In this document: positions 1 to 64,000 of the stretch, one piece after another
Layout of the letters: each line of letters opens with the position of its first letter
Position numbering within the stretch: position 1 is the first letter of the stretch
Assembly: GCF_001889405.1 (NCBI RefSeq)
Contig: NZ_CP017921.1
Span: 62,001 to 126,000 of the forward strand
Source of the DNA: Methanohalophilus halophilus
Lineage (GTDB): Archaea > Halobacteriota > Methanosarcinia > Methanosarcinales > Methanosarcinaceae
Length of the DNA stretch: 64,000 bases
Direction of reading: 5' to 3'
The notes under the pieces: generated by a model
The model's database searches: none
Told to the model about the DNA's origin: nothing
The model's input: only the letters and a program-made list of their open reading frames with translations
Position numbers and translations under genes: made by a program

Positions 1-1
1 C

Positions 2-1606
2 CGCCTCGGTGTCGACCAGAACCCCAGGAAACTGGAAATGAAGAAAGTCGGTAAGGATATTGCAGAAAAGAGGGGCCTTGCAGGATACAACCCAATGATG
101 CACTGCGGTGGTATCCCTCTCGGTCAGAGAGCTCTGACACCATCCTTCATCTCCGGCAATGATGACATGATGGTCGAAAATGATGACCTTCACTATGTCA
201 ACAATGCTGCAATGCAGCAGATGTGGGACGACATACGCAGAACCTGTATTGTCGGTATGGATATGGCCCACGAAACCCTCGAGAAAAGACTGAGTATCGA
301 GGTAACCCCTGAAACAATCAACCACTACCTCGAAGTGCTCAACCACGCACTCCCTGGCGGTGCAGTTGTTCAGGAACACATGGTAGAGAGCCACCCTGCA
401 CTAGTCGATGACTGTTACGTGAAAATATTCACAGGTGACGATGAACTTGCAGACGAGATCGATGACCAATTCCTCATCGACATCGACAAACAGTTCCCTG
501 CAGAACAGGCAGAACAGCTCAAATCCGCAATCGGCAATACCACCTGGCAGGCAGCCCACATCCCAACCATCGTATCCAGAACAACAGACGGTGGTCAGAC
601 CACAAGGTGGACTGCAATGCAGATTGGTATGTCTTACATCGCAGCATACGGAATGTGTGCCGGTGAAGCAGCTGTAGCAGACCTTTCCTACGCAGCAAAG
701 CACGCAGGTGTTGTCAACATGGGTGACATGCTCCCTGCAAGACGTGCACGTGCACCAAACGAACCTGGTGGTGTTACCTTTGGTAACCTCTCAGATATCA
801 TCCAGACCAGCCGTATAAACCCAGATGACCCTGCAAACGTAACCCTTGAGGTAGTCGGTGCAGGATGTATGCTCTACGACCAGATCTGGCTCGGATCCTA
901 CATGTCTGGTGGTGTCGGTTTTACCCAGTACTCCACTGCTGCATACACCAACAACATTCTGGATGACAACCTGTACTATGACGTTGAATACATCAACGAC
1001 AAGTATGACGGTGCAGCTGACAAAGGTATCGACAACAAGGTCGCCCCAAGCATGGATGTTATCAAGGATATCGCAACAGAGTCCACACTCTACGGTCTCG
1101 AGAACTACGAGAAATACCCAGTTGCACTTGAAGACCACTTCGGTGGATCCCAGAGAGCAACCGTCCTGTCCGCAGCCGCCGGTAGTGCAGGATCCCTTGC
1201 AACCGGTAACGCAAACGCCGGTCTCTCCGCATGGTATCTCTGTATGTACCTGCACAAGGAAGGTCACGGACGTCTCGGATTCTTCGGATTCGACCTGCAG
1301 GACCAGTGTGGTGCAACCAACACCTTCTCCTACCAGTCCGATGAAGGTCTGCCCCACGAACTCCGTGGTCCAAACTATCCGAACTACGCAATGAACGTTG
1401 GTCACCAGGGTGGCTACGCTGCAATCGCAGCCGCAGCACACGCCGGTCGTGGAGATGCATACGCACTCAACCCACTGATCAAGGTCTGTTTCGCCGACGA
1501 AATGCTCCCATTCGACTTCTCCCAGCCAAGGAAGGAGTTCGGACGCGGTGCGCTTCGTGAGTTCGAGCCTTCTGGTGAGAGATCCCTCATCATCCCGGCC
1601 AAATAA
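2..1606 (+). CDS. mcrA: Methyl-coenzyme M reductase subunit alpha (5' end outside window)
   Basis: McrA is the catalytic subunit of the cytoplasmic (alpha-beta-gamma)2 enzyme that makes methane and the CoM-CoB heterodisulfide from methyl-CoM and CoB using coenzyme F430. The reading frame is open to base 2, so the first 40 or so residues lie outside the window; the ATG at 38 is an internal Met. Family landmarks are present: the YNPMMH region, the [11 protein letters not shown] loop that carries the methyl-Arg, the KHAGVVNMG stretch with the methyl-His, and [13 protein letters not shown], which holds the thioglycine, didehydroaspartate and methylcysteine sites. Codon use is rich in C-ending codons, as expected for a very highly expressed gene. 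It is the last gene of the mcrBDCGA operon by usual order, and a strong terminator follows. Confidence 0.98.
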
Positions 1607-1613
1607 GCACAAT

Positions 1614-1650
1614 GTTGAAGCAGGGTCACCTGCTTCTTCAACTATTTTTT
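1614..1650 (+). terminator. Terminator of the mcr operon
   Basis: A near-perfect hairpin (GTTGAAG-CAGG against CCTG-CTTCTTCAAC, small loop) begins 7 bases after the mcrA stop and is followed by a run of six T. This is the expected end of the mcr transcript. Confidence 0.8.
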
Positions 1651-1675
1651 AAGTCCTCGATCAAATAGCTAAAAG

Positions 1676-1690
1676 CTTTTTTTATATGAT
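1676..1690 (+). promoter_or_regulatory. Putative TATA box for proA-proB
   Basis: A T-rich element with TTTATATGAT lies about 55 bases upstream of the proA ATG, after the mcr terminator. A start of transcription near 1710 would give a leader of about 30 bases carrying the AGGTG ribosome site. Assigned from sequence and position only. Confidence 0.4.
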
Positions 1691-1739
1691 GATCTTATTT
1701 GCTCTTGCCATAGTTACAACCATATAATCAGGTGTTCCC

Positions 1740-3083
1740 ATGACCGATAATACAGAGAAAAAAGTCATACCAGCAAAAGATGCCTCCATCAAACTTGCCA
1801 GCATAAATACACTCCTAAAAAATAAAGGGCTTGAAGCAATGGCAGAGGCCCTTGATCAAAATAGAAATTCGATACTTAAGGCAAACCGCAAAGACCTCGA
1901 ATATGCTGAGCAATTAAAAAACCAAGGGAAAATCTCACAGGCTCTTGTGGACAGGCTGAAAGTAAATGATAGCAAAATCGATGGAATGATCGCAGGTATA
2001 AGAGATGTCATGGAACTTGAAGACCCCACAGGCAAAACTCTCAGCTGCTTAGAGCTTGATGAGGGACTGGAACTGTACCAGGTAAGTTGTCCTATCGGCC
2101 TTATAGGGGTTATTTTCGAGTCACGTCCTGATGTTGTTCCGCAGATCATGTCCCTGTGCCTGAAAAGCGGTAATGCAACGATCTTTAAAGGTGGAAGTGA
2201 AGCCTTTAATTCAAATCGTACTATTTTCAACATACTTAAAGAAGCCATAGAAGAAATCGGGGATATTCCTGCAAAGGCCTTTCAACTGATGGAAACCCGG
2301 GAAGAGGTAATGGACATCCTGGCACTTGATTCCTATATAGACCTGCTCATACCTCGTGGTTCGAACGCTTTCGTGAAGTTCATACAGGATAATACCAGGA
2401 TACCTGTATTAGGTCATGCAGACGGGATATGTCATGTCTATGTGGACAATGAAGCAGACATAGAAAAAGCGATTGATGTCTGTTATGATTCAAAGGTACA
2501 GTACCCGGCAGTGTGCAATGCAATGGAAACATTGCTTGTAAACAGTGATATTGCAAGCAAGTTCCTGCCCGAAATGATCGAAAAATTCGTCAAAGCAGGT
2601 GTAGAGGTCCGGTTGGATGAGAAAACATACACTATTGCAGAAGATAAAGGCATCCGGGGTTTGAAAAAAGCATCCGAGGAAGACTGGAGTACCGAATATA
2701 ATGATTTGATACTGTCTGTGAAAATGGTTGATTCAATGAATGAAGCAATCGATCATATTAACAGGTACGGTTCCCATCATACAGATTGTATAGTTACTAA
2801 AAGCAAGGACAAGCGCCGTACATTTACCGAACTTGTGGATTCCTCAAGCGTCATGGTCAATGCCTCTACAAGATTTGCCGATGGCTTCAGGTATGGTAAA
2901 GGTGCAGAGGTTGGCATCAGCACAAACAAAATACATGCACGGGGGCCCGTAGGAATGGAAGGTCTTTTGATATACAAGTATATTCTTCTTGGAAATGGTG
3001 ACAGAGTATCCGATTATACCGGGGATAAGGCAAAAAAATTTACCCACAGAAAGCTGGATAAACAGATTAGTGACATTATTTGA
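1740..3083 (+). CDS. proA: Glutamate-5-semialdehyde dehydrogenase (gamma-glutamyl phosphate reductase)
   Basis: ProA reduces gamma-glutamyl phosphate with NADPH to glutamate-5-semialdehyde, the second step of proline synthesis. The 447 residues match the family length, with an aldehyde-dehydrogenase fold. The catalytic cysteine is C259 in PAVCNAMET, and the cofactor region has FESRPDVVPQ and LKSGNATIFKGG. The ATG at 1740 follows an AGGTG ribosome site. proB starts 17 bases after the stop, so the pair is an operon with the order proA-proB, the reverse of the common bacterial order. Few archaea carry this bacterial-type ProBA route; in Methanosarcinales it is usually regarded as acquired. No proC is seen nearby. 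Confidence 0.96.
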   Translation: MTDNTEKKVIPAKDASIKLASINTLLKNKGLEAMAEALDQNRNSILKANRKDLEYAEQLKNQGKISQALVDRLKVNDSKIDGMIAGIRDVMELEDPTGKTLSCLELDEGLELYQVSCPIGLIGVIFESRPDVVPQIMSLCLKSGNATIFKGGSEAFNSNRTIFNILKEAIEEIGDIPAKAFQLMETREEVMDILALDSYIDLLIPRGSNAFVKFIQDNTRIPVLGHADGICHVYVDNEADIEKAIDVCYDSKVQYPAVCNAMETLLVNSDIASKFLPEMIEKFVKAGVEVRLDEKTYTIAEDKGIRGLKKASEEDWSTEYNDLILSVKMVDSMNEAIDHINRYGSHHTDCIVTKSKDKRRTFTELVDSSSVMVNASTRFADGFRYGKGAEVGISTNKIHARGPVGMEGLLIYKYILLGNGDRVSDYTGDKAKKFTHRKLDKQISDII

Positions 3084-3100
3084 AATGATATCCGGGGATA

Positions 3101-4237
3101 GTGAGTTTGAGCAAAAGAAAAGTCATCCTTGACAACGCTAAAAAAGTTGTCATCAAAATAGGAACAACTTCCATAAGTAATGATTGTGGAGGATTGAATG
3201 AGGAATTCATGAAACATGTGGCCTCACAGATTGCATACCTCCACAGTCTGGAAAAAGAAGTCATTCTTGTTAGCTCTGGCTCCATTGGAGTGGGAATTGA
3301 CCTGATGCAACTTGGCTGTAAGCCACGGGAAATTCCGGTTCGACAGGCAGCAGCAGCCGTTGGTCAAAATATTTTGATGCAAAAATGGATGGAGGCTTTT
3401 AGTACTTACGATCTCAATGTTGCCCAGATTCTTTTGACCTACGACTCCTTCACCAGCAGGTTAACCTATCTCAACCTGAGAAACAGCATATCCACGTTAC
3501 TGGAATATGGGGTAATCCCAATTATCAATGAGAATGACAGTACCTGTGTGCACGAGATAGAAGCTACCCTTGGAGATAATGACAGGCTTTCCGCAATGGT
3601 TGCCAGTAAAATGGAAGCCGATTTGCTGATACTCCTATCGGATATTGATGGTTTATATGATAAAAATCCTAAAAGGCACAAGGATGCTGTATTACTGAAA
3701 ACTGTGTCTGAGGTTACACCAACTATAGAAAGTTATGGCGGGAGCCCTTCAAGTACAAAGGGTACCGGTGGCATGAGAACAAAAATAGATGCTGCCAAGA
3801 TATGCAATATCGCAGGCTGCCATATGGTAATTGCAAACAGTTCTATCCAAAACGCAATCCTCAAAATAATGGAAGGCGAAGAAATCGGCACCCTGTTTTT
3901 AGCTGAAGGAGAAGTACATAAGAACCGCATTCGATGGATTTTACTTGCTCATTCCTCAGGCACAATCGTGGTAGATGAAGGAGCCAGAGATGCGGTAAGA
4001 AACCGCATGAGTCTCCTGCCTTCGGGTGTAATTGGAGTGGATGGTGATTTTGATCGCGGAGATATAGTAAAGCTCGAGTGCAACGGGCAAGTATTCGGGA
4101 AAGGAATTACGGATTATACCTCAGATGAATTGCAGAAAATAAAGGGAAAACATACCAATATGATAGCAAATATCCTGGGATATAAAAATTATGATAATGT
4201 TCTAAATAAAGATAATATAGGGATTTTTAGAGAATGA
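3101..4237 (+). CDS. proB: Glutamate 5-kinase with PUA domain
   Basis: ProB phosphorylates glutamate to gamma-glutamyl phosphate, the committed and usually proline-inhibited step. The GTG start at 3101 lies 17 bases after proA. Residues about 1-260 form the amino-acid-kinase domain: VVIKIGTTS near the start, VSSGSIGVGID, INENDSTCV, and LLSDIDGLYDKNP. Residues about 285-365 form a C-terminal PUA domain (GTIVVDEGARDAV onward), as in the long bacterial ProB. Length 378 is normal. ProA and ProB are known to work together because the acyl-phosphate is unstable, which fits the tight spacing. Confidence 0.95.
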   Translation: MSLSKRKVILDNAKKVVIKIGTTSISNDCGGLNEEFMKHVASQIAYLHSLEKEVILVSSGSIGVGIDLMQLGCKPREIPVRQAAAAVGQNILMQKWMEAFSTYDLNVAQILLTYDSFTSRLTYLNLRNSISTLLEYGVIPIINENDSTCVHEIEATLGDNDRLSAMVASKMEADLLILLSDIDGLYDKNPKRHKDAVLLKTVSEVTPTIESYGGSPSSTKGTGGMRTKIDAAKICNIAGCHMVIANSSIQNAILKIMEGEEIGTLFLAEGEVHKNRIRWILLAHSSGTIVVDEGARDAVRNRMSLLPSGVIGVDGDFDRGDIVKLECNGQVFGKGITDYTSDELQKIKGKHTNMIANILGYKNYDNVLNKDNIGIFRE

Positions 4238-4238
4238 A

Positions 4239-4250
4239 TTAATATATAAG
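4239..4250 (+). promoter_or_regulatory. TATA box for a probably leaderless kinase gene
   Basis: TTAATATATAAG is centred about 26 bases before the ATG at 4271, so transcription should start at or next to the start codon. No convincing ribosome site precedes 4271. Together these suggest a leaderless mRNA. Confidence 0.5.
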
Positions 4251-4270
4251 TATGAATATCTAATATAGTA

Positions 4271-5821
4271 ATGGCATCTGGATGTGGTGACATGCTTGAT
4301 GATATAATACCTACAATTGCCCTTATAAGCAGCAAAAATAACGATAAATTGCTAGGGTACCTGTCAGCATACAGGATACTACAAACAGAACCCAAAAAAG
4401 ATACTATTTCTTTTATCAAAAAAAATACACCGACTATAGTTATAATTGACAATACTGTACCTGAAGAGGTTAACTACCGCATTTGCAGGGAGCTTAAGCA
4501 AAATACAGGTAATCGATATCTCCCCATAATTATGGTCACCAAAACAGACAAAGAAGAGATAAGGGCAGCTCTTACAGAGGGGGCAGATGATTTCATAACC
4601 GACCAGTCCGATGATCTGGAAATTCTCACAAGAATCAATTCCCTGTTACAAATAAAGAACCTCTATGATAAACTTTCAAAAGAAAGGGATCAGGCACAGA
4701 CTTACATCGATGTTGCCCAAACAATAATAGGCGTAGTTGACAGGGACCTGAAAGTAGTACTTGCCAATAAAAAAGCTTCTGAAATTCTGGGGTATTCCCA
4801 GGAAGAAATTATAGGACAGAAATGGTTCGATGTCTTTTTGCCGGAACGAATAAGGGACATGATAAAGACCGGCTATAAAATGGTCCTGGAGGGGGAAATT
4901 GAACCTCCCGAATTCTCAGAAAAACCTATTCTTACACGTACAGGTGAAGAACGATTGGTTTTCTGGCATGATGTTGTGCTCAAAGACGATAAGGGGAAAA
5001 TCATGGGTACCATCAGTTCCGGTGAAGATATTACTGAAAAAAAACAGGCAGAAATGGCCCTTTTAGAGGCAAATAAAGAACTTCAGGAACTGGACAGCAT
5101 GAGAAATGAATTTCTCGCCAATATAAGCAAGGAATTACAAATACCTCTTGCATCCATCAAAGGTTTCAGCGATTTGCTCGCCAAAGGCGAGTTCGGGGAA
5201 ATTAATAGCAAGCAAAAAGACGCCCTGCTTACAATAAATAGAAATTGTGATAGGCTACAGCAACATGTCAATGCTCTTCTCTATGCCAGTGAAGACTTTA
5301 GTCAAAATGTGATATACAATTTTGAAGATACAGATATAAATTCCCTTCTCAACAAGACCCTGAATGACCTGACAATTAATTTTACAAAATATAACCTGAC
5401 ACTTGAAAGAAACCTAGAAAATATTCCACATATAAATGCTGATGAAAGACACCTGGAAAATGCTATTTTCCATATACTCGATAATGCAATCAAGTTTACT
5501 CCTGCAAATGGTAACATAAAAGTTTCCACCAGTAGAACAGGCAAATACGTCGAGATAAAAATAAGGGATTCAGGAATTGGAATAGCCAAAGACAAGTTAG
5601 AAAATATTTTTAAAAGTTTTTATCAGGTAGACGGTTCCACAAGAAGAAAATATGGAGGAACTGGCATTGGCCTCTACATCTGCAAGAAAATCATTGAAGG
5701 TCACAATGGTCAAATCCTGGTGAAAAGCTTAGAAGGAAAGGGTAGTGAATTCACAATTCAACTCCCGGTTCGCACCCGACCTGATCATACCACTACTGAA
5801 AGCCTGGCTGTTGCCCGCTAA
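4271..5821 (+). CDS. REC-PAS-HATPase sensor protein with degenerate phosphorylation sites
   Basis: The 516-residue soluble protein has a receiver-like domain (about 10-130), a PAS domain (about 145-265, ending GTISSGEDITEKK), a dimerisation/HisKA-like segment (about 277-345) and a HATPase_c domain (about 385-500). The ATP-binding boxes look intact: LDNAIKFTP, RDSGIGIAKD, YGGTGIGLYI. The usual SHELRTPL phosphoacceptor box reads SKELQIPL, so the histidine is replaced by K287 (codon AAG, 5129-5131). The receiver domain keeps a candidate acceptor Asp (IVIIDN) but lacks the N-terminal acidic pair and has Asp where the conserved Lys should be (FITDQ). No partner regulator is adjacent. It may be a pseudokinase or signal scaffold, or it may phosphorylate elsewhere. 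Start 4271 is supported by the TATA spacing; an ATG at 4292 is an alternative. Confidence 0.88.
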   Translation: MASGCGDMLDDIIPTIALISSKNNDKLLGYLSAYRILQTEPKKDTISFIKKNTPTIVIIDNTVPEEVNYRICRELKQNTGNRYLPIIMVTKTDKEEIRAALTEGADDFITDQSDDLEILTRINSLLQIKNLYDKLSKERDQAQTYIDVAQTIIGVVDRDLKVVLANKKASEILGYSQEEIIGQKWFDVFLPERIRDMIKTGYKMVLEGEIEPPEFSEKPILTRTGEERLVFWHDVVLKDDKGKIMGTISSGEDITEKKQAEMALLEANKELQELDSMRNEFLANISKELQIPLASIKGFSDLLAKGEFGEINSKQKDALLTINRNCDRLQQHVNALLYASEDFSQNVIYNFEDTDINSLLNKTLNDLTINFTKYNLTLERNLENIPHINADERHLENAIFHILDNAIKFTPANGNIKVSTSRTGKYVEIKIRDSGIGIAKDKLENIFKSFYQVDGSTRRKYGGTGIGLYICKKIIEGHNGQILVKSLEGKGSEFTIQLPVRTRPDHTTTESLAVAR

Positions 5822-5833
5822 AAATAAAAAGCA

Positions 5834-5857
5834 AAGAACAGTTTCAATCCTGTTCTT
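5834..5857. terminator. Bidirectional terminator hairpin
   Basis: A perfect 8-base stem (AAGAACAG / CTGTTCTT, 8-base loop) lies between the convergent sensor gene and the ccmF half-gene, overlapping the last codons of the latter. Confidence 0.6.
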
Positions 5858-6893
5858 CAAAATACCTTTTTGCAAGCAGCGATGTTCCCATAAGCGTAAT
5901 TCCTGCAAGGAATATACCTATTAAGAGGCCTTCTGCATTGAAATCCTGCCAGGAATGGACAGAAGCCCACATACCACTTCTCGTAACAAAAGTTGCAAAA
6001 ATTACAAGTATAAATGAGAAAATAGCCATTGCTGGCGCCAGGAACCTGAACTGTCCCTGCCTGCCGTATATTGTATGCAGATAAGCTGTCGCAGTTATCC
6101 AGGGAATTAATGAAGAGGTCTCAACCGGATCCCAGCTCCAGTACCATGCACCCCAGCCAAGTACCTCATAGGCCCAGAAACCACCCAGACCTATCCCTGC
6201 AGTCAGGAATAACCAGGAAACCCGCATCCAATTATTGGCTATTTTGCGCCAGCTGTTGTCATTAAGGAGCAAACCCGCAATAGCAGATGCAAAAGGAATA
6301 GTAAAAGCTGCATAGCCCAAAAAAAGGATGGGAGGATGGACGGCCATCCAGGGATTGCGAAGCAGCGGATTCATGCCCTGTCCATCTGTTAGGTGATAGG
6401 GATGGACAAACGGATTCCAGTTGCTTACCATAATGGAGCCGGCTTTTGAGTAATATACTGCAAACGGATTGTCAAGTACAAGCAGCATGAGGAATACCGA
6501 AAGAATACCCAGGGATAGTATCCTTGTGACCATGAATACATTTCCTTTGGAAAAGCGCAAGGAATACCTGAGAACCAGAAGCATAACCGAAATGGCCCAG
6601 GCCCACAACAAAAGAGAACCTTCCTGACCTGCCCAGAAAGCTGAAATACGATAGTATGTGGAAAGATCAAGACTGGAATGATTATAAACATACTCAAAGA
6701 ATGCAGCTACATCATAAAGATAGTATATCAGCATGACAGAAGCAGCTGTGACCAAAACAGTACAGGCAATTTCAAGTCTTAATGAAAGTTTCCGGTAATT
6801 CTCATCTTCCCTGCGAAAACCCAGGTATGAATAGACCATAGCAAACAAACCAAACAGAAATGCCACCCATATAATAATCATTCCAAAATTCAT
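5844..6893 (-). CDS. ccmF: CcmF N-terminal half (cytochrome c haem lyase, WWD protein)
   Basis: CcmF is the haem-handling core of System I cytochrome c maturation; it joins haem delivered by CcmE to apocytochrome c on the outer face of the membrane. This 349-residue protein is strongly hydrophobic (about nine membrane segments). It has the conserved GMNPLLRNPWMAVHPP segment with H186, the WWD motif WGAWYWSWDP (residues 247-256), and TRSGMWASVH with H313. These are features of the N-terminal half of a full-length CcmF of about 650 residues. The start ATG overlaps the stop of the upstream half-gene (ATGA), so the two are translationally coupled. Presence of CcmF implies c-type cytochromes, as in cytochrome-containing methanogens. 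Confidence 0.9.
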   Translation of the reverse strand: MNFGMIIIWVAFLFGLFAMVYSYLGFRREDENYRKLSLRLEIACTVLVTAASVMLIYYLYDVAAFFEYVYNHSSLDLSTYYRISAFWAGQEGSLLLWAWAISVMLLVLRYSLRFSKGNVFMVTRILSLGILSVFLMLLVLDNPFAVYYSKAGSIMVSNWNPFVHPYHLTDGQGMNPLLRNPWMAVHPPILFLGYAAFTIPFASAIAGLLLNDNSWRKIANNWMRVSWLFLTAGIGLGGFWAYEVLGWGAWYWSWDPVETSSLIPWITATAYLHTIYGRQGQFRFLAPAMAIFSFILVIFATFVTRSGMWASVHSWQDFNAEGLLIGIFLAGITLMGTSLLAKRYFEEQD

Positions 6894-7819
6894 GTGGCCA
6901 CCTCATTTTCATTGTCTGGTAGCACTGTACTTCCAAGGAGCAGTATTAACATACCACCAAGCATTATGTAAATACCAGCCCACAGAAAACTGATAAATGG
7001 AACTACCCGCAGATACAGATCAACTTCTCCGGATTTTTCATCGAGGGCTTTTGGGGCAATAAAAACCTCTTCCATGATTGCGCGGTTAATATAGGTAGAA
7101 GTATAGGTCTGTCTCCATTTTATATCGGTTATATACCTAACTGTACCCCTGTCAAACTCATTCCCGTTTTTGGAAATTATAAGACCAACATCCGTTGCAT
7201 ACGATGAACCGGGATAATTGTCATAGGGAGTACCTTCAAAACTTGAATCCATACCCATCACACTCACAGAATAAGGAATCCCCTCAAATGATGTTTCTTC
7301 ACCAATGCTAACTACAGCTGAATCTTCTACTTTCATTGCCGAACTGAAGATGGTGCCGAATATCACCAGCAAAATCCCAATATGGATAATGTGGGCACCT
7401 ATTCCCTTGAAACGTGATTTGCCACTGCGTTTTCTGATAACATGAACCAAGCGGTACAGGGATGCCGCAAAAACAGCAAGCATGGGAATTATAGAAATGT
7501 CTACAAGCAGTTTCCCGGTAGGAGAAAACACTGCCATGAGTACAGACAATAAAACTATACTTCCAAGCAGGATACCAATATACCTGCTGGAGATATGGGT
7601 GACAAGCAGGCAGGCACATAGCAGGATTACAAGTAAACCGGCAATCGGTGCTGCCCTGTTATTGAAATATGTTGCATCCATACCTATTTGCATACCGCTT
7701 AAAAACTGAACCACAAGGGGTGTCAGCATTCCAATTGTTATCAAAGCTGCAAGTGCCCCGAATGCTGTCACTGTTACAAAGATAAGGTTTTTTCTGGAAA
7801 TGAGGTTTTGTAGATCCAT
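6890..7819 (-). CDS. CcmF C-terminal half-like membrane protein
   Basis: This 309-residue membrane protein has four N-terminal hydrophobic segments, one more at about 145-160 (AHIIHIGILLVIFGTIF), then a long extracytoplasmic domain (about 165-275) and a final membrane segment. The GAHIIHIG segment with conserved His and the following beta-rich domain resemble the C-terminal half of CcmF. It is transcribed before, and overlaps by 4 bases, the gene for the N-terminal half. The halves are therefore separate proteins encoded in inverted order relative to a full-length ccmF. Assignment to CcmF is by hydropathy, motif and context and is less certain than for its partner. Confidence 0.75.
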   Translation of the reverse strand: MDLQNLISRKNLIFVTVTAFGALAALITIGMLTPLVVQFLSGMQIGMDATYFNNRAAPIAGLLVILLCACLLVTHISSRYIGILLGSIVLLSVLMAVFSPTGKLLVDISIIPMLAVFAASLYRLVHVIRKRSGKSRFKGIGAHIIHIGILLVIFGTIFSSAMKVEDSAVVSIGEETSFEGIPYSVSVMGMDSSFEGTPYDNYPGSSYATDVGLIISKNGNEFDRGTVRYITDIKWRQTYTSTYINRAIMEEVFIAPKALDEKSGEVDLYLRVVPFISFLWAGIYIMLGGMLILLLGSTVLPDNENEVAT

Positions 7820-7960
7820 GTAAACAAGCCTGTCCTGTAAGAAATATATTAGCAGAAAGGAAGATTTTCATGTATAAAGGAGTTTGTACATTTTAGTTCA
7901 CACTGTTAATTATTTAAACTGATAGTGATTCTTCTCAAAAGAATAATGTTCAGGGAATAG

Positions 7961-7980
7961 TTCAAATCCCACCGGCCACA
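7961..7980 (+). repeat. Isolated tRNA 3'-end fragment (possible att site remnant)
   Basis: The 20 bases read exactly as a tRNA T-loop (TTCAAAT), T-stem 3' strand (CCCAC), acceptor 3' strand (CGGCCAC) and discriminator A. Upstream bases do not pair to complete the T-stem or acceptor stem, so no functional tRNA is present. Such fragments are typical remnants of integrase recombination at tRNA 3' ends, but chance cannot be excluded. Confidence 0.4.
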
Positions 7981-8000
7981 CAGGAATAAAAACAGCAAAC

Positions 8001-8012
8001 CCTTATATAAAA
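8001..8012 (+). promoter_or_regulatory. TATA box for carS-pyrE
   Basis: CCTTATATAAAA is a strong archaeal TATA element. Transcription would start near 8030, just before the AAAAGGGG and GCTGATC Shine-Dalgarno-like bases that precede carS. Confidence 0.6.
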
Positions 8013-8071
8013 ACGAAAATAATTGAAGTCAAAAGGGGCTGATCAAGACGCTTGATACAATTATTATCGCT

Positions 8072-8608
8072 GTGTGGTTAATGTTGCCTGCCTACCTTCC
8101 AAGTCCTTTTGCAGCTCTTTTGGGAGGAGGAAGACCCATTGATGGCAAAAGAACCATGGGTGACGGAAGAAGGATACTTGGTGACGGAAAAACGATAAGG
8201 GGATTTGTCGCCGGAAGTTTAATTGGGATCGTTGCCGGGATTCTGCAAACATGGATTGCCTTTAGCAGAATCGAGTTTATGGGGATCAGATTACCACCTT
8301 TTGGTTATACAATCCCGGATGTAATAATTCCGATTGCTGCTCTTTCGATTGGCTCTCTTCTTGGTGATCTGGCAATGAGTTTTGTTAAAAGGAGGATAGA
8401 TTTGAAAAGAGGAGCTCCTTTGCCTATTGCAGATCAGCTTGATTTTGTAGCAGGTGCCTGGATATTGACCTACCTGGTAGCTCCACAATGGTTTGTTGCA
8501 AATTTCACCCTGAATATCATTATAGTTTTACTGATACTAACACCCCTTTTACACATAGGGACCAATATAATAGGTTATGTACTTGGAATCAAGAAAGAAC
8601 CCTGGTAA
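8072..8608 (+). CDS. carS: CDP-archaeol synthase
   Basis: CarS transfers CMP from CTP to unsaturated archaetidic acid, giving CDP-archaeol for membrane lipid synthesis. This integral membrane protein has the family signature GGGRPIDGKRTMGDGRRILGDGKTIRG in pieces (RPIDGK, DGRRILGDGKT), then hydrophobic segments and KRRIDLKRGAPLPIADQLDF. The GTG at 8072 gives 178 residues, but homologues as I recall them begin about ten residues earlier and the frame stays open to 8027 (translating LIKTLDTIIIAV before WLM). No ATG, GTG or TTG exists in that stretch, so the true start may be a rare codon (CTG 8039 or ATT 8060/8063). pyrE follows after 18 bases, implying co-transcription. Confidence 0.9.
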   Translation: MWLMLPAYLPSPFAALLGGGRPIDGKRTMGDGRRILGDGKTIRGFVAGSLIGIVAGILQTWIAFSRIEFMGIRLPPFGYTIPDVIIPIAALSIGSLLGDLAMSFVKRRIDLKRGAPLPIADQLDFVAGAWILTYLVAPQWFVANFTLNIIIVLLILTPLLHIGTNIIGYVLGIKKEPW

Positions 8609-8626
8609 CCTCAGGAGACCATTGCC

Positions 8627-9169
8627 ATGCAGGAAAACAATGAGAAAGATGAACTCATAGAAGCTCTCAAGAAGTGTGAAGCCGTCAAGTTCGGCCAGTT
8701 TACCCTTGCCTCGGGAAAAAACAGCAAATATTACGTAGACATAAAAAAGGCAATTTCGGATCCTGTAACCCTCAAAAAAATATCAGATATTGCCTCAACC
8801 AGAATTGATCTTCCTACAACAAGTCGTATTGGCGGAGTGGCCCTTGGAGGAGTTCCTCTTGCAACAGCTGTCTCCCTGAAAACAGAGATTCCCCTTTTAC
8901 TCATACGCAAGGATGCAAAGGCTTATGGAACCGGGGGAAGGTTTGTAGGTGATCTGGAACAAGGAGATAAAGTCATACTGATAGAAGACGTTACCACAAG
9001 TGGCGGATCTGTTCTTGAAGCGATCAATCTTCTCCGGGACTTCGGTGCCAATGTCGATGAAGTGATTACCGTTGTTGATAGGGAAGAAGGAGCAGAAGCA
9101 AATTTGTGGAATGAAAATGTGACATTGACTCCACTTGTTAAAGCATCCGATCTGCTCAAAGATAAATAA
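8627..9169 (+). CDS. pyrE: Orotate phosphoribosyltransferase
   Basis: PyrE joins orotate to PRPP to form OMP in pyrimidine synthesis. The 180-residue protein has the expected start of the fold (VKFGQFTLASGKNSKYYVD) and the PRPP-binding motif VILIEDVTTSGGS at about residues 119-131. Length matches archaeal PyrE. It lies 18 bases after carS and is probably co-transcribed with it. No other pyrimidine gene is adjacent. Confidence 0.95.
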   Translation: MQENNEKDELIEALKKCEAVKFGQFTLASGKNSKYYVDIKKAISDPVTLKKISDIASTRIDLPTTSRIGGVALGGVPLATAVSLKTEIPLLLIRKDAKAYGTGGRFVGDLEQGDKVILIEDVTTSGGSVLEAINLLRDFGANVDEVITVVDREEGAEANLWNENVTLTPLVKASDLLKDK

Positions 9170-9307
9170 GCTGCAAAAGCGGAAAGTATTTATTTAATTA
9201 TCCGGAATGCTCTATTCTAATAATAACTGTTTACAACACAAATTTGCATAATATAATGAATATTTAGTAACGTGTTTTATAGGATTTTTAATCAGAGAGG
9301 TCTACAG

Positions 9308-10621
9308 ATGAATGTTTTGCTTATCGGTGGAGGTGGCAGAGAGCATGCCATTGCTGAAGCCATCGCCAGAAGTAAGAGAGAGCCTGAACTGTATGCAGTA
9401 ATGAGCAAAAAAAATCCCGGTATAGCAAAGCTTTGCAGGGATTTCTTACTTGAAAAAGAAACAGATGTGGAAAAAGTGGTTGAATATGCCACTTCACAAA
9501 AAATAGACATTGCATTCATAGGTCCGGAAGCGCCTCTTGCAGCCGGTCTTGTAGATGCTCTTGAAAAAGTCAAAATCCCTTCAGTGGGTCCTAAAAAGGA
9601 TGTTGCCCAGATTGAATTCGATAAATCATGGGCGAGGACTTTCATGAAGGAAGAAAATATCGAAGGATGCCCTGCTTTTAAAGTGTTCAAAGATGAAAAA
9701 GGATTGAAAGAATATATCGAGGAACTTGGTGATGTCGCCATAAAACCTGCCGGGCTTACCGGAGGTAAAGGCGTCAAGGTTATGGGCGACCAACTGCCAG
9801 ATACTACAGATGCCTATGAATATGCACTTAGCATCCTCGAAAAAGATAGTGTGGTTGTTGAGGAGAAACTGAAAGGAGAGGAATTCACCCTGCAGGCATT
9901 TGTTGATGGTAGCACTCTTGCTTTTGCTCCCTGCGTACAGGATCACAAGAGAGCATTCGAAAATGACCTGGGACCAAATACCGGCGGAATGGGAGCCTAC
10001 TCTAACACCGATGTAATCCTGCCTTTCATGATGGTAGATGACCTGGAAAAGGCCAAAGCCATAATGCAAAAAACCGTAGAGAAACTCTGTGAGATTACAG
10101 GAATCCCGTACCAGGGCATCCTTTACGGCCAGTTCATCCTTACCAGGAAAGGACCCAAGGTCATAGAGTTCAATGCGCGTTTCGGAGACCCCGAAGCTAT
10201 GAACGTAATGCCCCTGCTTGAGACCGATATGCTTGATGTCATGGAAGCTATCGTGGAAGAGCGCCTGGAAGATCTCGATGTGGTGTTTAGCAAGAGGGCA
10301 ACTGTGTGTAAGTACGTGGTTCCTGCAGGATATCCGGATAACCCTGATTCAGACAAAGAGATAGTGTTTGGGGATATGGGCGATGCAATTTTGTTCTATT
10401 CCAGTGTATATGAAAAAGATGGTAAAATCTATACCAGCACATCTCGATGTGCAGCAGTTGTCGGTATCGCTGATTCCATAAGCAAGGCTGAAAAAATAGC
10501 ACAGGATGCACTTGAGAATATCATCGGCGATCTGCATTCACGCCGGGATATCGGTACCCGGGCTCTTGTACGAAAAAAAGTCACACATATGAATAAGATA
10601 AGAGAGCAAAAACAGAGCTGA
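9308..10621 (+). CDS. purD: Phosphoribosylamine-glycine ligase (GAR synthetase)
   Basis: PurD makes glycinamide ribonucleotide from phosphoribosylamine, glycine and ATP, the second step of purine synthesis. The frame is open from 9272, but the ATG at 9308 begins the family's N-terminus ([14 protein letters not shown]) and follows a GAGAGGTC ribosome site, giving 437 residues. ATP-grasp features are visible: [28 protein letters not shown], and [10 protein letters not shown] with Mg-binding residues. argF begins 4 bases after the stop, so both are likely on one transcript although their pathways differ. Confidence 0.96.
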
Positions 10622-10625
10622 TATA

Positions 10626-11531
10626 ATGAAACATGTCCTGTCAATGACGGACCTTTCCAAAGAAGATATACTGGATATATTGGAGACGGGAGAGGATCTG
10701 AAAGAAAAGAGAATTAAGGGCAAGGTCACCGATCTGCTGAAAAACAAAAGCCTTGCGATGATCTTTGAAAAGTCATCTACCAGAACCCGGGTTTCCTTTG
10801 AAGTGGCCATGAGTGATATGGGTGGCCATTCCCTGTATCTTAACCAGAGAGACATGCAGATAGGCAGAGGAGAAACTGTTGCAGACACCGCAAAGGTCCT
10901 TTCCCGGTACGTGACGGCTATTACTGCCAGGGTGAACAAACACTCTACCGTGCAAGAACTTGCCGAACATGCCACCGTGCCTGTTATCAATGCCCTCTCC
11001 GATAAGGAACACCCCTGCCAGATCCTGGCAGACCTGCTGACGATCAAGGAGTACAAAAGCACACTGGAAGGGCGGAAACTTACCTGGGTAGGCGATGGCA
11101 ACAATGTGTGCAATTCAATGATACTTGGTTGTGTCATGGTAGGAATGGAGATTGCTGTGGCCTGTCCTGATGGCTATGACCCGGATTATGATATCGTAAG
11201 CATGGCACGCGAAATGGGTGGCAAGGTTGAGATTCTCAGAGATCCGATAGAGGCTTCTACTGATGCTGACGTTCTCTATACCGATGTATGGATATCCATG
11301 GGAGACGAAGAGGAAAGAGATAAAAGGCTGAGTGACCTGGCGGATTACCAGATTAACAGTAATTTGCTTGATGTCGCAAAGAATGATGTAATCATTATGC
11401 ATTGTCTGCCGGCCCATAGGGGAGAGGAGATATCGGCCGAGGTAATGGATGGTACCCATTCAGTGGTTTTCGATCAGGCAGAAAACCGGTTGCATGCACA
11501 GAAAGCCCTGATATTGAAACTTATCGGATGA
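10626..11531 (+). CDS. argF: Ornithine carbamoyltransferase
   Basis: ArgF makes citrulline from ornithine and carbamoyl phosphate. The carbamoyl-phosphate motif STRTRVSFE (about residues 45-53), [11 protein letters not shown] and the ornithine-binding [11 protein letters not shown] loop are all intact, and 301 residues is the normal length. The gene sits 4 bases after purD with no promoter between them. The 300 bases downstream hold no gene before tRNA-Leu but contain structured RNA candidates. Confidence 0.96.
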
Positions 11532-11690
11532 GAAGTAGCTCATCCATTTGTTCCTTTTTCATTTTAATAACCCTTTATATTTTTTAATGCCATACTCATA
11601 GTCACCTCTCGTTGGAAAAAACAGGCAAATGAGGCTATATACAGGCCATGCATTCTTTTGATAGGGGAGAAATACAAATTCTAACCCCTT

Positions 11691-11770
11691 GCCGGAGGTT
11701 AAAAACTTCCGGCTTACAACCTCCAAAAACAGACTCCTATATTTAGATGTCAGGGTGAAATATCCCTGAC
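11691..11770 (+). other. Structured intergenic segment with mutually exclusive hairpins
   Basis: The 304-base gap between argF and tRNA-Leu (11532-11835) has no convincing gene. Within it, GCCGGAGG (11691-11698) pairs with CTTCCGGC (11706-11713). The overlapping GGAGGTT (11694-11700) pairs instead with AACCTCC (11718-11724), so the two stems exclude each other. A further perfect 7-base stem, GTCAGGG (11749-11755) with CCCTGAC (11764-11770), follows. This could be a small RNA, a 3'-end processing element of the purD-argF mRNA, or a leader for the tRNA transcript. No function is known to me. Confidence 0.35.
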
Positions 11771-11835
11771 CTACTGTTTATTCAAGACCAAAACCCTTAA
11801 GAATCAAAAGCCCTATCTATAGCCAGAAATCGTGT

Positions 11836-11923
11836 GCGAGGGTTGCCCAGCCAGGCCAAAGGCGATAGGTTCAGGGCCTATTCTCGTAGGAGTTCGAGGG
11901 TTCGAATCCCTTCCCTCGCACCA
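11836..11923 (+). tRNA. tRNA-Leu (anticodon CAG)
   Basis: The 85-base class II tRNA folds with acceptor GCGAGGG/CCCTCGC, a 3-base-pair D-stem (GCC/GGC), anticodon stem ATAGG/CCTAT with loop TTCAGGG (anticodon CAG, reading CUG), a 14-base variable arm, T-stem GAGGG/CCCTT with loop TTCGAAT, and discriminator A. The CCA end is encoded (11921-11923). No intron is present. The long variable arm with a CAG anticodon identifies leucine. Confidence 0.95.
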
Positions 11924-12017
11924 CAACCTTTTTTGCTGTGCCATTAAAAATAGTTATTTAGTTAATTCTACTGCCCTGAGACAACATCTTACTTACAGAA
12001 CTGAATAGGCAAAATTA

Positions 12018-12028
12018 AAATATATAAG
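12018..12028 (+). promoter_or_regulatory. TATA box for the metallohydrolase gene
   Basis: AAATATATAAG lies about 55 bases before the ATG at 12078. Transcription near 12048 would include the AGGAAAG ribosome site but exclude an upstream in-frame ATG at 12033, supporting the later start. Confidence 0.5.
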
Positions 12029-12077
12029 CACTATGCCAATTGCTGAAATAAGTAATACCTCCAAATTCAGGAAAGTT

Positions 12078-12770
12078 ATGCCACAATCCCAATCTTACAA
12101 AGTTACTCCCATACATGCGGGTGCATCAAATGCTTACCTGATTACCGGAAATAGTATAACTATAATGGTTGATTCCGGAAGCAGGGGCAACACCCACAAA
12201 TTTAAGACAGCGTTGGAGAACAAAGGATTGGATTTTCAGGATATCGATTATATCATCCTTACACATTCACATTACGATCATGTGGGATGCCTGGAAGAAA
12301 TAAGGAAGAAAAGCACAGCAACGGTTATTGCCCACAGGGCAGAAGTTGAATATCTAAAAAGGGGTTATACTCCATTTCCGGAAGGCACCATGTTATTTTC
12401 CCGACTGATTTGCGGCTTTGCGAATAAATTCCTCCCGGACAGGGGCAGGTATACCCCTATAGACCCTGATATAGTCATTGATGGAGAGTGTGAAATACCA
12501 CTATCAGATACCACAATTCAAATATTGCCTTTAGCCGGCCATACTTCAGGCTCCATCTGCGTTATAATCGGTAAAAATGCAATTGTAGGAGATACTCTTT
12601 TCAGTTTCATGCCAGGATCGGTTTATCCTCCATTTGCAAATGATGAGAAAGAATTGCTTAAAAGCTGGAAAAAACTACTTTCCACAGGATGTAATATCTT
12701 TTATCCCGGACACGGGAAGCCATTCTCACGTGCCAGATTTGAAAAATGTTATAGAAAAAAGAAAGATTAA
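12078..12770 (+). CDS. Metallo-beta-lactamase fold hydrolase
   Basis: This 230-residue cytosolic protein belongs to the MBL-fold superfamily. The first metal motif is THSHYDHVG (H63, H65, D67, H68), followed by GHTSGSICV, GDTLF and a C-terminal YPGHG, which complete the dinuclear metal site of the glyoxalase II-like branch. The exact substrate cannot be told from sequence; hydroxyacylglutathione-like thioesterase or another hydrolase is possible. The ATG at 12078 is chosen because AGGAAAG precedes it and the TATA box at 12018 would exclude 12033. The next gene follows after 18 bases. Confidence 0.85.
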   Translation: MPQSQSYKVTPIHAGASNAYLITGNSITIMVDSGSRGNTHKFKTALENKGLDFQDIDYIILTHSHYDHVGCLEEIRKKSTATVIAHRAEVEYLKRGYTPFPEGTMLFSRLICGFANKFLPDRGRYTPIDPDIVIDGECEIPLSDTTIQILPLAGHTSGSICVIIGKNAIVGDTLFSFMPGSVYPPFANDEKELLKSWKKLLSTGCNIFYPGHGKPFSRARFEKCYRKKKD

Positions 12771-12788
12771 GCATAAAGGAGTGGAATC

Positions 12789-13103
12789 TTGGTCAGGACA
12801 CATAATAAAGCAGTCCGGGACAATATTGCAGACATCATTACAAAATCCGGCAAAAACTGCACTGTGCAACAATTGGATGACATGGATTTTCTGGTAGAGA
12901 TGGAAAAGAAACTGTACGAGGAAATCGATGAATACATGGCTGACAGGGATATAGAAGAATTAGCAGACATTCTGGAAGTGATTTACAGGATCGCTGAACT
13001 CAAGGGGTACTCGGGCAAAGATCTGGAAAAAATAAGGATGGAAAAAAGAGCCAAAACTGGCTGTTTCTCCAGAAACCTGTATTTATTTGAAACTTCAGAT
13101 TAA
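12789..13103 (+). CDS. MazG-like / phosphoribosyl-ATP diphosphohydrolase-like protein
   Basis: The 104-residue all-alpha protein starts at TTG 12789 after an AGGAGTGG ribosome site. It matches the small all-alpha NTP pyrophosphatase superfamily, related to HisE and MazG: NKAVRDNIADII at the start, then KKLYEEIDEYM and IEELADILEVIYRIAEL, whose E-xx-E and D residues would bind Mg and the triphosphate. Members are thought to clean up non-canonical nucleotides. It is not clearly HisE, being outside any his operon and having the KLVRDKI-type opening of the stand-alone group. It probably shares an mRNA with the upstream MBL protein. Confidence 0.75.
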   Translation: MVRTHNKAVRDNIADIITKSGKNCTVQQLDDMDFLVEMEKKLYEEIDEYMADRDIEELADILEVIYRIAELKGYSGKDLEKIRMEKRAKTGCFSRNLYLFETSD

Positions 13104-13153
13104 AAGGAATTGATACAAACAACTAATTTGCATCATTTTAAAATCCCATCGAT

Positions 13154-13420
13154 TCACACATATTCAGACATCATTTGCATAAACTTACCTGTTTCCATTA
13201 CAGGGAATGTCTCAATCTGACAAAGACCTTTCCAGGGTGCCGCAGCAGCGGCAAAACTTTTAGAATCCTCTACATCCACTACAGCTACATACCGACAGGC
13301 TGAAAGGTCTGTCCATTCATTGATCACTGTCACACCTTCAGGCCATTCCCATTCGACATACTTTTTGATTACTTCTTCGTTGTCCTTCGGATCCCAGGTT
13401 ATTATATCCATGAATATCAT
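13154..13420 (-). CDS. DUF3303 family protein
   Basis: This 88-residue protein begins MIFMDIITWDPKD and ends with PVMETGKFMQMM, which fits the DUF3303 family found mostly in methanogenic archaea. The fold expected is a small ferredoxin-like (dimeric alpha-beta barrel) domain. Function is unknown. A GGGAGTGG ribosome site lies just before its ATG. It converges with the MazG-like gene and stands alone. Confidence 0.75.
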   Translation of the reverse strand: MIFMDIITWDPKDNEEVIKKYVEWEWPEGVTVINEWTDLSACRYVAVVDVEDSKSFAAAAAPWKGLCQIETFPVMETGKFMQMMSEYV

Positions 13421-13620
13421 ATTCTACCACTCCCATTACTTAAGGGAAAAATAATAGCCCCATTTATTACCAGGGTTACAATGAGGCATATAGATTACGA
13501 AATAAGGTTACGTAGTTTATTTTCGAATCCATGGTAACCGAACGCACTAAATAATGCTATATAGAATAAATATCAGATTATTAATTAACTTAAAAAGTAC
13601 AAATTAGGTAGGGTGATAAA

Positions 13621-14079
13621 TTGAATATGAGAAAATTATTCGTGGTTTTGGCCATTGTCTCTCTGGTTTTGCTGGCGGGTTGTTCGGGGAATGACAGCGA
13701 GAATGACCAGACATACCAGTACAGTGATGAAGAAGGGGAAGTCGAAGTTCATACCACCGGCGGAGGGGACGGAGATTGCCCTATAGGCACAGTCATGACT
13801 GTAAATAATCCACAAACACGAGAATCCATGAAATTCGAAGTTGTGGGAACCGAAACAATTGATGGCATTGAAATGTGCAAAGCCGTCTATGAAACCAACG
13901 CCGCAGATACAGAAATAGCTTCAGGGGAATATTTGTGGTCAGAGGATGATAATGCCTTTATTATGAAGATGTATGACAGCAGCGGCAAAACTGTGTACGA
14001 AATGGCCAGCATCAATGGGGATACAACCATTATTGATGCAGAGGGTAATGAGATGCACTACAATACCGGTAGTGAATAA
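13621..14079 (+). CDS. Small lipoprotein of unknown function
   Basis: The 152-residue protein has a signal sequence ending in a lipobox (LLAGC, Cys at about residue 21), so it should be exported and lipid-anchored on the outside. The mature part is acidic with a Gly-rich spacer and a predicted beta-rich domain (about 55-150). Two cysteines (GDCPIG and EMCKAV) might form a disulfide. The TTG at 13621 lies 6 bases after GGGTGAT; an ATG at 13627 is the alternative start. A TATA-like element (GCTATATAGAAT) is near 13557. I recognise no family. Confidence 0.75.
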   Translation: MNMRKLFVVLAIVSLVLLAGCSGNDSENDQTYQYSDEEGEVEVHTTGGGDGDCPIGTVMTVNNPQTRESMKFEVVGTETIDGIEMCKAVYETNAADTEIASGEYLWSEDDNAFIMKMYDSSGKTVYEMASINGDTTIIDAEGNEMHYNTGSE

Positions 14080-14159
14080 GTATCAATCTTTCACAAAGTA
14101 CAGTATTCAAACTTGATGCTGTACATTAATCCTTTATGGATGATTTTTTGTAAAAAATA

Positions 14160-14297
14160 TCATTCACAGGTATCCAGCAGATGTCGGCTTTGTCCTACCC
14201 GCTCATTTCCCGGATGCACCGGCTCCACATGTGCCACTTTCTTTTTCTTATCTTTGCCTTCAGTTTCTTTCTCCTTCTTATTCTCTTTTTCCACCAT
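14160..14297 (-). CDS. Short charged protein of unknown function (45 aa)
   Basis: A 45-codon frame starts with ATG at 14297 right after a strong ribosome site (AGGTGGTC, 4 bases before the ATG) and ends at TGA 14162-14160. The first 20 residues are almost only Lys, Glu and Asp with a few others; the second half (VEPVHPGNERVGQSRHLL, then DTCE) looks like ordinary protein sequence. The start signal is the main support. An A/T-rich hairpin lies just past the stop. It lies on the same strand as, and 54 bases downstream of, the YjbQ gene and may share its mRNA. Confidence 0.5.
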   Translation of the reverse strand: MVEKENKKEKETEGKDKKKKVAHVEPVHPGNERVGQSRHLLDTCE

Positions 14298-14351
14298 AAT
14301 AGACCACCTATACATAATTAGCACTGATTAAAGATATTAGGGGCTGATAAT

Positions 14352-14753
14352 TCATCCCCTAAAATCAGATGATGATACCACTATATCTACATTCCTCTTG
14401 CGCGGCCCATCCAGTTCCACAAGAAATATGCTCTGCCATGTACCAAGCTCAATATCTCCTTTTCTCACAGGCATCGTTTCACTGTTTCCCAGAAGAACAG
14501 ATCTTAAATGGGCATCTGCATTGTTATCTATCCTATCATGATAGTAGCCTGCACTTGAAGGAACCAGTTTTTTCAGCAATTCCATTATATCAGAAACCAA
14601 CCCCGACTCGTTTTCATTGACGATTATCGCGCAGGTTGTATGGGAAGTGCTAATCACACATATCCCTTCATCGATATTACTGCTTCTCACCACACTGGAT
14701 ACTTTATCTGTAATATCCATAATTTCAACACGTTTGCTGGTGGAAAATTGCAT
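14352..14753 (-). CDS. YjbQ/UPF0047 family protein
   Basis: The 133-residue protein matches the YjbQ (UPF0047) family, a trimeric fold whose members show weak thiamine-phosphate synthase activity in vitro. Diagnostic segments are STSHTTCAIIVNENE (about 36-50), DRIDNNADAHLRSVLLG (about 73-89) and LGTWQSIFLVELDGPR (about 103-118). The conserved His and Asp residues of the pocket are present. A GGAGGGG ribosome site precedes its ATG. It lies 21 bases after the upstream membrane-protein gene and probably forms an operon with it. Its physiological role is not established. Confidence 0.88.
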   Translation of the reverse strand: MQFSTSKRVEIMDITDKVSSVVRSSNIDEGICVISTSHTTCAIIVNENESGLVSDIMELLKKLVPSSAGYYHDRIDNNADAHLRSVLLGNSETMPVRKGDIELGTWQSIFLVELDGPRKRNVDIVVSSSDFRG

Positions 14754-14774
14754 ATAATCCCCTCCATAATCAAA

Positions 14775-15383
14775 TCACAAATCATCACTGAATGCCTTTT
14801 CAACTACCCCGGCTGCTATATTTTCAGCAAGGTGGCGTCTATAGTAGGGATAGGTTACGAGACCTTTTGTAGTATCGTTTATGGTGAGTTGCCCATGTCG
14901 CAATAACTGATAACCATCCATAGAAGAAAAGACAACCGGCTTATCAAAATCATCAATCAGCATATCCAGGTATTCCATGTTGCCTGTATGGGAATAAACA
15001 AATTCTACATCCATAGTTGCAGTTGAGTAAAAGGGATTGTAGAAAATATCTGGTTCATTTACAACAACAGCAAGTGCAGTACTGTCATAAATAACTGGTT
15101 GCATTGAAACTGTTTCCACTTTAAATCCTTTTTCTTCAAGAAGGTCTGCAATCTCATCTTCAAGAATTACAGAAAATCCATTTTCGTCTTTCAAATCAAG
15201 GTAAACAACACCTGTTGGAGCCACAGCGGATGAATTCGGTTGGGAGAATGAATAGCCACTTATCTTTTGATCGACTCCTGTATTTGAATTAGAAGCGCCT
15301 GCATCCACAAATGCCAGAAATAGCGCAAATATTACAAAGACGACAATTGAAACTATCAGAATACGATTATTTTTTACATTCAT
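14775..15383 (-). CDS. Membrane-anchored extracytoplasmic protein of unknown function
   Basis: The 202-residue protein has one N-terminal membrane segment (about 8-27) and a long exported domain with alternating hydrophobic pattern suggesting an alpha-beta fold (about 55-195). There are no cysteines or known catalytic motifs. The repeated VVF/VVYLDL strands resemble a sugar- or periplasmic-binding-like fold, but I do not recognise a family. The ATG at 15383 follows GTGATCAATT, a good archaeal ribosome site. It is the first gene of a probable operon with yjbQ and the short charged gene. Confidence 0.7.
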   Translation of the reverse strand: MNVKNNRILIVSIVVFVIFALFLAFVDAGASNSNTGVDQKISGYSFSQPNSSAVAPTGVVYLDLKDENGFSVILEDEIADLLEEKGFKVETVSMQPVIYDSTALAVVVNEPDIFYNPFYSTATMDVEFVYSHTGNMEYLDMLIDDFDKPVVFSSMDGYQLLRHGQLTINDTTKGLVTYPYYRRHLAENIAAGVVEKAFSDDL

Positions 15384-15462
15384 AATTGATCACAAGGTCC
15401 CCTACCCACCTCTAATATCAAAATAAACAGCCGCAAATATATAAATTTTATCTGACAAAGTA

Positions 15463-15732
15463 TCATTTGCGGGCAAGGGAATAATCTGCCATTATTTCCA
15501 GATATTCCTGATCATATTCAAGAAGTACAGATTGGAACATGGCAATATGAAGTTTTTCTTCCTTGGCAATATCCAGAAGTACTGCACGTAGATCATCATC
15601 ATTTGTCAGGCCAGCCATCTGTTCATAAATATTGACCGCATCGAATTCTGCGATTATAGCTGCCCTTAATATCTCTTTATCGATGTCTTCTGAATCTATC
15701 TCTTCAAGTATTGCAGGAATTTGTGATAACAA
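15463..15732 (-). CDS. Encapsulated-ferritin-like (EncFtn-type) short protein
   Basis: The 89-residue helical protein resembles the half-ferritin family of encapsulated ferritins. The first helix has AAIIAEFDAVNIYEQMA (E29) and the second has DIAKEEKLHIAMFQ (E59 and H62). This E / E-xx-H set corresponds to the iron ligands E32, E62 and H65 of Rhodospirillum rubrum EncFtn as I recall them. Such proteins dimerise to make a full ferroxidase site. The C-terminus (YSLARK) lacks an obvious encapsulin-loading peptide and no encapsulin gene is in the window. The TTG start is supported by AGGGG upstream. Likely role: iron oxidation or storage, or an electron-transfer rubrerythrin-like role. Confidence 0.65.
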   Translation of the reverse strand: MLSQIPAILEEIDSEDIDKEILRAAIIAEFDAVNIYEQMAGLTNDDDLRAVLLDIAKEEKLHIAMFQSVLLEYDQEYLEIMADYSLARK

Positions 15733-15814
15733 CTTTCAACCCCTATGAAAAGCATGTGTTCATTTTATAAATAATATAAGGAAACACAGGTAGCAGAACA
15801 ACGGAAGCAGGAAA

Positions 15815-16198
15815 GTGGAAAACATAACACAAAATTCAATTGGCCTTATATTGATAAACGAGAAATTTGGGATTTGTAAACTAAAAGCAACTGAAAAGTT
15901 ACCTGAATGGGTATTATCTTCCAGCATCTTTTCCCTAACCAGAACCAAAGAAGAACTTTCCGTCATCTGCCCGGAAAATATTGAATGCGAAAAAGACTGG
16001 AATTTCTTCAAAGTAAAGGGGCCGTTAGAGTTTGACCAGATAGGCATCCTGGCAAGGATCAGCAATACACTTTCTGAGAATGAAATCAGTATTTTTGTAA
16101 TGTCAACCTATGATACGGATTATATTTTAGTAAAACAAAAAAATTGCAAGGCAGCTTTTTATGCACTGGAAGCTGCAGGTATGACAATAGAAAAATGA
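15815..16198 (+). CDS. ACT domain protein (CASTOR/ACT_7 type)
   Basis: The 127-residue protein carries an ACT-like regulatory domain in its second half: FFKVKGPLEFDQIGILARISNTL followed by ISIFVMSTYDTDYILVK, in pieces, is the signature of the ACT_7 (CASTOR-like) family. The N-terminal half is a second, diverged ACT-like fold. These proteins bind amino acids, but this one is not attached to an enzyme and its ligand is unknown. It starts at GTG 15815 and is divergent from the ferritin-like gene. Confidence 0.8.
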   Translation: MENITQNSIGLILINEKFGICKLKATEKLPEWVLSSSIFSLTRTKEELSVICPENIECEKDWNFFKVKGPLEFDQIGILARISNTLSENEISIFVMSTYDTDYILVKQKNCKAAFYALEAAGMTIEK

Positions 16199-16215
16199 CA
16201 CCCCTTATAGGGTGT
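16198..16215. terminator. Terminator hairpin between convergent genes
   Basis: A perfect ACACCC/GGGTGT stem with a 6-base loop overlaps the stop of the ACT gene and precedes the stop of the convergent oxidoreductase gene. Confidence 0.45.
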
Positions 16216-16223
16216 GTCAAATC

Positions 16224-19200
16224 TTAGTTCTGCTTGATGTATTCTATCATCCGGGGTGTCAAAAGCGGTGCAATCTGTGGAAGCATGTTGGGCATCAGAT
16301 TCTCCATTGCTTTTGGCATCAGGTCCGGAAGCTGTTCTTCCATGTAGTCGGGCATCTGGACATGACGGGTAACTGCTTCAAGCATATCCGGCATGACCTT
16401 CGGCATTAAGGAGGGCAGGAGCATCGGCATCATTTTGGGCATCATCGGCGCCATTAGCTTATCCATACCCGGTACATATTTGACCGTTTTCATCATTCCC
16501 CTCATATACGAAGGCATCGCTTCCATCATCTGTGGCATCAGTTCCATCATCAGATTGGTCATGTTCTCAGGTTTCATAAGATAGATCATCTGCTCAAAGA
16601 CAGCCCAGCCCGCCAGAGCATCATTGGTAGTATCCGCAATATCATACCCCATACTACGGGCCACGGTTGCACCCAGATCCTGTACATCCACAGGGATATT
16701 GCTCTTCTGTGCAGATACACGCAGCTGCACCTGACAACATGGGCAGGCAGCAAGCATAATATCCGCACCCACAGCTTCGGCTTCTTTCAGGCGCATACCA
16801 CCGATTACATTGGCAACGTCAGGCTCGTCTACCAGGGTCAATACTGAACCACAACAGTGTCCGTTTTCCCTGTTGTGCTCCATTTCACGGAATTCAACAC
16901 CAGGAATGGCTTTTGCAAGCTTTCTGGGAGGCTCATAGATACCTCCGGCACGTCCCATATGACAGGCATCATGGATTGTAACGGTCTTTTCCAGTGGAAC
17001 CTTGAGTTTGGGTTCAAGTACATCCATCCTTTCAGCAAGTACTTCGGAATAGTGCTTGACTTCAAAATCATAATCAATTCCCAGTTTTTCGGCCCACTGG
17101 CGATAATAGGTATGCCATACAAACCAGCATGCAGGGCAGGAAGTAATTACGGTTTTGACACCCTTTTTCTTCATGTTGCCCACATTCATTTTCATGATGT
17201 TTTCGAAAACATCCCACTTTCCGGCTGCAAGCATAGGAATACCACAGCAGGATTCCTCCTTACCCAGAATCGTAAAATCAATTCCGGCATCAGAAAGCAT
17301 CCTAGCAGACGCTTCTGCGATATCTTTTTCCACAAAAGAAGCCGTACAACCTGCAAAATAGGCATAATCGGCCTTTTCCTTGATTTTAGGTTTAAGGTCC
17401 TCAGGAACCCATTCGTCCCTGCCCTGACGGTATTCCGCCCAGATATTGCGTTCCTTGTTCAGACTCTGAGCCATGATCTCAAATGGTGGGAAAGTCATTT
17501 TGCCACGCTGCTGCACAAGGTTTTCCCTCAGGCGCAACCATGAATTCTCAATGGGAAGATCCAGCTGGCACCGCACATCACACAATTCACAGGTAGTACA
17601 TGCAAGGAAAGTATCCGTTTGTTCCTGATTAATCTCATCCCTTCCGGCCAAGTATTCCTTGATAAAGAACCATTTACCCCGGGGGGATTGGGATTCCCAT
17701 CCACGCCCGTAATACTGATCGCATTCATTTACACAATAGCCACACTGTGCACAGGTATAAGCATGGGAAATTATGTCACCCGGGATGTTTTTCTGATCTT
17801 TGAATTCAGTCTTATCCACCCCTGACATGTTACCCACAAAGCGCATCAGAGGTTCCATTTTACCTGCCATGGAAAGAGCAGAAGTGAATAATCCCCTGCC
17901 GGTAAATGTCTCAGGATTCATGATATCGGAAGGATCGAGCTCCTTTTTGACATCCATCAATTGCTTGAGCCTTTCACCGTAAACTTTCTCAGCTTGGTCA
18001 GCAAAGTAGAGACCAGAAGCATACATCCTGCCTCCGTTATCTTCAGCAATCTTGATAATACTAAGACCCAGCGAGAATGCCATATTGAACTTAAAAGACC
18101 TCTCCGAATGAGGAATAAAACAGAGGAGTACAACTTCGCCATCCCGGGAAACCATCCCTTCGATCAATACAGGCAGCGAAATTTTTTCATTAATCTCATC
18201 GATTACCTTACTGACCTTGTCCTGTGGCACTACTACCTCGGCTGGAATAAAAGAAGGCCCAAGCCTTTTGACTTTCATCGTCCTGAACCATTCACCTGTT
18301 TCATGTTTTGAAATTTGCTCAGGAAGGATGGAACCACCGGCTTCTTTGATGGTATCTTCAAGACCAGCTACATCCCTGTTATCCGGATAAAAAAAGTTGC
18401 ATATATAAGCTACAGGTAAATCGGTATCCTCCAGTATGATGGGTTCACCGTGGTGCAATTTTTGAGGAGCACGATTTTTCATGTCAGCAAAACCTGGGTT
18501 TATAAATGATATGGACCAGAGCGCAATATTGCGTTCATCAATCAACTGCAGAGCTTTTTGTAAATCTGCAGGATTCCCAAAACTTGCAGAAACGGCTTTT
18601 GTTTGACTGTGTGGTCGGATCTTGACCGTGACCTGTGTAATGATACCAAGCGCCCCCAAATTACCTGCAATCTTTTGCAGATCATTCCCTTGGAACTCAC
18701 GCACCTCACCTTCGGGAGTTACCAGTCTTGCGGAAAGCATTGTGTCCTGGGACCAACCGTACTCATAACTTCCGTAACCCAGACCGTTCTGCCCAAGCCA
18801 ACCCCCAACTGTTGCTGCCGGTGCGCTTGAAGGCAGGGCACAGACGGAGAGATCAACATGATTCAGTTTGGATTCCAGTTTTTCCCAGACTATTCCAGCC
18901 CCGACTGTTGCTGTCAGATTTTCCCTGTCAATATCGTATATATGGTTTAACCGGCCAACATCAGCAATGATTCCTCCCTTTGTAGGAATCACACCACCAT
19001 AGCCGGATGTAGCTCCAGCTCTGGGTACAACAGGTACTGAATAGCGGGAAGCAAAATCCATCAATTTGACAACGTCATCCTCATCCTTGAGTTTAACAAT
19101 AGCAGCAGGTTCCGCTTTTCCAAGGAGTTTCTTTGCCATTGAAGGCAAAGCTCCTACATCATGGTTATAGAAATGACGTTCCCTGCGACTTACATTGACC

Positions 19201-19268
19201 CGTTCCCCGAAAAGATCGGAAAGTTCCTTTTTCTGCTGTTCTGAAAACTCAAAGATTTGTTGTGACAT
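16224..19268 (-). CDS. FAD and Fe-S oxidoreductase (GlcD-HdrD-like fusion) with Met-rich tail
   Basis: The 1014-residue protein combines a FAD_binding_4 domain (about 50-210, with PVVPRAGATSGYGG), a FAD-oxidase C-terminal domain (to about 460), two [4Fe-4S] motifs (CAQCGYCVNEC and CTTCELCDVRC), and two CCG cysteine-rich domains (GCTASF...SCCGIP...SCPACW, then DACHMGRAGG...HCCGS...ACPCCQ). This matches D-lactate or glycolate dehydrogenase-like enzymes whose iron-sulfur half resembles heterodisulfide reductase HdrD. It likely oxidises a 2-hydroxy acid and passes electrons to a membrane or thiol acceptor. Residues 882-1014 form an unusual tail with 29 Met in 133 residues, in repeated LMPxMM units. 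A TATA box and GGAGGG ribosome site precede the gene. Confidence 0.9.
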   Translation of the reverse strand: MSQQIFEFSEQQKKELSDLFGERVNVSRRERHFYNHDVGALPSMAKKLLGKAEPAAIVKLKDEDDVVKLMDFASRYSVPVVPRAGATSGYGGVIPTKGGIIADVGRLNHIYDIDRENLTATVGAGIVWEKLESKLNHVDLSVCALPSSAPAATVGGWLGQNGLGYGSYEYGWSQDTMLSARLVTPEGEVREFQGNDLQKIAGNLGALGIITQVTVKIRPHSQTKAVSASFGNPADLQKALQLIDERNIALWSISFINPGFADMKNRAPQKLHHGEPIILEDTDLPVAYICNFFYPDNRDVAGLEDTIKEAGGSILPEQISKHETGEWFRTMKVKRLGPSFIPAEVVVPQDKVSKVIDEINEKISLPVLIEGMVSRDGEVVLLCFIPHSERSFKFNMAFSLGLSIIKIAEDNGGRMYASGLYFADQAEKVYGERLKQLMDVKKELDPSDIMNPETFTGRGLFTSALSMAGKMEPLMRFVGNMSGVDKTEFKDQKNIPGDIISHAYTCAQCGYCVNECDQYYGRGWESQSPRGKWFFIKEYLAGRDEINQEQTDTFLACTTCELCDVRCQLDLPIENSWLRLRENLVQQRGKMTFPPFEIMAQSLNKERNIWAEYRQGRDEWVPEDLKPKIKEKADYAYFAGCTASFVEKDIAEASARMLSDAGIDFTILGKEESCCGIPMLAAGKWDVFENIMKMNVGNMKKKGVKTVITSCPACWFVWHTYYRQWAEKLGIDYDFEVKHYSEVLAERMDVLEPKLKVPLEKTVTIHDACHMGRAGGIYEPPRKLAKAIPGVEFREMEHNRENGHCCGSVLTLVDEPDVANVIGGMRLKEAEAVGADIMLAACPCCQVQLRVSAQKSNIPVDVQDLGATVARSMGYDIADTTNDALAGWAVFEQMIYLMKPENMTNLMMELMPQMMEAMPSYMRGMMKTVKYVPGMDKLMAPMMPKMMPMLLPSLMPKVMPDMLEAVTRHVQMPDYMEEQLPDLMPKAMENLMPNMLPQIAPLLTPRMIEYIKQN

Positions 19269-19299
19269 AAATACCCTCCATTGATAATTATGAACTAAA

Positions 19300-19311
19300 T
19301 ATTATATAAAG
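19300..19311 (-). promoter_or_regulatory. TATA box of the FAD/Fe-S oxidoreductase gene
   Basis: Read on the minus strand this is CTTTATATAATA, about 35-40 bases upstream of the ATG at 19268, leaving a short leader that carries GGAGGG. Confidence 0.5.
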
Positions 19312-19515
19312 TGAACATGGTATATAATGGTTTTGGGCATACCGCGCAAAACCTATGTTTCGTTTTTTGTTTTATAGTGCTAAAAAATACAAAAACAATC
19401 ATGAATAATACGCAACAAATATTTATAGAATTAACTGCTACGAAATTGAATAATAATAGCACTTGATATGACATTATGATCAATTATTGTATACTATTAA
19501 TTTGAAGATGATCGT

Positions 19516-20706
19516 ATGAATAGAACAAAAATATTACTCACACTGGCAATATTAGGAATTTTTCTAGCATCCTGTGGATGCATGGATTCCTCAGAACCAG
19601 AAAATAAAGGAAATGAGGGAGATAATGGAGTGTTAACCATAACCGATTCTTATGGAAGACAAGTAGTAGTTGCCAACGAGATTGAACATACTATCTGTAT
19701 AGGGGCAGGCACACTACGTTATCTGTGTTATCTAGGGGAACAGGATACAATTGTCGGAGTTGAAGACATAGAACAATGGAAAGAATCTATTGAGTCTCCT
19801 GAAAGACCATACAGGATCGCAAATCCCCAGTTCGGAGATTCTGAAAAATATCCCTATATTGGTGCTTTCAGGGGTAAGTATGACGCAGAATCCATACTGA
19901 CCCTCAACCCTGCCCCGGATGTCATATTCTATAGTTTCTCCAATGCCGAAGATGCAGAAAAGTTATCTTCTGATGTCGGAATACCGGTAGTTGGTCTGAA
20001 TTATGGTAATACCGGGGATGGAAACATGAAGCAATCCCTCCAGATTATGGGCAAGGTAATGGACAGAGAACAAAGAGCAAACGAAGTAATAACTTTCTTT
20101 GAAGAAGAAATTGCCGAACTCAATGAAAGAACTAAGGATAAAGAAACTCCCACTGCATATATAGCAGGAATTAGTTACCGGGGCTCACACGGCATTCTTT
20201 CCACACAGCCGGATTATCCTCCTTTTGAATATGTTAATGTCAACAACGTAGCCTCGAAAATCGGAAAAACCGGAGAATGGCAAGGCTATCAGGTAGGAGA
20301 TGATGCCCTTTTTAATTGGGATTCCAAGCCGGGCATAGATTATATGTTCGTTGATCTGGGCACCTATGATTTTTCGGAGAATGGGAACACTCATACCAAC
20401 GAAAAATACGGCATTGATTCTTTTGCAGCCGGCGGGGTTTATGCTGAGCTGGATGCAGCAAAAGCCGGCAAACTATACGGAGTGATGCCTTACAACTGGT
20501 ACACAACAAACCACGGAAATGTGCTTGCAGATGCATGGTATGTAGGAAAAGTTGTCTATCCTTCAGAATTCCAGGACGTGAACACTCAGGAAAAAGCAAA
20601 TGAGATCTATTCATTCCTCTATGCCGAATCGCCTGTAAATGAGGATATCTACGAAACTATGACCGACAACTTCGGTCATGAGTTTGGACAGATTTCTTTT
20701 GAATAA
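19516..20706 (+). CDS. ABC transporter substrate-binding lipoprotein (BtuF/FecB type)
   Basis: The 396-residue exported protein has a signal with lipobox FLASC (Cys at about 20) and the periplasmic-binding fold of cluster A-II proteins that bind corrinoids, siderophores or haem. It starts with VLTITDSYGRQVVV and has LTLNPAPDVIFY and GIDYMFVDLGTYDF segments, with an insertion making it longer than the usual 300-350. The permease follows after 17 bases and the ATPase overlaps the permease, forming a complete importer. Substrate is not determined by sequence; a corrinoid or iron chelate is most likely. The ATG follows GATGATC. Confidence 0.88.
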   Translation: MNRTKILLTLAILGIFLASCGCMDSSEPENKGNEGDNGVLTITDSYGRQVVVANEIEHTICIGAGTLRYLCYLGEQDTIVGVEDIEQWKESIESPERPYRIANPQFGDSEKYPYIGAFRGKYDAESILTLNPAPDVIFYSFSNAEDAEKLSSDVGIPVVGLNYGNTGDGNMKQSLQIMGKVMDREQRANEVITFFEEEIAELNERTKDKETPTAYIAGISYRGSHGILSTQPDYPPFEYVNVNNVASKIGKTGEWQGYQVGDDALFNWDSKPGIDYMFVDLGTYDFSENGNTHTNEKYGIDSFAAGGVYAELDAAKAGKLYGVMPYNWYTTNHGNVLADAWYVGKVVYPSEFQDVNTQEKANEIYSFLYAESPVNEDIYETMTDNFGHEFGQISFE

Positions 20707-20723
20707 TACTATCAGGGGATTAC

Positions 20724-21797
20724 ATGGAATATTACTGCAAAAAATATGAGGATGAAGTGGAGACACTTCCTGAAAAGTACAGAAGTTACATTGGCAGAAA
20801 AGTTTCCTTTATCCTCATTTCAATATTGTTGACCGGCACAATATTCCTGTATTCCCTTTCAGTAGGCAATGCCGACCTTACAATCTTTGACATAACCCGC
20901 ACGATACTTGGAATGCCAACTGAATTAACACATTCCAAATCAATTATCTGGAATCTGAGAATACCCCGTGCTATTGCTGCAATAATTGCAGGTGTCGCCC
21001 TTTCGATATCAGGGGTCGTATTGCAATCCATCCTGCGCAATCCTCTTGGATCTCCCTATACACTGGGAATATCCCATGCAGCCGCTTTTGGAGCCACACT
21101 TTCAATCCTGGCAGGTACACGCAACTGGCTGCCGATGCTCGATTTGCCTTACATGACAACGCTTTTCGCTTTTGCTTTTTCCCTGATATCAACTTTAACA
21201 ATCCTGGCAATTGCAAAATACAAAAATGCAACCCCGGAAGTGCTTATACTTGTTGGAGTGGCATTGAGTTCATTACTTACAGCTGCCACTATGTTGTTAC
21301 AGTTTTTTGCAGATGACTCGGAACTACCGGAAATAGTGTTCTGGACATTCGGAGATCTTGGAAGGGCTTACTGGGAGAGTATCTACATAATGGGGTTTAT
21401 CACACTGCTATCTTCAGCCTATTTCCTCTATAACCGCTGGAATTATAATGCGATTGATGCAGGAGATGAGGTAGCCAGGGGACTGGGAGTGAATGTTGAC
21501 AGAGTGCGTCTGACAGGAATGCTTGTGGCATCACTGACAACTGCAGCAGCTGTGTCTTTTCTTGGGATAATAGGATTTGTTGGACTGGTGTGCCCGCATA
21601 TCGCCCGCCGGTTTGTAGGAGATGACCAGCGCTTCCTGATACCTTCTGCCTGTATTGTAGGTGCGGTTCTTCTGCTTGCTTCTGACGTTGCAGCACGCCT
21701 GATAATTGCACCCTATGTACTCCCCGTAGGAATAATTACTGCATTCATGGGGGCACCTTTATTCCTGTATCTGCTTATCCGGGGGTATAGCCACTAA
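20724..21797 (+). CDS. ABC transporter permease (FecCD/BtuC family)
   Basis: The 357-residue membrane protein has about ten hydrophobic segments and family motifs: NLRIPRAIAAIIAG, LRNPLGSPYTLGIS, GDEVARGLGVNVDRVRL (coupling helix region) and GLVCPHIARRFVGDDQR. It forms the homodimeric channel of an importer for iron-siderophore, haem or corrinoid. Its stop overlaps the ATPase start (TAATG), so the two are translationally coupled. The short cytoplasmic N-terminus (about 30 residues) is polar. Confidence 0.92.
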   Translation: MEYYCKKYEDEVETLPEKYRSYIGRKVSFILISILLTGTIFLYSLSVGNADLTIFDITRTILGMPTELTHSKSIIWNLRIPRAIAAIIAGVALSISGVVLQSILRNPLGSPYTLGISHAAAFGATLSILAGTRNWLPMLDLPYMTTLFAFAFSLISTLTILAIAKYKNATPEVLILVGVALSSLLTAATMLLQFFADDSELPEIVFWTFGDLGRAYWESIYIMGFITLLSSAYFLYNRWNYNAIDAGDEVARGLGVNVDRVRLTGMLVASLTTAAAVSFLGIIGFVGLVCPHIARRFVGDDQRFLIPSACIVGAVLLLASDVAARLIIAPYVLPVGIITAFMGAPLFLYLLIRGYSH

Positions 21798-22549
21798 TGC
21801 TCAAAATAAGAGAACTTCAGTTTGACTATAAAAAAAGGGAAGTACTCAAGGAAATTGAATTTGATCTCAAACCCGGGGAAGTACTGACAATCCTGGGACC
21901 TAATGGTGTAGGGAAAACCACATTGCTTCGATGTATCAACACAATTCTTGCTCCAAAATCCGGAAGTATAATTGTAGAAGGGGAAAATGTTCTGGAACTT
22001 CCCCGTATAGAAATAGCAAAAAGGCTCGGCTATGTTCCCCAGAATACCGAACCCAGTCGTCTGACAGCATTTGATGCGATATTACTGGGGAGGAGACCTC
22101 ACATCGAATGGGGCATGAAAGAAAAAGACATGAAAATTACCCGTCAGGTAATATCAGATATGGGGATGGAAGAGCTTGCATTGCGCTACATTGATGAAAT
22201 GAGTGGTGGCGAACTGCAAAAAGTAAGCCTTGCACGTGCATTGGTGCAACAACCCCGAATACTCCTGCTGGATGAACCCACAAGCAGCCTGGACCTGAAA
22301 AACCAGCTGGGTATCCTGAATACTGTTGTAGAAGTTGCCAGAAAAGAACACGTTTCAGCAGTAATAACCATGCATGATATAAATCTGGCAATTAGATATT
22401 CCGATCGTTATGTCCTTATTAAAGATGGGGAAGTTTTTGCACACGGAAAGGAAGAAGTAATCACACCTGAAAATATCGAAGCAGTGTATGGGGTCAAAGT
22501 GACTATTGGAGAAGTCAATGGCTACAGGGTAATCGTGCCTGTTGAGTAA
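21797..22549 (+). CDS. ABC transporter ATP-binding protein (FecE/BtuD family)
   Basis: The 250-residue ATPase has Walker A GPNGVGKTT, the Q-loop region VPQNTEP, signature MSGGELQKVSLARAL, Walker B ILLLDEPTSSLD and the switch His in ITMHDINLA. It energises the importer formed with the two upstream genes. The single-base-overlap start indicates one operon 19516-22549. About 130 bases of AT-rich DNA separate it from the next kinase gene, which probably has its own promoter. Confidence 0.93.
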   Translation: MLKIRELQFDYKKREVLKEIEFDLKPGEVLTILGPNGVGKTTLLRCINTILAPKSGSIIVEGENVLELPRIEIAKRLGYVPQNTEPSRLTAFDAILLGRRPHIEWGMKEKDMKITRQVISDMGMEELALRYIDEMSGGELQKVSLARALVQQPRILLLDEPTSSLDLKNQLGILNTVVEVARKEHVSAVITMHDINLAIRYSDRYVLIKDGEVFAHGKEEVITPENIEAVYGVKVTIGEVNGYRVIVPVE

Positions 22550-22677
22550 GATTCACATATATTTCTGAATACTATGTAAATTCTATATATAATAGTAGTA
22601 ATATATAAGTAAAATGGATACTTATTTTTCATTTATAGATACATTACAGGTGGCTTATATTATCCCTTCAATGAGGT

Positions 22678-24831
22678 GTGGCTATCACTTTACAAATGAC
22701 TCCCTACGCTCTAATATTATTAGTATCAACGATTATATCCGCGTTTGTAGCATTGACAGTGTGGTATAGACGTACCTCTGCCGGAGGGTTTACCCTTTTT
22801 TTTCTGATGCTTGCAATTATAGAATGGCAACTTTGCGGAGCCTTTGAATCAATTGTTACAAGCTTGCCTGCAAAAATCTTCTGGTCAAAGGTTTGTTACA
22901 TAGGATCACTGGCTACACCTTTGTTGCTGTTTATTTTTGCAATCCAATATACAAAAATGGAAAAATGGCTTACCCGAAAAAACATTGCCTTGCTTTGCAC
23001 GATACCAGCTGCCATATTCATCCTTACATTGACCAACGAATGGCATAGCTTGATATGGACAAGTTATACACCGGCATCTGCATTCAATACTATTATTTAC
23101 GGTCATGGACCGGGATTCTGGATAATGATAGCATACAACTACCTGATATTGCTAGTTGCCACACTGATATTATTGTTTTCAGGAAAATCTTCCAGAAAAA
23201 TATATCGTCAACAGTTAGAACTGATTATTGTTGCTCTTGCATTTCCATGGGCAGGAAATATCTTATACCTATTAGATATGGGACCTTTCCCCGGACAGGA
23301 TCTTACAATCGTAGGATTCACCCTGACAGGACTTATTCTTTCATTCAACCTCCACCAATTCAAATTCCTTGACCTGGTCCCCATGGCTCGTGATCGGTTA
23401 ATGGAAAAAATGAATGACGGAATCATAGTTGTTGACAATAAAGAACGTATAGTGGACGTAAACCCTGCAGCAAAAGAGATATTCAGCAACAAACCAGAAA
23501 AATTGCTCGGCAAAAATATAGGACAACTGTTTCCTGACCTGAACACTAAAATAGAGAGAAATGATCTGTTTGAGAATGTATCCAGGGAGCAGGAGATATG
23601 GAGAAATGGATTGAAAAGCACCTATAATATCAATATTACTCCACTTGACGATAAACAAGGAAATCCTTTCGGGAAACTTATTCTGTTACATAATATTTCG
23701 GAGCTGAAGAAAACTGAAGAAATACTGCGTGAAAGTGAGGAAAAATATCGTGCAATCGTAAACAATACCCATGAGATGGTCTACATCTATTGCGGAGAAC
23801 GGTTTCTGTTTGTAAATGATAGGATCTGCGAAATTACAGGTTATACAAGAGAGGAAATCGACAATATGAAAGTGCTTGACCTGGTGCACCCTGAGGAAAA
23901 GGAAAAAATCAGGCAAATCATACAAAAAAGGGCTGACTGCGAGGATGCACCCGCAACTCTTGAAACCTGTATAGTTACCAAAAATAGGGAAAAAAGGCAG
24001 GTAGAAATTGCAATAAGCAATATTACATATGAAGGCCAGTATGCGGCACTTGGCTCAGCCAGGGATATTACTGAAAGGAAAGAAAACGAAAATGTGCTTG
24101 TACAGGCAAAAATGAAAGCAGAAGAAGCAGACCGCACTAAATCCGAGTTCATGACCACCATGAGCCATGAGCTCAGAACACCCCTGAATTCAATTATTGG
24201 TTTTTCTCAAATGCTTCTTGAAGTTCCCGATAGTGAACTTTCCAATGCCCAGAACAAATATGCTTCTAACATCCTGAAAAGTGGGGAAAATCTCTTACAT
24301 CTCATCAACGACATATTGGATATTTCCAGAGTTGAAGCAGGAAAAAAAGAGGTTGAAGCGGAATATTTTGATATTCACCAAGCACTCGATGACGTGGAGA
24401 TGCTAATACATCCCCTCGCCTTAAAGAAAAACATAGAAGTCATTATCGATTGTGAAAATGCAAATAATTTACTCTATGCGGACATGGTCATGTTCAAACA
24501 AGTCATGTACAATCTTCTCAACAATGCAATCAAGTTCACTGCAGAAAAAGGAAAAGTATCTGTCACAGCCAAGTCCGGAGAAAATGAGACAAGTATATCG
24601 ATAATCGATAATGGAATCGGCATACCTGAAGATAAAAAGGAAATGATCTTTGAGCCATTCAAGCAAATTGATTCTGCAAAAAACAGAAGATATGAAGGTA
24701 CAGGGCTGGGTTTGGCTCTTGTAAGAAATTATGTGGAAATGCATGGAGGTAACGTGCGGGTCGAAAGTGAAGAAGGAAAAGGCAGCACCTTTATTTTCAC
24801 AATTCCACAACAGGATATTCCTGGTAAATAA
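22678..24831 (+). CDS. Membrane sensor histidine kinase (7TM-PAS-PAS-HisKA-HATPase)
   Basis: The 717-residue kinase starts at GTG 22678 (after GAG-G bases). Residues about 8-225 contain seven hydrophobic segments of the histidine-kinase N-terminal 7TM type. Two PAS domains follow (about 240-345 and 355-470, the second ending SARDITERKENE). The HisKA box is canonical, with H497 in TMSHELRTPL, and HATPase boxes NAIKFT, IDNGIGIPED and YEGTGLGLAL are intact. It contrasts with the degenerate kinase at 4271. Its ligand and response regulator are unknown; the neighbouring transporter and iron permease make metal or corrinoid sensing a guess only. Confidence 0.92.
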   Translation: MAITLQMTPYALILLVSTIISAFVALTVWYRRTSAGGFTLFFLMLAIIEWQLCGAFESIVTSLPAKIFWSKVCYIGSLATPLLLFIFAIQYTKMEKWLTRKNIALLCTIPAAIFILTLTNEWHSLIWTSYTPASAFNTIIYGHGPGFWIMIAYNYLILLVATLILLFSGKSSRKIYRQQLELIIVALAFPWAGNILYLLDMGPFPGQDLTIVGFTLTGLILSFNLHQFKFLDLVPMARDRLMEKMNDGIIVVDNKERIVDVNPAAKEIFSNKPEKLLGKNIGQLFPDLNTKIERNDLFENVSREQEIWRNGLKSTYNINITPLDDKQGNPFGKLILLHNISELKKTEEILRESEEKYRAIVNNTHEMVYIYCGERFLFVNDRICEITGYTREEIDNMKVLDLVHPEEKEKIRQIIQKRADCEDAPATLETCIVTKNREKRQVEIAISNITYEGQYAALGSARDITERKENENVLVQAKMKAEEADRTKSEFMTTMSHELRTPLNSIIGFSQMLLEVPDSELSNAQNKYASNILKSGENLLHLINDILDISRVEAGKKEVEAEYFDIHQALDDVEMLIHPLALKKNIEVIIDCENANNLLYADMVMFKQVMYNLLNNAIKFTAEKGKVSVTAKSGENETSISIIDNGIGIPEDKKEMIFEPFKQIDSAKNRRYEGTGLGLALVRNYVEMHGGNVRVESEEGKGSTFIFTIPQQDIPGK

Positions 24832-24837
24832 AAATGT

Positions 24838-24855
24838 ATATTCCAGATGGAATAT
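24838..24855. terminator. Terminator hairpin between convergent genes
   Basis: ATATTCC/GGAATAT form a perfect 7-base stem with a 4-base loop between the kinase stop and the end of the FTR1 gene. Confidence 0.5.
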
Positions 24856-24867
24856 GTGTTTACAGCA

Positions 24868-25683
24868 TTATGTAGTCTGCACAGTACCGTTTTTACTCTT
24901 TGAATTCAAACCTTTTATGCCAATACCAAGTGCTACATAGTAACCTATGTATGAAATTACTTCCAGCAATGAAGGGTTTCCATTATACCCGAACAAGGAC
25001 TTCAGCAATGACCCTGCAATTCCATCTTCACTCAATATGTGGTTAATATCCCACAGATGTTCATTGAATACCGGAATGAGAGCCGCTTCCTGAAGTTCAT
25101 GGATACCATGGGCAGTGAGTCCTGCAGCAAAGAGTATCAGGAAAACACTGGTAAGATTGAAAAACATACCCAAATTCAGGTGATATGAGGATTTGAATAC
25201 CAGATACGCTATGACCACAGAAACGGCCAGTCCCAGCAAACCGCCGTAAAGAACGGTACTTGTTTCTGTGTTCATTGCCGCAGCACCCATAAAGAGTACC
25301 GTTTCAATACCTTCTCTGAATACAGACACAAAAGCCAGACCCATCAAGCCATATTCTGTTTTGGAATCTACATTCTTGCGTATATTTGCAGATATATTAC
25401 TGCTTTCTTTGAGCATCCATATGATCATTGACGTGAGCACAAGAGCTGCAAGCAACATCACTACTCCTTCAAAAAGTGCCTCATTCCTGCCTTCAAATTC
25501 AATTGCAAGTATATTGAAAGTCACTGCAGCCAGCAAACTGCTAAGAATACCAAGGCCCACACCGGCATATACATACTTATTCACATAATCTCTGTTTGTT
25601 TGTACTAGGTAACCCAGAATAACTCCCACAATCAAAAGGGCTTCCAGGCCTTCCCTGAATGTAATCATAAAGCTTTCCAACAT
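24868..25683 (-). CDS. FTR1-family iron permease
   Basis: The 271-residue protein has seven hydrophobic segments and two copies of the iron-passage motif: REGLE at residues 10-14 and REGIE at 123-127, as in Ftr1/EfeU iron permeases. It should move ferric or ferrous iron across the membrane. No EfeO/EfeB partner or multicopper oxidase is adjacent. The ATG follows an AGGAGA ribosome site. DtxR-like palindromes overlap its promoter, which fits iron-dependent repression. Confidence 0.9.
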   Translation of the reverse strand: MLESFMITFREGLEALLIVGVILGYLVQTNRDYVNKYVYAGVGLGILSSLLAAVTFNILAIEFEGRNEALFEGVVMLLAALVLTSMIIWMLKESSNISANIRKNVDSKTEYGLMGLAFVSVFREGIETVLFMGAAAMNTETSTVLYGGLLGLAVSVVIAYLVFKSSYHLNLGMFFNLTSVFLILFAAGLTAHGIHELQEAALIPVFNEHLWDINHILSEDGIAGSLLKSLFGYNGNPSLLEVISYIGYYVALGIGIKGLNSKSKNGTVQTT

Positions 25684-25702
25684 GTTTGTTCTCCTGTAAT
25701 AT

Positions 25703-25755
25703 TTAGGTACCCCTAATTAACATTGTGAACTATATAAAAGTTAGGGTTCCCATAA
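25703..25755 (-). promoter_or_regulatory. Putative iron-responsive DtxR/IdeR operators around the FTR1 promoter
   Basis: Site 1 (25703-25716) has half-sites TTAGG and CCTAA separated by 4 bases, the same arrangement as the core of the DtxR consensus. Site 2 (25741-25755, TTAGG-GTTC-CCATAA) is an imperfect copy. Between them the minus-strand TATA box CTTTTATATA lies at 25731-25740, so predicted transcription starts near 25710, inside site 1. The regulator itself is not in the window. Confidence 0.5.
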
Positions 25756-25897
25756 ATATAACCGGTATTAAAATCGAAACTGGGGATAATGGACCATAAA
25801 TTCAGCCGTTTAAATTCCAGACCAATGTCAAAGAATTAATGTTACAAACCCAAACATAATTAATAATAAAAAGTATATTAATATAACTGGGAAAGAC

Positions 25898-26029
25898 ATG
25901 CTCATTATAAGGAAAAATGGAAACACTAAAAGAGGAAATGGGCGGCTTAAATCTGAAATTGAACATATAAAAGAACCATATCTCGAAAAAATAGAAGAAA
26001 TAAAGAAAAAATACGATATTGAGGAGTGA
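25898..26029 (+). CDS. Possible small charged protein (43 aa)
   Basis: An ATG frame of 43 codons encodes a basic then acidic, helical, lysine/glutamate/isoleucine-rich peptide (ending KIEEIKKKYDIEE). The ribosome site is weak (GGGAAAG). It lies at the left edge of the AT-rich island in an otherwise empty stretch (25756-26160). It may be a real small gene, a remnant of a larger one, or chance. Confidence 0.3.
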   Translation: MLIIRKNGNTKRGNGRLKSEIEHIKEPYLEKIEEIKKKYDIEE

Positions 26030-26101
26030 GAACCTTATTTATTCAATGGTGTGAAATTGACATGGATATTGTTGAATACTTTCTTAAATAAGAAATAGTA
26101 A

Positions 26102-26114
26102 TATTTATATAATG
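26102..26114 (+). promoter_or_regulatory. TATA box for the island's forward gene set
   Basis: TATTTATATAATG lies about 50 bases before the ATG at 26161. Transcription near 26135 would include the AAGGTG ribosome site. Confidence 0.5.
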
Positions 26115-26160
26115 TATTGACACACCTTACTTTCATAAATGTTGCAAGGTGTTTTGATAA

Positions 26161-26265
26161 ATGCTATCAGCTGATGATGCGATTGAAGCTATTGTATTAA
26201 TTTTTGTTATTTTAGTAGGTGGATACGTAATATATTACGTGGCAAAAACACTAATTGGGTTCTGA
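26161..26265 (+). CDS. Small single-pass membrane peptide (34 aa)
   Basis: The 34-codon frame starts with ATG after AAGGTGTTTTGATAA, a good ribosome context, and ends 2 bases before the next gene. The peptide has an acidic start (LSADDAIEA), then one hydrophobic segment of about 20 residues and a short KTLIGF end. Tight spacing to the nuclease-like gene suggests translational coupling. Single-TM peptides next to membrane-anchored effectors can be partners or toxins; that is speculation. Confidence 0.5.
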   Translation: MLSADDAIEAIVLIFVILVGGYVIYYVAKTLIGF

Positions 26266-26267
26266 AT

Positions 26268-26858
26268 ATGCAATCAACAGATTTATTAATATTTTTTGGA
26301 ATTATTGTTCTTATTATTACAGTATCTCTTTTCAGTAAATCTGGTTCTAATTCATCAATCAATAAGAAACATAATAAACCAAAGTATGAAAATAAATCTC
26401 CAAACCTGAATACTAATACATCTTCAACATACACTTCTGATGAGATGTTTAATAATGTGGTTAATTTCCTTCAAAATGAAGTTGTATTAAGACGTGGTAA
26501 GACAAAGAATGAGAAGGACTATCAGGATGATTTATACCAACGTATGAGTGTCCTGACAGAACGATATGGATATGAAGTTGATTATGAATCCACAAATAAT
26601 AGACATAGGGTTGATTTTTCCATTGATGATAGAATTGGAATTGAGCTAAAGGTTCATCATGGTGGCACATTAGTTAAAAAACAATTATTCAACCAAATTA
26701 CTGATTACGCAAAATATTACGATATGATAATTGGACTTGTATTGAATAAAAATGATAAAGATACAAATGAAGAATTGAAAAATGATATTAAATCAAAACT
26801 ATTGGAACAGAACGTAATATCAGAAGACAACTACAAAATTGTTGTAATAGATATTTGA
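26268..26858 (+). CDS. Membrane-anchored PD-(D/E)XK nuclease-like protein
   Basis: The 196-residue protein has one N-terminal membrane segment (about 5-22), a polar Asn/Ser/Lys-rich linker (about 23-57) and a C-terminal domain (about 58-196). This domain shows the PD-(D/E)XK pattern: E82 in a first helix, D116 at the end of a strand (HRVDFSI), then E126-x-K128 in GIELKV, and Q143 in a following helix (LFNQITDY). A final strand IIGLVLN fits the fold. Similar domains occur in restriction-like and repair nucleases. The membrane anchor is unusual for that group. AT-rich codon use differs from neighbouring core genes. Function inferred from motif only. Confidence 0.6.
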   Translation: MQSTDLLIFFGIIVLIITVSLFSKSGSNSSINKKHNKPKYENKSPNLNTNTSSTYTSDEMFNNVVNFLQNEVVLRRGKTKNEKDYQDDLYQRMSVLTERYGYEVDYESTNNRHRVDFSIDDRIGIELKVHHGGTLVKKQLFNQITDYAKYYDMIIGLVLNKNDKDTNEELKNDIKSKLLEQNVISEDNYKIVVIDI

Positions 26859-26874
26859 ATTCGGAGTGGAAAAC

Positions 26875-27150
26875 ATGGTTGATAAAAAATCAAAGAAACA
26901 ACCGAAAACATCTAAAGGCAAGATGAATAAGATGATGACAGGGGATGGAAGAAAAAATCCAGCTAAAGAGTTTGCAAAACAAATGGGATTAGATACATCA
27001 AAGAAATCTAAAAAAGAACCCACAACTGCAAAAGGTATGTTAAGTAAAACACTTACCGGAAAAGGAAATCGGAATCCATGTAAACAGTATGCAGAACAGA
27101 TGGGACTGGATACATCAAAGAAATCAAGAGGTAAGAAAAAGAAGAAATGA
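26875..27150 (+). CDS. Lysine-rich protein with two 39-residue tandem repeats
   Basis: From the ATG at 26875 (preceded by GGAGTGG) the 91-residue protein consists almost wholly of two 39-residue copies, residues 4-42 and 43-81, identical at 24 positions. Each copy holds a KKSKK opening, a TG-x-G turn, an NP-x-K segment and a QMGLDTS end. A KKKKK tail follows. Charge is strongly positive, suggesting DNA, RNA or ribosome contact. One Cys is found in copy two only. It lies 16 bases after the nuclease-like gene, in the same operon. I recognise no family. Confidence 0.6.
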   Translation: MVDKKSKKQPKTSKGKMNKMMTGDGRKNPAKEFAKQMGLDTSKKSKKEPTTAKGMLSKTLTGKGNRNPCKQYAEQMGLDTSKKSRGKKKKK

Positions 27151-27162
27151 GTAATTACATAC

Positions 27163-27196
27163 GAAGATTATAATAAATATCTTCTCGTTTCTTTTT
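27163..27196 (+). terminator. Terminator of the forward island operon
   Basis: GAAGAT/ATCTTC stem (27163-27168 with 27179-27184) followed by a T-rich run (27188-27196), between the two converging gene sets. Confidence 0.55.
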
Positions 27197-28040
27197 AAAA
27201 ACATTGTTTCTGAAGAAGTAATCTGCCCGATACTATTAGTCCATAAATCCATCCAATCAGATGAGATTCCCAACCTGTAGTTCTAGATGGAATAAATGAT
27301 TCATAGGGTATAATAAAAATAATTATAAAGGCCAATGTATAAAATCCTATTTTAAAATTACCTAACATTTTTGTTTTTGAATTTTCCAACAGTATAGAAA
27401 TCACATTTTCTATTTTTGATTTTTTAGAAAATCTTTGTTCTATATACAATAAAGGCAATATTATTAACATTGGCACTATAAATAGCAAAATGTATGAAGG
27501 AACTGATATATTAGATAGAGATAAAAATAAAAAAATGGATAGTATATTAATTGGAATGAAAATAAAAACATGATATACGTTTATTGGAAGATGGTATTTA
27601 TCCTTAACATATCGATATGATGCAAAAAACAAGTAACCCTGTAAACATTTTACAATTCCTGATAGGCCCATACCGCTTTCGATGAAAGGTATTAGAAGGA
27701 AAGAATTTACAATCGGAAAGATTAGAAGACATCTAATCATAAGAGATTTGAACTTCTTTTTATCTTCAATATACTGAAAACTCATTATGAGAAATAATGA
27801 ATACAATATAATATTTTCAAATAAATGAACAAAATTTATATGCGTATAACTTGACAGAAATATATTTGTATTTAAATTCGAAGTGTCTAAAATAAAATAT
27901 CGCACAAAAATAGGTTTAATTTCTGGATGGGACGATGCTAAGTACTGATAGAATAAATAAATTGCCAAAACCAATGCAATAACAGAATATAAATAAAATA
28001 TACGCTCTTTTTTTGGTAATAATTTATTTATAGATATCAT
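27195..28040 (-). CDS. Rhomboid-family intramembrane serine protease
   Basis: The 281-residue membrane protein has six or more hydrophobic segments and the rhomboid landmarks: TM2 motif THINFVHLFENIILY (H67, H72, N76), catalytic serine S127 in GLSG, and the partner His H260 in SHLIGWIYG in the last segment. These form the Ser-His dyad that cleaves membrane proteins within the bilayer. Between TM4 and the last segment lies a longer, Lys-rich cytosolic loop (about 200-230). Base composition is extremely AT-rich (13 G+C in the 60 bases 27481-27540). It is the last gene of a minus-strand set after the AN1-finger protein; AN1-rhomboid fusions are known in haloarchaea, which supports a functional link. 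Confidence 0.75.
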   Translation of the reverse strand: MISINKLLPKKERIFYLYSVIALVLAIYLFYQYLASSHPEIKPIFVRYFILDTSNLNTNIFLSSYTHINFVHLFENIILYSLFLIMSFQYIEDKKKFKSLMIRCLLIFPIVNSFLLIPFIESGMGLSGIVKCLQGYLFFASYRYVKDKYHLPINVYHVFIFIPINILSIFLFLSLSNISVPSYILLFIVPMLIILPLLYIEQRFSKKSKIENVISILLENSKTKMLGNFKIGFYTLAFIIIFIIPYESFIPSRTTGWESHLIGWIYGLIVSGRLLLQKQCF

Positions 28041-28207
28041 CTTTACTAAAAGATAATTCTATATTATAAAAATCTTTTACATTTTTATATCTATAAATTA
28101 CAATATTGGAAATTATATGAATAGAAAACAATGAATACACTTTCAAAAAATCTACGCATATTATATCCTAAATTCCCCATTTCATAATGCAGGTGTACTA
28201 TGATAAA

Positions 28208-28669
28208 TTATATGAATAAATAATATACGATTGCAATTAAGATTACAAGTATCATTAATAAAAGAATCTTATTGTTCAAAATCCAATTTCTTCGGGATGG
28301 ATTATATATTTCATTTATTTGTGTACTGGGAGTAGGTGTTCTATAACTGATTCGAGCTTCATCTGATTTACTATTTACTGGATAATTTCTTCTCAAAATC
28401 GGTTGAACTACTTCATAAGGATCATAGTCAACTTTGGATTTCTGTCTAGACTTGAACTCCTCATATGAAACAGGGCATTCATGTTTTTCTGGCAATCGAT
28501 GATTCACACAAAAAGAATGTCCACAACGTTTACATTTGAATAAGAACCCTTCCCTTTCTGTGTTGACTCTTTTTTCACCACCAGTTTCATAAGAATATTT
28601 CATATTTGTTGGTGATTCGCTACAATACCAACATTTATTCTTATCTTCTTTGTTATTACCTGAAGACAT
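28208..28669 (-). CDS. AN1-type zinc-finger protein with C-terminal membrane anchor
   Basis: Residues 13-65 hold an AN1-like zinc site: C13-x2-C16, C46-x2-C49, C54-x2-H57, H63-x-C65, with typical text SFCVNHRLPEKHECP. The gap between C16 and C46 is longer than in standard AN1 fingers. A polar linker (about 70-128) leads to one membrane segment at 134-152, giving tail-anchored topology with the finger in the cytosol. It lies upstream of the rhomboid gene on the same strand and 43 bases after the unknown gene. As a single-pass protein it could be a rhomboid substrate or a recruiting partner. Confidence 0.75.
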   Translation of the reverse strand: MSSGNNKEDKNKCWYCSESPTNMKYSYETGGEKRVNTEREGFLFKCKRCGHSFCVNHRLPEKHECPVSYEEFKSRQKSKVDYDPYEVVQPILRRNYPVNSKSDEARISYRTPTPSTQINEIYNPSRRNWILNNKILLLMILVILIAIVYYLFI

Positions 28670-28712
28670 AATTGCCCCAATAAAATCAGCATGTTGTCAA
28701 ACAATACTATAT

Positions 28713-29162
28713 TCAATTTTTACCTTTAATGGATTTGAATATATCACCTACTTTGGAAGCTAATTTTTCAGATAGAGATTTTGGTTTCGATACCGATAGT
28801 GGTTGTTTGTAAAATGTTGTTTTATCAGAAGAATAATTGTATTCATTTGTAGAAGGATTTATCACATCTATGTTTGTTTCATACCCTAACGCTATCTTGA
28901 TGTGCTTAATTTCAGCTTTCAATTTTCTTTTCAGTCTGATTTTTTCATCATTGGGTATCCCGTAATTGTTTTTCACAGATTCCAATTCTGCCGTCTTATT
29001 TTCTAAAGTAACGTGTGATATTTCATATTCACTAACAGGCCTTTCAATAGAAGGACTAGGATACTTTATTTTCCATCGTGGAGGTTCATTTATAGGTGAT
29101 TTTTTTATGTTTTTACCATTTTGTTTCTCTTTCTGTTCTTGTATAACCCTATCAATTCCCAT
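28713..29162 (-). CDS. Unknown charged protein in the AT-rich island
   Basis: The ATG at 29162 is preferred over 29183 because GGGGTGCATC lies just before it, giving 149 residues. The protein is polar with a basic N-terminal helix (RVIQEQKEKQNGKN), a Pro-rich middle (PPRWKIKYPSPS), a helical Lys/Glu-rich stretch (about 60-95) and a disordered Ser/Asn/Tyr region before a basic amphipathic end (LASKVGDIFKSIKGK). It has no membrane segment or cysteines. It is the first gene of the minus-strand set with the AN1 and rhomboid genes. No family recognised. Confidence 0.6.
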   Translation of the reverse strand: MGIDRVIQEQKEKQNGKNIKKSPINEPPRWKIKYPSPSIERPVSEYEISHVTLENKTAELESVKNNYGIPNDEKIRLKRKLKAEIKHIKIALGYETNIDVINPSTNEYNYSSDKTTFYKQPLSVSKPKSLSEKLASKVGDIFKSIKGKN

Positions 29163-29477
29163 TATGATGCACCCCTGTTTCATATATTTTCAAAGTATTA
29201 AAAAATGTAGGTTATGCCAAAATATCACTTAAAACCAAATTGTATAATTGACTGATATTAAGAAAACTTACTTATGATAAATGTCTGTATGGGTATTAAT
29301 CTACATATTATGTGGAAGATGAAATATAGTCTAAAATTGAGTGAAATAGAGGCATACGATTGAATTATAATTAAAATCGCAAAACCACAGGGTTAATACA
29401 TAGGTAATTATAATTAAAAACAATCTGTATGCCATTGTAATTAACGCACTGATCCAATTCACAAAAGGAGAATATCA
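29163..29477. other. AT-rich intergenic region upstream of purB
   Basis: No gene is seen in these 315 bases. A 14-base direct repeat, AATTATAATTAAAA, occurs at 29363-29376 and 29406-29419; each copy contains the palindrome AATTATAATT. The repeats lie 60-115 bases before purB and could be regulator sites or TATA elements. The left part should also hold the promoter of the minus-strand island genes. A ribosome site (AAAGGAG) precedes purB. Confidence 0.4.
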
Positions 29478-30821
29478 ATGGCCATCCATCCCATAGAATA
29501 TCGATACGGAACCGAGGAAATGAAACATGTCTGGAGTGAAGAGAACCGTCTGGCATGTATCATGAAAGCAGAGGCATCCCTTGCAAAAGCAGAAGCTGAT
29601 GTGGGATTAATCCCAGAAGATGCTGCTAAGATAATAGAGCAAAGCATTGAAAATGTGGAACTCAAAAGGGTCAAAGAAATCGAAGATGAGATCCACCATG
29701 ACATGATGGCAATTGTGCTTGCCATCTCCGAAAAATGTGGTGAAGATGCCAGTAAATGGGTACATTTCGGTGCAACATCAAATGATATGCTGGATACAGC
29801 CACCGGCCTCCAGATGAAAGACGCCATTGAAGTAATGGAACCCAAAATCAGACAACTACTGGAAGTGCTCCTGCGCCGGGCTGAAGAACACAAAGAAACT
29901 GTGTGTGCGGGCAGAACCCACGGACAGATCGGTGTACCAACAACCTATGGACTGCGTTTTGCAATCTGGGCTTCCGAGATTGGCAGGCATATAGAGAGAC
30001 TTGAACAGCTCAAGCCCAGGGTAGAGGTAGGCCAGATGACCGGCGCTGTCGGCACCCAGGCTGCTTTTGGTGAAAAGGGTATTGAAATCCAGAAAAAAGC
30101 GATGGAATATCTTGGTATCACAGGTGTGGATGTCTCCAACCAGATTATCCAGAGGGACCGTCATGCTGAATTTGTCATGTGGATGGCAAATGTCGTAACA
30201 ACACTGGATAAAATTGGTGTTGAATTACGAACACTGCAGAGAAGTGAACTTGCAGAAGTAGAGGAAAGTTTCGGCAAAAAACAGGTAGGTTCCTCTACAA
30301 TGCCCCATAAACGCAACCCCATCAAATCCGAACAGATCTGCGGGCTTGCAAGAATTGTACGCTCCATGATTGAACCTGAACTTATGAATAATACATTATG
30401 GGACGAGAGGGATCTTACAAACTCTTCATGTGAAAGGGTTGTTTTCCCGGAAACGTGTGTATTAACCGACCACATCCTGAAACTCGGTATCCGTGTGACC
30501 GATAACCTGCGCTTCTACCCGGAAAACATCAAGCGTAATCTTGAATTGCTCAAAGGACTAAATATGGGCGAAGCTGTCATGATAGAACTTGCAAAAAGAG
30601 GTGTCGGCAGGCAGGAAGCCCATGAAATCGTACGTACAGCTGCCATGCAGGCCCATGAGAGCGGAAAACACCTGCGTGAAACCCTACTTGCAAATAAAGA
30701 GGTATCCGGCTATCTTAATGAGAAGGATATCGAAAAACTTGTTGATCCTTACAGATATACCGGTACTGCCGTCAAGCAAGTTGAAATTACAGTTGAAAAA
30801 TTAAGAAAACAATACCTATGA
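29478..30821 (+). CDS. purB: Adenylosuccinate lyase
   Basis: PurB splits fumarate from SAICAR and from adenylosuccinate in purine synthesis. The 447-residue protein has the family's HFGATSNDMLDTA, AGRTHGQIGVPTTYG and the signature loop SSTMPHKRNPIKSE with the catalytic serine. The ATG at 29478 follows AAAGGAG. Its last bases overlap the next gene (ATGA), so the FmdE-like protein is co-translated. It marks the return to ordinary base composition after the AT-rich island. Confidence 0.97.
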   Translation: MAIHPIEYRYGTEEMKHVWSEENRLACIMKAEASLAKAEADVGLIPEDAAKIIEQSIENVELKRVKEIEDEIHHDMMAIVLAISEKCGEDASKWVHFGATSNDMLDTATGLQMKDAIEVMEPKIRQLLEVLLRRAEEHKETVCAGRTHGQIGVPTTYGLRFAIWASEIGRHIERLEQLKPRVEVGQMTGAVGTQAAFGEKGIEIQKKAMEYLGITGVDVSNQIIQRDRHAEFVMWMANVVTTLDKIGVELRTLQRSELAEVEESFGKKQVGSSTMPHKRNPIKSEQICGLARIVRSMIEPELMNNTLWDERDLTNSSCERVVFPETCVLTDHILKLGIRVTDNLRFYPENIKRNLELLKGLNMGEAVMIELAKRGVGRQEAHEIVRTAAMQAHESGKHLRETLLANKEVSGYLNEKDIEKLVDPYRYTGTAVKQVEITVEKLRKQYL

Positions 30822-31417
30822 GGAATTTAATGGAAATTGAAGACGCAATAAAGTTTCACGGCCATCTTTGTCCCGGCTTATCCCTGGGATTCAGGGCTGC
30901 AAAAACAGCAGAGGAACACTTCAAAAACATAAGGGCAGAAGACGAAGAGCTCGTTTGCATAGTTGAAAACAAGTCATGCTCTGTGGATGCCATACAGGTG
31001 GTTAATGGATGCACCTTCGGTAAAGGTAATCTGATATACCGTGATTTTGGAAAACATGCATACACTTTCTTCAATCGGGGAAATGATAAAGCTCTGCGAC
31101 TTGTGGTAAAACCTGATGGGATGAAAAATGATGAAGAACATCAGAACCTGTTTCCAAAGATCAGAGAAGGCATTGCTACAGAAGAGGAAAAGAAACAATT
31201 CAAGCAAAAACATGAAGAAAAATCCCATGAAGTCCTGAACATGCCTCTTGAAGAGCTGTTCAAAATTGAGGAAATCGAAATAAAACCACCTGAAAAGGCA
31301 GTTATTTTCCAGACCCTCATCTGCAGCGAATGCGGCGAAGGAATGATGGAAAGCCGGGCAAGAGTTATGAACGGCAACTATTACTGCCTTCCCTGCTTTG
31401 AAAAATATGATATATGA
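30818..31417 (+). CDS. FmdE-family protein with C-terminal zinc ribbon
   Basis: The 199-residue protein has the FmdE domain (about 1-150) with HGHLCPG (H14, H16, C18), a second conserved patch SCSVDAIQVVNGCTFGKGN, and a C-terminal four-cysteine zinc site (CSECGEG and YYCLPCF, about 170-195). FmdE was first named as a co-purifying subunit of molybdenum formylmethanofuran dehydrogenase, but many homologues exist and bind metal without that role. It overlaps purB by 4 bases; no fwd/fmd genes are near. A metal or molybdopterin-related function is possible. Confidence 0.85.
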   Translation: MRNLMEIEDAIKFHGHLCPGLSLGFRAAKTAEEHFKNIRAEDEELVCIVENKSCSVDAIQVVNGCTFGKGNLIYRDFGKHAYTFFNRGNDKALRLVVKPDGMKNDEEHQNLFPKIREGIATEEEKKQFKQKHEEKSHEVLNMPLEELFKIEEIEIKPPEKAVIFQTLICSECGEGMMESRARVMNGNYYCLPCFEKYDI

Positions 31418-31422
31418 AGGAA

Positions 31423-31608
31423 TCAGCGATCAAGCTCTTCCTTCTCTTTTTCATCCCTTAGTATTTTGCATAGTGTCTTCTTATATTCTATCTGGGTTTT
31501 AAACCTGGCCACATCAGGAGTAGGCTCCCTGCCTTCCTGATGTGACATAATATCCCCAAGATATTCGAGGTCATTCTTGATATTCTTGCAACGGATTTTT
31601 CTTACCAT
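31423..31608 (-). CDS. Small basic/acidic helical protein of unknown function (61 aa)
   Basis: The ATG at 31608 follows GGGGGTG, so it is preferred over the longer frame starting at 31650. The 61 residues are highly charged and predicted helical (DLEYLGDIMSHQEG, then KTQIEYKKTLCKILRDEK), with two cysteines. It converges with the FmdE-like gene (5 bases between stops) and lies downstream of uvrA on the same strand. No family recognised. Confidence 0.55.
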   Translation of the reverse strand: MVRKIRCKNIKNDLEYLGDIMSHQEGREPTPDVARFKTQIEYKKTLCKILRDEKEKEELDR

Positions 31609-31693
31609 ACATACACCCCCGGTAAACCCGGTAACCAGTATTTTAGTCATGTAAATTTTTTCCTGAAAGAAAATAAACCTTGTGGCCGAATTT

Positions 31694-34519
31694 TCAGGAG
31701 AGAATATTTTTCAAAAATTCACCTGTATAGGAACCTTCGACCTTTGCCACATTTTCAGGCACTCCTTCTGCAACAACACGTCCTCCACCTTCTCCACCTT
31801 CAGGACCAAGGTCAATAATCCAATCTGCAACCTTTATAACATCCAGATTGTGCTCTATGACAATTACTGTATTGCCTCCCTCTACAAGGCGCTGGAGCAC
31901 TTCAAGTAACTTCCTGACATCATCAAAATGCAATCCGGTGGTTGGTTCATCAAGAATATACACTGTTTGGCCGGTAGAGCGTTTACTCAGTTCAGTAGCA
32001 AGTTTGACACGCTGGGCTTCCCCTCCTGAAAGCGTAGTTGAAGACTGGCCTAGTTTGATGTAGCCCAGACCAACGTCAAAAAGCGTTTGTAACTTACGTT
32101 TTATTTTTGGAACATTCTCAAAAAAACCAAGAGCTTCTTCCACGGTCATATCCAGTACATCGGCTATGCTTTTATCCTTGTAAGTGACCTCAAGGGTTTC
32201 CCTGTTATACCGTTTGCCATGACAGACTTCACAGGGCACATAAACATCGGGCAAAAAGTGCATTTCAATAGTGATTATTCCCTCCCCGCCACAGGTCTCA
32301 CAACGGCCTCCACGTACATTGAAACTGAAACGACCCGGTTTATAGCCGCGGGATTTGGAAAGTTTTGTCTGGGCAAATAATTCACGTATGGGTGTGAAGA
32401 GATTGGTATAGGTAGCCGGATTGGATCTGGGAGTCCTGCCAATGGGAGACTGGTCTATTGTAATTACCTTATCAACATTTTCAAGACCTTCGATAGCGGA
32501 ATATTTTCCGGTTCTCTCCCTGGCACGATTGAGTTTGCGGGCTAACACTTTATTCAGGGTTTCATTGATAAGTGTACTTTTACCTGACCCTGAAACCCCG
32601 GTTACACATATCATTACAGAAAGAGGAAATTCCACATCAATTTCCTTGAGATTGTTTTCACCAGCTCCTATCAATTTTATGAAACCCTCAGGAGTACGCC
32701 TTTCCGACGGAACCGGAATCTTTAGTTTCCTCTCAAGGTATTTCCCTGTGAGAGAATCCGGGTTTTGCATAATTTCCAAAGGAGTTCCCTCCGCTACCAG
32801 ACCACCTCCATGAATACCAGCTCCGGGCCCCATATCCACAACATGATCGGCGCTCATTATTGTTTCTTCATCATGCTCCACAACAATAACGGTGTTACCG
32901 ATATCACGTAAGTGTTTGAGAGTGTTGATAAGCCTTAGATTATCCCGCTGATGCAAACCAATACTCGGTTCATCCAGAATGTACAGTACTCCCATCAGGC
33001 TGGAACCTATCTGGGTGGCAAGACGGATACGCTGGGCCTCCCCTCCCGAAAGAGTGGATGCTGAACGACTCAAAGTTAGATAATCAAGACCCACATCAAC
33101 CAAAAAACCCAGTCTGGACTTAATTTCTTTCAATATCAGGCGGGCTATGGTAAATTCCCGCTGGTTCAGGTGAAGTTCCAGTTTTTCAAAGAAATGGAGA
33201 CAATCCTCAATAGACATATGAGTTGTCTGGATTATATTGAACCCGTCTATGAAAACAGACAGATTGGCTGGCTTGAGCCTTTCACCTTCACAGGCCGGAC
33301 ATGGTTTGGTGCTTATATACCGTTTGAGCCGGTCCTTGGTATTCTCTGAATCTGTGCGATTGTATATCTTGGAAATGGCAGCAATTACACCTTTAAAGCG
33401 ACTGTTGCGTTTCCAGATACCTCCACCTTTACCGGTATGGACCATCGGGACCTTGGTAGCCGTCCCATAGAGAATCATATTCTGATACTGTGGCTCCAGA
33501 TCTTCAAACGGAGCATCCATAGAAAATCCGAAATGATCAGCAAGAGACTGGAGAGACTGCATGTAATAGCCATCTTTTCTCGTACCCCACGGTTCAACTG
33601 CTCCTTCATTGAGAGACAGGGAACTGTCAGGGATTATTAGGTCCGGATCGAATTCCATAGAAGTTCCCAGGCCGTGACATACATCACATGCTCCCTGGGG
33701 GCTGTTAAAGGAAAACATGGCAGGCTCCAGCTCCTCAAAACCGCTACCACAATGAGGACAGGCGAGTTTTTCGCTGAAGACAAATTCGTCACCATCGACA
33801 ATATCAGCTATAACAATACCGCCACTTCTGGCAAGGGCCTGTTCCACTGAATCAGAGAGGCGCTCTTCTATTCCTTCTTTGATGGAAAGCCTGTCAACCA
33901 CAATTTCGATATTATGTTTATTGTAGCGCCCCAATTCCAGGGAATCAGCTTCATCTAGCCGGGTTATCTCCCCATCCACACGTGCACGGGAATAACCGTC
34001 AGAACGGATGTCAGCGAGAAGTTTCCTGTATTCCCCTTTACGCTCCCGTACAACAGGCGCCAAGATGTGTAGTTTGGTTTTTGCAGGGAATTTCATTATG
34101 TTGTCCACAATCTGGTCAACACTCTGGGGCTCGATTGTACGTCCACAATCCGGGCAGTGGCGAACCCCTATACGGGCAAACAGCAATCTCAGGTAATCGT
34201 ATATCTCGGTAACGGTACCCACGGTAGAGCGGGGATTCTTGCTGGTGGTTTTCTGTTCGATGGAAATAGCAGGAGATAGACCTTCAATGTATTCAACATC
34301 GGGTTTTTCCATCTGCCCCAGGAATTGCCGGGCATATGATGAAAGCGATTCAACATAGCGACGCTGGCCTTCGGCATAGATCGTATCAAAAGCAAGAGAT
34401 GACTTGCCCGAGCCACTTAAACCCGTGATAACAATCAATTTATCCCTGGGCAACACTACATCAATATTCTTTAAATTGTGCTCTTTGGCACCCTTTATCA
34501 TTATGTTTTTGAGAGACAT
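31694..34519 (-). CDS. uvrA: Excinuclease ABC subunit A
   Basis: UvrA is the damage-recognising ATPase of nucleotide excision repair. The 941-residue protein has two ABC modules: Walker [10 protein letters not shown] near residue 32 and GVSGSGKST near 640; signatures [13 protein letters not shown] and [13 protein letters not shown]. The zinc modules are [22 protein letters not shown] and [16 protein letters not shown]. Length equals bacterial UvrA, and in archaea the system is held by mesophilic lineages through transfer. uvrB and uvrC are not in this window. Confidence 0.97.
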
Positions 34520-34625
34520 GTGTCCTGTAAGTCTAAAAGGTCTTTGAAGATTAGATGTGAAAAGAGAATATTGTAGGGAAGAATTAAAGGTTTGCTATTG
34601 CAGAAACGGAGAAATACAAAAAAAT

Positions 34626-34651
34626 AAGACCACCGAATTACTGGTGGTCTT
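34626..34651 (-). terminator. Terminator of the DUF378 gene
   Basis: AAGACCACC/GGTGGTCTT form a perfect 9-base stem with an 8-base loop, overlapping the gene's last codons. On the minus strand a run of T follows. Confidence 0.7.
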
Positions 34652-34841
34652 TGCTTGCAAAGTATATCATATACAGGGCAGCCAATCCTACAAGGATATA
34701 GACAACACGCGCTATTGCACTATATCCAAAGATAAGTTCTACCAGGTTATAGTCCTGTGATATACCAAACAATCCCCAATTTAACCCCCCAATTACTACA
34801 AGAGCAATTGCTATCCAGTCTAATGCTGTTTTCTCAGTCAT
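34638..34841 (-). CDS. DUF378 (YuzA-like) small membrane protein
   Basis: The 67-residue protein has two membrane segments (about 7-27 and 41-62) with the family motif VIGGLNWGLFG and a short acidic stretch between. This matches DUF378/YuzA, found in many bacteria and archaea, of unknown function. Its ATG is preceded by GAGGG. It stands alone, transcribed toward uvrA, with its own terminator. Confidence 0.85.
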   Translation of the reverse strand: MTEKTALDWIAIALVVIGGLNWGLFGISQDYNLVELIFGYSAIARVVYILVGLAALYMIYFASKDHQ

Positions 34842-34961
34842 ATTTTTCCCTCACTCAAAACCTATTTTGTATAGGCACATGAATATTACATTAAAAACTA
34901 TTATAACTTTTGGTTACAGAAAACATAAAAGTTCTAATATAAAATCGAATTCAAAAATGCC

Positions 34962-34992
34962 TATATTATATTATATTATATTATATTATATA
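34962..34992 (+). repeat. Pentanucleotide microsatellite (TTATA)n
   Basis: About six perfect copies of a 5-base unit (TATAT/TTATA phase) run from 34962 to 34992 in the 291-base gap between the DUF378 and DUF21 genes. Simple repeats this long are uncommon in archaeal chromosomes and can change length by slippage. No gene is seen in this gap. A TATA-like element for the DUF21 gene (TTTAAATATATTG) lies near 35092-35104. Confidence 0.85.
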
Positions 34993-35132
34993 TTTCATGA
35001 ATAGCAACGAAAACTATAAACTATAAACTACAACCTTATTATCTCATGTAATAGAGTGGAAACAATAATTGATTCTGTAAATGCTAGAGTAACTTTAAAT
35101 ATATTGTCACACAATTATAGTGGAAGCAAAAT

Positions 35133-36158
35133 ATGGAAATCATAACCTGGGTTCTACTTTTATTTTTTGTCAGTCAATCGGCAATGTTTTCCGGCCTTAC
35201 TATTGGACTTTTCGGATTGAGCAGGCTGGGATTGGAAACTGAAGCCGAATCAGGCAATAGGGATGCAAGAAAAATACTAAACATCCGAAGGGATTCCAAC
35301 TATCTTTTAACAACTTTATTATGGGGAAACGTTGCCGTAAATGTTCTGATTGCCCTAATTACAGATTCAATAATGGGTGGTACTGCTGCCTTTGTATTCT
35401 CCACTGTCATAATAACCTGTTTTGGTGAGATTATGCCCCAGGCATATTTCACCAGAAAAGCCCTGAAAGCCGGAGCATATCTGACTCCATTAGTCAAGAT
35501 GTATCAATTAATCCTTTATCCTTTTGCAAAACCTTCGGCAATAATGCTTGACTGGTGGTTGGGGAAAGAGGAAATAATGTTCTTCAAAGAGAGGTCCCTT
35601 AAAAAAGTCCTCCAGAGACACATACAGTCTGCAAGATCTGATATCGGTAGTGTAGAGGGCCAGGGTGCTCTTAATTTTTTGACAATGGATGACACAAAGA
35701 TCACAAAAGAAGGCAACCCAATTGACCCCAAAAGTATTATTCCCCTTCCCACAAAAAACAGAAAACCGGTGTTCCCAGAATTTAAACAAAACCTTGAAGA
35801 TCCTTTCCTCAAAAAAATCAGCGAATCCGGTAAAAAGTGGATTATCATCACAGATCCAGAGGGAAATCCCATACGTACACTTAACAGTGATGATCTTTTG
35901 AGAGATTTAGCCTATGGCAACATAACCATTGATCCTGAAGAGTATTGTCACAGGCCCGTTATCGTAATGTCACCAAAAACCAGGTTAGAGGAAGTAATTC
36001 CAAAACTAAGGATGTATCCTGAACACGATAAAGGAGATATTATTGACCAGGACGTGATAATCTACTGGACAGATGAAGATAAAAGAATAATGACGGGCTC
36101 GGACATTCTTTCCAGACTGCTCAGAGGAGTTGTAAGGAGAGTGGAGACAACATTCTGA
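35133..36158 (+). CDS. DUF21/CNNM-family membrane protein with CBS-like tail
   Basis: The 341-residue protein starts with a DUF21 (CNNM transmembrane) domain, residues about 1-150, with four hydrophobic segments and the NYLLTTLLWGNVAVN and ITCFGEIMPQAYFTRKA motifs. It continues into a cytosolic region; residues about 245-340 resemble a degenerate CBS-pair (IIITDPEGNPIRTL). Such proteins are linked to magnesium or cobalt export and homeostasis. It lacks a clear CorC_HlyC domain. A predicted start of transcription lies only about 10-20 bases before the ATG. Confidence 0.8.
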   Translation: MEIITWVLLLFFVSQSAMFSGLTIGLFGLSRLGLETEAESGNRDARKILNIRRDSNYLLTTLLWGNVAVNVLIALITDSIMGGTAAFVFSTVIITCFGEIMPQAYFTRKALKAGAYLTPLVKMYQLILYPFAKPSAIMLDWWLGKEEIMFFKERSLKKVLQRHIQSARSDIGSVEGQGALNFLTMDDTKITKEGNPIDPKSIIPLPTKNRKPVFPEFKQNLEDPFLKKISESGKKWIIITDPEGNPIRTLNSDDLLRDLAYGNITIDPEEYCHRPVIVMSPKTRLEEVIPKLRMYPEHDKGDIIDQDVIIYWTDEDKRIMTGSDILSRLLRGVVRRVETTF

Positions 36159-36197
36159 GAAACTATCATATTTTAAAGGTTACAAGCAGGCTAAATT

Positions 36198-36626
36198 ATG
36201 AATTCATCGGAAATTATGAAAAATGATAGGTCACACAAATACGACTACCAATCAAAAGAAAGACACATACCTTCTATTGAGGTTCTCAAAAATCATGGCA
36301 ACAGCGGCAAGGATTACATCCATGTTGTAGTCGGGGAAAATTTGAAACATCCAAACTCGCTGCAGCATCAAATTCAATGGATTGAATTGTATGCACGCAC
36401 TAAAATGCTGAATACGATCAAGATCGGAAGGGTCAACTTCGCCCCGGGAACTTCACCTGATGCATTATTCAGACTGGTATATTTTGGCAAATACAGAGAG
36501 TTCTGCGCCCTTGCATACTGCAATGTTCACGGATTATGGCAAAATTGCATTGAAATAAGAGAAGAACTTCGTTTAACAGCCGGATGCCGCAGAGAAAAAT
36601 GTTTGCAGGAAGGATTCGGAGTCTAA
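36198..36626 (+). CDS. Superoxide reductase (neelaredoxin-type)
   Basis: SOR reduces superoxide to hydrogen peroxide at a square-pyramidal Fe(His)4(Cys) site. All five ligands can be placed: H23 (ERHIPSI), H51 and H57 (KHPNSLQHQIQWIELY), C108 and H111 (YCNVHGLW). There is no N-terminal desulforedoxin domain, so it is the one-iron type. The usual Glu-Lys-His triad before the first ligand reads Glu-Arg-His here. A C-terminal extension carries an extra CRREKC motif. It converges with an AhpD-like gene, together hinting at an oxidative-stress pair. The ATG at 36198 or 36216 could be the start. Confidence 0.85.
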   Translation: MNSSEIMKNDRSHKYDYQSKERHIPSIEVLKNHGNSGKDYIHVVVGENLKHPNSLQHQIQWIELYARTKMLNTIKIGRVNFAPGTSPDALFRLVYFGKYREFCALAYCNVHGLWQNCIEIREELRLTAGCRREKCLQEGFGV

Positions 36627-36653
36627 AATTTAATAACAATGACACCAACAGTT

Positions 36654-36950
36654 TCATTCATTTGTATTTTCAAAAATCTGATCATATTTCCGGGTCCAGT
36701 GTAACTGCGAACCTCCGGCAATAAACATCGAGACTGCAATTGCTTCCGCAATCTCATCCTCGGTTGCACCATTATCTTTTGCGCGGGAAGCATGAATTTC
36801 TACACATTTTTCACATCTCATAAGGACCGATGAAGAAACAGCGATCAATTCTTTTGTCTTTGTGTCCAGAGCGCTGTCCTTGAAAAGCGATGCACGCATG
36901 TCTGCAAATGCGTTTGCAGTTTCCGGTAATTTATCGGTAAGAAATTTCAT
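36654..36950 (-). CDS. Carboxymuconolactone decarboxylase/AhpD-like protein
   Basis: The 98-residue helical protein has the AhpD-like redox motif C46-x2-C49-x3-H53 (CEKCVEIH) and the following helix TEDEIAEAIAVSMFIAGG typical of the CMD family. Members act as thiol-disulfide peroxidase partners. The intact CxxC and His suggest redox activity rather than true lactone decarboxylation. It converges with the superoxide reductase gene, whose product (peroxide) would be a natural substrate for a peroxidase system. No separate peroxiredoxin is adjacent. Confidence 0.87.
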   Translation of the reverse strand: MKFLTDKLPETANAFADMRASLFKDSALDTKTKELIAVSSSVLMRCEKCVEIHASRAKDNGATEDEIAEAIAVSMFIAGGSQLHWTRKYDQIFENTNE

Positions 36951-37034
36951 TAATTATCTCCTGATAGGTTATAACGAACAAGAATATAGATAATTATTGC
37001 TAACTCAAAACAATACAATTACGCTTCCAATTCT

Positions 37035-37877
37035 TTAAATTTCAATGTCCACTTCATAAACAGCTTCGATATTTTCCTTATGGACTTTCCAGAAAACTTC
37101 TTCCCCATAGGTTTCAACAAGTTTCAGGGTTCGCCGGGGAATTGTTTTTGGACCAAGTACTGCACCGGGACGTTGCGGATCATCAATATAATCTGTCTCC
37201 ATCATGAAACGGCTACCCTGTTCAAGGGCCTTTTCAATTGCTCCTTTGCCGGCAAGTACACCTGGATACAGGCCTATTCTTTCACAGACATCCACAAGTG
37301 GAGGTGCATAATGCTTCACAACCTTCTCCAGAGGGATACCAACACTTTTGGCCCTGCTGGCAATATCCTCCAGCTCAGCTTCCCCCACACTTTCGGTATG
37401 CAGCTGGACAGCACATCCCAGATCTTTACCCAGGGAAAAAGCATGAGACATTATTGAGTTAGAAGCCTGCCACACCTCATCTGAGACAGGATAATGAGGA
37501 CGTCCGCTTTTCAATCCCACAGCAAGGCCTTCGTTTACATATTCAGATGCAATCTCCAGACCCGCTTTCATAAGGGAGGTGGCATTTTCAAGTTCCATTC
37601 TTTCACATAGTTTGGTGATTTCTGCCGGATGTACACCAAGCACCGGGAAAGCACCAACCCCGATTTCATTGATCTGGCGGACAATATCCACAGTTTCATC
37701 AAATACAACACGATAGTCATCCGGTTTTACAACTTCGACCCCAAGAGTCCATGTCGGTTTGGAGACCACCATCATATGAGTCCCGCCTGCATTCTGGAAT
37801 TGTTTTACAGCATCAATACCCTTTGCTCGTGGGTCAATATGTATATGCTCATCAGTAATAGGAATGTTAGGGGACAT
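37035..37877 (-). CDS. TatD-like metal-dependent hydrolase
   Basis: This amidohydrolase-fold protein has the N-terminal metal motif TDEHIHID, then GVHPAE, QLHTE, KHYAPP and METDYID, which provide the His, Glu and Asp metal ligands of the TatD family. Such proteins are metal-dependent nucleases or hydrolases; this archaeal branch is uncharacterised. The ATG at 37877 starts just before PNIPITDEHIHID; a TTG at 37901 also keeps the frame, giving 8 more residues. GGGGATC lies 12 bases before the ATG. It stands alone. Confidence 0.83.
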   Translation of the reverse strand: MSPNIPITDEHIHIDPRAKGIDAVKQFQNAGGTHMMVVSKPTWTLGVEVVKPDDYRVVFDETVDIVRQINEIGVGAFPVLGVHPAEITKLCERMELENATSLMKAGLEIASEYVNEGLAVGLKSGRPHYPVSDEVWQASNSIMSHAFSLGKDLGCAVQLHTESVGEAELEDIASRAKSVGIPLEKVVKHYAPPLVDVCERIGLYPGVLAGKGAIEKALEQGSRFMMETDYIDDPQRPGAVLGPKTIPRRTLKLVETYGEEVFWKVHKENIEAVYEVDIEI

Positions 37878-38076
37878 GAAAGAAAGTATGATCCCCTGCA
37901 ATATAAAAATACTGAGGAAATGAAATTAGCTCAATTAATCTAATAAACCTCCCCATATCATCAAAAATATAAACTATAATTATTGCGGTCAACCGGGCAG
38001 ATAGCATATATATGATGGAGACATTACAGGGGCACATCTAGCCTTATAAACATAAGTAATTATAGAAGTGATTAAA

Positions 38077-39093
38077 ATGAGTAAAACTGCAGCAGTTATT
38101 AAAGGAGACGGAGTCGGGCCGGAACTTGTCGATGCCATGCTTAAAGTAGCAAAGGCAGCAGGCACGGATGTGGAGTTTGTACCCTGTGAAGCCGGTGCCG
38201 CCTGGTGGGAGGAAAACGGTGGAAATTCCCTAATTCCCGATGAGACATGGGGAATACTGGAAAGCTCCGATGCCTGTTTCAAAGGACCAACTACCACACC
38301 CGGAGGTGCAGGTTCTCCAAAAAGTGTCGCAGTATCAATCAGGCAGAAATACAATCTTTACGCAAATGTCCGTCCTACAAAAACATTCCCCAACACAAAT
38401 ACACCCCTTGGTGAGGTTGACTTTATCTGTGTACGTGAAGGAACGGAAGGAATGTACATAGGAGAAGAAGTTAAACTGACGGATGATGTGTATATCGCAC
38501 TGCGTAAAGTTACCCGGCCGGCCTGCCGTAGCATTGCAAGGTATGCCTTTGAAGAAGCAAAAAAACGTGGATATGACACGGTCGTTCCAATCCACAAAAG
38601 CAACATTCTCAAACAAACATGCGGAACTTTCCTGGAAGAAGTCGAGAATATAGGTAAAGAATATCCCGATATTGACATCTGGGAATACCATATCGACAAT
38701 ATTGCCCAGCAACTTATCAAGAACCCGCAACTTTTCAACAAGAAAGTATTGCTTTCCACAAACCTGTTCATGGATGTTATCAGCGAGGAATGCTCCGCTC
38801 TTATAGGAAGTATCGGCCTAATATATTCCGCAAACATCGGGGACAATTATGCAATGTTCGAACCTGCACACGGCTCAGCACCGAAATATGCAGGAGAAGA
38901 TAAAGTAAATCCTGTTGCAACAATTCTTGCAGGTGCCTGGATGCTTGACTACCTCGGAGAAAAAGACAATGCAAATGCTATTTTCAAAGCAACGGAAGAA
39001 GTCATTTCCGAAGGTAAGTATGTAACTTACGATATGGGCGGCAGTGCAAAACTCAGTGAAATGACAGATGCTATTGTCAGCAAAATTAAATAA
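38077..39093 (+). CDS. Isocitrate/isopropylmalate dehydrogenase family enzyme
   Basis: This decarboxylating dehydrogenase of 338 residues starts with KTAAVIKGDGVGPEL. It has the substrate loop SIRQKYNLYANVRPTK, the catalytic Lys region (VPIHKSNILKQTCG), the metal-binding Asp residues (NIGDNYAMFEPAHGSAPKYAG) and a normal length. The family includes isocitrate, isopropylmalate and homoisocitrate dehydrogenases. The neighbouring convergent gene for a citrate/homocitrate-synthase-like enzyme makes isocitrate dehydrogenase for 2-oxoglutarate synthesis likely, with AksF (coenzyme B route) as the alternative. A TATA box (CCTTATAAACATA) near 38042-38054 and GAAGTGATT support the ATG at 38077 over GTG 38068. 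Confidence 0.85.
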   Translation: MSKTAAVIKGDGVGPELVDAMLKVAKAAGTDVEFVPCEAGAAWWEENGGNSLIPDETWGILESSDACFKGPTTTPGGAGSPKSVAVSIRQKYNLYANVRPTKTFPNTNTPLGEVDFICVREGTEGMYIGEEVKLTDDVYIALRKVTRPACRSIARYAFEEAKKRGYDTVVPIHKSNILKQTCGTFLEEVENIGKEYPDIDIWEYHIDNIAQQLIKNPQLFNKKVLLSTNLFMDVISEECSALIGSIGLIYSANIGDNYAMFEPAHGSAPKYAGEDKVNPVATILAGAWMLDYLGEKDNANAIFKATEEVISEGKYVTYDMGGSAKLSEMTDAIVSKIK

Positions 39094-39104
39094 AAACAGT
39101 AAAT

Positions 39105-39134
39105 ATGTATAAGGTTGATAATTACCTTATACAT
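39105..39134. terminator. Bidirectional terminator, 11-base perfect stem
   Basis: ATGTATAAGGT (39105-39115) pairs perfectly with ACCTTATACAT (39124-39134) across an 8-base loop, between the convergent dehydrogenase and synthase genes; it includes the synthase stop region. Confidence 0.75.
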
Positions 39135-40455
39135 CTTTCTTCTTTCTTGAAAGGGGATCTGGTACAAATTCACCAGAATAGGCACTTTCCCTGCTCATGT
39201 TCTTTTCTACAACTGGTTCGAACAAGAAATATTTCTCGACATAACCCTGGATTTCCTCATCAGAGATACAGGATACACGCTTTTCATTGTCATAGAGTGC
39301 CTGGATATCCTTCTGTATGGATTTAAGCCTGGGGTCCTTTTTCTCCACAGTGATTTGTACATCAAGTAATTCCCTCAGGGTTTCCTGAATCTTATACCTT
39401 AAGACCTCGGTACCTGAGGAATCGCCTACAAGGAATATACGTTCTCCACCCACAACCTCCGGGGGATATGGTTCGTATGTGAAAGGATTCTTAATAGCAC
39501 CGGCAGCATGTATACCTGACTCGTGAGAGAATACATTCTTACCAACCACGGCTTTATTACGTGGTACACGTATACCGATTTCTTTTTGCATGAATTCAGA
39601 GAATTCAGTTATGACATCAAGATTATATTTATCAAAGCCTTCTACCCTTTGGCCCAGGAACAAAAGCAATTTTTCCATTTCAGCATTTCCGGCCCTTTCA
39701 CCTATACCCATAAATGTTACATTGGACCAGTTTGCACCATACCAGTAAGCTGCCATAGAATTTGCAAAAGCGAAACCAAAATCATCATGGCAGTGGCTTT
39801 CGATGTTTTTAACACCAATCTCATCTTTGAGATATTTGGTAATTGAGGGAATACCATAGGGTTCGTCCACTCCATCAAAAGGTATTCCATAGCCGATGGT
39901 GTCGCACACCCTTATGGTACATTCCGGGTCAATTTCCATTATCTTCTCAATCATTGGATAGACAAAACCATAATTATCGGCACGGGTCATATCTTCCACA
40001 TGAGCACGGGTAGCAAGGCCATGGTCTACTGCATACTGAAGGGCTTCAAGGTACCTGTCCTCGGCAGCTTCTCTGCTGGGCAATCCCATCTTTTCCAGAA
40101 TGTGAACATCGGAAACAGACATCAATATACCGGTTTCATTAAGACCGCCAATCTGCAAGACCTTATCTATGTCTTCTGTTTTTGCACGTGCCCAGCCCGT
40201 AACCTCAGGTACTTCATAGCCCCTGTCAAGCATGAGTTCGATGGCTTTGCGATCTCTTTCATTATAAACGAAAGTTTCCAGTTTTTCAATGCCTATCTCA
40301 TGCAGATAGTCATAAATTCGAACCTTGTGGCCGCTTTTTAAGACAATACCCGGCATTTGGGCTCCATCCCTGATGGTACTATCACTGATACAAACCTCCT
40401 GATCAAGCGGAAGCTTGATTTTTGGCAGATCTCCATAATCTTTGTATACCTTCAC
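39127..40455 (-). CDS. DRE-TIM acyltransferase, probable Re-type citrate synthase
   Basis: This 442-residue enzyme of the DRE-TIM metallolyase superfamily condenses acetyl-CoA with a 2-oxoacid. It has DSTIRDGAQMPGIV, the metal site SHCHDDFGFAFANS and GIGERAGNAEMEKLL. It lacks the LeuA dimer regulatory domain of isopropylmalate synthase and has its own C-terminal part, as Re-citrate synthases do. Together with the neighbouring dehydrogenase it would feed an oxidative partial TCA route to 2-oxoglutarate. Homocitrate synthase (AksA) is the main alternative. The start is GTG 40455, right after AAGGAGGT; a longer frame from TTG 40476 would contain that ribosome site. Confidence 0.75.
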   Translation of the reverse strand: MKVYKDYGDLPKIKLPLDQEVCISDSTIRDGAQMPGIVLKSGHKVRIYDYLHEIGIEKLETFVYNERDRKAIELMLDRGYEVPEVTGWARAKTEDIDKVLQIGGLNETGILMSVSDVHILEKMGLPSREAAEDRYLEALQYAVDHGLATRAHVEDMTRADNYGFVYPMIEKIMEIDPECTIRVCDTIGYGIPFDGVDEPYGIPSITKYLKDEIGVKNIESHCHDDFGFAFANSMAAYWYGANWSNVTFMGIGERAGNAEMEKLLLFLGQRVEGFDKYNLDVITEFSEFMQKEIGIRVPRNKAVVGKNVFSHESGIHAAGAIKNPFTYEPYPPEVVGGERIFLVGDSSGTEVLRYKIQETLRELLDVQITVEKKDPRLKSIQKDIQALYDNEKRVSCISDEEIQGYVEKYFLFEPVVEKNMSRESAYSGEFVPDPLSRKKKDV

Positions 40456-40733
40456 AAAATACCTCCTTCCACACAAATATGATAATCCTAATCCCGTATT
40501 TTAATAATTAAACATTGTAAAATATTTGTGTATAACCCCTAAAAGGGATCTTTTATTCGTAAAAAGCACATTTAACCGATCAAATCAGGTTGTATTATGA
40601 TGGATTTTATCCTTAAAATGTCTTTCTTCCTACATACAAAAACAAAATAAGAAGTGACCACCTAAACATTGCAAGAGATAACAAACTACAAAGAACTTAA
40701 TTCTATTTATAATTTGAATGAATAGTGATTTGC

Positions 40734-41237
40734 ATGTGGAAAATGTTACTTGAAAAGTTTGAAAAACATCCTGCCCAACAAAAGGTACTGAAAATTTTAT
40801 TCGAAAGAGGTTTTCAGGTAAGTGAGGATGGGAAAGTGACCTCCGGTAAGATAGATATTGCACATACCCAACTCGCGAAAGAGGCAGGTGTGGACCGTCG
40901 GGTCGTAGATGCAACTACAGACACAATACTTGAAGATGAAACCCTTAGAAACATATTCCAGAATGTACGTTCAATTCCCTTCTTAAGGGATGTGGCTCCT
41001 GCATTGGGACTTGGAGTAATAATTATTACACCTGAAGATGCGGCAACAGTAGGCATTCTTTCAGAAGTATCAGGCGTAATCGCCGCTAATGGTATCAGTA
41101 TAAGACAGGCAGTTTCAGATGATCCGTATTTTACCGATCAGGCTAAAATGACAATCATCACTGATTCAAAGGTCTCAGGGGACACTGTAAATGAAATCCT
41201 TAACATAAAAAGTGTAAAAGGGGTCAGTATATACTGA
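40734..41237 (+). CDS. ACT-domain regulator of amino acid metabolism (COG2150 type)
   Basis: The protein (167 residues from ATG 40734) has an N-terminal helical DNA-binding-like region (QQKVLKILFERGFQV, then AHTQLAKEAGVDRRVVDATTDTI), followed by an ACT domain (about 80-165: GLGVIIITPEDAATVGILSEVSGVIAANGISIRQ). This matches archaeal predicted regulators of amino acid metabolism. It starts after AGTGATT; GTG 40725 is an alternative. It is divergent from the citrate-synthase-like gene and convergent with the reductase, so its targets are not obvious. Confidence 0.82.
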   Translation: MWKMLLEKFEKHPAQQKVLKILFERGFQVSEDGKVTSGKIDIAHTQLAKEAGVDRRVVDATTDTILEDETLRNIFQNVRSIPFLRDVAPALGLGVIIITPEDAATVGILSEVSGVIAANGISIRQAVSDDPYFTDQAKMTIITDSKVSGDTVNEILNIKSVKGVSIY

Positions 41238-41239
41238 AT

Positions 41240-42436
41240 TCACAGCAGGGTTTTCAAAAAAGCTATAAAAAAACCTTTTAGATGCCTGGAATTTAATGGG
41301 TTCATGAATTTACGCAATAATATGGAAGGATGATCCATATCCCCATACTTTTCAATTAATGAAAGTACATTCGGTTCTGCCAGGGATGAAAATAATTCAT
41401 TGAGTTGTTCATCTGAAAGACTACCTACAAAGTCGTGCACTTTCATCCCCATATTTAACTCCTTTCCCAGAGACTGCTTCCAGCGAATTTCATATTCTCC
41501 CAGCCGGGATTTGGAAGTATCATTTTCAAATGCTGCTTTTGCAGCAACTTCACCTGCTATCTTTGCACAGACAGCTCCTGTATAAACACCACCCCCTGAT
41601 GTTGGTTTTACCTGACCTGCTGCGTCACCGCAGATCAATACACCGTCAGAAAAAGTACTGGCTGCAACACCTATAGGAATGCCTCCCACTACAAAATCCA
41701 GCATACCATCTACTGCACGCCCTGTTTTTGAAAAATTTCTTTTAAGTTCACAGAGATATGATAAAGAATCACTACTGCCCATATTATCAGTTGCAAGTCC
41801 AAGCCTTGCAGTGCCGTCTGACAATGGAATTACCCATGCAAAAAAACCAGGCGCACAGGTACCTACGAAGAGCTCCACAAAGTCCTGGCGAATTGTTTCC
41901 ATTTGAATTTCAAACTGGATTCCAGACATAATACGTGAAGGAGCCGGCAGGCCTACCATGGAAGCCACACCATGACGTACCCCATCTGCACCTATGACCA
42001 CCGAGGCTTCGACCACCTCAGATTCCCCCGATCTTTGGACATGCAACCTGTTAAAACCTGAACTGTTATCTATTGCAACAACTTTTGAATTCAAAAAAAT
42101 ATCCACACCTTCGGAAGTTGCCAGGGATGCCAGTTTCCTGTCAAACATCTTGCGTGAGACCACAAAGGCACGGGTACGCCCACCATCTATAGGAAGACAG
42201 GTCCCCTCCGGGGAATGCACAAAAGCACCCCTGACACTGTTAATAACCGAAAGGTCATTGGGACTTATACCACATTCATCCATAGCACGTACACTCAAAA
42301 GGCCTGCACACTGGACCGGACTTCCGACAGTTGCATGTTCCTCAAAAAGAGCAACCTTTGCCCCTTGTAGAGCAGCATGTCTTGCGGCAACCGAACCCAC
42401 AGGCCCGGCTCCCACAACGGCAACATCGTATCTCAT
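41240..42436 (-). CDS. Geranylgeranyl reductase family FAD protein
   Basis: This 398-residue flavoprotein has an N-terminal dinucleotide motif VVGAGPVGSVAARHAA, the PVQCAGLLS motif with the conserved Cys found in archaeal geranylgeranyl reductases, an FAD motif GDAAGQVKPTSGGGVYTG, and the AWVIPL segment. The family saturates the isoprenoid chains of archaeal lipids, reducing digeranylgeranylglycerophospholipids, but paralogues exist. GTGATCC sits just before its ATG. It is the third gene after thyA and aroA, separated by 9 bases, in one operon. Confidence 0.88.
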   Translation of the reverse strand: MRYDVAVVGAGPVGSVAARHAALQGAKVALFEEHATVGSPVQCAGLLSVRAMDECGISPNDLSVINSVRGAFVHSPEGTCLPIDGGRTRAFVVSRKMFDRKLASLATSEGVDIFLNSKVVAIDNSSGFNRLHVQRSGESEVVEASVVIGADGVRHGVASMVGLPAPSRIMSGIQFEIQMETIRQDFVELFVGTCAPGFFAWVIPLSDGTARLGLATDNMGSSDSLSYLCELKRNFSKTGRAVDGMLDFVVGGIPIGVAASTFSDGVLICGDAAGQVKPTSGGGVYTGAVCAKIAGEVAAKAAFENDTSKSRLGEYEIRWKQSLGKELNMGMKVHDFVGSLSDEQLNELFSSLAEPNVLSLIEKYGDMDHPSILLRKFMNPLNSRHLKGFFIAFLKTLL

Positions 42437-42445
42437 GGATCACAA

Positions 42446-43729
42446 TCACTGTTTATTCACAACAACATCAGCACCCAGGGACCTGACATCATCAAAGAAA
42501 TTGGGATAGGAGATAAATATCGATTCTGCCGTATCCACGGTTGTATCACCCGCAACCATACCGGCAATCGTAAGTGCCATTACGATACGATGATCATGCC
42601 AGCCGTGCAGGTCACCACCTTTAAGTTTACCCCCTTTTATTGTCAGTTGGTCCTGGTCTTCTTTTACAGAAACACCCATCTTCTTGAGTTCTACAGCCAT
42701 GGCATGTAGCCTGTCAGTTTCCTTGTACCTGACATGTTCGGCGTTCTCTATCACGGTTTGTCCTTCAGCAACAGCACCCAGGACTGCTATGGTTGGCACA
42801 AGGTCCGGCGTTGCTGCAGCATCCACCCGTACACCTTTAAGATCATGCCCATTAACCGTTACCACACCGTTTTCTTTATCCCAGGATACTCCCGCACCCA
42901 TTTGCTTGAGTATGTCAATTATAGCCATATCACCCTGTTGGGAAGGGAACATGTTCTTCACAACTACCCTGGAGCTGGTCATTGCGGCAGCGGCCAGTAA
43001 ATATGATGCAGATGAAAAGTCTCCTGGGACCAGATAATCCCTTAAATTGTAATTTTGATTGGGAGGAATTATGAATTTGATATTATGGTTACTATCTTCA
43101 AATATTTCAGCTCCGGCCTTACGCAGTATTTCGAGAGTGACATTGACATAGGGTTTTGAACGAAGCTCACCTTTTATTGAAAGAGTGGTACTCTGTCTTG
43201 TGAGGGGACATGCTATCAAAAGTGCGGAGATGAATTGGGAACTGATGGAGCCATCTATCTTGGCAATTGCTCCTTTCAATCCTCCTTTAACTACAAGGGG
43301 AGCACAACCGTTATTCAGAGTGGATATTACTTCCACACCCAGATCACGCAAAACTTCAATAAGGGGACCATTTGGCCTGGTTCGCAGGGAATTGTCACCC
43401 GTAAGAATCGATACACCGTCCACAAGGGATGCCACAGCAGTCATGAAACGCAGTGTTGTACCCGAATTACCAACGTCAATTACATCTTCAGGGATGTGAG
43501 GTTTCCCTTTTACCCCCTCAATAAAAAGGTCCCCTTTCTCCTCATTAATCTGTGCGCCAAGCATTTTACATGCACGGATCGTAGCCTTGGTGTCTTCCGA
43601 AATGAGAGGTCTGCGAACAACACATTTCTCAGAAAGGGAACCAATAGTGATTGCCCTGTGCGTGTAACTTTTTGAAGGAGGTGCAAAAACTTCACCCTCC
43701 ACACTGGTACGACTGATTTTTACCCTCAT
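42446..43729 (-). CDS. aroA: 3-phosphoshikimate 1-carboxyvinyltransferase (EPSP synthase)
   Basis: EPSP synthase joins PEP to shikimate-3-phosphate in aromatic amino acid synthesis. The 427-residue protein has PPSKSYTHRA near the start, the DVGNSGTTLRFM loop, LRTRPNGPLIEVLRDLG, DFSSASYLLAAA and the RYKETDRLHAMA and DHRIVMAL motifs at the active site. Its ATG directly abuts the thyA stop. No other shikimate gene is adjacent. Confidence 0.97.
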   Translation of the reverse strand: MRVKISRTSVEGEVFAPPSKSYTHRAITIGSLSEKCVVRRPLISEDTKATIRACKMLGAQINEEKGDLFIEGVKGKPHIPEDVIDVGNSGTTLRFMTAVASLVDGVSILTGDNSLRTRPNGPLIEVLRDLGVEVISTLNNGCAPLVVKGGLKGAIAKIDGSISSQFISALLIACPLTRQSTTLSIKGELRSKPYVNVTLEILRKAGAEIFEDSNHNIKFIIPPNQNYNLRDYLVPGDFSSASYLLAAAAMTSSRVVVKNMFPSQQGDMAIIDILKQMGAGVSWDKENGVVTVNGHDLKGVRVDAAATPDLVPTIAVLGAVAEGQTVIENAEHVRYKETDRLHAMAVELKKMGVSVKEDQDQLTIKGGKLKGGDLHGWHDHRIVMALTIAGMVAGDTTVDTAESIFISYPNFFDDVRSLGADVVVNKQ

Positions 43730-44383
43730 TTAGCACACTCCTGTTACAATCTTTTCAATACGGTCCCAGTCATGTTCATAGATATGTGCAGATACACTGA
43801 TCGTTGTAATAGTACCTGTTTCATAACCGGCATTCTGTGCCACATATTTTAGAAGCTGTGAAAGACCGTAAAGGTTTGCAGGATAGGCTCCTGCGAAATC
43901 ATGACTGCGAAAAAGAGTGGTCATATGAACCCGATTGTTCCGGACTTTGAAATCATCGAGAATCATACATGGCACTTCATCAACTTCAGTATCAATGTAT
44001 GGTATCCATGTTACAGCAGTTGCCCTGCGAGTGGTATTACTGTTTTTAAGTTTATCAATTATATAGGAGATCTGGTCCACCCGCTCATCCCAGTTGCGTA
44101 ATCGCTGCCCATAAGTATATTCGAAGTCCTGAGGATTTTCCCCCGTAATCAGCTGTTTTGCATATTCATCCAGACGTTCCTGATTCCAGGAAATGTCAGC
44201 AGGTATCTCATTGGAATAAGGATCATCGATAACAATCATAAGATTCATGAATTCCTTGATTTTGCTGCCTCTTTCATCAGTTACATTTTCCCCGTGATTC
44301 CATATTATATTGAGTCCCCGATACCATGCATCGCTGATTGTATCGGCCTTAATTATTCGTCCTATGGGCGTATTGTGAACCAT
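43730..44383 (-). CDS. thyA: Archaeal-type thymidylate synthase
   Basis: The 217-residue protein is a thymidylate synthase of the methanogen type, shorter than bacterial ThyA. The catalytic Cys is C139 in EVPCMILDDFKVR, and nucleotide contacts include TRRATAVTW and SHDFAGAYPANLYGLSQL. It makes dTMP from dUMP, probably with a methylene-tetrahydromethanopterin/sarcinapterin carbon donor rather than folate (inference from family). The ATG at 44383 follows GAGGATTTGAC; the frame extends to TTG 44398. It leads the thyA-aroA-reductase operon. Confidence 0.92.
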   Translation of the reverse strand: MVHNTPIGRIIKADTISDAWYRGLNIIWNHGENVTDERGSKIKEFMNLMIVIDDPYSNEIPADISWNQERLDEYAKQLITGENPQDFEYTYGQRLRNWDERVDQISYIIDKLKNSNTTRRATAVTWIPYIDTEVDEVPCMILDDFKVRNNRVHMTTLFRSHDFAGAYPANLYGLSQLLKYVAQNAGYETGTITTISVSAHIYEHDWDRIEKIVTGVC

Positions 44384-44498
44384 GTCAAATCCTCTCAAGC
44401 TGCAAGGGAATAGAATTTCATGAATATATAATCTTTACCTGAATAGACCCATATATAACAACCCATCGAAATCCTAATGAAACGGGGTATCAAATAGA

Positions 44499-44948
44499 GT
44501 GTTTATGGAAGACCAGCGAATATGCTATACTGTTGGTTATGGAAATAGCATTTTTAGTGAATTCCTGAATAGATTACTGGACAATGCCATAAAAATAGTT
44601 GTGGATGTACGCAGTTATCCACAATCACAGCGTCCGGAATTCAATGCAGAAAACCTGAAAATTAAACTCCCAGAGAATGAAATTGTCTATTGTCACTACC
44701 CTTTGCTTGGTGGGATGGGCAAGCGTTCTTATACAGAATATATGAAAAGTGCAGACTTCAGGAAAGGGTTTTCAGACCTATTATACCAGATAAACAGGAA
44801 ATCAGACAACGATACAAAGATCGCTCTTATGTGTGCAGAAAAGAATCCACGCAACTGCCATCGCAGGCATATTGCAGATAGACTTGAAAAAGAGGGGATA
44901 AAGGTGATACACCTGACCGAACCCGGACAGGCATCCCTCACCTTTTAA
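44499..44948 (+). CDS. DUF488 family protein
   Basis: The 149-residue protein has the DUF488 landmarks: [13 protein letters not shown] at the start, [15 protein letters not shown], and [17 protein letters not shown] with the conserved Cys-Glu and Cys-His pairs. DUF488 proteins are widespread and sometimes linked to restriction or stress loci, but their biochemical role is unknown. Start may be GTG 44499 or ATG 44505. It overlaps the end of the convergent htpX gene by 4 bases. Confidence 0.88.
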
Positions 44949-45799
44949 TGCATATTTTCCAGGCGTTTTATACGCTCTTCTGTTGTAGGGTGTGTGCGGA
45001 AAAGGTTTGCAAGCGTACTTTTCCTTATCGGATTTACGATAAACATGTGAGCCGTACTTTCAGATGCCTTCACATCTTTGGGACTTTGCCTGTAATTGCT
45101 TGCACCCTTCTCAAGTTTAGAAAGAGCACTTGCAAGAGCCCGTGGGTTTTTGGAAATACGAGCCCCTTCTGAATCCGCTGCAAATTCACGGGACCGGGAA
45201 ATTGCAAGACGTATAATCGTAGCTGCAAGGGGAGCAACGATTACAAGAGCCAGAAAGCCTATGATATTATTGCCTTCACCGTCACGTCCGCCGAGTCCGC
45301 CAAATATTGCTGCCCACTGGGCCCATGTGGCAACGAGGGTGATCACACCTGCAATTGTTGCAGCTATTGCACTGATAAGTGTATCCCTGTTTCTGACATG
45401 GGCAAGTTCATGAGCCAGAACACCTTCGATCTCCTCTGAATTCAGGATATTCATAATACCTGTAGTCACTGCCACGGCAGCATGCTCAGGATTCCTGCCT
45501 GTAGCAAAAGCATTGGGCATGGATGTCTCCACAATATAAACCCGCGGCATTGGAAGGCCGGCATTATAAGCAAGATTATGCACTATCCGATACAGCTGTG
45601 GAGCTTCGGCTTCTGTAACTTCTTTTGCCTTGTACATTTTAAGCACAATCTTGTCACTATACCAGTAGGTACCGAAATTCATGAGGATAGCAAAAGCAAA
45701 AGCAACCAGCATTCCTCCTGTACCCCAGTATGAACCAACCATTACAAGCAGACCCGTGAGTGTTGCAAGTAATACTGTAGTTTTAAGCATGTTCTTCAT
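44945..45799 (-). CDS. htpX: M48 family membrane zinc metalloprotease HtpX
   Basis: HtpX is a membrane zinc protease in protein quality control. The 284-residue protein has two N-terminal hydrophobic segments (7-25 and 28-46), the zinc motif HELAH at 130-134 followed by VRNRD, two further hydrophobic segments (about 145-190), and the third ligand region [11 protein letters not shown]. The C-terminal [11 protein letters not shown] motif is typical. Its end overlaps the DUF488 gene. Confidence 0.95.
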
Positions 45800-45893
45800 G
45801 ATATACCTCGAGCATACTTCGGATTATGTCAAAATAAGCTCATATTAGTAATATAAGAATGAATTGTAATTCTATAAAAGTATTGCGGACAAC

Positions 45894-46022
45894 TCAGGTT
45901 ACTCCTACAACACCCACCAAAAGCAGGGCTAACAGGAACATGATTACAAGAGCAAAGATAAGGAGTACATTACCTGGATTATATTGTGCACCTTCATCTC
46001 CATAAATTTTAGTGTTTTGCAT
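45894..46022 (-). CDS. Small single-pass membrane protein (42 aa)
   Basis: A 42-codon frame starts with ATG 46022, 8 bases after AGGAG, and ends at TGA 45896-45894. The peptide has a polar N-terminus (QNTKIYGDEGAQYNPGN) and one strong hydrophobic segment of about 24 residues. An ATG two codons upstream overlaps the ribosome site and is less likely. Strong start signal and coding-like composition support it. Function unknown; the nearest same-strand gene is htpX, 95 bases downstream. Confidence 0.6.
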   Translation of the reverse strand: MQNTKIYGDEGAQYNPGNVLLIFALVIMFLLALLLVGVVGVT

Positions 46023-46093
46023 AACCATCTCCTGATGTTAATCATATGTTAATATATAAACCATTCTATTAATACATGGCCCTTAAAAAAGAA

Positions 46094-46115
46094 AGAGGAT
46101 ATTCAAATATCCTCT
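46094..46115 (-). terminator. Terminator of the secreted-protein operon
   Basis: A perfect 10-base stem, AGAGGATATT/AATATCCTCT with a 2-base loop, spans the end of the DUF5667 gene; on the minus strand a TTTTTT run follows. Confidence 0.75.
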
Positions 46116-47056
46116 ACAGGGATACCCGATTCATTACCATCCTCTGCTTTCGTATTATTTCTTTCTTCAATAACACCTGAAGGACTGTCTGTATCCTCTG
46201 ATATACCAGGAACTGCTAATCCTCTTTCTTCCAATTCAGATGTAGCAGCCTCTCTGCCCTTTTCTGATTGCTCTATTGCATCCTGTATCGATGCTCTGGC
46301 CTTTTCAGGAACTTTTTGCTTTACATCTTCGAGAACATTCAGGTGTACTGATGTTGCTTTCGCAACAATTTCGTTGGCTTTAGAGGGATCTTTACCAGCT
46401 TCCTGTGCAATAGCTGATATCTCTTGTCCAAACCGTGCATATTCCTGATACTCTTCAGATGCTTCAGCAACTCCTTCTGCATTCCCTTCTTGTGCAGATT
46501 CATTTGCCTCTTTCAACCGACTGTCCGCAATTTCCATTGCTATTTCAGCAGATCTCTCCGGGTTTTCTTGCGCCAATGCCTTTAATGCTTCCTGGTTTCC
46601 TCTTATGGACCTCTCCCTTGCATCAGCGATCTTTTCTTTTGCCTGATCTGGGACTCTTTCCTGTACACCATCAAGTACATTTATATGTTGAGAAGTTGCA
46701 TTCGAAATACGTTCTGCTAATTGTTCTTTTTCATCACCAGGGGGTGATGAAGCTGCAATTTCGGTTGACTTATTGATATTCTCACCATATTCCCTGGTAA
46801 GATCGTTTATGTATTCAGGCTTTCCTTTATCAGCCATCGCCTCGGCTTCAGCCAACCTTAATTCTGCATGATCCAGTGCCCTCTCAACCTTGGCTTCTTC
46901 ACTAAATGCAAAAACATCCCCGATACCTTCAATTACTTTCTTTGGCCCATAAAATGGACTATCAGGCAATATCCCTGGTTCAGGTAATTCTGGTTGTGCA
47001 GAAGCTGCACCACTCAACAAGAACATTATCAATATTGATACAATTATTTTCTTCAT
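46103..47056 (-). CDS. Secreted DUF5667-domain helical protein
   Basis: The 317-residue protein has a cleavable signal (to about residue 20, ASAQ) then PGILPDSPFYGPKKVIEGI, the opening of DUF5667. The rest is long amphipathic helices in two related halves, each with a HINVLDGVQERVP / HLNVLEDVKQKVP segment followed by KE/KARA helices, so the protein seems internally duplicated. The acidic tail (residues 280-317) is disordered. Homologues with this domain in other archaea and bacteria are secreted or membrane-anchored and of unknown role. It is third of three exported-protein genes read together. Confidence 0.8.
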   Translation of the reverse strand: MKKIIVSILIMFLLSGAASAQPELPEPGILPDSPFYGPKKVIEGIGDVFAFSEEAKVERALDHAELRLAEAEAMADKGKPEYINDLTREYGENINKSTEIAASSPPGDEKEQLAERISNATSQHINVLDGVQERVPDQAKEKIADARERSIRGNQEALKALAQENPERSAEIAMEIADSRLKEANESAQEGNAEGVAEASEEYQEYARFGQEISAIAQEAGKDPSKANEIVAKATSVHLNVLEDVKQKVPEKARASIQDAIEQSEKGREAATSELEERGLAVPGISEDTDSPSGVIEERNNTKAEDGNESGIPVEDI

Positions 47057-47083
47057 CTTTATTCCTCAATTATGTGAAAGTAC

Positions 47084-47338
47084 TTACAACTCTTCTACAG
47101 TAATATTGGATTCATTATCAAAGCCTTCAAGCATCGATTCAAGTTCTGCGAGATCAGCATCCAATGATGAAATTTCCTCATCGGTAAGAGCTGCACCTTC
47201 CTGTGCAAGCAGATCTTGTGCAGCATCTTCGGATGCAGTTTCATTTTCCACTTCCGAATCACTCTGGTCTGTACACCCCGAAACCATCAGGGATGAAAAC
47301 ATAATCAAGACAAGCAACAAAGCCATGAGCCTTTTCAT
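47084..47338 (-). CDS. Small acidic lipoprotein
   Basis: From ATG 47338 (8 or more bases after GGAGGA) the 84-residue protein has a signal with lipobox VSGC and a short acidic helical mature part (ALTDEEISSLDADLAELESMLEGF). The mature region has many Asp and Glu, suiting a halophilic cell surface. It lies between the large secreted gene (5-base gap) and the DUF5667 gene (27-base gap), so the three form an operon. An ATG at 47347 is too near the ribosome site. No known family. Confidence 0.7.
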   Translation of the reverse strand: MKRLMALLLVLIMFSSLMVSGCTDQSDSEVENETASEDAAQDLLAQEGAALTDEEISSLDADLAELESMLEGFDNESNITVEEL

Positions 47339-47343
47339 GCTAT

Positions 47344-48882
47344 TCATTCCTCCAATGCCTCGTAATTCATTGTACCGTTCACTGAGTCTTCGCCCTCATC
47401 GATCTCCATATATTGATCGATTTGTTCATTTGTCAATGAGGTTCTGTTACCGATTTCGGTTATGATTTCATTTATATCGGTAGTATTGAGGGTAAACTCA
47501 TCCTCGGTTTCATTGAACTTTATTTTTACTTCTGATTGCTCGTCCTCAATTTCTACTTCAATCTCGATTTCTTCCCCGCCATCAGAATCTCCGTCCTCCG
47601 CAGAATAGGTTCCGGCCCAGTCCATAGTTTCAGAACCTGTGGTGTAGGTACCTTCCCCGGTGAACACCGTACTGCCTGTACCCTCTGCATCAATGGAGAT
47701 GTTCTCTCCTGAAACCATCATAGTAAGACGGCTGCCATTGACATGAGCATCTCCCGTGAAGTCAAGATATACTGCTGCAGGAGTACCACGTCCCATGGAT
47801 TCTTCGGGAGTGATCCGTTCATATTCCCCATTCATCTCTATGGTTGAATCACCTGCAAGATCCTTCACAACAAGTTTTGCATCTGTTGCGGAGAGACTTA
47901 TATCGAAATTACCTGACAGCACAGCTGTACCATTGCCTTGTGCACTGACATTTGTGTCTTCTGAAAGATTAGCAAAACCCTGCCTGTGATCCTTCAGGAA
48001 TTCCAGGATGTCACGGAGCACATCATTGGCCTGACGCGTAGCATTCACTGACTGTTGCATGTAGGCGAGGGATTCACTGCTGCCTTGTTCTGCATCCAGA
48101 GCCATTTCACGGTATTCTGATGCATTTTCTATCAGCGTATTATAGCTCTCAAGCATTAGTTCGACTTCGGTTGTATTCACTCCACTTTCATTGAGACGCT
48201 CAATTTCGGACTCAAGACGCTCGGAAATGGAGTCGGCCCTATCAATATAATTTCCAACACCATTCAGGACATTGAGAGACCTGAATTTATACAGGTCCTT
48301 TGAAGCGTCATGCCAGATCTTACGCACATCCCGTGCAATTTCTGCAAGCTCTTTCCGGTCTTGAGCATCTTCGAGTTTTTCCTGCTGATCTTCAAGTTGA
48401 CCGATGTATTCATCGATGCTTTCTATGGAATCCTCTGGTACACCTTTATCCTCGAAATCTTCCTTTGTATCGGACAGGCGGGTGACCATGTAATTTATTG
48501 TATCATTGAGATAAACACTGGATACATTGAATACGTCTTCGGAATTAGCGGCTATTTGTCCTTTTTGGACCCTGTCCTTAACATTCAGAAGGTGTTGTCT
48601 GGAATTCTCATAATTATTCTTCATCCGCTCCCTCTGCCCGGGGGCCATGTCACGAGCAGAAGCTTCAGGGTTTGGAGTATTGCCAGGGTTCATATTACCC
48701 CGATCTGCATTCATTTCCACATTCCTTCCCGGTACATCATCAGGGACGGAAGTATTGTTAGGGGTCATGTTTCCCCGGTCCATATTCATTCTATTATCTG
48801 GCTTTGCAACTGCAACGGCTGTAAACATACTTACACACATTGCAATGACCATAACAAAAGTCAATATCTTTCTGAAATCCAT
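47344..48882 (-). CDS. Large secreted protein with helical and beta domains
   Basis: The frame is open to 48984, but ATG 48882 follows AAGGAGGATTGGA and gives a classic signal peptide (DFRKILTFVMVIAMC... to AVAVAKP), 512 residues in total. After the signal comes a low-complexity segment with two related RGNM-rich units (MDRGNMTPNNTS, ADRGNMNPGNTP), a long helical region (about 80-310), a beta-rich region (about 320-430) and an acidic C-terminus. It has no cysteines after the signal and several Asn-x-Ser/Thr sites. It should be exported and is first of the envelope operon. No family recognised. Confidence 0.75.
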   Translation of the reverse strand: MDFRKILTFVMVIAMCVSMFTAVAVAKPDNRMNMDRGNMTPNNTSVPDDVPGRNVEMNADRGNMNPGNTPNPEASARDMAPGQRERMKNNYENSRQHLLNVKDRVQKGQIAANSEDVFNVSSVYLNDTINYMVTRLSDTKEDFEDKGVPEDSIESIDEYIGQLEDQQEKLEDAQDRKELAEIARDVRKIWHDASKDLYKFRSLNVLNGVGNYIDRADSISERLESEIERLNESGVNTTEVELMLESYNTLIENASEYREMALDAEQGSSESLAYMQQSVNATRQANDVLRDILEFLKDHRQGFANLSEDTNVSAQGNGTAVLSGNFDISLSATDAKLVVKDLAGDSTIEMNGEYERITPEESMGRGTPAAVYLDFTGDAHVNGSRLTMMVSGENISIDAEGTGSTVFTGEGTYTTGSETMDWAGTYSAEDGDSDGGEEIEIEVEIEDEQSEVKIKFNETEDEFTLNTTDINEIITEIGNRTSLTNEQIDQYMEIDEGEDSVNGTMNYEALEE

Positions 48883-49144
48883 TCCAATCCTCCTTGTATT
48901 TAGCATCGTTATCAATTGCATATTATACAGATTAGAATATAAATATACTTTCAAAAAAGACAATTTTAAAGAAAAATAAAGCATTTTAAAACTTTATAGT
49001 GGTTTGATTTTCATAAATAAGGTTTAAATCTGGCTTAAATCTCAATTAAAGCCAATAAACCGGCTTAAAAAACAAAAAAAATCAAAAAATGAAAAATCAT
49101 ATTTTCAATAAACAATATATGCAATACTGTATTAAACTAGGGAC

Positions 49145-49981
49145 GTGAGTAATAAACAACTTCGAATAGCCACAATTATTCTTCTGTGCACACTGATGTT
49201 GGGTAACTGTGCAGCCGCTGAAGAAACTGCAACCGTTCACGGCTCACTGTATAACTGGTACACTTTAGAACCACAGGAAAATGTTATACTCGAGATCAAT
49301 ACTACTCCTGCACAAACAGTTGTGGCCAGCAATGGAATATATGCATTCACACTGGAGTCTGGTTCATACCTCATAATAGCCAGAGGGTATGAAAACGGTA
49401 CACTTACAGCTTACTCCGAAGAAGAAATTACAATTAAAAGGCAAGGAGATTACGTAATCGACATCCTCCTTTATCCGGCATATGAAGAAAACATTGGTGA
49501 TCTCAACGATACTGAACTAAACAATTTGACAGAATCTGTAGAAGAAGGTACAAGGATAGTTGAAGAAACATCTGATGATAAGGATAACTCCTCCTACCTC
49601 TTAATATTCATAATTCCACTACTTATTATTGCAGTTTATTTTTACCGGCACAACAGGGAAGAATATAATCAAAACCCTGTTACAACCATTCCGGATATCC
49701 CCGATGCTGAACAGACCCCTGAGGTGGCACCAGCAAATGAAATTCCTCAAGAAATAAAGCCAGCAGAGAAGGACAAAAAAGAAGAGGAAGTGCCCGCAGA
49801 CCTGAAAGAAATCCTAACAATAATAAAAAAAGCCGGAGGAAGAATCACCCAGAAAGACCTCAGGCAGAAACTTAATTGTTCAGAGGCAAAAGCAAGCCTG
49901 ATGATCGCAGATCTGCAGAGAAGAGGACTCATTGACAAGTTCAAAAAGGGAAGAGGAAACATACTGATATTGAAAAATTAA
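49145..49981 (+). CDS. Membrane-tethered protein with extracellular beta domain and cytosolic winged helix
   Basis: The 278-residue protein has a signal or first membrane segment (about 7-24), an exported beta-sandwich like a carboxypeptidase-regulatory domain (about 30-120: TVHGSLYNWYTLEPQENV, GIYAFTLESGSYLIIARGY), a second membrane segment (about 149-166), a charged linker and a C-terminal winged helix-turn-helix (about 215-275: LTIIKKAGGRITQKDLRQ, KASLMIADLQRRGLIDKF). The C-terminal order suggests a one-component transmembrane regulator sensing the outside. It starts at GTG 49145 and is divergent from the secreted-protein operon, a plausible target. Confidence 0.8.
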   Translation: MSNKQLRIATIILLCTLMLGNCAAAEETATVHGSLYNWYTLEPQENVILEINTTPAQTVVASNGIYAFTLESGSYLIIARGYENGTLTAYSEEEITIKRQGDYVIDILLYPAYEENIGDLNDTELNNLTESVEEGTRIVEETSDDKDNSSYLLIFIIPLLIIAVYFYRHNREEYNQNPVTTIPDIPDAEQTPEVAPANEIPQEIKPAEKDKKEEEVPADLKEILTIIKKAGGRITQKDLRQKLNCSEAKASLMIADLQRRGLIDKFKKGRGNILILKN

Positions 49982-50072
49982 AAAGTTCCCGCCCACCAAA
50001 ACCTATAATTGTCTATTACCCGTTAGGAATAGAAAAACAGATAATCCGAATTATACCAAACGGAGGTTACCT

Positions 50073-50579
50073 ATGAGAGTTTCAATGGATATAGAACTGA
50101 AAGACACACCAGGTCAGCTCCTTTGCGCTCTGACACCCATATCAGAATTACGCGGGAACCTGAAATCAATTGTCCATCACCATGAAGAAAGGACACCTAG
50201 AGGCACCATTCCAGTACAGCTCGTTTTTGAAGCCGAACCTGATAATCTCGATGCAATTATAGAAAAACTGAAAGAAAATGGTATCGGAATCAGCAGAGTA
50301 GATGAAAAAAGATTGATCGAAGAAGGAGCAGTCATCCTGATAGGCCACATTGTCCATACCGATATCCAGGATACTATCGACCGCATTGACAGGACCGGAT
50401 ACGCAGAAGTTGTGGATATTTCCCTTTCCATGCCCCACATAAACACCACTTCATCTGCTTCCCTGAAGATCTGTGCTGTTGGGATAAAGGAACTGCATGA
50501 CGCAATTAGCATACTCAAAGATGTTGCAGAGAAAAAAGACCTGCTTGTTGTTGAGCCCATAAGGGCAGAATTTTCGTGA
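50073..50579 (+). CDS. ACT-domain amino-acid-binding protein linked to homoserine dehydrogenase
   Basis: The 168-residue protein has two ACT-like domains. The first starts RVSMDIELKDTPGQLLCALTPISELRGN, with the typical glycine-containing loop after the first strand. The second half (about 80-165) is a diverged copy. The hom gene follows after 12 bases and the start follows CGGAGG, so it is the first gene of an operon. In Methanosarcinales this stand-alone ACT protein lies next to hom, which itself lacks an ACT tail here, so it may supply the feedback control by threonine or another amino acid. Confidence 0.83.
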   Translation: MRVSMDIELKDTPGQLLCALTPISELRGNLKSIVHHHEERTPRGTIPVQLVFEAEPDNLDAIIEKLKENGIGISRVDEKRLIEEGAVILIGHIVHTDIQDTIDRIDRTGYAEVVDISLSMPHINTTSSASLKICAVGIKELHDAISILKDVAEKKDLLVVEPIRAEFS

Positions 50580-50591
50580 GGAGTTATACAT

Positions 50592-51590
50592 ATGAAAATT
50601 ATTCGTGCATCAATAATCGGTTTTGGTTCTGTAGGACAGGGAGTAGCTCAGGTATTCCTCCAGAAAAAAGAGGAGATTCAAAAAAAGGGTTTTGACCTGA
50701 AAGTTGTTGCTGTGGCCGATTCCAGAAGTGCTGCTATCGATGAAAAAGGCCTTGATCTTGAAAAGGTTCTCAAGAGTAAAAAGGAAAATGGCCAGGTGGG
50801 AACAGAAACACTTAGCGGCCTGGAAGTTATCAGGAATGTAGAACATGAAGTTGTCATTGAAACCACCCCTACCGACATTGAAACCGGAGGAGTGGGCCTG
50901 GACAACATGTTGACAGCTTTTGGAAAGAGAATGGATGTGGTCACATCCAACAAAGGTCCCCTGGCCCTCAAATACGGGGAACTTGCAGAAGTTGCCCAAA
51001 AAAACAATGCTAAATTCAGGTTTGAAGCAACTGTCGGGGGTGCCATGCCAGCAATAAACCTGATACGTGATACCCTTGCCGGCAACTCAATTATCAGTAT
51101 TGAAGGAATCCTGAATGGAACCTGTAATTACATCTTAACAAGGATGATGGAAGAGCACGCATCATATGAACAGATGCTTGCAGAATCCCAGGAGCTCGGC
51201 ATTGCTGAAACCGATCCAACGTATGATGTGGAAGGAATCGATGCTGCCTGTAAACTTGTAATTCTTGCAAACTATGTATTCGGAATGAAAGCAACATACC
51301 ATGACGTGGATGTAAAGGGTATTACCAGCATTACCCCCGAAGCTCTCTCCCTGGCTCAATCCGAAGGATATGTTATCAAGCAAATCGGAGAAGTGAAGGA
51401 CGGATTTATCCAAACTTCACCACGTCTTGTTCCGGAAAGCCATCCACTTGCTGTTGGGGGAACCCTCAACGTTGTATCGGTGCAGACCGATCTTGCAGGC
51501 ACAGTCACCTCAACTGGCAGAGGTGCAGGTTCTATCGAGACCGCAAGTGCAATCCTGAGTGACCTTATATCCATTTACAGGGAAGATTGA
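50592..51590 (+). CDS. hom: Homoserine dehydrogenase
   Basis: Hom reduces aspartate semialdehyde to homoserine for threonine and methionine synthesis. The 332-residue enzyme has an N-terminal NAD(P) fold ([17 protein letters not shown]), the TSNKGPLAL segment, and the catalytic region [30 protein letters not shown] and [18 protein letters not shown]. It has no C-terminal ACT domain; that module appears as the separate upstream gene. The DNA ligase gene begins 16 bases downstream. Confidence 0.95.
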
Positions 51591-51606
51591 AAACAGGTGT
51601 TCATAA

Positions 51607-53292
51607 GTGACCTCTTTTGAATATTTTGCAAATACATGTGCAAGTATCGAACAGATCCCAGGTTCACTGGAAATGACCGATGTGATTGCAAAACTCCTAA
51701 AAAAGGTCACAATTGAAGAACTTCCTGTTGTGACCCATTTTATAATGGGTTCGGTTTTTCCTGCCTGGAGTGACAGGCAGATGGGTGTCGGGAACAGGCT
51801 CCTATATACCGCCCTGTCAAAATCATCAGGGGTTTCAGAGGAGGAAATAGAAAATATCATCCGTAAAACCGGGGATATAGGGGAAACAGCAGTACAGGCC
51901 CTGTCCTCCAATCCTGCCGGACAGTCCACATTCTCAGCATTTATTGAAGAAAGACCCGGCATGGAGATCAAAGAAGTTTATGAAAGGTTCACCCATATTG
52001 CAGATACTACAGGGAAACGTTCCCAAGGTACCAAAATAAAAAATCTACAGTACCTTTTCAATTCGGCAACCCCTATAGAGGCACGTTATCTGGCCCGGCT
52101 TGCTATCGAACAGCTACGTATTGGTGTGGGAGAAGGAATCGTCAGGGACGCGATATCCAAAGCTTTTGAAACTGATGTAGCCGCAGTCGAGCGGGCATTC
52201 ATGCTGACAAACGACCTGGGACTTGTTGCCGTTGCAGCCTGCAATGGTGGCAATGAAGAAGTACAGAAACTTGACATCCAGCTGAATCGCCCGGTAAAAA
52301 TGATGCTGGCACAGGTAACACCCAGTATCCAGTCAGCCCTGAATGACCTCGGAGAAGTTGCTGTAGAATGGAAGTTTGACGGGGCAAGGGTGCAGATACA
52401 TAAAGAAGGAGATAACATACATATATTCTCCCGCAGGCTTGAGAATGTAACATCCTCCCTGCCCGATGTAGTAAAAGCAGTGCAGGAAAATGTGAATGCA
52501 GACACGGCCATTCTAGAAGGAGAAGCAGTGGCAATTGGAGAGGATGGCAAACCCCGGGCATTCCAGGACATACTTAAGCGGTTCAGAAGAAAATATGACG
52601 TTGAAGCAATTGCAAAAGCAATCCCTCTCAAACTAAACCTCTTTGACGTGCTCTACCTTAACGGGGAAAGCCTGATAGACAACCCTCTCAGGAAAAGAAG
52701 AGAGTTATTGTTCCAGAATGTCCAGGGCAGTGACATGATACTTGTAGACAGGCAGGTAATTACCGATAATGAGGAAGAAATAGAGGAAATCTATGCAGAT
52801 GCCCTCAGGGGAGGGCATGAAGGAATAATGATTAAAAAGCCCGATGCACCTTATTCCCCTGGTAAAAGGGGCAAGAATTGGCTCAAGAAAAAACCACTCA
52901 TGGAAACCCTGGACCTTGTAGTTATCGGTGCTGAGTGGGGATATGGACGGCGGGCAAACCTGATTGGTTCCTATGCACTTGGTTGTTATGATCCGGACAC
53001 AGGGAAATTCCCTGCTATTGGTAAGGTTGCCACCGGGATTACAGACGAAAAACTGGCAGAACTTACCACTCTTTTTTCTGATTTGATTGTTTATGAATCG
53101 GGCAGAAAAATAGAATTAAAACCCGAAATTGTCTTTGAGATTGCTTTTGAAGAGATACAAAAGAGTCCCAATTATGAATCCGGATATGCCCTGCGTTTTC
53201 CCAGGCTTGTTAATGTGAGAGATGATAAATCCCCTGAAGAAGCAGAGAGCCTGGAAAGGATTGGGGAGATATACCACTCCCAGAGATCCTGA
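51607..53292 (+). CDS. lig: ATP-dependent DNA ligase
   Basis: The 561-residue archaeal replicative ligase joins Okazaki fragments. It has an N-terminal DNA-binding domain (about 1-215), an adenylation domain with the active-site Lys K256 in EWKFDGARVQIH, motif SRRLENVTS, motif III/IIIa (LFDVLYLNGE), motif IV EGIMIKKPDAPY, motif V KKPLMETLDLVVIGAEWG and an OB-fold end (FPRLVNVRDDK). It starts at GTG 51607. It follows hom by 16 bases and ends directly against the hmgA stop. Confidence 0.96.
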   Translation: MTSFEYFANTCASIEQIPGSLEMTDVIAKLLKKVTIEELPVVTHFIMGSVFPAWSDRQMGVGNRLLYTALSKSSGVSEEEIENIIRKTGDIGETAVQALSSNPAGQSTFSAFIEERPGMEIKEVYERFTHIADTTGKRSQGTKIKNLQYLFNSATPIEARYLARLAIEQLRIGVGEGIVRDAISKAFETDVAAVERAFMLTNDLGLVAVAACNGGNEEVQKLDIQLNRPVKMMLAQVTPSIQSALNDLGEVAVEWKFDGARVQIHKEGDNIHIFSRRLENVTSSLPDVVKAVQENVNADTAILEGEAVAIGEDGKPRAFQDILKRFRRKYDVEAIAKAIPLKLNLFDVLYLNGESLIDNPLRKRRELLFQNVQGSDMILVDRQVITDNEEEIEEIYADALRGGHEGIMIKKPDAPYSPGKRGKNWLKKKPLMETLDLVVIGAEWGYGRRANLIGSYALGCYDPDTGKFPAIGKVATGITDEKLAELTTLFSDLIVYESGRKIELKPEIVFEIAFEEIQKSPNYESGYALRFPRLVNVRDDKSPEEAESLERIGEIYHSQRS

Positions 53293-54537
53293 TTATCTTC
53301 CCAGTTCAGCATGGGCACGTGCCAGATGACCGGCTGCCTGTGCACCTACAAGAGAGATTTCTCCTGCAAGTACCGCTGATGCTATTATTTCAGCCAGTTT
53401 TTTTGAATTGGCACCGGGCACATCACTTCCCCCGGCAACTCCCAGCAAACCCAGGCATTCTGCCTGCGTACCTATTTTAGTACCTCCACCTACAGTACCC
53501 AGTTGTAATGCCGGCAGGGTCACGGTACAATAAAGGGAGCCATATTTTGTGACATCCATTGTAGTTATCGCACTGCTACCCTCAACAACATGAGCAGGAT
53601 CCTGGCCACAGGCAATATACATGGCAGCGATAATATTGGCCGCATGGGCATTGAATCCCAGGGACTGGGCACGTGCTGAACCCAGAAGATTTTTCCTGTA
53701 ATTCACCTCTTCCATTGCTTGCGGAGTGGTCTTTAATTTCTTTTCTACAATTTCAGCAGTTAACTCAACTTCAACAACCACAGTTTTACCCCGGCCCTTG
53801 ATGTTATTGATAGCTGCGGGTTTTTTGTCGGAGCACATGTTTCCGGAGAGCGACACCGGATACACACCAAACTCATCACTAATCAGGTCCACAATCGCCT
53901 GGGTAGCAATCGTTACCATATTCATTCCCATAGCATCCTTGGTGTCAAATTCAAAACGCAGATAAACATTGTTACCCAGGACATATGGTTCAACACCGGT
54001 AAGTTTACCAAATCGTGTTGTTTCAGAAGCTTTATTTTGAAGTTGTCCAAAAACGTCCCCGTCTTTTATCCAGTCAACAAATTCTTTTGCGTGATTAATA
54101 TCATTCATCCTGAACACAGGCGCCCTGGTCATCACTTCATTGAAGACCCTCACTACAGTGCCACCTGAAACAGAAATCGCTGAACAACCACGATTCACAC
54201 TAGCAACCAGAGCCCCTTCTGTCGTGGCAAGAGGAAGATAATAGTCCCCTTGCGCAAATTCTCCTCTTATTTTAACGGGACCTGCAATTCCCAGAGGAAC
54301 CTGTACCGCTCCAATCATATTTTCAATATTGCGCTTACCTGCTTCATTTGCATTTATACTGAAACTACCAATATGTTCCAATTGTATATCTCTAATTCTT
54401 TCCAGAGCCATTCTGCGAAGGAGCACAGCCCTATCTTTTTCGACATGTTTGTCCAAACGATGCATTGAAAGATCGCCACTTACAAGTTGGCCCAATAATT
54501 TCTCTTCTTCCATAGAAAGTTGATTTTCCGGATTCAT
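53293..54537 (-). CDS. hmgA: Hydroxymethylglutaryl-CoA reductase (class I, NADPH)
   Basis: HMG-CoA reductase makes mevalonate, the committed precursor for archaeal isoprenoid lipids. The protein has GVAGPV-like PLGIAGPVKIRG, EGALVASVNRGCSAI with the catalytic Glu, DAMGMNMVTIA, the SDKKPA segment with catalytic Lys, and GTVGGGTKIGTQAECL. This is class I, as in most euryarchaea. ATG 54537 follows TGATCAC; the frame extends to GTG 54546, which lies inside the ribosome-site bases. Length is about 414 residues. It converges with the ligase gene. Confidence 0.96.
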   Translation of the reverse strand: MNPENQLSMEEEKLLGQLVSGDLSMHRLDKHVEKDRAVLLRRMALERIRDIQLEHIGSFSINANEAGKRNIENMIGAVQVPLGIAGPVKIRGEFAQGDYYLPLATTEGALVASVNRGCSAISVSGGTVVRVFNEVMTRAPVFRMNDINHAKEFVDWIKDGDVFGQLQNKASETTRFGKLTGVEPYVLGNNVYLRFEFDTKDAMGMNMVTIATQAIVDLISDEFGVYPVSLSGNMCSDKKPAAINNIKGRGKTVVVEVELTAEIVEKKLKTTPQAMEEVNYRKNLLGSARAQSLGFNAHAANIIAAMYIACGQDPAHVVEGSSAITTMDVTKYGSLYCTVTLPALQLGTVGGGTKIGTQAECLGLLGVAGGSDVPGANSKKLAEIIASAVLAGEISLVGAQAAGHLARAHAELGR

Positions 54538-54816
54538 TGTGATCACTAATGATTTTGTGAATATGTATAATTATCACATATTGTTACAAGTATTCCACGC
54601 ATAATAATCTTTAGAAATTAAAATCTTAAAACATACTTCCTCATACTAATGATTACTATACAAAACGATGTGGATAACGTTAAATAAGAATAAATATAAT
54701 TTAAACTTGCTAGTGGTATAGCAGGTGGTACAACAAGAAAGCTTACATTAATAGCTATAGTTCAGGCTATCTGTTGTGCTTCTCTATCTTTATAGCAGAC
54801 GTGGTGGTATGAGCTA

Positions 54817-55350
54817 ATGAAGAGTGGGGATAGTCCAAACGAAGCCCCCGAGGCCAGCCAGAATCCCGATTCAGAATTCAATAAATGGAGAAGGGAATGG
54901 CTGGTCAAAAAGGCAAAGGAAAGAAGTAGCCATGGTACAAGGGAAAGTAATCCTGATATGGACAATGGCTTCTGGTACTGGTACATGGAAAAAAGTGCAA
55001 AATTGCATCAAAGGTACATGCATCTTTATGATGATATAACTGCAAAAGAATTCAGGGAAAACAAAGAGAGAATTGATGATGCAAGGGATGACATAGATTA
55101 CATAAGGCAACAATTTTTGAAACAGGATCGAGAAACAGTGAAAGTACTGGCAGACAAGCTTGCTAAAGTGGGTTTGGAAAAAGAATCAAAGGAATTCCTA
55201 TCTTTAAAGCCCATGCATAAGGAAACTATTCAAAAACTTGACCGTTTTTTTGAAGTGTTGCATAGCAAACACTACAATGATCTTGAAATAATCGATTTTT
55301 ATTTATCCCTCTCACCAGAAGAAAGAGTGGAACTGGGTTGCAAACCCTAA
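54817..55350 (+). CDS. Charged helical protein of unknown function (177 aa)
   Basis: The 177-residue soluble protein is highly charged. A disordered N-terminus ([15 protein letters not shown]) is followed by aromatic-rich helices ([41 protein letters not shown]) and a coiled-coil-like region ([24 protein letters not shown]). The C-terminal part (about 115-175) ends with [14 protein letters not shown]. There are no catalytic motifs and no membrane segments. A GGTGGT element precedes the ATG. Isolated gene between hmgA and trpB2; family not recognised. Confidence 0.65.
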
Positions 55351-55426
55351 AAATTCACAAATATATCTTTTCTTTTGCAACCTTTTCTGGTATGATTATC
55401 CGATAGTCTTAAATAAACAACTGTCC

Positions 55427-55451
55427 GTACAAAATAGTACTAAAGTGTACA
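55427..55451 (+). promoter_or_regulatory. Three phased GTAC operator-like sites upstream of trpB2
   Basis: GTAC cores occur at 55427-55430, 55437-55440 and 55447-55450, exactly 10 bases apart; the last lies within TGTACA. A TATA-like TCTTAAATAAAC (about 55407-55418) places predicted transcription start near 55437, inside the array. TGTACA is the TRP-box sequence bound by TrpY in Methanothermobacter, where trpB2 is also a TrpY target (established knowledge as I recall it). The extension to this lineage is inference. Confidence 0.5.
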
Positions 55452-55471
55452 TTAAACATGAGGGACTTATC

Positions 55472-56773
55472 ATGGAATATACAAAATATATACTCGATGA
55501 AAATGATATGCCAAAGAAATGGTATAATATTTTACCTGACATGCCCACCCCCCTTGATCCTCCATTGAATCCTGCAACAAATGAACCAATCAAACCGGAG
55601 GAACTCGAACCTCTTTTTGCCAAGGAACTTATCAAACAGGAAATGTCTGATAAGCGTTACATAGACATCCCTGATGAAATAAAAGATATCTATAAGCTCT
55701 GGAGACCATCACCCCTTTACCGTGCCTCAAGACTTGAAAAGGAACTCGACACACCTGCAAAAATCTACTACAAACACGAAGGTGTGAGCCCTGCTGGCAG
55801 CCACAAACCTAACACCTCAATTGCCCAGGCCTACTACAACATGAAAGAGGGAACCGAAAGGATTACTACTGAAACGGGAGCAGGACAGTGGGGAAGCGCT
55901 CTTTCTCTTGCATGCAACTATTTTGATATTGAATGTAAGGTATACATGGTACAATCAAGTTTCTACCAGAAACCTTACAGGAAATCCCTGATCAACCTCT
56001 GGGGAGCAAATGTAATTCCATCCCCGAGCAATGAGACCCAGTTTGGCAGGAAGATCCAGGAAGATTTCCCTGATACAAGCGGAAGTCTGGGTATAGCCAT
56101 CAGTGAAGCTGTGGAAGATGCTGCTCTCAATGACAATACCCGGTATGCATTGGGAAGTGTGCTAAACCATGTGATGCATCACCAGACAATAATAGGACTG
56201 GAAACCCAGGAACAGATGAAAATGGCCGAGGATTACCCGGATGTCGTTATAGGTTGCTGTGGCGGCGGTAGTAACCTTGCAGGAATCGGACTTCCATTCA
56301 TCAAAGATAAAATGGATGGCAATGACCTGAGAGTAATCGGTGTAGAACCATCCGCATGCCCTACCTTAAGCGCCGGGGAATTCAGGTATGATTACGGTGA
56401 TACTGCCAAAATGACACCATTATTGAAAATGCATACTCTGGGATACGATTTCATACCGCCTGCAATCCATGCCGGTGGACTGCGTTATCACGGTTGTTCA
56501 CCAATAATCAGTCAGCTTGCCAATGAAGGGCTCCTGGAAGCCACAAACTACCACCAGATCGAAGTATTCGAAGCAGGTGTTACTTTTGCCCGAACAGAAG
56601 GATTTGCCCCAGCTCCTGAATCATCCCATGCAATCAAATGTGCTATCGACGAGGCAATGAAGTGCAAGGAAACAGGGGAAGAAAAGACAATCCTGTTCAA
56701 TCTGAGTGGCCATGGTCATTTTGATATGAGTTCCTATGATAAGTATTTCAACGGAGAACTTGGAAACGAATAA
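55472..56773 (+). CDS. trpB2: Tryptophan synthase beta chain, TrpB2 type
   Basis: TrpB2 condenses serine (or phosphoserine) with indole to make tryptophan, using PLP. ATG 55472 after GAGGGACTTATC is preferred over ATG 55457 or the upstream GTG, giving 433 residues. The PLP Lys is K112 in [11 protein letters not shown], and the phosphate loop is CCGGGSN. The long N-terminal segment ([14 protein letters not shown]) is typical of TrpB2 rather than TrpB1. It stands apart from any trp operon, as trpB2 genes usually do, so TrpA partnership is doubtful. Phased GTAC elements lie just upstream. Confidence 0.95.
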
Positions 56774-56778
56774 AAAAG

Positions 56779-56801
56779 AAGAGGATATTAAAAATCCTCT
56801 T
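56779..56801. terminator. Bidirectional terminator hairpin
   Basis: AAGAGGAT/ATCCTCTT, a perfect 8-base stem with a 7-base loop and flanking A/T runs, separates the convergent trpB2 and mscS-like genes. Confidence 0.7.
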
Positions 56802-57741
56802 TTCCTTCTTTTATCCCAACATAACTGTTTTCGTGTTCTGCAACCAGGTCTTTTTTGTACACAAGTGTCCTGTATGGGAACGGAATCTCGATTCCTTCTT
56901 TATCGAAACGTTTCTTGATGGCTTCCCTAATCTCACATCCTGTACCATAAGCAAAACTTCTGTCCCGTACCCAAACAAACAATTTTAGATTAACTGAAAA
57001 GTCCCCGAGTCCAGTTAAAAGGACAAGAACATCATCATCACTGAACTTTTCATCATATTTACGAAGTTCAGAGAAAGACATCGTATTTTTATTTTTGCGC
57101 CCTTCGTCGACCATTATCTTACGGGCCAGATCAATATCTGAATCATAACTTATACCGATATCAATAGGCCAGCATACCGTTGGGTCTTCTATAGTCCAAT
57201 TTATGATCGCTTCATCACTGATTACATGGTTTGGTATGATAAGCCTGCGGTTATCCCACGTTTTAACGACAGTATGACGCAAAGTGATGTCTGTAATCTT
57301 GCCGTAATCATCCCTGATATTAACACGATCTCCTACCCTGAAGGGACGAAATATAGCAAGGGATACACCTGAAATAATATTTGACATTGTGCTCTGGGCA
57401 GCAAGACCAACGACTATACCCAAAAACCCTGCACCTGCAAAGATAGCAAAAGAAAGGTTTTGAAGCGTCGGAAAACGCATAATTATCAGAACTAAGCCAA
57501 ATACATAAACAAGGGCTACGGATGTATGCCTGATAATTCGATAAGCAGTTTCATCTACAGCCATTTTACGGCTGGCCATTTCAAATTGATGATGAATTAG
57601 CCTGTCAACTAATTTTGATGCAACAAACGTAAGTACAATAATGAAAATTACGAATAGAACATCCAGTGCATGCCAGGAATTCCAGAAATGCCACGAAATG
57701 TCAGAAAGTACATCTGATGTGTTTGCCATTGGACCTACCAT
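56788..57741 (-). CDS. MscS-family mechanosensitive channel
   Basis: This membrane channel opens under bilayer tension to release solutes on osmotic downshift. It has three to four hydrophobic segments in the first 150 residues; the last is the Gly/Ala-rich pore helix (AIFAGAGFLGIVVGLAAQSTMSN). The beta domain motif FRPFRVGDRVNIRDDYGKITDI follows, then a mixed alpha-beta C-terminus. The start is uncertain (TTG 57765, ATG 57741 or ATG 57729); 57741 is given. A halophilic host would need such a valve. Confidence 0.9.
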   Translation of the reverse strand: MVGPMANTSDVLSDISWHFWNSWHALDVLFVIFIIVLTFVASKLVDRLIHHQFEMASRKMAVDETAYRIIRHTSVALVYVFGLVLIIMRFPTLQNLSFAIFAGAGFLGIVVGLAAQSTMSNIISGVSLAIFRPFRVGDRVNIRDDYGKITDITLRHTVVKTWDNRRLIIPNHVISDEAIINWTIEDPTVCWPIDIGISYDSDIDLARKIMVDEGRKNKNTMSFSELRKYDEKFSDDDVLVLLTGLGDFSVNLKLFVWVRDRSFAYGTGCEIREAIKKRFDKEGIEIPFPYRTLVYKKDLVAEHENSYVGIKEGKEDF

Positions 57742-57869
57742 ATTTACTCTTACTAAAACATCCAATAAATAATAGTGCTTATAATTTAATCTTTATCCAT
57801 TGTTGTGTTCTTAAAAGAGCTGCTTCCAAAATAATCTGCAAGGTTTTCCATAAAAATAATGGTAGGTCT

Positions 57870-57897
57870 CCTTTAACAAAGGGCAACATCGTGTTGC
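57870..57897. repeat. Two adjacent short palindromes in an empty intergenic region
   Basis: CCTTT-AAC-AAAGG (57870-57882) directly abuts GCAACA-TCG-TGTTGC (57883-57897), both perfect. The 57742-58038 gap holds no convincing gene. They may be regulator sites or the end of a decayed mobile element. Confidence 0.4.
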
Positions 57898-58038
57898 TTA
57901 TTAATCCAATTTTTTGCAAATACACAGTAATTATATTGTTACCCACATGATCATACAGAAATAGCAAGATTCTCTTTTATTCATCTCGTCATCCATATGA
58001 ACTCAATATATCATTTCACATTACATACAACAGAATCC

Positions 58039-58947
58039 TTATTGTTTTGAACCTTTGGTACCTGTACGATAAGGCCTGGCATTTTCTTCGATAAAATCAA
58101 TTATCATGGAAGCAACATTTTTTCCGGATGCCTTTTCGATTCCTTCAAGTCCGGGGGAAGAATTTACCTCCATTACAAGGGGACCCCTTGAAGATCTAAG
58201 CATATCAACTCCCGCCACATTCAGTCCTAGAGTTTTTGCTGCTTCAACAGCAGTTTTCCTTTCCGCCGGAGTAATTTTTACAGAACAAGCAGTTCCCCCA
58301 CGATGGAGATTGGAGCGGAATTCTCCCTCTTTTGCCTGTCTTTTCATGGCAGCCACAACTTTATTTCCAATCACAAAACAACGGATATCCGATCCCTCTG
58401 CCTCTTTGATATATTCCTGCACCATTATATTGACTTCCATTCCTAAAAAGGCATCAATCAAACTTTCAGAAGCACTCCTTGTTTCGGCAAGAATTACACC
58501 TATTCCCTGGGTACCTTCAAGTAATTTCACCACCAATGGAGGACCTCCAATCATTCTAATGACATCATCGATATCATCGGGTGATCGAGCAAACCCTGTG
58601 ATAGGCATACCCAATCCTTTTCTGGAAAGAATCTGCAAGGAGCGTAGTTTATCCCGGGACCTAGAAATGGATACTGATTCATTTACTGGAAATACGCCCA
58701 TCATCTCAAATTGGCGTAAAACCGCAGTGCCGTAAAATGTAATGGAGGCAGCTATACGCGGTATAACAGCATCAAAATTATCAAGATCCTTACCCTTATA
58801 GTGGATGGAAGGCTTTGAAGATGTAATATTCATATAACAACGAAGAGTATTGACAACCATTGCAGAATGGCCTTTGATTTTTGCCTCTTCCACAAGCCGA
58901 CGTGTTGAATATAAATTTCTACTTTGTGACATAATAGCTATTTTCAA
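58039..58947 (-). CDS. rimK: RimK-family alpha-L-glutamate ligase, bacterial type
   Basis: The 302-residue ATP-grasp ligase resembles Escherichia coli RimK along its whole length: [93 protein letters not shown] and [14 protein letters not shown] are near matches to that sequence as I remember it. RimK adds glutamates to the C-terminus of ribosomal protein bS6, which archaea lack. Archaeal paralogues MptN and CofF add glutamate to coenzymes. The close bacterial resemblance suggests transfer with a changed substrate. It starts at TTG 58947 after AGGGG. Confidence 0.88.
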
Positions 58948-59043
58948 CCCACAATTCCCCTTTAATAATAAATGCTATTAATTGTATTTGTACCTTTCAA
59001 CAGCAAAAGTGATATCCAAACTCACCTTTAGATGTGAAATTTC

Positions 59044-61233
59044 ATGAAAATAGAAGAACTGGACCTACCTTCAGAAGCCATTAACCTATATCTTCAGGCC
59101 GGTATAGAAGAACTCTATCCGCCCCAAACAGATGCTGTAGAAAAAGGACTTCTGCAAGGAGAAAACCTACTTGCAGCAATCCCCACAGCATCAGGGAAGA
59201 CCTTACTTGCAGAGATGGCGATGTTAAAGGCTATCAAAAAGGGAGGTAAGGCACTTTATATTGTACCACTGCGCGCACTGGCTTCTGAAAAATTCAGGGA
59301 TTTTAAGCGATTCGAAAGTCTGGGTATAAAGACAGCCATATCAACCGGGGATTTTGATTCAAGGGATGAATGGCTCGGTTCTAATGACATAATCGTGGCT
59401 ACCTCCGAGAAAACGGATTCCCTTTTGCGTAATTCCACACCATGGATGAAAGATATCACTGCTGTGATCGTTGATGAGGTCCATCTGCTGGATTCGGCAA
59501 ACAGGGGACCCACACTGGAAGTAACCCTGGCAAAACTCAAAAGACTCAATCCGGAGGCACAGGTTGTTGCTCTTTCAGCTACAGTTGGTAATGCGATGGA
59601 AATTGCACAGTGGCTGGAAGCAAAACTAGTATTGAGCGAGTGGAGACCCACGGACTTACATGAGGGGATTTTTTTCGGGGATGCCATCAATTTCGATGAA
59701 GAGCAGAAGTTTATCGAAAGACGCCACAAGGAAGATTCTGTAAACCTTGTCCTGGATACTGTTATCGAGGGAGGACAATGTCTTGTTTTTGACAGCAGTC
59801 GTAGAAATTGTGTCGGATTTGCAAAGAAGTGTGCTCCTGTTGCAGGAGAACTTCTCGACAGGCAAAATCGCAATGAACTGGAAGAAATTGCAAAAGAGGT
59901 TCTGGAAAACGGGGAGACAAAACTTACTGAAACTCTTGCCTACTGCATAAAAAAAGGGGTTGCTTTTCATCATGCGGGACTGAATTCTGCCCATCGCAGG
60001 ATAGTAGAAGATGCATTCCGGAACAATTTAATAAAGATGATCTGCAGCACACCAACACTTGCAGCCGGATTGAACCTGCCTGCCCGACGTGTGGTCATCC
60101 GCAGCTACAAACGCTATGATCCCAATGCAGGAATGCAACCCATTCCTGTGCTTGACTACAAACAGATGGCCGGCAGGGCAGGCAGGCCACATCTGGACCC
60201 TTACGGAGAAGCTGTAGTCATAGTGAAAACATATGAAGAACTAACCGATGTTTTGGAGAGATATATTAATGCTTCTGCAGAAGATATCTGGTCCAAACTG
60301 GGTACCGAGAATGCACTGCGAACCCATATCCTTTCAACTATTGCAAGTGGTTTTGCAAATTGCCACAAAGAGATACTTACCTTTTTGGGTTCAACCTTTT
60401 TTGCCCAACAACAACAGAGCTGGAATTTCGAAGAACTGCTGGATGATTGCATAACGTTCCTCAAAAATGAGGGAATGCTTGAACAGGACAATGAGGTCAT
60501 CCGGGCAACAGCACTGGGAAAAATGATATCCTCACTATATATCGATCCCCTCTCGGCTTCAAAAATCATCCGGGGACTGGAAAAAACCACACATGTCACA
60601 GATATGACTTTGTTACAACTGATTTGCAGCACACCGGATATGCGCCTGCTTTACTTGCGCAACAGGGATTATGAAATAATAAATGATTATGTGATGAATC
60701 ATACCGAAGATTTTATTGAAGTGCCCAGTCCTTTCAAACAGATAGAATATGAATGGTTTCTTTCAGAGGTCAAAACCGCTTTGTTACTCCAGGAATGGAT
60801 CAATGAGAAAAGCCTGGAAAAAATTGTTGAGAACTATCAGGTCGGAGAAGGCGACGTTTATGCCAGCTCTGATATTGCCGAGTGGCTTATGCATGCCACT
60901 TCAAGAATTGCATCCAGAATAAATCCACAACTTGAAACCGAATGTGCAAAACTCGAAAAAAGGATACATTATGGCGCAGGCAGTGAACTAATGGAATTGG
61001 TGGAAATTCCCAATGTAGGCAGAGCAAGAGCACGCAAACTTTTCAAGAAAGGATATCTCAGCCGCCAGAAACTTGCAAAAGCAAATGAAAAGCAACTGGC
61101 AGGGATCGTCGGGCCAAAGATAGCACAAAAAATCCTTTCATATCTGGGCAGGGAAACTGACAGCAATGGTTATGTAGAGCCGGAAACATTGGAAAATAAA
61201 AAACAACAGAAAACATTCCAGGACTTCATCTGA
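59044..61233 (+). CDS. hel308: Hel308/Hjm Ski2-type DNA helicase
   Basis: Hel308 is a 3'-5' helicase acting at stalled forks. The 729-residue protein has the Q motif (LYPPQTDAV), Walker [10 protein letters not shown] (K52), Walker B DEVH (144-147), motif [11 protein letters not shown], motif IVa/V ([28 protein letters not shown]) and motif [12 protein letters not shown] ratchet domain follows and a C-terminal helix-hairpin-helix region ([20 protein letters not shown]). The length and order match archaeal Hel308. It is a single gene followed by hisD 43 bases downstream. Confidence 0.96.
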
Positions 61234-61276
61234 AACAACGATCTAATACATAAACACAAAGACGGAGACTTACCCC

Positions 61277-62563
61277 ATGCTTTATAAGAAAATTAAAGAC
61301 CTCACCAATGGTGAATTGGATAATCTTATGGAAAGGGCATCAGATCTGATGGCTGTAAGGGATGCAGTTGAAACAATCCTTGAGGATGTAAAAAAGGATG
61401 GGGATAGTGCCCTGCGTCATTATACTGAAAAATTTGACAAAGCCCGGATTGGTGCCATCGAAGTAACTGAAGACGAGATTAATGAAGCAATGACAAAAAT
61501 AGATCCGTCTTTGCTGAAACACCTGGATAAGGCTGCATCTAACATAAGGAAATTCCATGAAGCACAATTACCCCGGGACAAATGGTTTGTGGAAATTTCC
61601 CCGGGACTTAAAGCCGGACAGAAAACCGTGCCCTTAAGATCCGTAGGTGCCTATGTGCCCGGAGGAAGAGCATCGTACCCCTCAACAGCCCTTATGACTA
61701 TAATCCCGGCAAAAGTTGCAGGAGTGAAGGATGTAGCAATGTGCACGCCTCCCGGGCCCGATGGAAAGGTAAATCCCCTGACACTTGCAGCTGCAAAGGT
61801 CGCTGGTGCTGACAGGATATACAGACTCGGCGGGGTTCAGGCTATTGCAGCTCTTGCCTATGGAACTGAAAGCGTTAAGCCCGTAGACAAGATTGTGGGC
61901 CCGGGAAATGTCTTTGTCACTACGGCAAAGATGCTTATCCGCACACATGCAGAGATAGATTTCCCGGCAGGACCCAGTGAGATCCTGATAATCGCAGATG
62001 AAACTGCAGACCCGGATTTCATCGCATCTGACATGCTGGCACAGGCTGAACATGACCCTAACGCAATCTGTGTATTAGCAACTACCTCTGAGAATATTGC
62101 AGCGAATACACAACAACGCTTAGGAGAACTTGCAGATACTACACCCAGGTCAGAAATAGTGAAAGAAGCCCTGCAAAATGCGGCCATCCTTATAGGCGAT
62201 TCCCTTGATGAGTGTATTGGATTATCCAATAATTTCGGACCCGAACATCTTGAGATAGTGACAGCAGATGATGATGCAGTCCTGGACAGGATCGATAGTG
62301 CCGGATCGATTTTCATGGGAAAATATGCTCCCGTTTCAACCGGGGATTATGCGTCAGGAACAAATCATGTTCTCCCTACAGCCGGCTATACAAAACTCTA
62401 CTCAGGATTAAACATCAATCATTTCCTGAAATATTCCACAATACAACAGCTGGACAGGAAAGGCTTGCAATCCCTGAGTGATACAATAATCACACTTGCA
62501 GAAGAAGAAGGGTTGTACGCCCATGCTGATGCCGTAAGGTTGCGTTTGAAGAAAAATGAATGA
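61277..62563 (+). CDS. hisD: Histidinol dehydrogenase
   Basis: HisD oxidises histidinol twice to histidine with NAD and zinc. The 428-residue enzyme has [47 protein letters not shown], the zinc and catalytic segments [12 protein letters not shown] and FGPEHLEIV, and [13 protein letters not shown]. The ATG follows CGGAGACTT. It is not in a his cluster here, as is common in archaea. Confidence 0.97.
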
Positions 62564-62649
62564 TCCTCTCACTCGATAATTATTTAAGAGGTCAGACTTA
62601 ATAATAATTTATTGAGTTGTACATCGAGCTTAATATCAGGAGTGGAATC

Positions 62650-63048
62650 ATGAAAATCAGAGTTGTCAGCAAAAGGAAAGAAATTGAAACACTCGATGAA
62701 GGGGAAAGAGTGATTCATCTGGCTTTCCGTCCGTCCAACAAGGACATATTTGATCTCGTTAAAAGATGTAAGAATGTGGAAGTGATCCAGATACCTTCAT
62801 CTTATAGGAAAACTGTATCAAAATCCATTGAAATGTTCCTTGAGATGGAAGGAATCAGACTTATAGAGGGAGATGTATGGGGACACCGGAAAGACATAAA
62901 TGAATATTACAGCATCTCGCCTTCTGTTAATGAAAGGATAAAGGAATTGAAATCTGAGGGCATGTCAGACGAAGAAGTTGCCAGAAAGATAGAAAGAGAG
63001 GGAAAGCTCAACAAGGACATTTTATTATATATACTCGATAATCAATGA
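62650..63048 (+). CDS. DUF1699 family protein
   Basis: ATG 62650, right after AGGAGTGG, gives 132 residues. The N-terminal half is an alpha-beta domain (KIRVVSKRKEIETL, HLAFRPSNKDIFDLVKRC, VEVIQIPSSYRKTVSKSI), and the C-terminal third is a charged helical segment (LKSEGMSDEEVARKIEREGKL). This matches DUF1699, limited largely to Methanosarcinales, of unknown function. The KR-rich helix-turn-helix-like end (SDEEVARKIEREG) might bind nucleic acid, which is a guess. It is monocistronic by spacing. Confidence 0.8.
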   Translation: MKIRVVSKRKEIETLDEGERVIHLAFRPSNKDIFDLVKRCKNVEVIQIPSSYRKTVSKSIEMFLEMEGIRLIEGDVWGHRKDINEYYSISPSVNERIKELKSEGMSDEEVARKIEREGKLNKDILLYILDNQ

Positions 63049-63154
63049 GTATATTTTTCACTTTTTCTTCCCTCCAATTTCTATCCAGTACATATAACCT
63101 TTTTAACCAATCAAATCCTTAGTTCCTCAAACACGTCAATAGAGGATTAATATC

Positions 63155-63919
63155 ATGAATAGCGGATACGGGAAAGTATATCTTGTTGGGTCCGGCCCCG
63201 GAGATCCGGAACTGCTCACAATAAAAGCAAGAAAGTTGATAGACAACGCAGAGGTCATCGTCTATGACCAGTTGCCAGGAGAAGCAATCCTGCAGAGTAT
63301 GCCTGAAACGGCAGAAAAAATAGATGCAGGAAAGTATGCAGGCAACCATAAACTAACCCAGACAGAAATCAACGATCTGATAGTGAAAAAGGCAGAAGAA
63401 GGAAAAAGTGTCGTTCGATTAAAGGGAGGGGACCCCTATATGTTCGGCAGGGGCGGCGAAGAGGCTGAAAAACTTGTGCAGGCAGGAATCGATTTTGAGG
63501 TTGTACCAGGTATCACCTCTGCAATTGCAGTACCTGCTTATGCCGGAATCCCTGTAACCCACAGGGACCATGCATCGATGGTTACATTCATTACCGGCCA
63601 TGAAGACCCGACCAAAACAAAAACCGGCCTTGATTGGGAAAACCTGGCCCGCTTCCCGGGTACCCTGGTCATTTTTATGGGAGTGAAAAGGCTGGAGCAG
63701 AATATGAATGCACTGAAAAAATATGGCAAGCTGCCGACAACTCCGGTAGCAATTGTTGAAAAAGGAACCCGGCCCGATCAGAGGATCACCACAGGAAATA
63801 TTGAGAACATAGCAGAAAAAGCAAAGGAAGCCGGTGTAAAGGCCCCTGCAATAACAGTTGTGGGTGATGTGGTTTCCGTACATGATATCCTGGGTATGCA
63901 AAAGGTCGTATGGGGATAA
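63155..63919 (+). CDS. cobA: Uroporphyrinogen-III C-methyltransferase
   Basis: SUMT methylates uroporphyrinogen III at C2 and C7 to make precorrin-2, the branch point to corrinoids, F430 and, in methanogens, haem via sirohaem. The 254-residue protein has the glycine-rich start VYLVGSGPGDPELLTIKA, VIVYDQL, the SAM loop VRLKGGDPYMFGRGGEEAEKL and GITSAIAVPAYAGIPVTHR. The next gene (hemD) begins 1 base after the stop, so a tetrapyrrole operon continues beyond the window. Confidence 0.97.
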   Translation: MNSGYGKVYLVGSGPGDPELLTIKARKLIDNAEVIVYDQLPGEAILQSMPETAEKIDAGKYAGNHKLTQTEINDLIVKKAEEGKSVVRLKGGDPYMFGRGGEEAEKLVQAGIDFEVVPGITSAIAVPAYAGIPVTHRDHASMVTFITGHEDPTKTKTGLDWENLARFPGTLVIFMGVKRLEQNMNALKKYGKLPTTPVAIVEKGTRPDQRITTGNIENIAEKAKEAGVKAPAITVVGDVVSVHDILGMQKVVWG

Positions 63920-63920
63920 T

Positions 63921-64000
63921 ATGGACAAAAAGAGTAATACAATAGCAATAATGAGGCCACACAATTACCTCGCAAAATCCCGTGAGATGGCACAATCCAT
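63921..64000 (+). CDS. hemD: Probable uroporphyrinogen-III synthase, 5' end only
   Basis: An ATG one base after the cobA stop opens a frame to the window's end (26 codons). The visible N-terminus (NTIAIMRPHNYLAKSREMAQ) fits the opening of HemD, where a short strand ending in RP is followed by a helix. Position directly after cobA supports this. Only the start is seen, so the assignment is tentative. Confidence 0.6.
   Translation, partial: MDKKSNTIAIMRPHNYLAKSREMAQS

Follow-up and report, generated by a model that had tools for sequence, protein, structure and literature searches.

The window analysed here, a stretch of 64,000 nucleotides from the one-contig 2.02 Mb genome of Methanohalophilus halophilus (G000; M. 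profundi and M. sp. RSK are related to it at 91% identity), contains a gene, hereafter gene A, which encodes a soluble sensor kinase-type protein with the architecture REC-PAS-HisKA-HATPase. Pfam assigns a receiver (37.7 bits), a HisKA domain (44.3 bits) and an HATPase_c domain (106.4 bits) to this protein, and a PAS_4 domain is also matched. The features of the locus, numbered by position in the window, are as follows.

1740 to 4237, + strand: proA and proB, the conserved neighbours upstream of A, which together with mcrBDCGA mark the orthologous locus
4240 to 4249, + strand: TATA-like element TAATATATAA upstream of A, of putative function, kept in five Methanohalophilus species
4271 to 5821, + strand: gene A as the open reading frame was given, 516 aa from the ATG at 4271; the His-less half of the proposed pair
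4286 to 4290, + strand: GGTGA, ribosome-binding-like, directly before the ATG at 4292, kept in five species
4292 to 5821, + strand: gene A as read from its likely true start, the ATG at 4292, 509 aa; start kept in five Methanohalophilus
4316 to 4645, + strand: degenerate receiver of A, without the acidic pair and with Asp for Lys (Pfam; omega 0.40)
4715 to 5044, + strand: PAS_4 sensor domain, under the strongest constraint within A (Pfam; omega 0.07)
5099 to 5290, + strand: HisKA (DHp) dimerisation domain of A (Pfam)
5129 to 5131, + strand: codon AAG (Lys), where the phosphoacceptor His of A would be expected (sequence and orthologue alignment)
5441 to 5773, + strand: HATPase_c (CA) domain of A with N, G1, F and G2 boxes intact (Pfam and motifs; omega 0.17)

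Gene A had been described as leaderless in the first-pass annotation, a description which does not survive comparison among five Methanohalophilus. The ATG at 4271 is found only in this strain, none of the four close relatives having it; the ATG at 4292 and the GGTGA preceding it are kept in all five. The conservation of this second start together with GGTGA and the TATA-like element suggests that A probably has a short leader, so that Lys287 in the longer numbering becomes Lys280, and the likely protein is 509 aa long with Lys280 at the acceptor site. Directly after A, at 5844-7819 on the minus strand, lies a CcmF-like gene for a cytochrome c biogenesis protein, assigned to this family by reading its sequence, which consists of two overlapping ORFs (349 and 309 aa) and is conserved in Methanohalophilus.

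A kinase-type protein without its phosphoacceptor His

The H-box of A reads SKELQIPL, in which Lys (K287, codon AAG at 5129-5131) occupies the position of the phosphoacceptor His and is followed by the catalytic Glu, while the N, G1 (DSGIGI), F and G2 (GGTGIGL) boxes are all intact, both as the first-pass annotation had stated. The same annotation had called the receiver degenerate, which holds for the acidic pair (replaced by SS) and for the conserved Lys (replaced by Asp), with the qualification that this strain retains the Thr and the phosphorylation-site Asp; the latter is G, N or A in other orthologues. The genome contains 23 HisKA domains, and A is its only HisKA kinase without His: the other HisKA kinases that were aligned all carry it, as does the paralogue B described below, which was inspected separately. 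An alternative acceptor His was not found in the H-box region of the His-less A orthologues, and the nearest His, 45 residues beyond the H-box, does not lie at one fixed position in distant orthologues. A structure predicted for A by itself (mean pLDDT 74.7, pTM 0.40, with most CA blocks at 86-94) matches HK853, ZraS, WalK and DivL best (Z about 24); the prediction confirms the kinase fold and bears on neither the dimer nor the cis or trans geometry.

Seventeen orthologues of A were compared, from five Methanohalophilus, a divergent member of that genus group (G006), another genus (G019) and ten species of a genus, g3, which is probably Methanococcoides. In the orthologous genomes, which span three genera, A directly follows mcrBDCGA-proA-proB (in G019, mcr falls outside the short contig read), and an A-like gene was not seen beside proA-proB in those other genera of the family whose loci were read. 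The residue at the acceptor position is K in G000 and G007 (2/17), R in G001, G003, G005 and G006 (4/17), Y in G019 and six g3 species (7/17) and H, with codon CAT, in the g3 species G067, G069, G070 and G071 (4/17). The ATP boxes, by contrast, are intact in 17/17. The variability of the site beside the constancy of the ATP boxes suggests that what matters is losing the His, not gaining the Lys. A Lys selected as such is thus unlikely, since the alignment of homologues that had been proposed as its test gives K, R, Y or H, with His surviving in four Methanococcoides-like species.

It had also been proposed that His in the homologues would mark the Lys as a sequencing error or an isolated mutation. 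His is present in four of the 17 and a residue other than His in 13, from three genera and under purifying selection, and both possibilities are ruled out. Judged from its sequence, A is a maintained protein incapable of phosphorylating itself at the usual site. The earlier suggestion of a pseudokinase scaffold or an ATP-gated sensor therefore stands as far as a maintained protein without self-phosphorylation at the usual place is concerned, but it missed a reciprocal partner elsewhere in the genome. In the four g3 species which have both His and CA, A could be an ordinary self-phosphorylating kinase.

Paralogue B and the reciprocal pattern of loss

Gene B (G000:C1:803471-804934, minus strand) lies outside the window, 737 kb from A, and encodes a protein of the same architecture; A and B are each other's best other match in the genome. 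The receiver of B is canonical (VDD, LLD, T, LKP) and its H-box, SHELRTP, is intact in G000, while it has lost the G1 box, the ATP lid and the G2 box. HELRTP is found in 18/18 B genes and the G2 box and ATP lid in 0/18; all 15 B sequences that were aligned keep the receiver Asp. The G1 box has also been lost throughout Methanohalophilus and in G006 and G019. The N and G1 boxes are kept in g3, so the ATP site there may be only partly dead. Pfam scores agree with the motifs, with B at 76.9 bits for REC and 27.8 bits for HATPase, and with HisKA at about 45 bits in A and B alike. B is the only HisKA kinase in G000 with a ruined CA (29.9 bits in this comparison), the next lowest HisKA-linked score being 87.5 bits when 37.8-class matches are set aside.

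The losses in the two proteins are thus complementary: CA is intact in 17/17 A and His is present in only 4/17, whereas B has the H-box in 18/18 and the G2 box and lid in 0/18. In the species of the window, His and ATPase lie on different polypeptides, each of which is defective in the function of the other; in G067, G069, G070 and G071, where A has its His, B alone is defective within the pair. The reciprocal loss in B suggests a kinase that has been split yet remains active, not one that is dead, although a scaffold reading keeps some probability.

Two further features of B are noted here. In the g3 proteins (L181, L183-L191), a stretch containing Cys, e.g., ESDICCTNRDYGLIICKK, stands in place of the lid/G2 region and is possibly a metal or redox feature. 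Two B genes, both from draft genomes, have frames altered near the C-terminus, within the already ruined CA, by a frameshift in L178 (G005) and a stop in L182 (G071).

Selection on the two genes is mirrored, with the receiver relaxed in A and the ATPase relaxed in B. Within Methanohalophilus, the omega values of A (PAS 0.07, DHp 0.25, CA 0.17, receiver 0.40) indicate purifying selection, and those of B (REC 0.13, DHp 0.11, CA 0.36) show the reverse order. In g3, omega of the CA is 0.12 (0.08-0.17) for A vs. 0.26 (0.20-0.35) for B, with separate 95% ranges. These values bear on the proposal that A and B are simply two kinases in slow decay, with no joint function and a mirror pattern that arose by coincidence. 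Such decay would be in keeping with the altered frames of the two B genes and with the genome G004, which lost A and B along with other kinases; however, both proteins are under purifying selection in patterns that differ by domain and the parts kept are invariant over three genera, and we consider coincidental decay very improbable.

In trees of the PAS-DHp region, A forms one clade (99/96) and B another (89/83), and the species order matches between them. Both group with a set of seven proteins (HI; L011-L013 and L096-L099) in which His and CA are both intact. Support for placing HI next to A is moderate (83/90), so the duplication may predate A and HI together, or the root may be misplaced. 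With HI as the outgroup, the His states of A need two changes on a tree read by eye, i.e., two losses or a loss and a regain, the latter with His restored in the four species, and these two histories are equally parsimonious. The HI kinases are without the N-terminal receiver of A; they represent the undivided type or else form a lineage of their own.

Seventeen genomes carry both A and B. Only B is present in G066, a genome which is 76% complete and in which proB, the neighbour of A, is also absent. Both genes are missing from G002, without trace, and from G004, which is closely related (97% identity in proB). In G004, a 250 bp relic of A (87% identity, with an internal stop) lies between proB and ccmF (L234:7878-8127, minus strand), and two remnants of B, one of 195 bp (92%) and one of 58 bp (86%), lie beside a ygiQ-like gene (L254:5148-5381). 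This joint loss is suggestive of a tie between A and B; however, it is weak evidence because many other kinase genes are gone from the same genome, which has 20 HATPase genes vs. 30 in its relatives, i.e., about a third lost.

Further signalling genes of G004 are broken, namely an HTH-REC regulator (orthologue of L136, G000:C1:1856337), which is split by a frameshift and has a truncated kinase next to it (L286:2994-3508 and L287:1292-3518), and a hybrid kinase (orthologue of L145); these reflect either wide loss or draft errors. With its relics at the native loci, G004 amounts to a naturally occurring knock-out of both members of the proposed pair.

A proposed split histidine kinase

From the complementary loss, mutual closest kinship, co-occurrence, mirrored selection and order of loss described here, we infer a heterodimer acting in trans; its target and its signal are likewise putative. 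We lean modestly towards the reading that A is the ATPase half and B the His half of a split histidine kinase, with A phosphorylating B in trans. The accompanying history, in which gene duplication and complementary decay of domains turned an archaeal HisKA kinase into the two halves of an obligate heterodimer, with intermediates having His in both proteins in Methanococcoides-like species, we hold to be evenly balanced.

In this proposed history, a REC-PAS-HisKA-HATPase kinase would have been duplicated before Methanohalophilus, the Methanococcoides-like species and the third related genus split. Copy B would then have lost its ATP-binding machinery and retained its His and receiver Asp, while copy A would have retained its ATPase as its receiver decayed and, in most lineages, its own His was replaced by Y, R or K. 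The G2/lid loss of B is common to all lineages and the His loss of A is patchy, suggesting that the loss in A probably came later. Such an order is expected if the His of A became useless once the CA of B was dead, because the reverse reaction was then gone and this His was free to drift.

The two proteins would be joined through their DHp helices, and the CA of A would phosphorylate the His of B. A trans heterodimer would have two possible reactions, the CA of A acting on the His of B and the CA of B acting on the His of A; all losses would fall in the latter reaction, and all retained parts in the former. One live reaction is left only if phosphorylation is in trans, as in cis both would be dead, and a cis-acting enzyme would not be complemented by A plus B. 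In the laboratory, trans action is usually tested by complementation, for which a His mutant is mixed with one defective in the ATP site (PMC5956149).

From B, the phosphate could pass to the receiver of B itself, the nearest downstream candidate in Methanohalophilus, or to a free REC protein. Many REC-only proteins are encoded in the genome of the window, and those of Methanosarcina, also many, are thought to be hubs (PMC11784639). A conserved response regulator adjoining A or B was not seen in the neighbourhoods read, and a phyletic profile for a cognate response regulator singled none out, this profile being blurred by the loss of many kinases in G004. The HExxT motif of B could make it a phosphatase as well, which would fit the phosphatase capacity of CheA3 (PMC3591291).

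Natural split kinases are represented by CheA3/CheA4 of Rhodobacter sphaeroides, and split HisKA kinases have been predicted, HisKA proteins without HATPase making up about 3.7% in SMART (PMC3591291). As proposed for A and B, CheA3/CheA4 have kinase and phosphoacceptor on two proteins, and the His protein has phosphatase capacity (PMC3591291, PMC6829392). However, CheA3 and CheA4 are of the CheA type, miss whole domains and act in chemotaxis, whereas A and B are archaeal full-length paralogues of the HisKA type with short losses, unlinked genes and an N-terminal receiver. B resembles the predicted split HisKA kinases and carries the HExxT motif noted for them (PMC3591291). While those were predicted as single proteins, a matching ATPase half has been identified in the case of A and B.

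The HK1 and HK2 proteins of Mycobacterium tuberculosis (Rv0600c/Rv0601c), which work with TcrA, also have the ATP-binding and His halves separate and are encoded by neighbouring truncated genes, whereas A and B are full-length paralogues at distant loci. Their cooperation with TcrA has been described (PMC9274095).

Known proteins also provide models for A and B acting otherwise. A could be a pseudokinase like Caulobacter DivL, and B a phosphotransferase like ChpT or Spo0B, the two acting independently or within a single relay, and B in neither case being phosphorylated by A; A would sense through its PAS domain, bind a response regulator or kinase at its DHp and act allosterically, and B would be fed by a receiver. 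DivL, a PAS-DHp-CA protein, has Tyr in place of the phosphoacceptor His, keeps its HK boxes and works without kinase activity (PMC4211667); in A, the His is likewise replaced with the HK motifs kept, the replacement is Tyr in seven orthologues, and DivL is one of several kinases whose structures the model of A resembles. ChpT, for its part, retains the DHp His but has no working ATP lid in its CA (PMC3433190). B is similar in that its G2 box and lid are lost in 18/18, ATP binding here being judged from the motifs, which are mixed in that g3 keeps N and G1. DivL binds ATP weakly. However, the CA of A is intact in 17/17 and held at an omega of 0.12-0.17, beyond the needs of a scaffold. A also has a reciprocal paralogue, and ChpT and Spo0B are fed by a receiver, whereas the proposed feeder of B is A. 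The DivL/ChpT model gives no reason why the sole His-less and the sole ATPase-less kinases should be mutually closest, co-occurring paralogues, and we regard it as unlikely, if worth serious consideration.

Another model is offered by the MA_type 2 proteins RdmS and MsmS of Methanosarcina acetivorans, which belong to the same archaeal family and are ATPases without a usable His: RdmS binds and hydrolyses ATP, is not an autokinase and has been proposed to act on another substrate (PMC11784639). A, with its ATP boxes kept, could similarly be an ATPase, or a kinase with another substrate, without any tie to B. The MA_type 2 kinases, however, are without the entire H-box region, whereas A is a HisKA kinase (44.3 bits) which keeps the Glu next to the lost His and whose sister species still have the His itself. 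Another substrate would also leave the reciprocal loss in B unexplained, and this possibility appears quite improbable.

Split kinases have been characterised mainly from one chemotaxis system, and those of the HisKA type were predicted from lone His proteins without partners (PMC3591291). If the split reading is true, A and B are a natural version of the laboratory complementation test between a His mutant and an ATP mutant. Both halves and the intermediate stages exist in living species, which makes the passage from a self-contained enzyme to an obligate pair directly testable. A kinase dismissed as dead for want of its His may be the active half of such a pair. The split reading also offers a possible answer to why methanogens have many orphan and some His-less sensor kinases, some of which may be halves of pairs.
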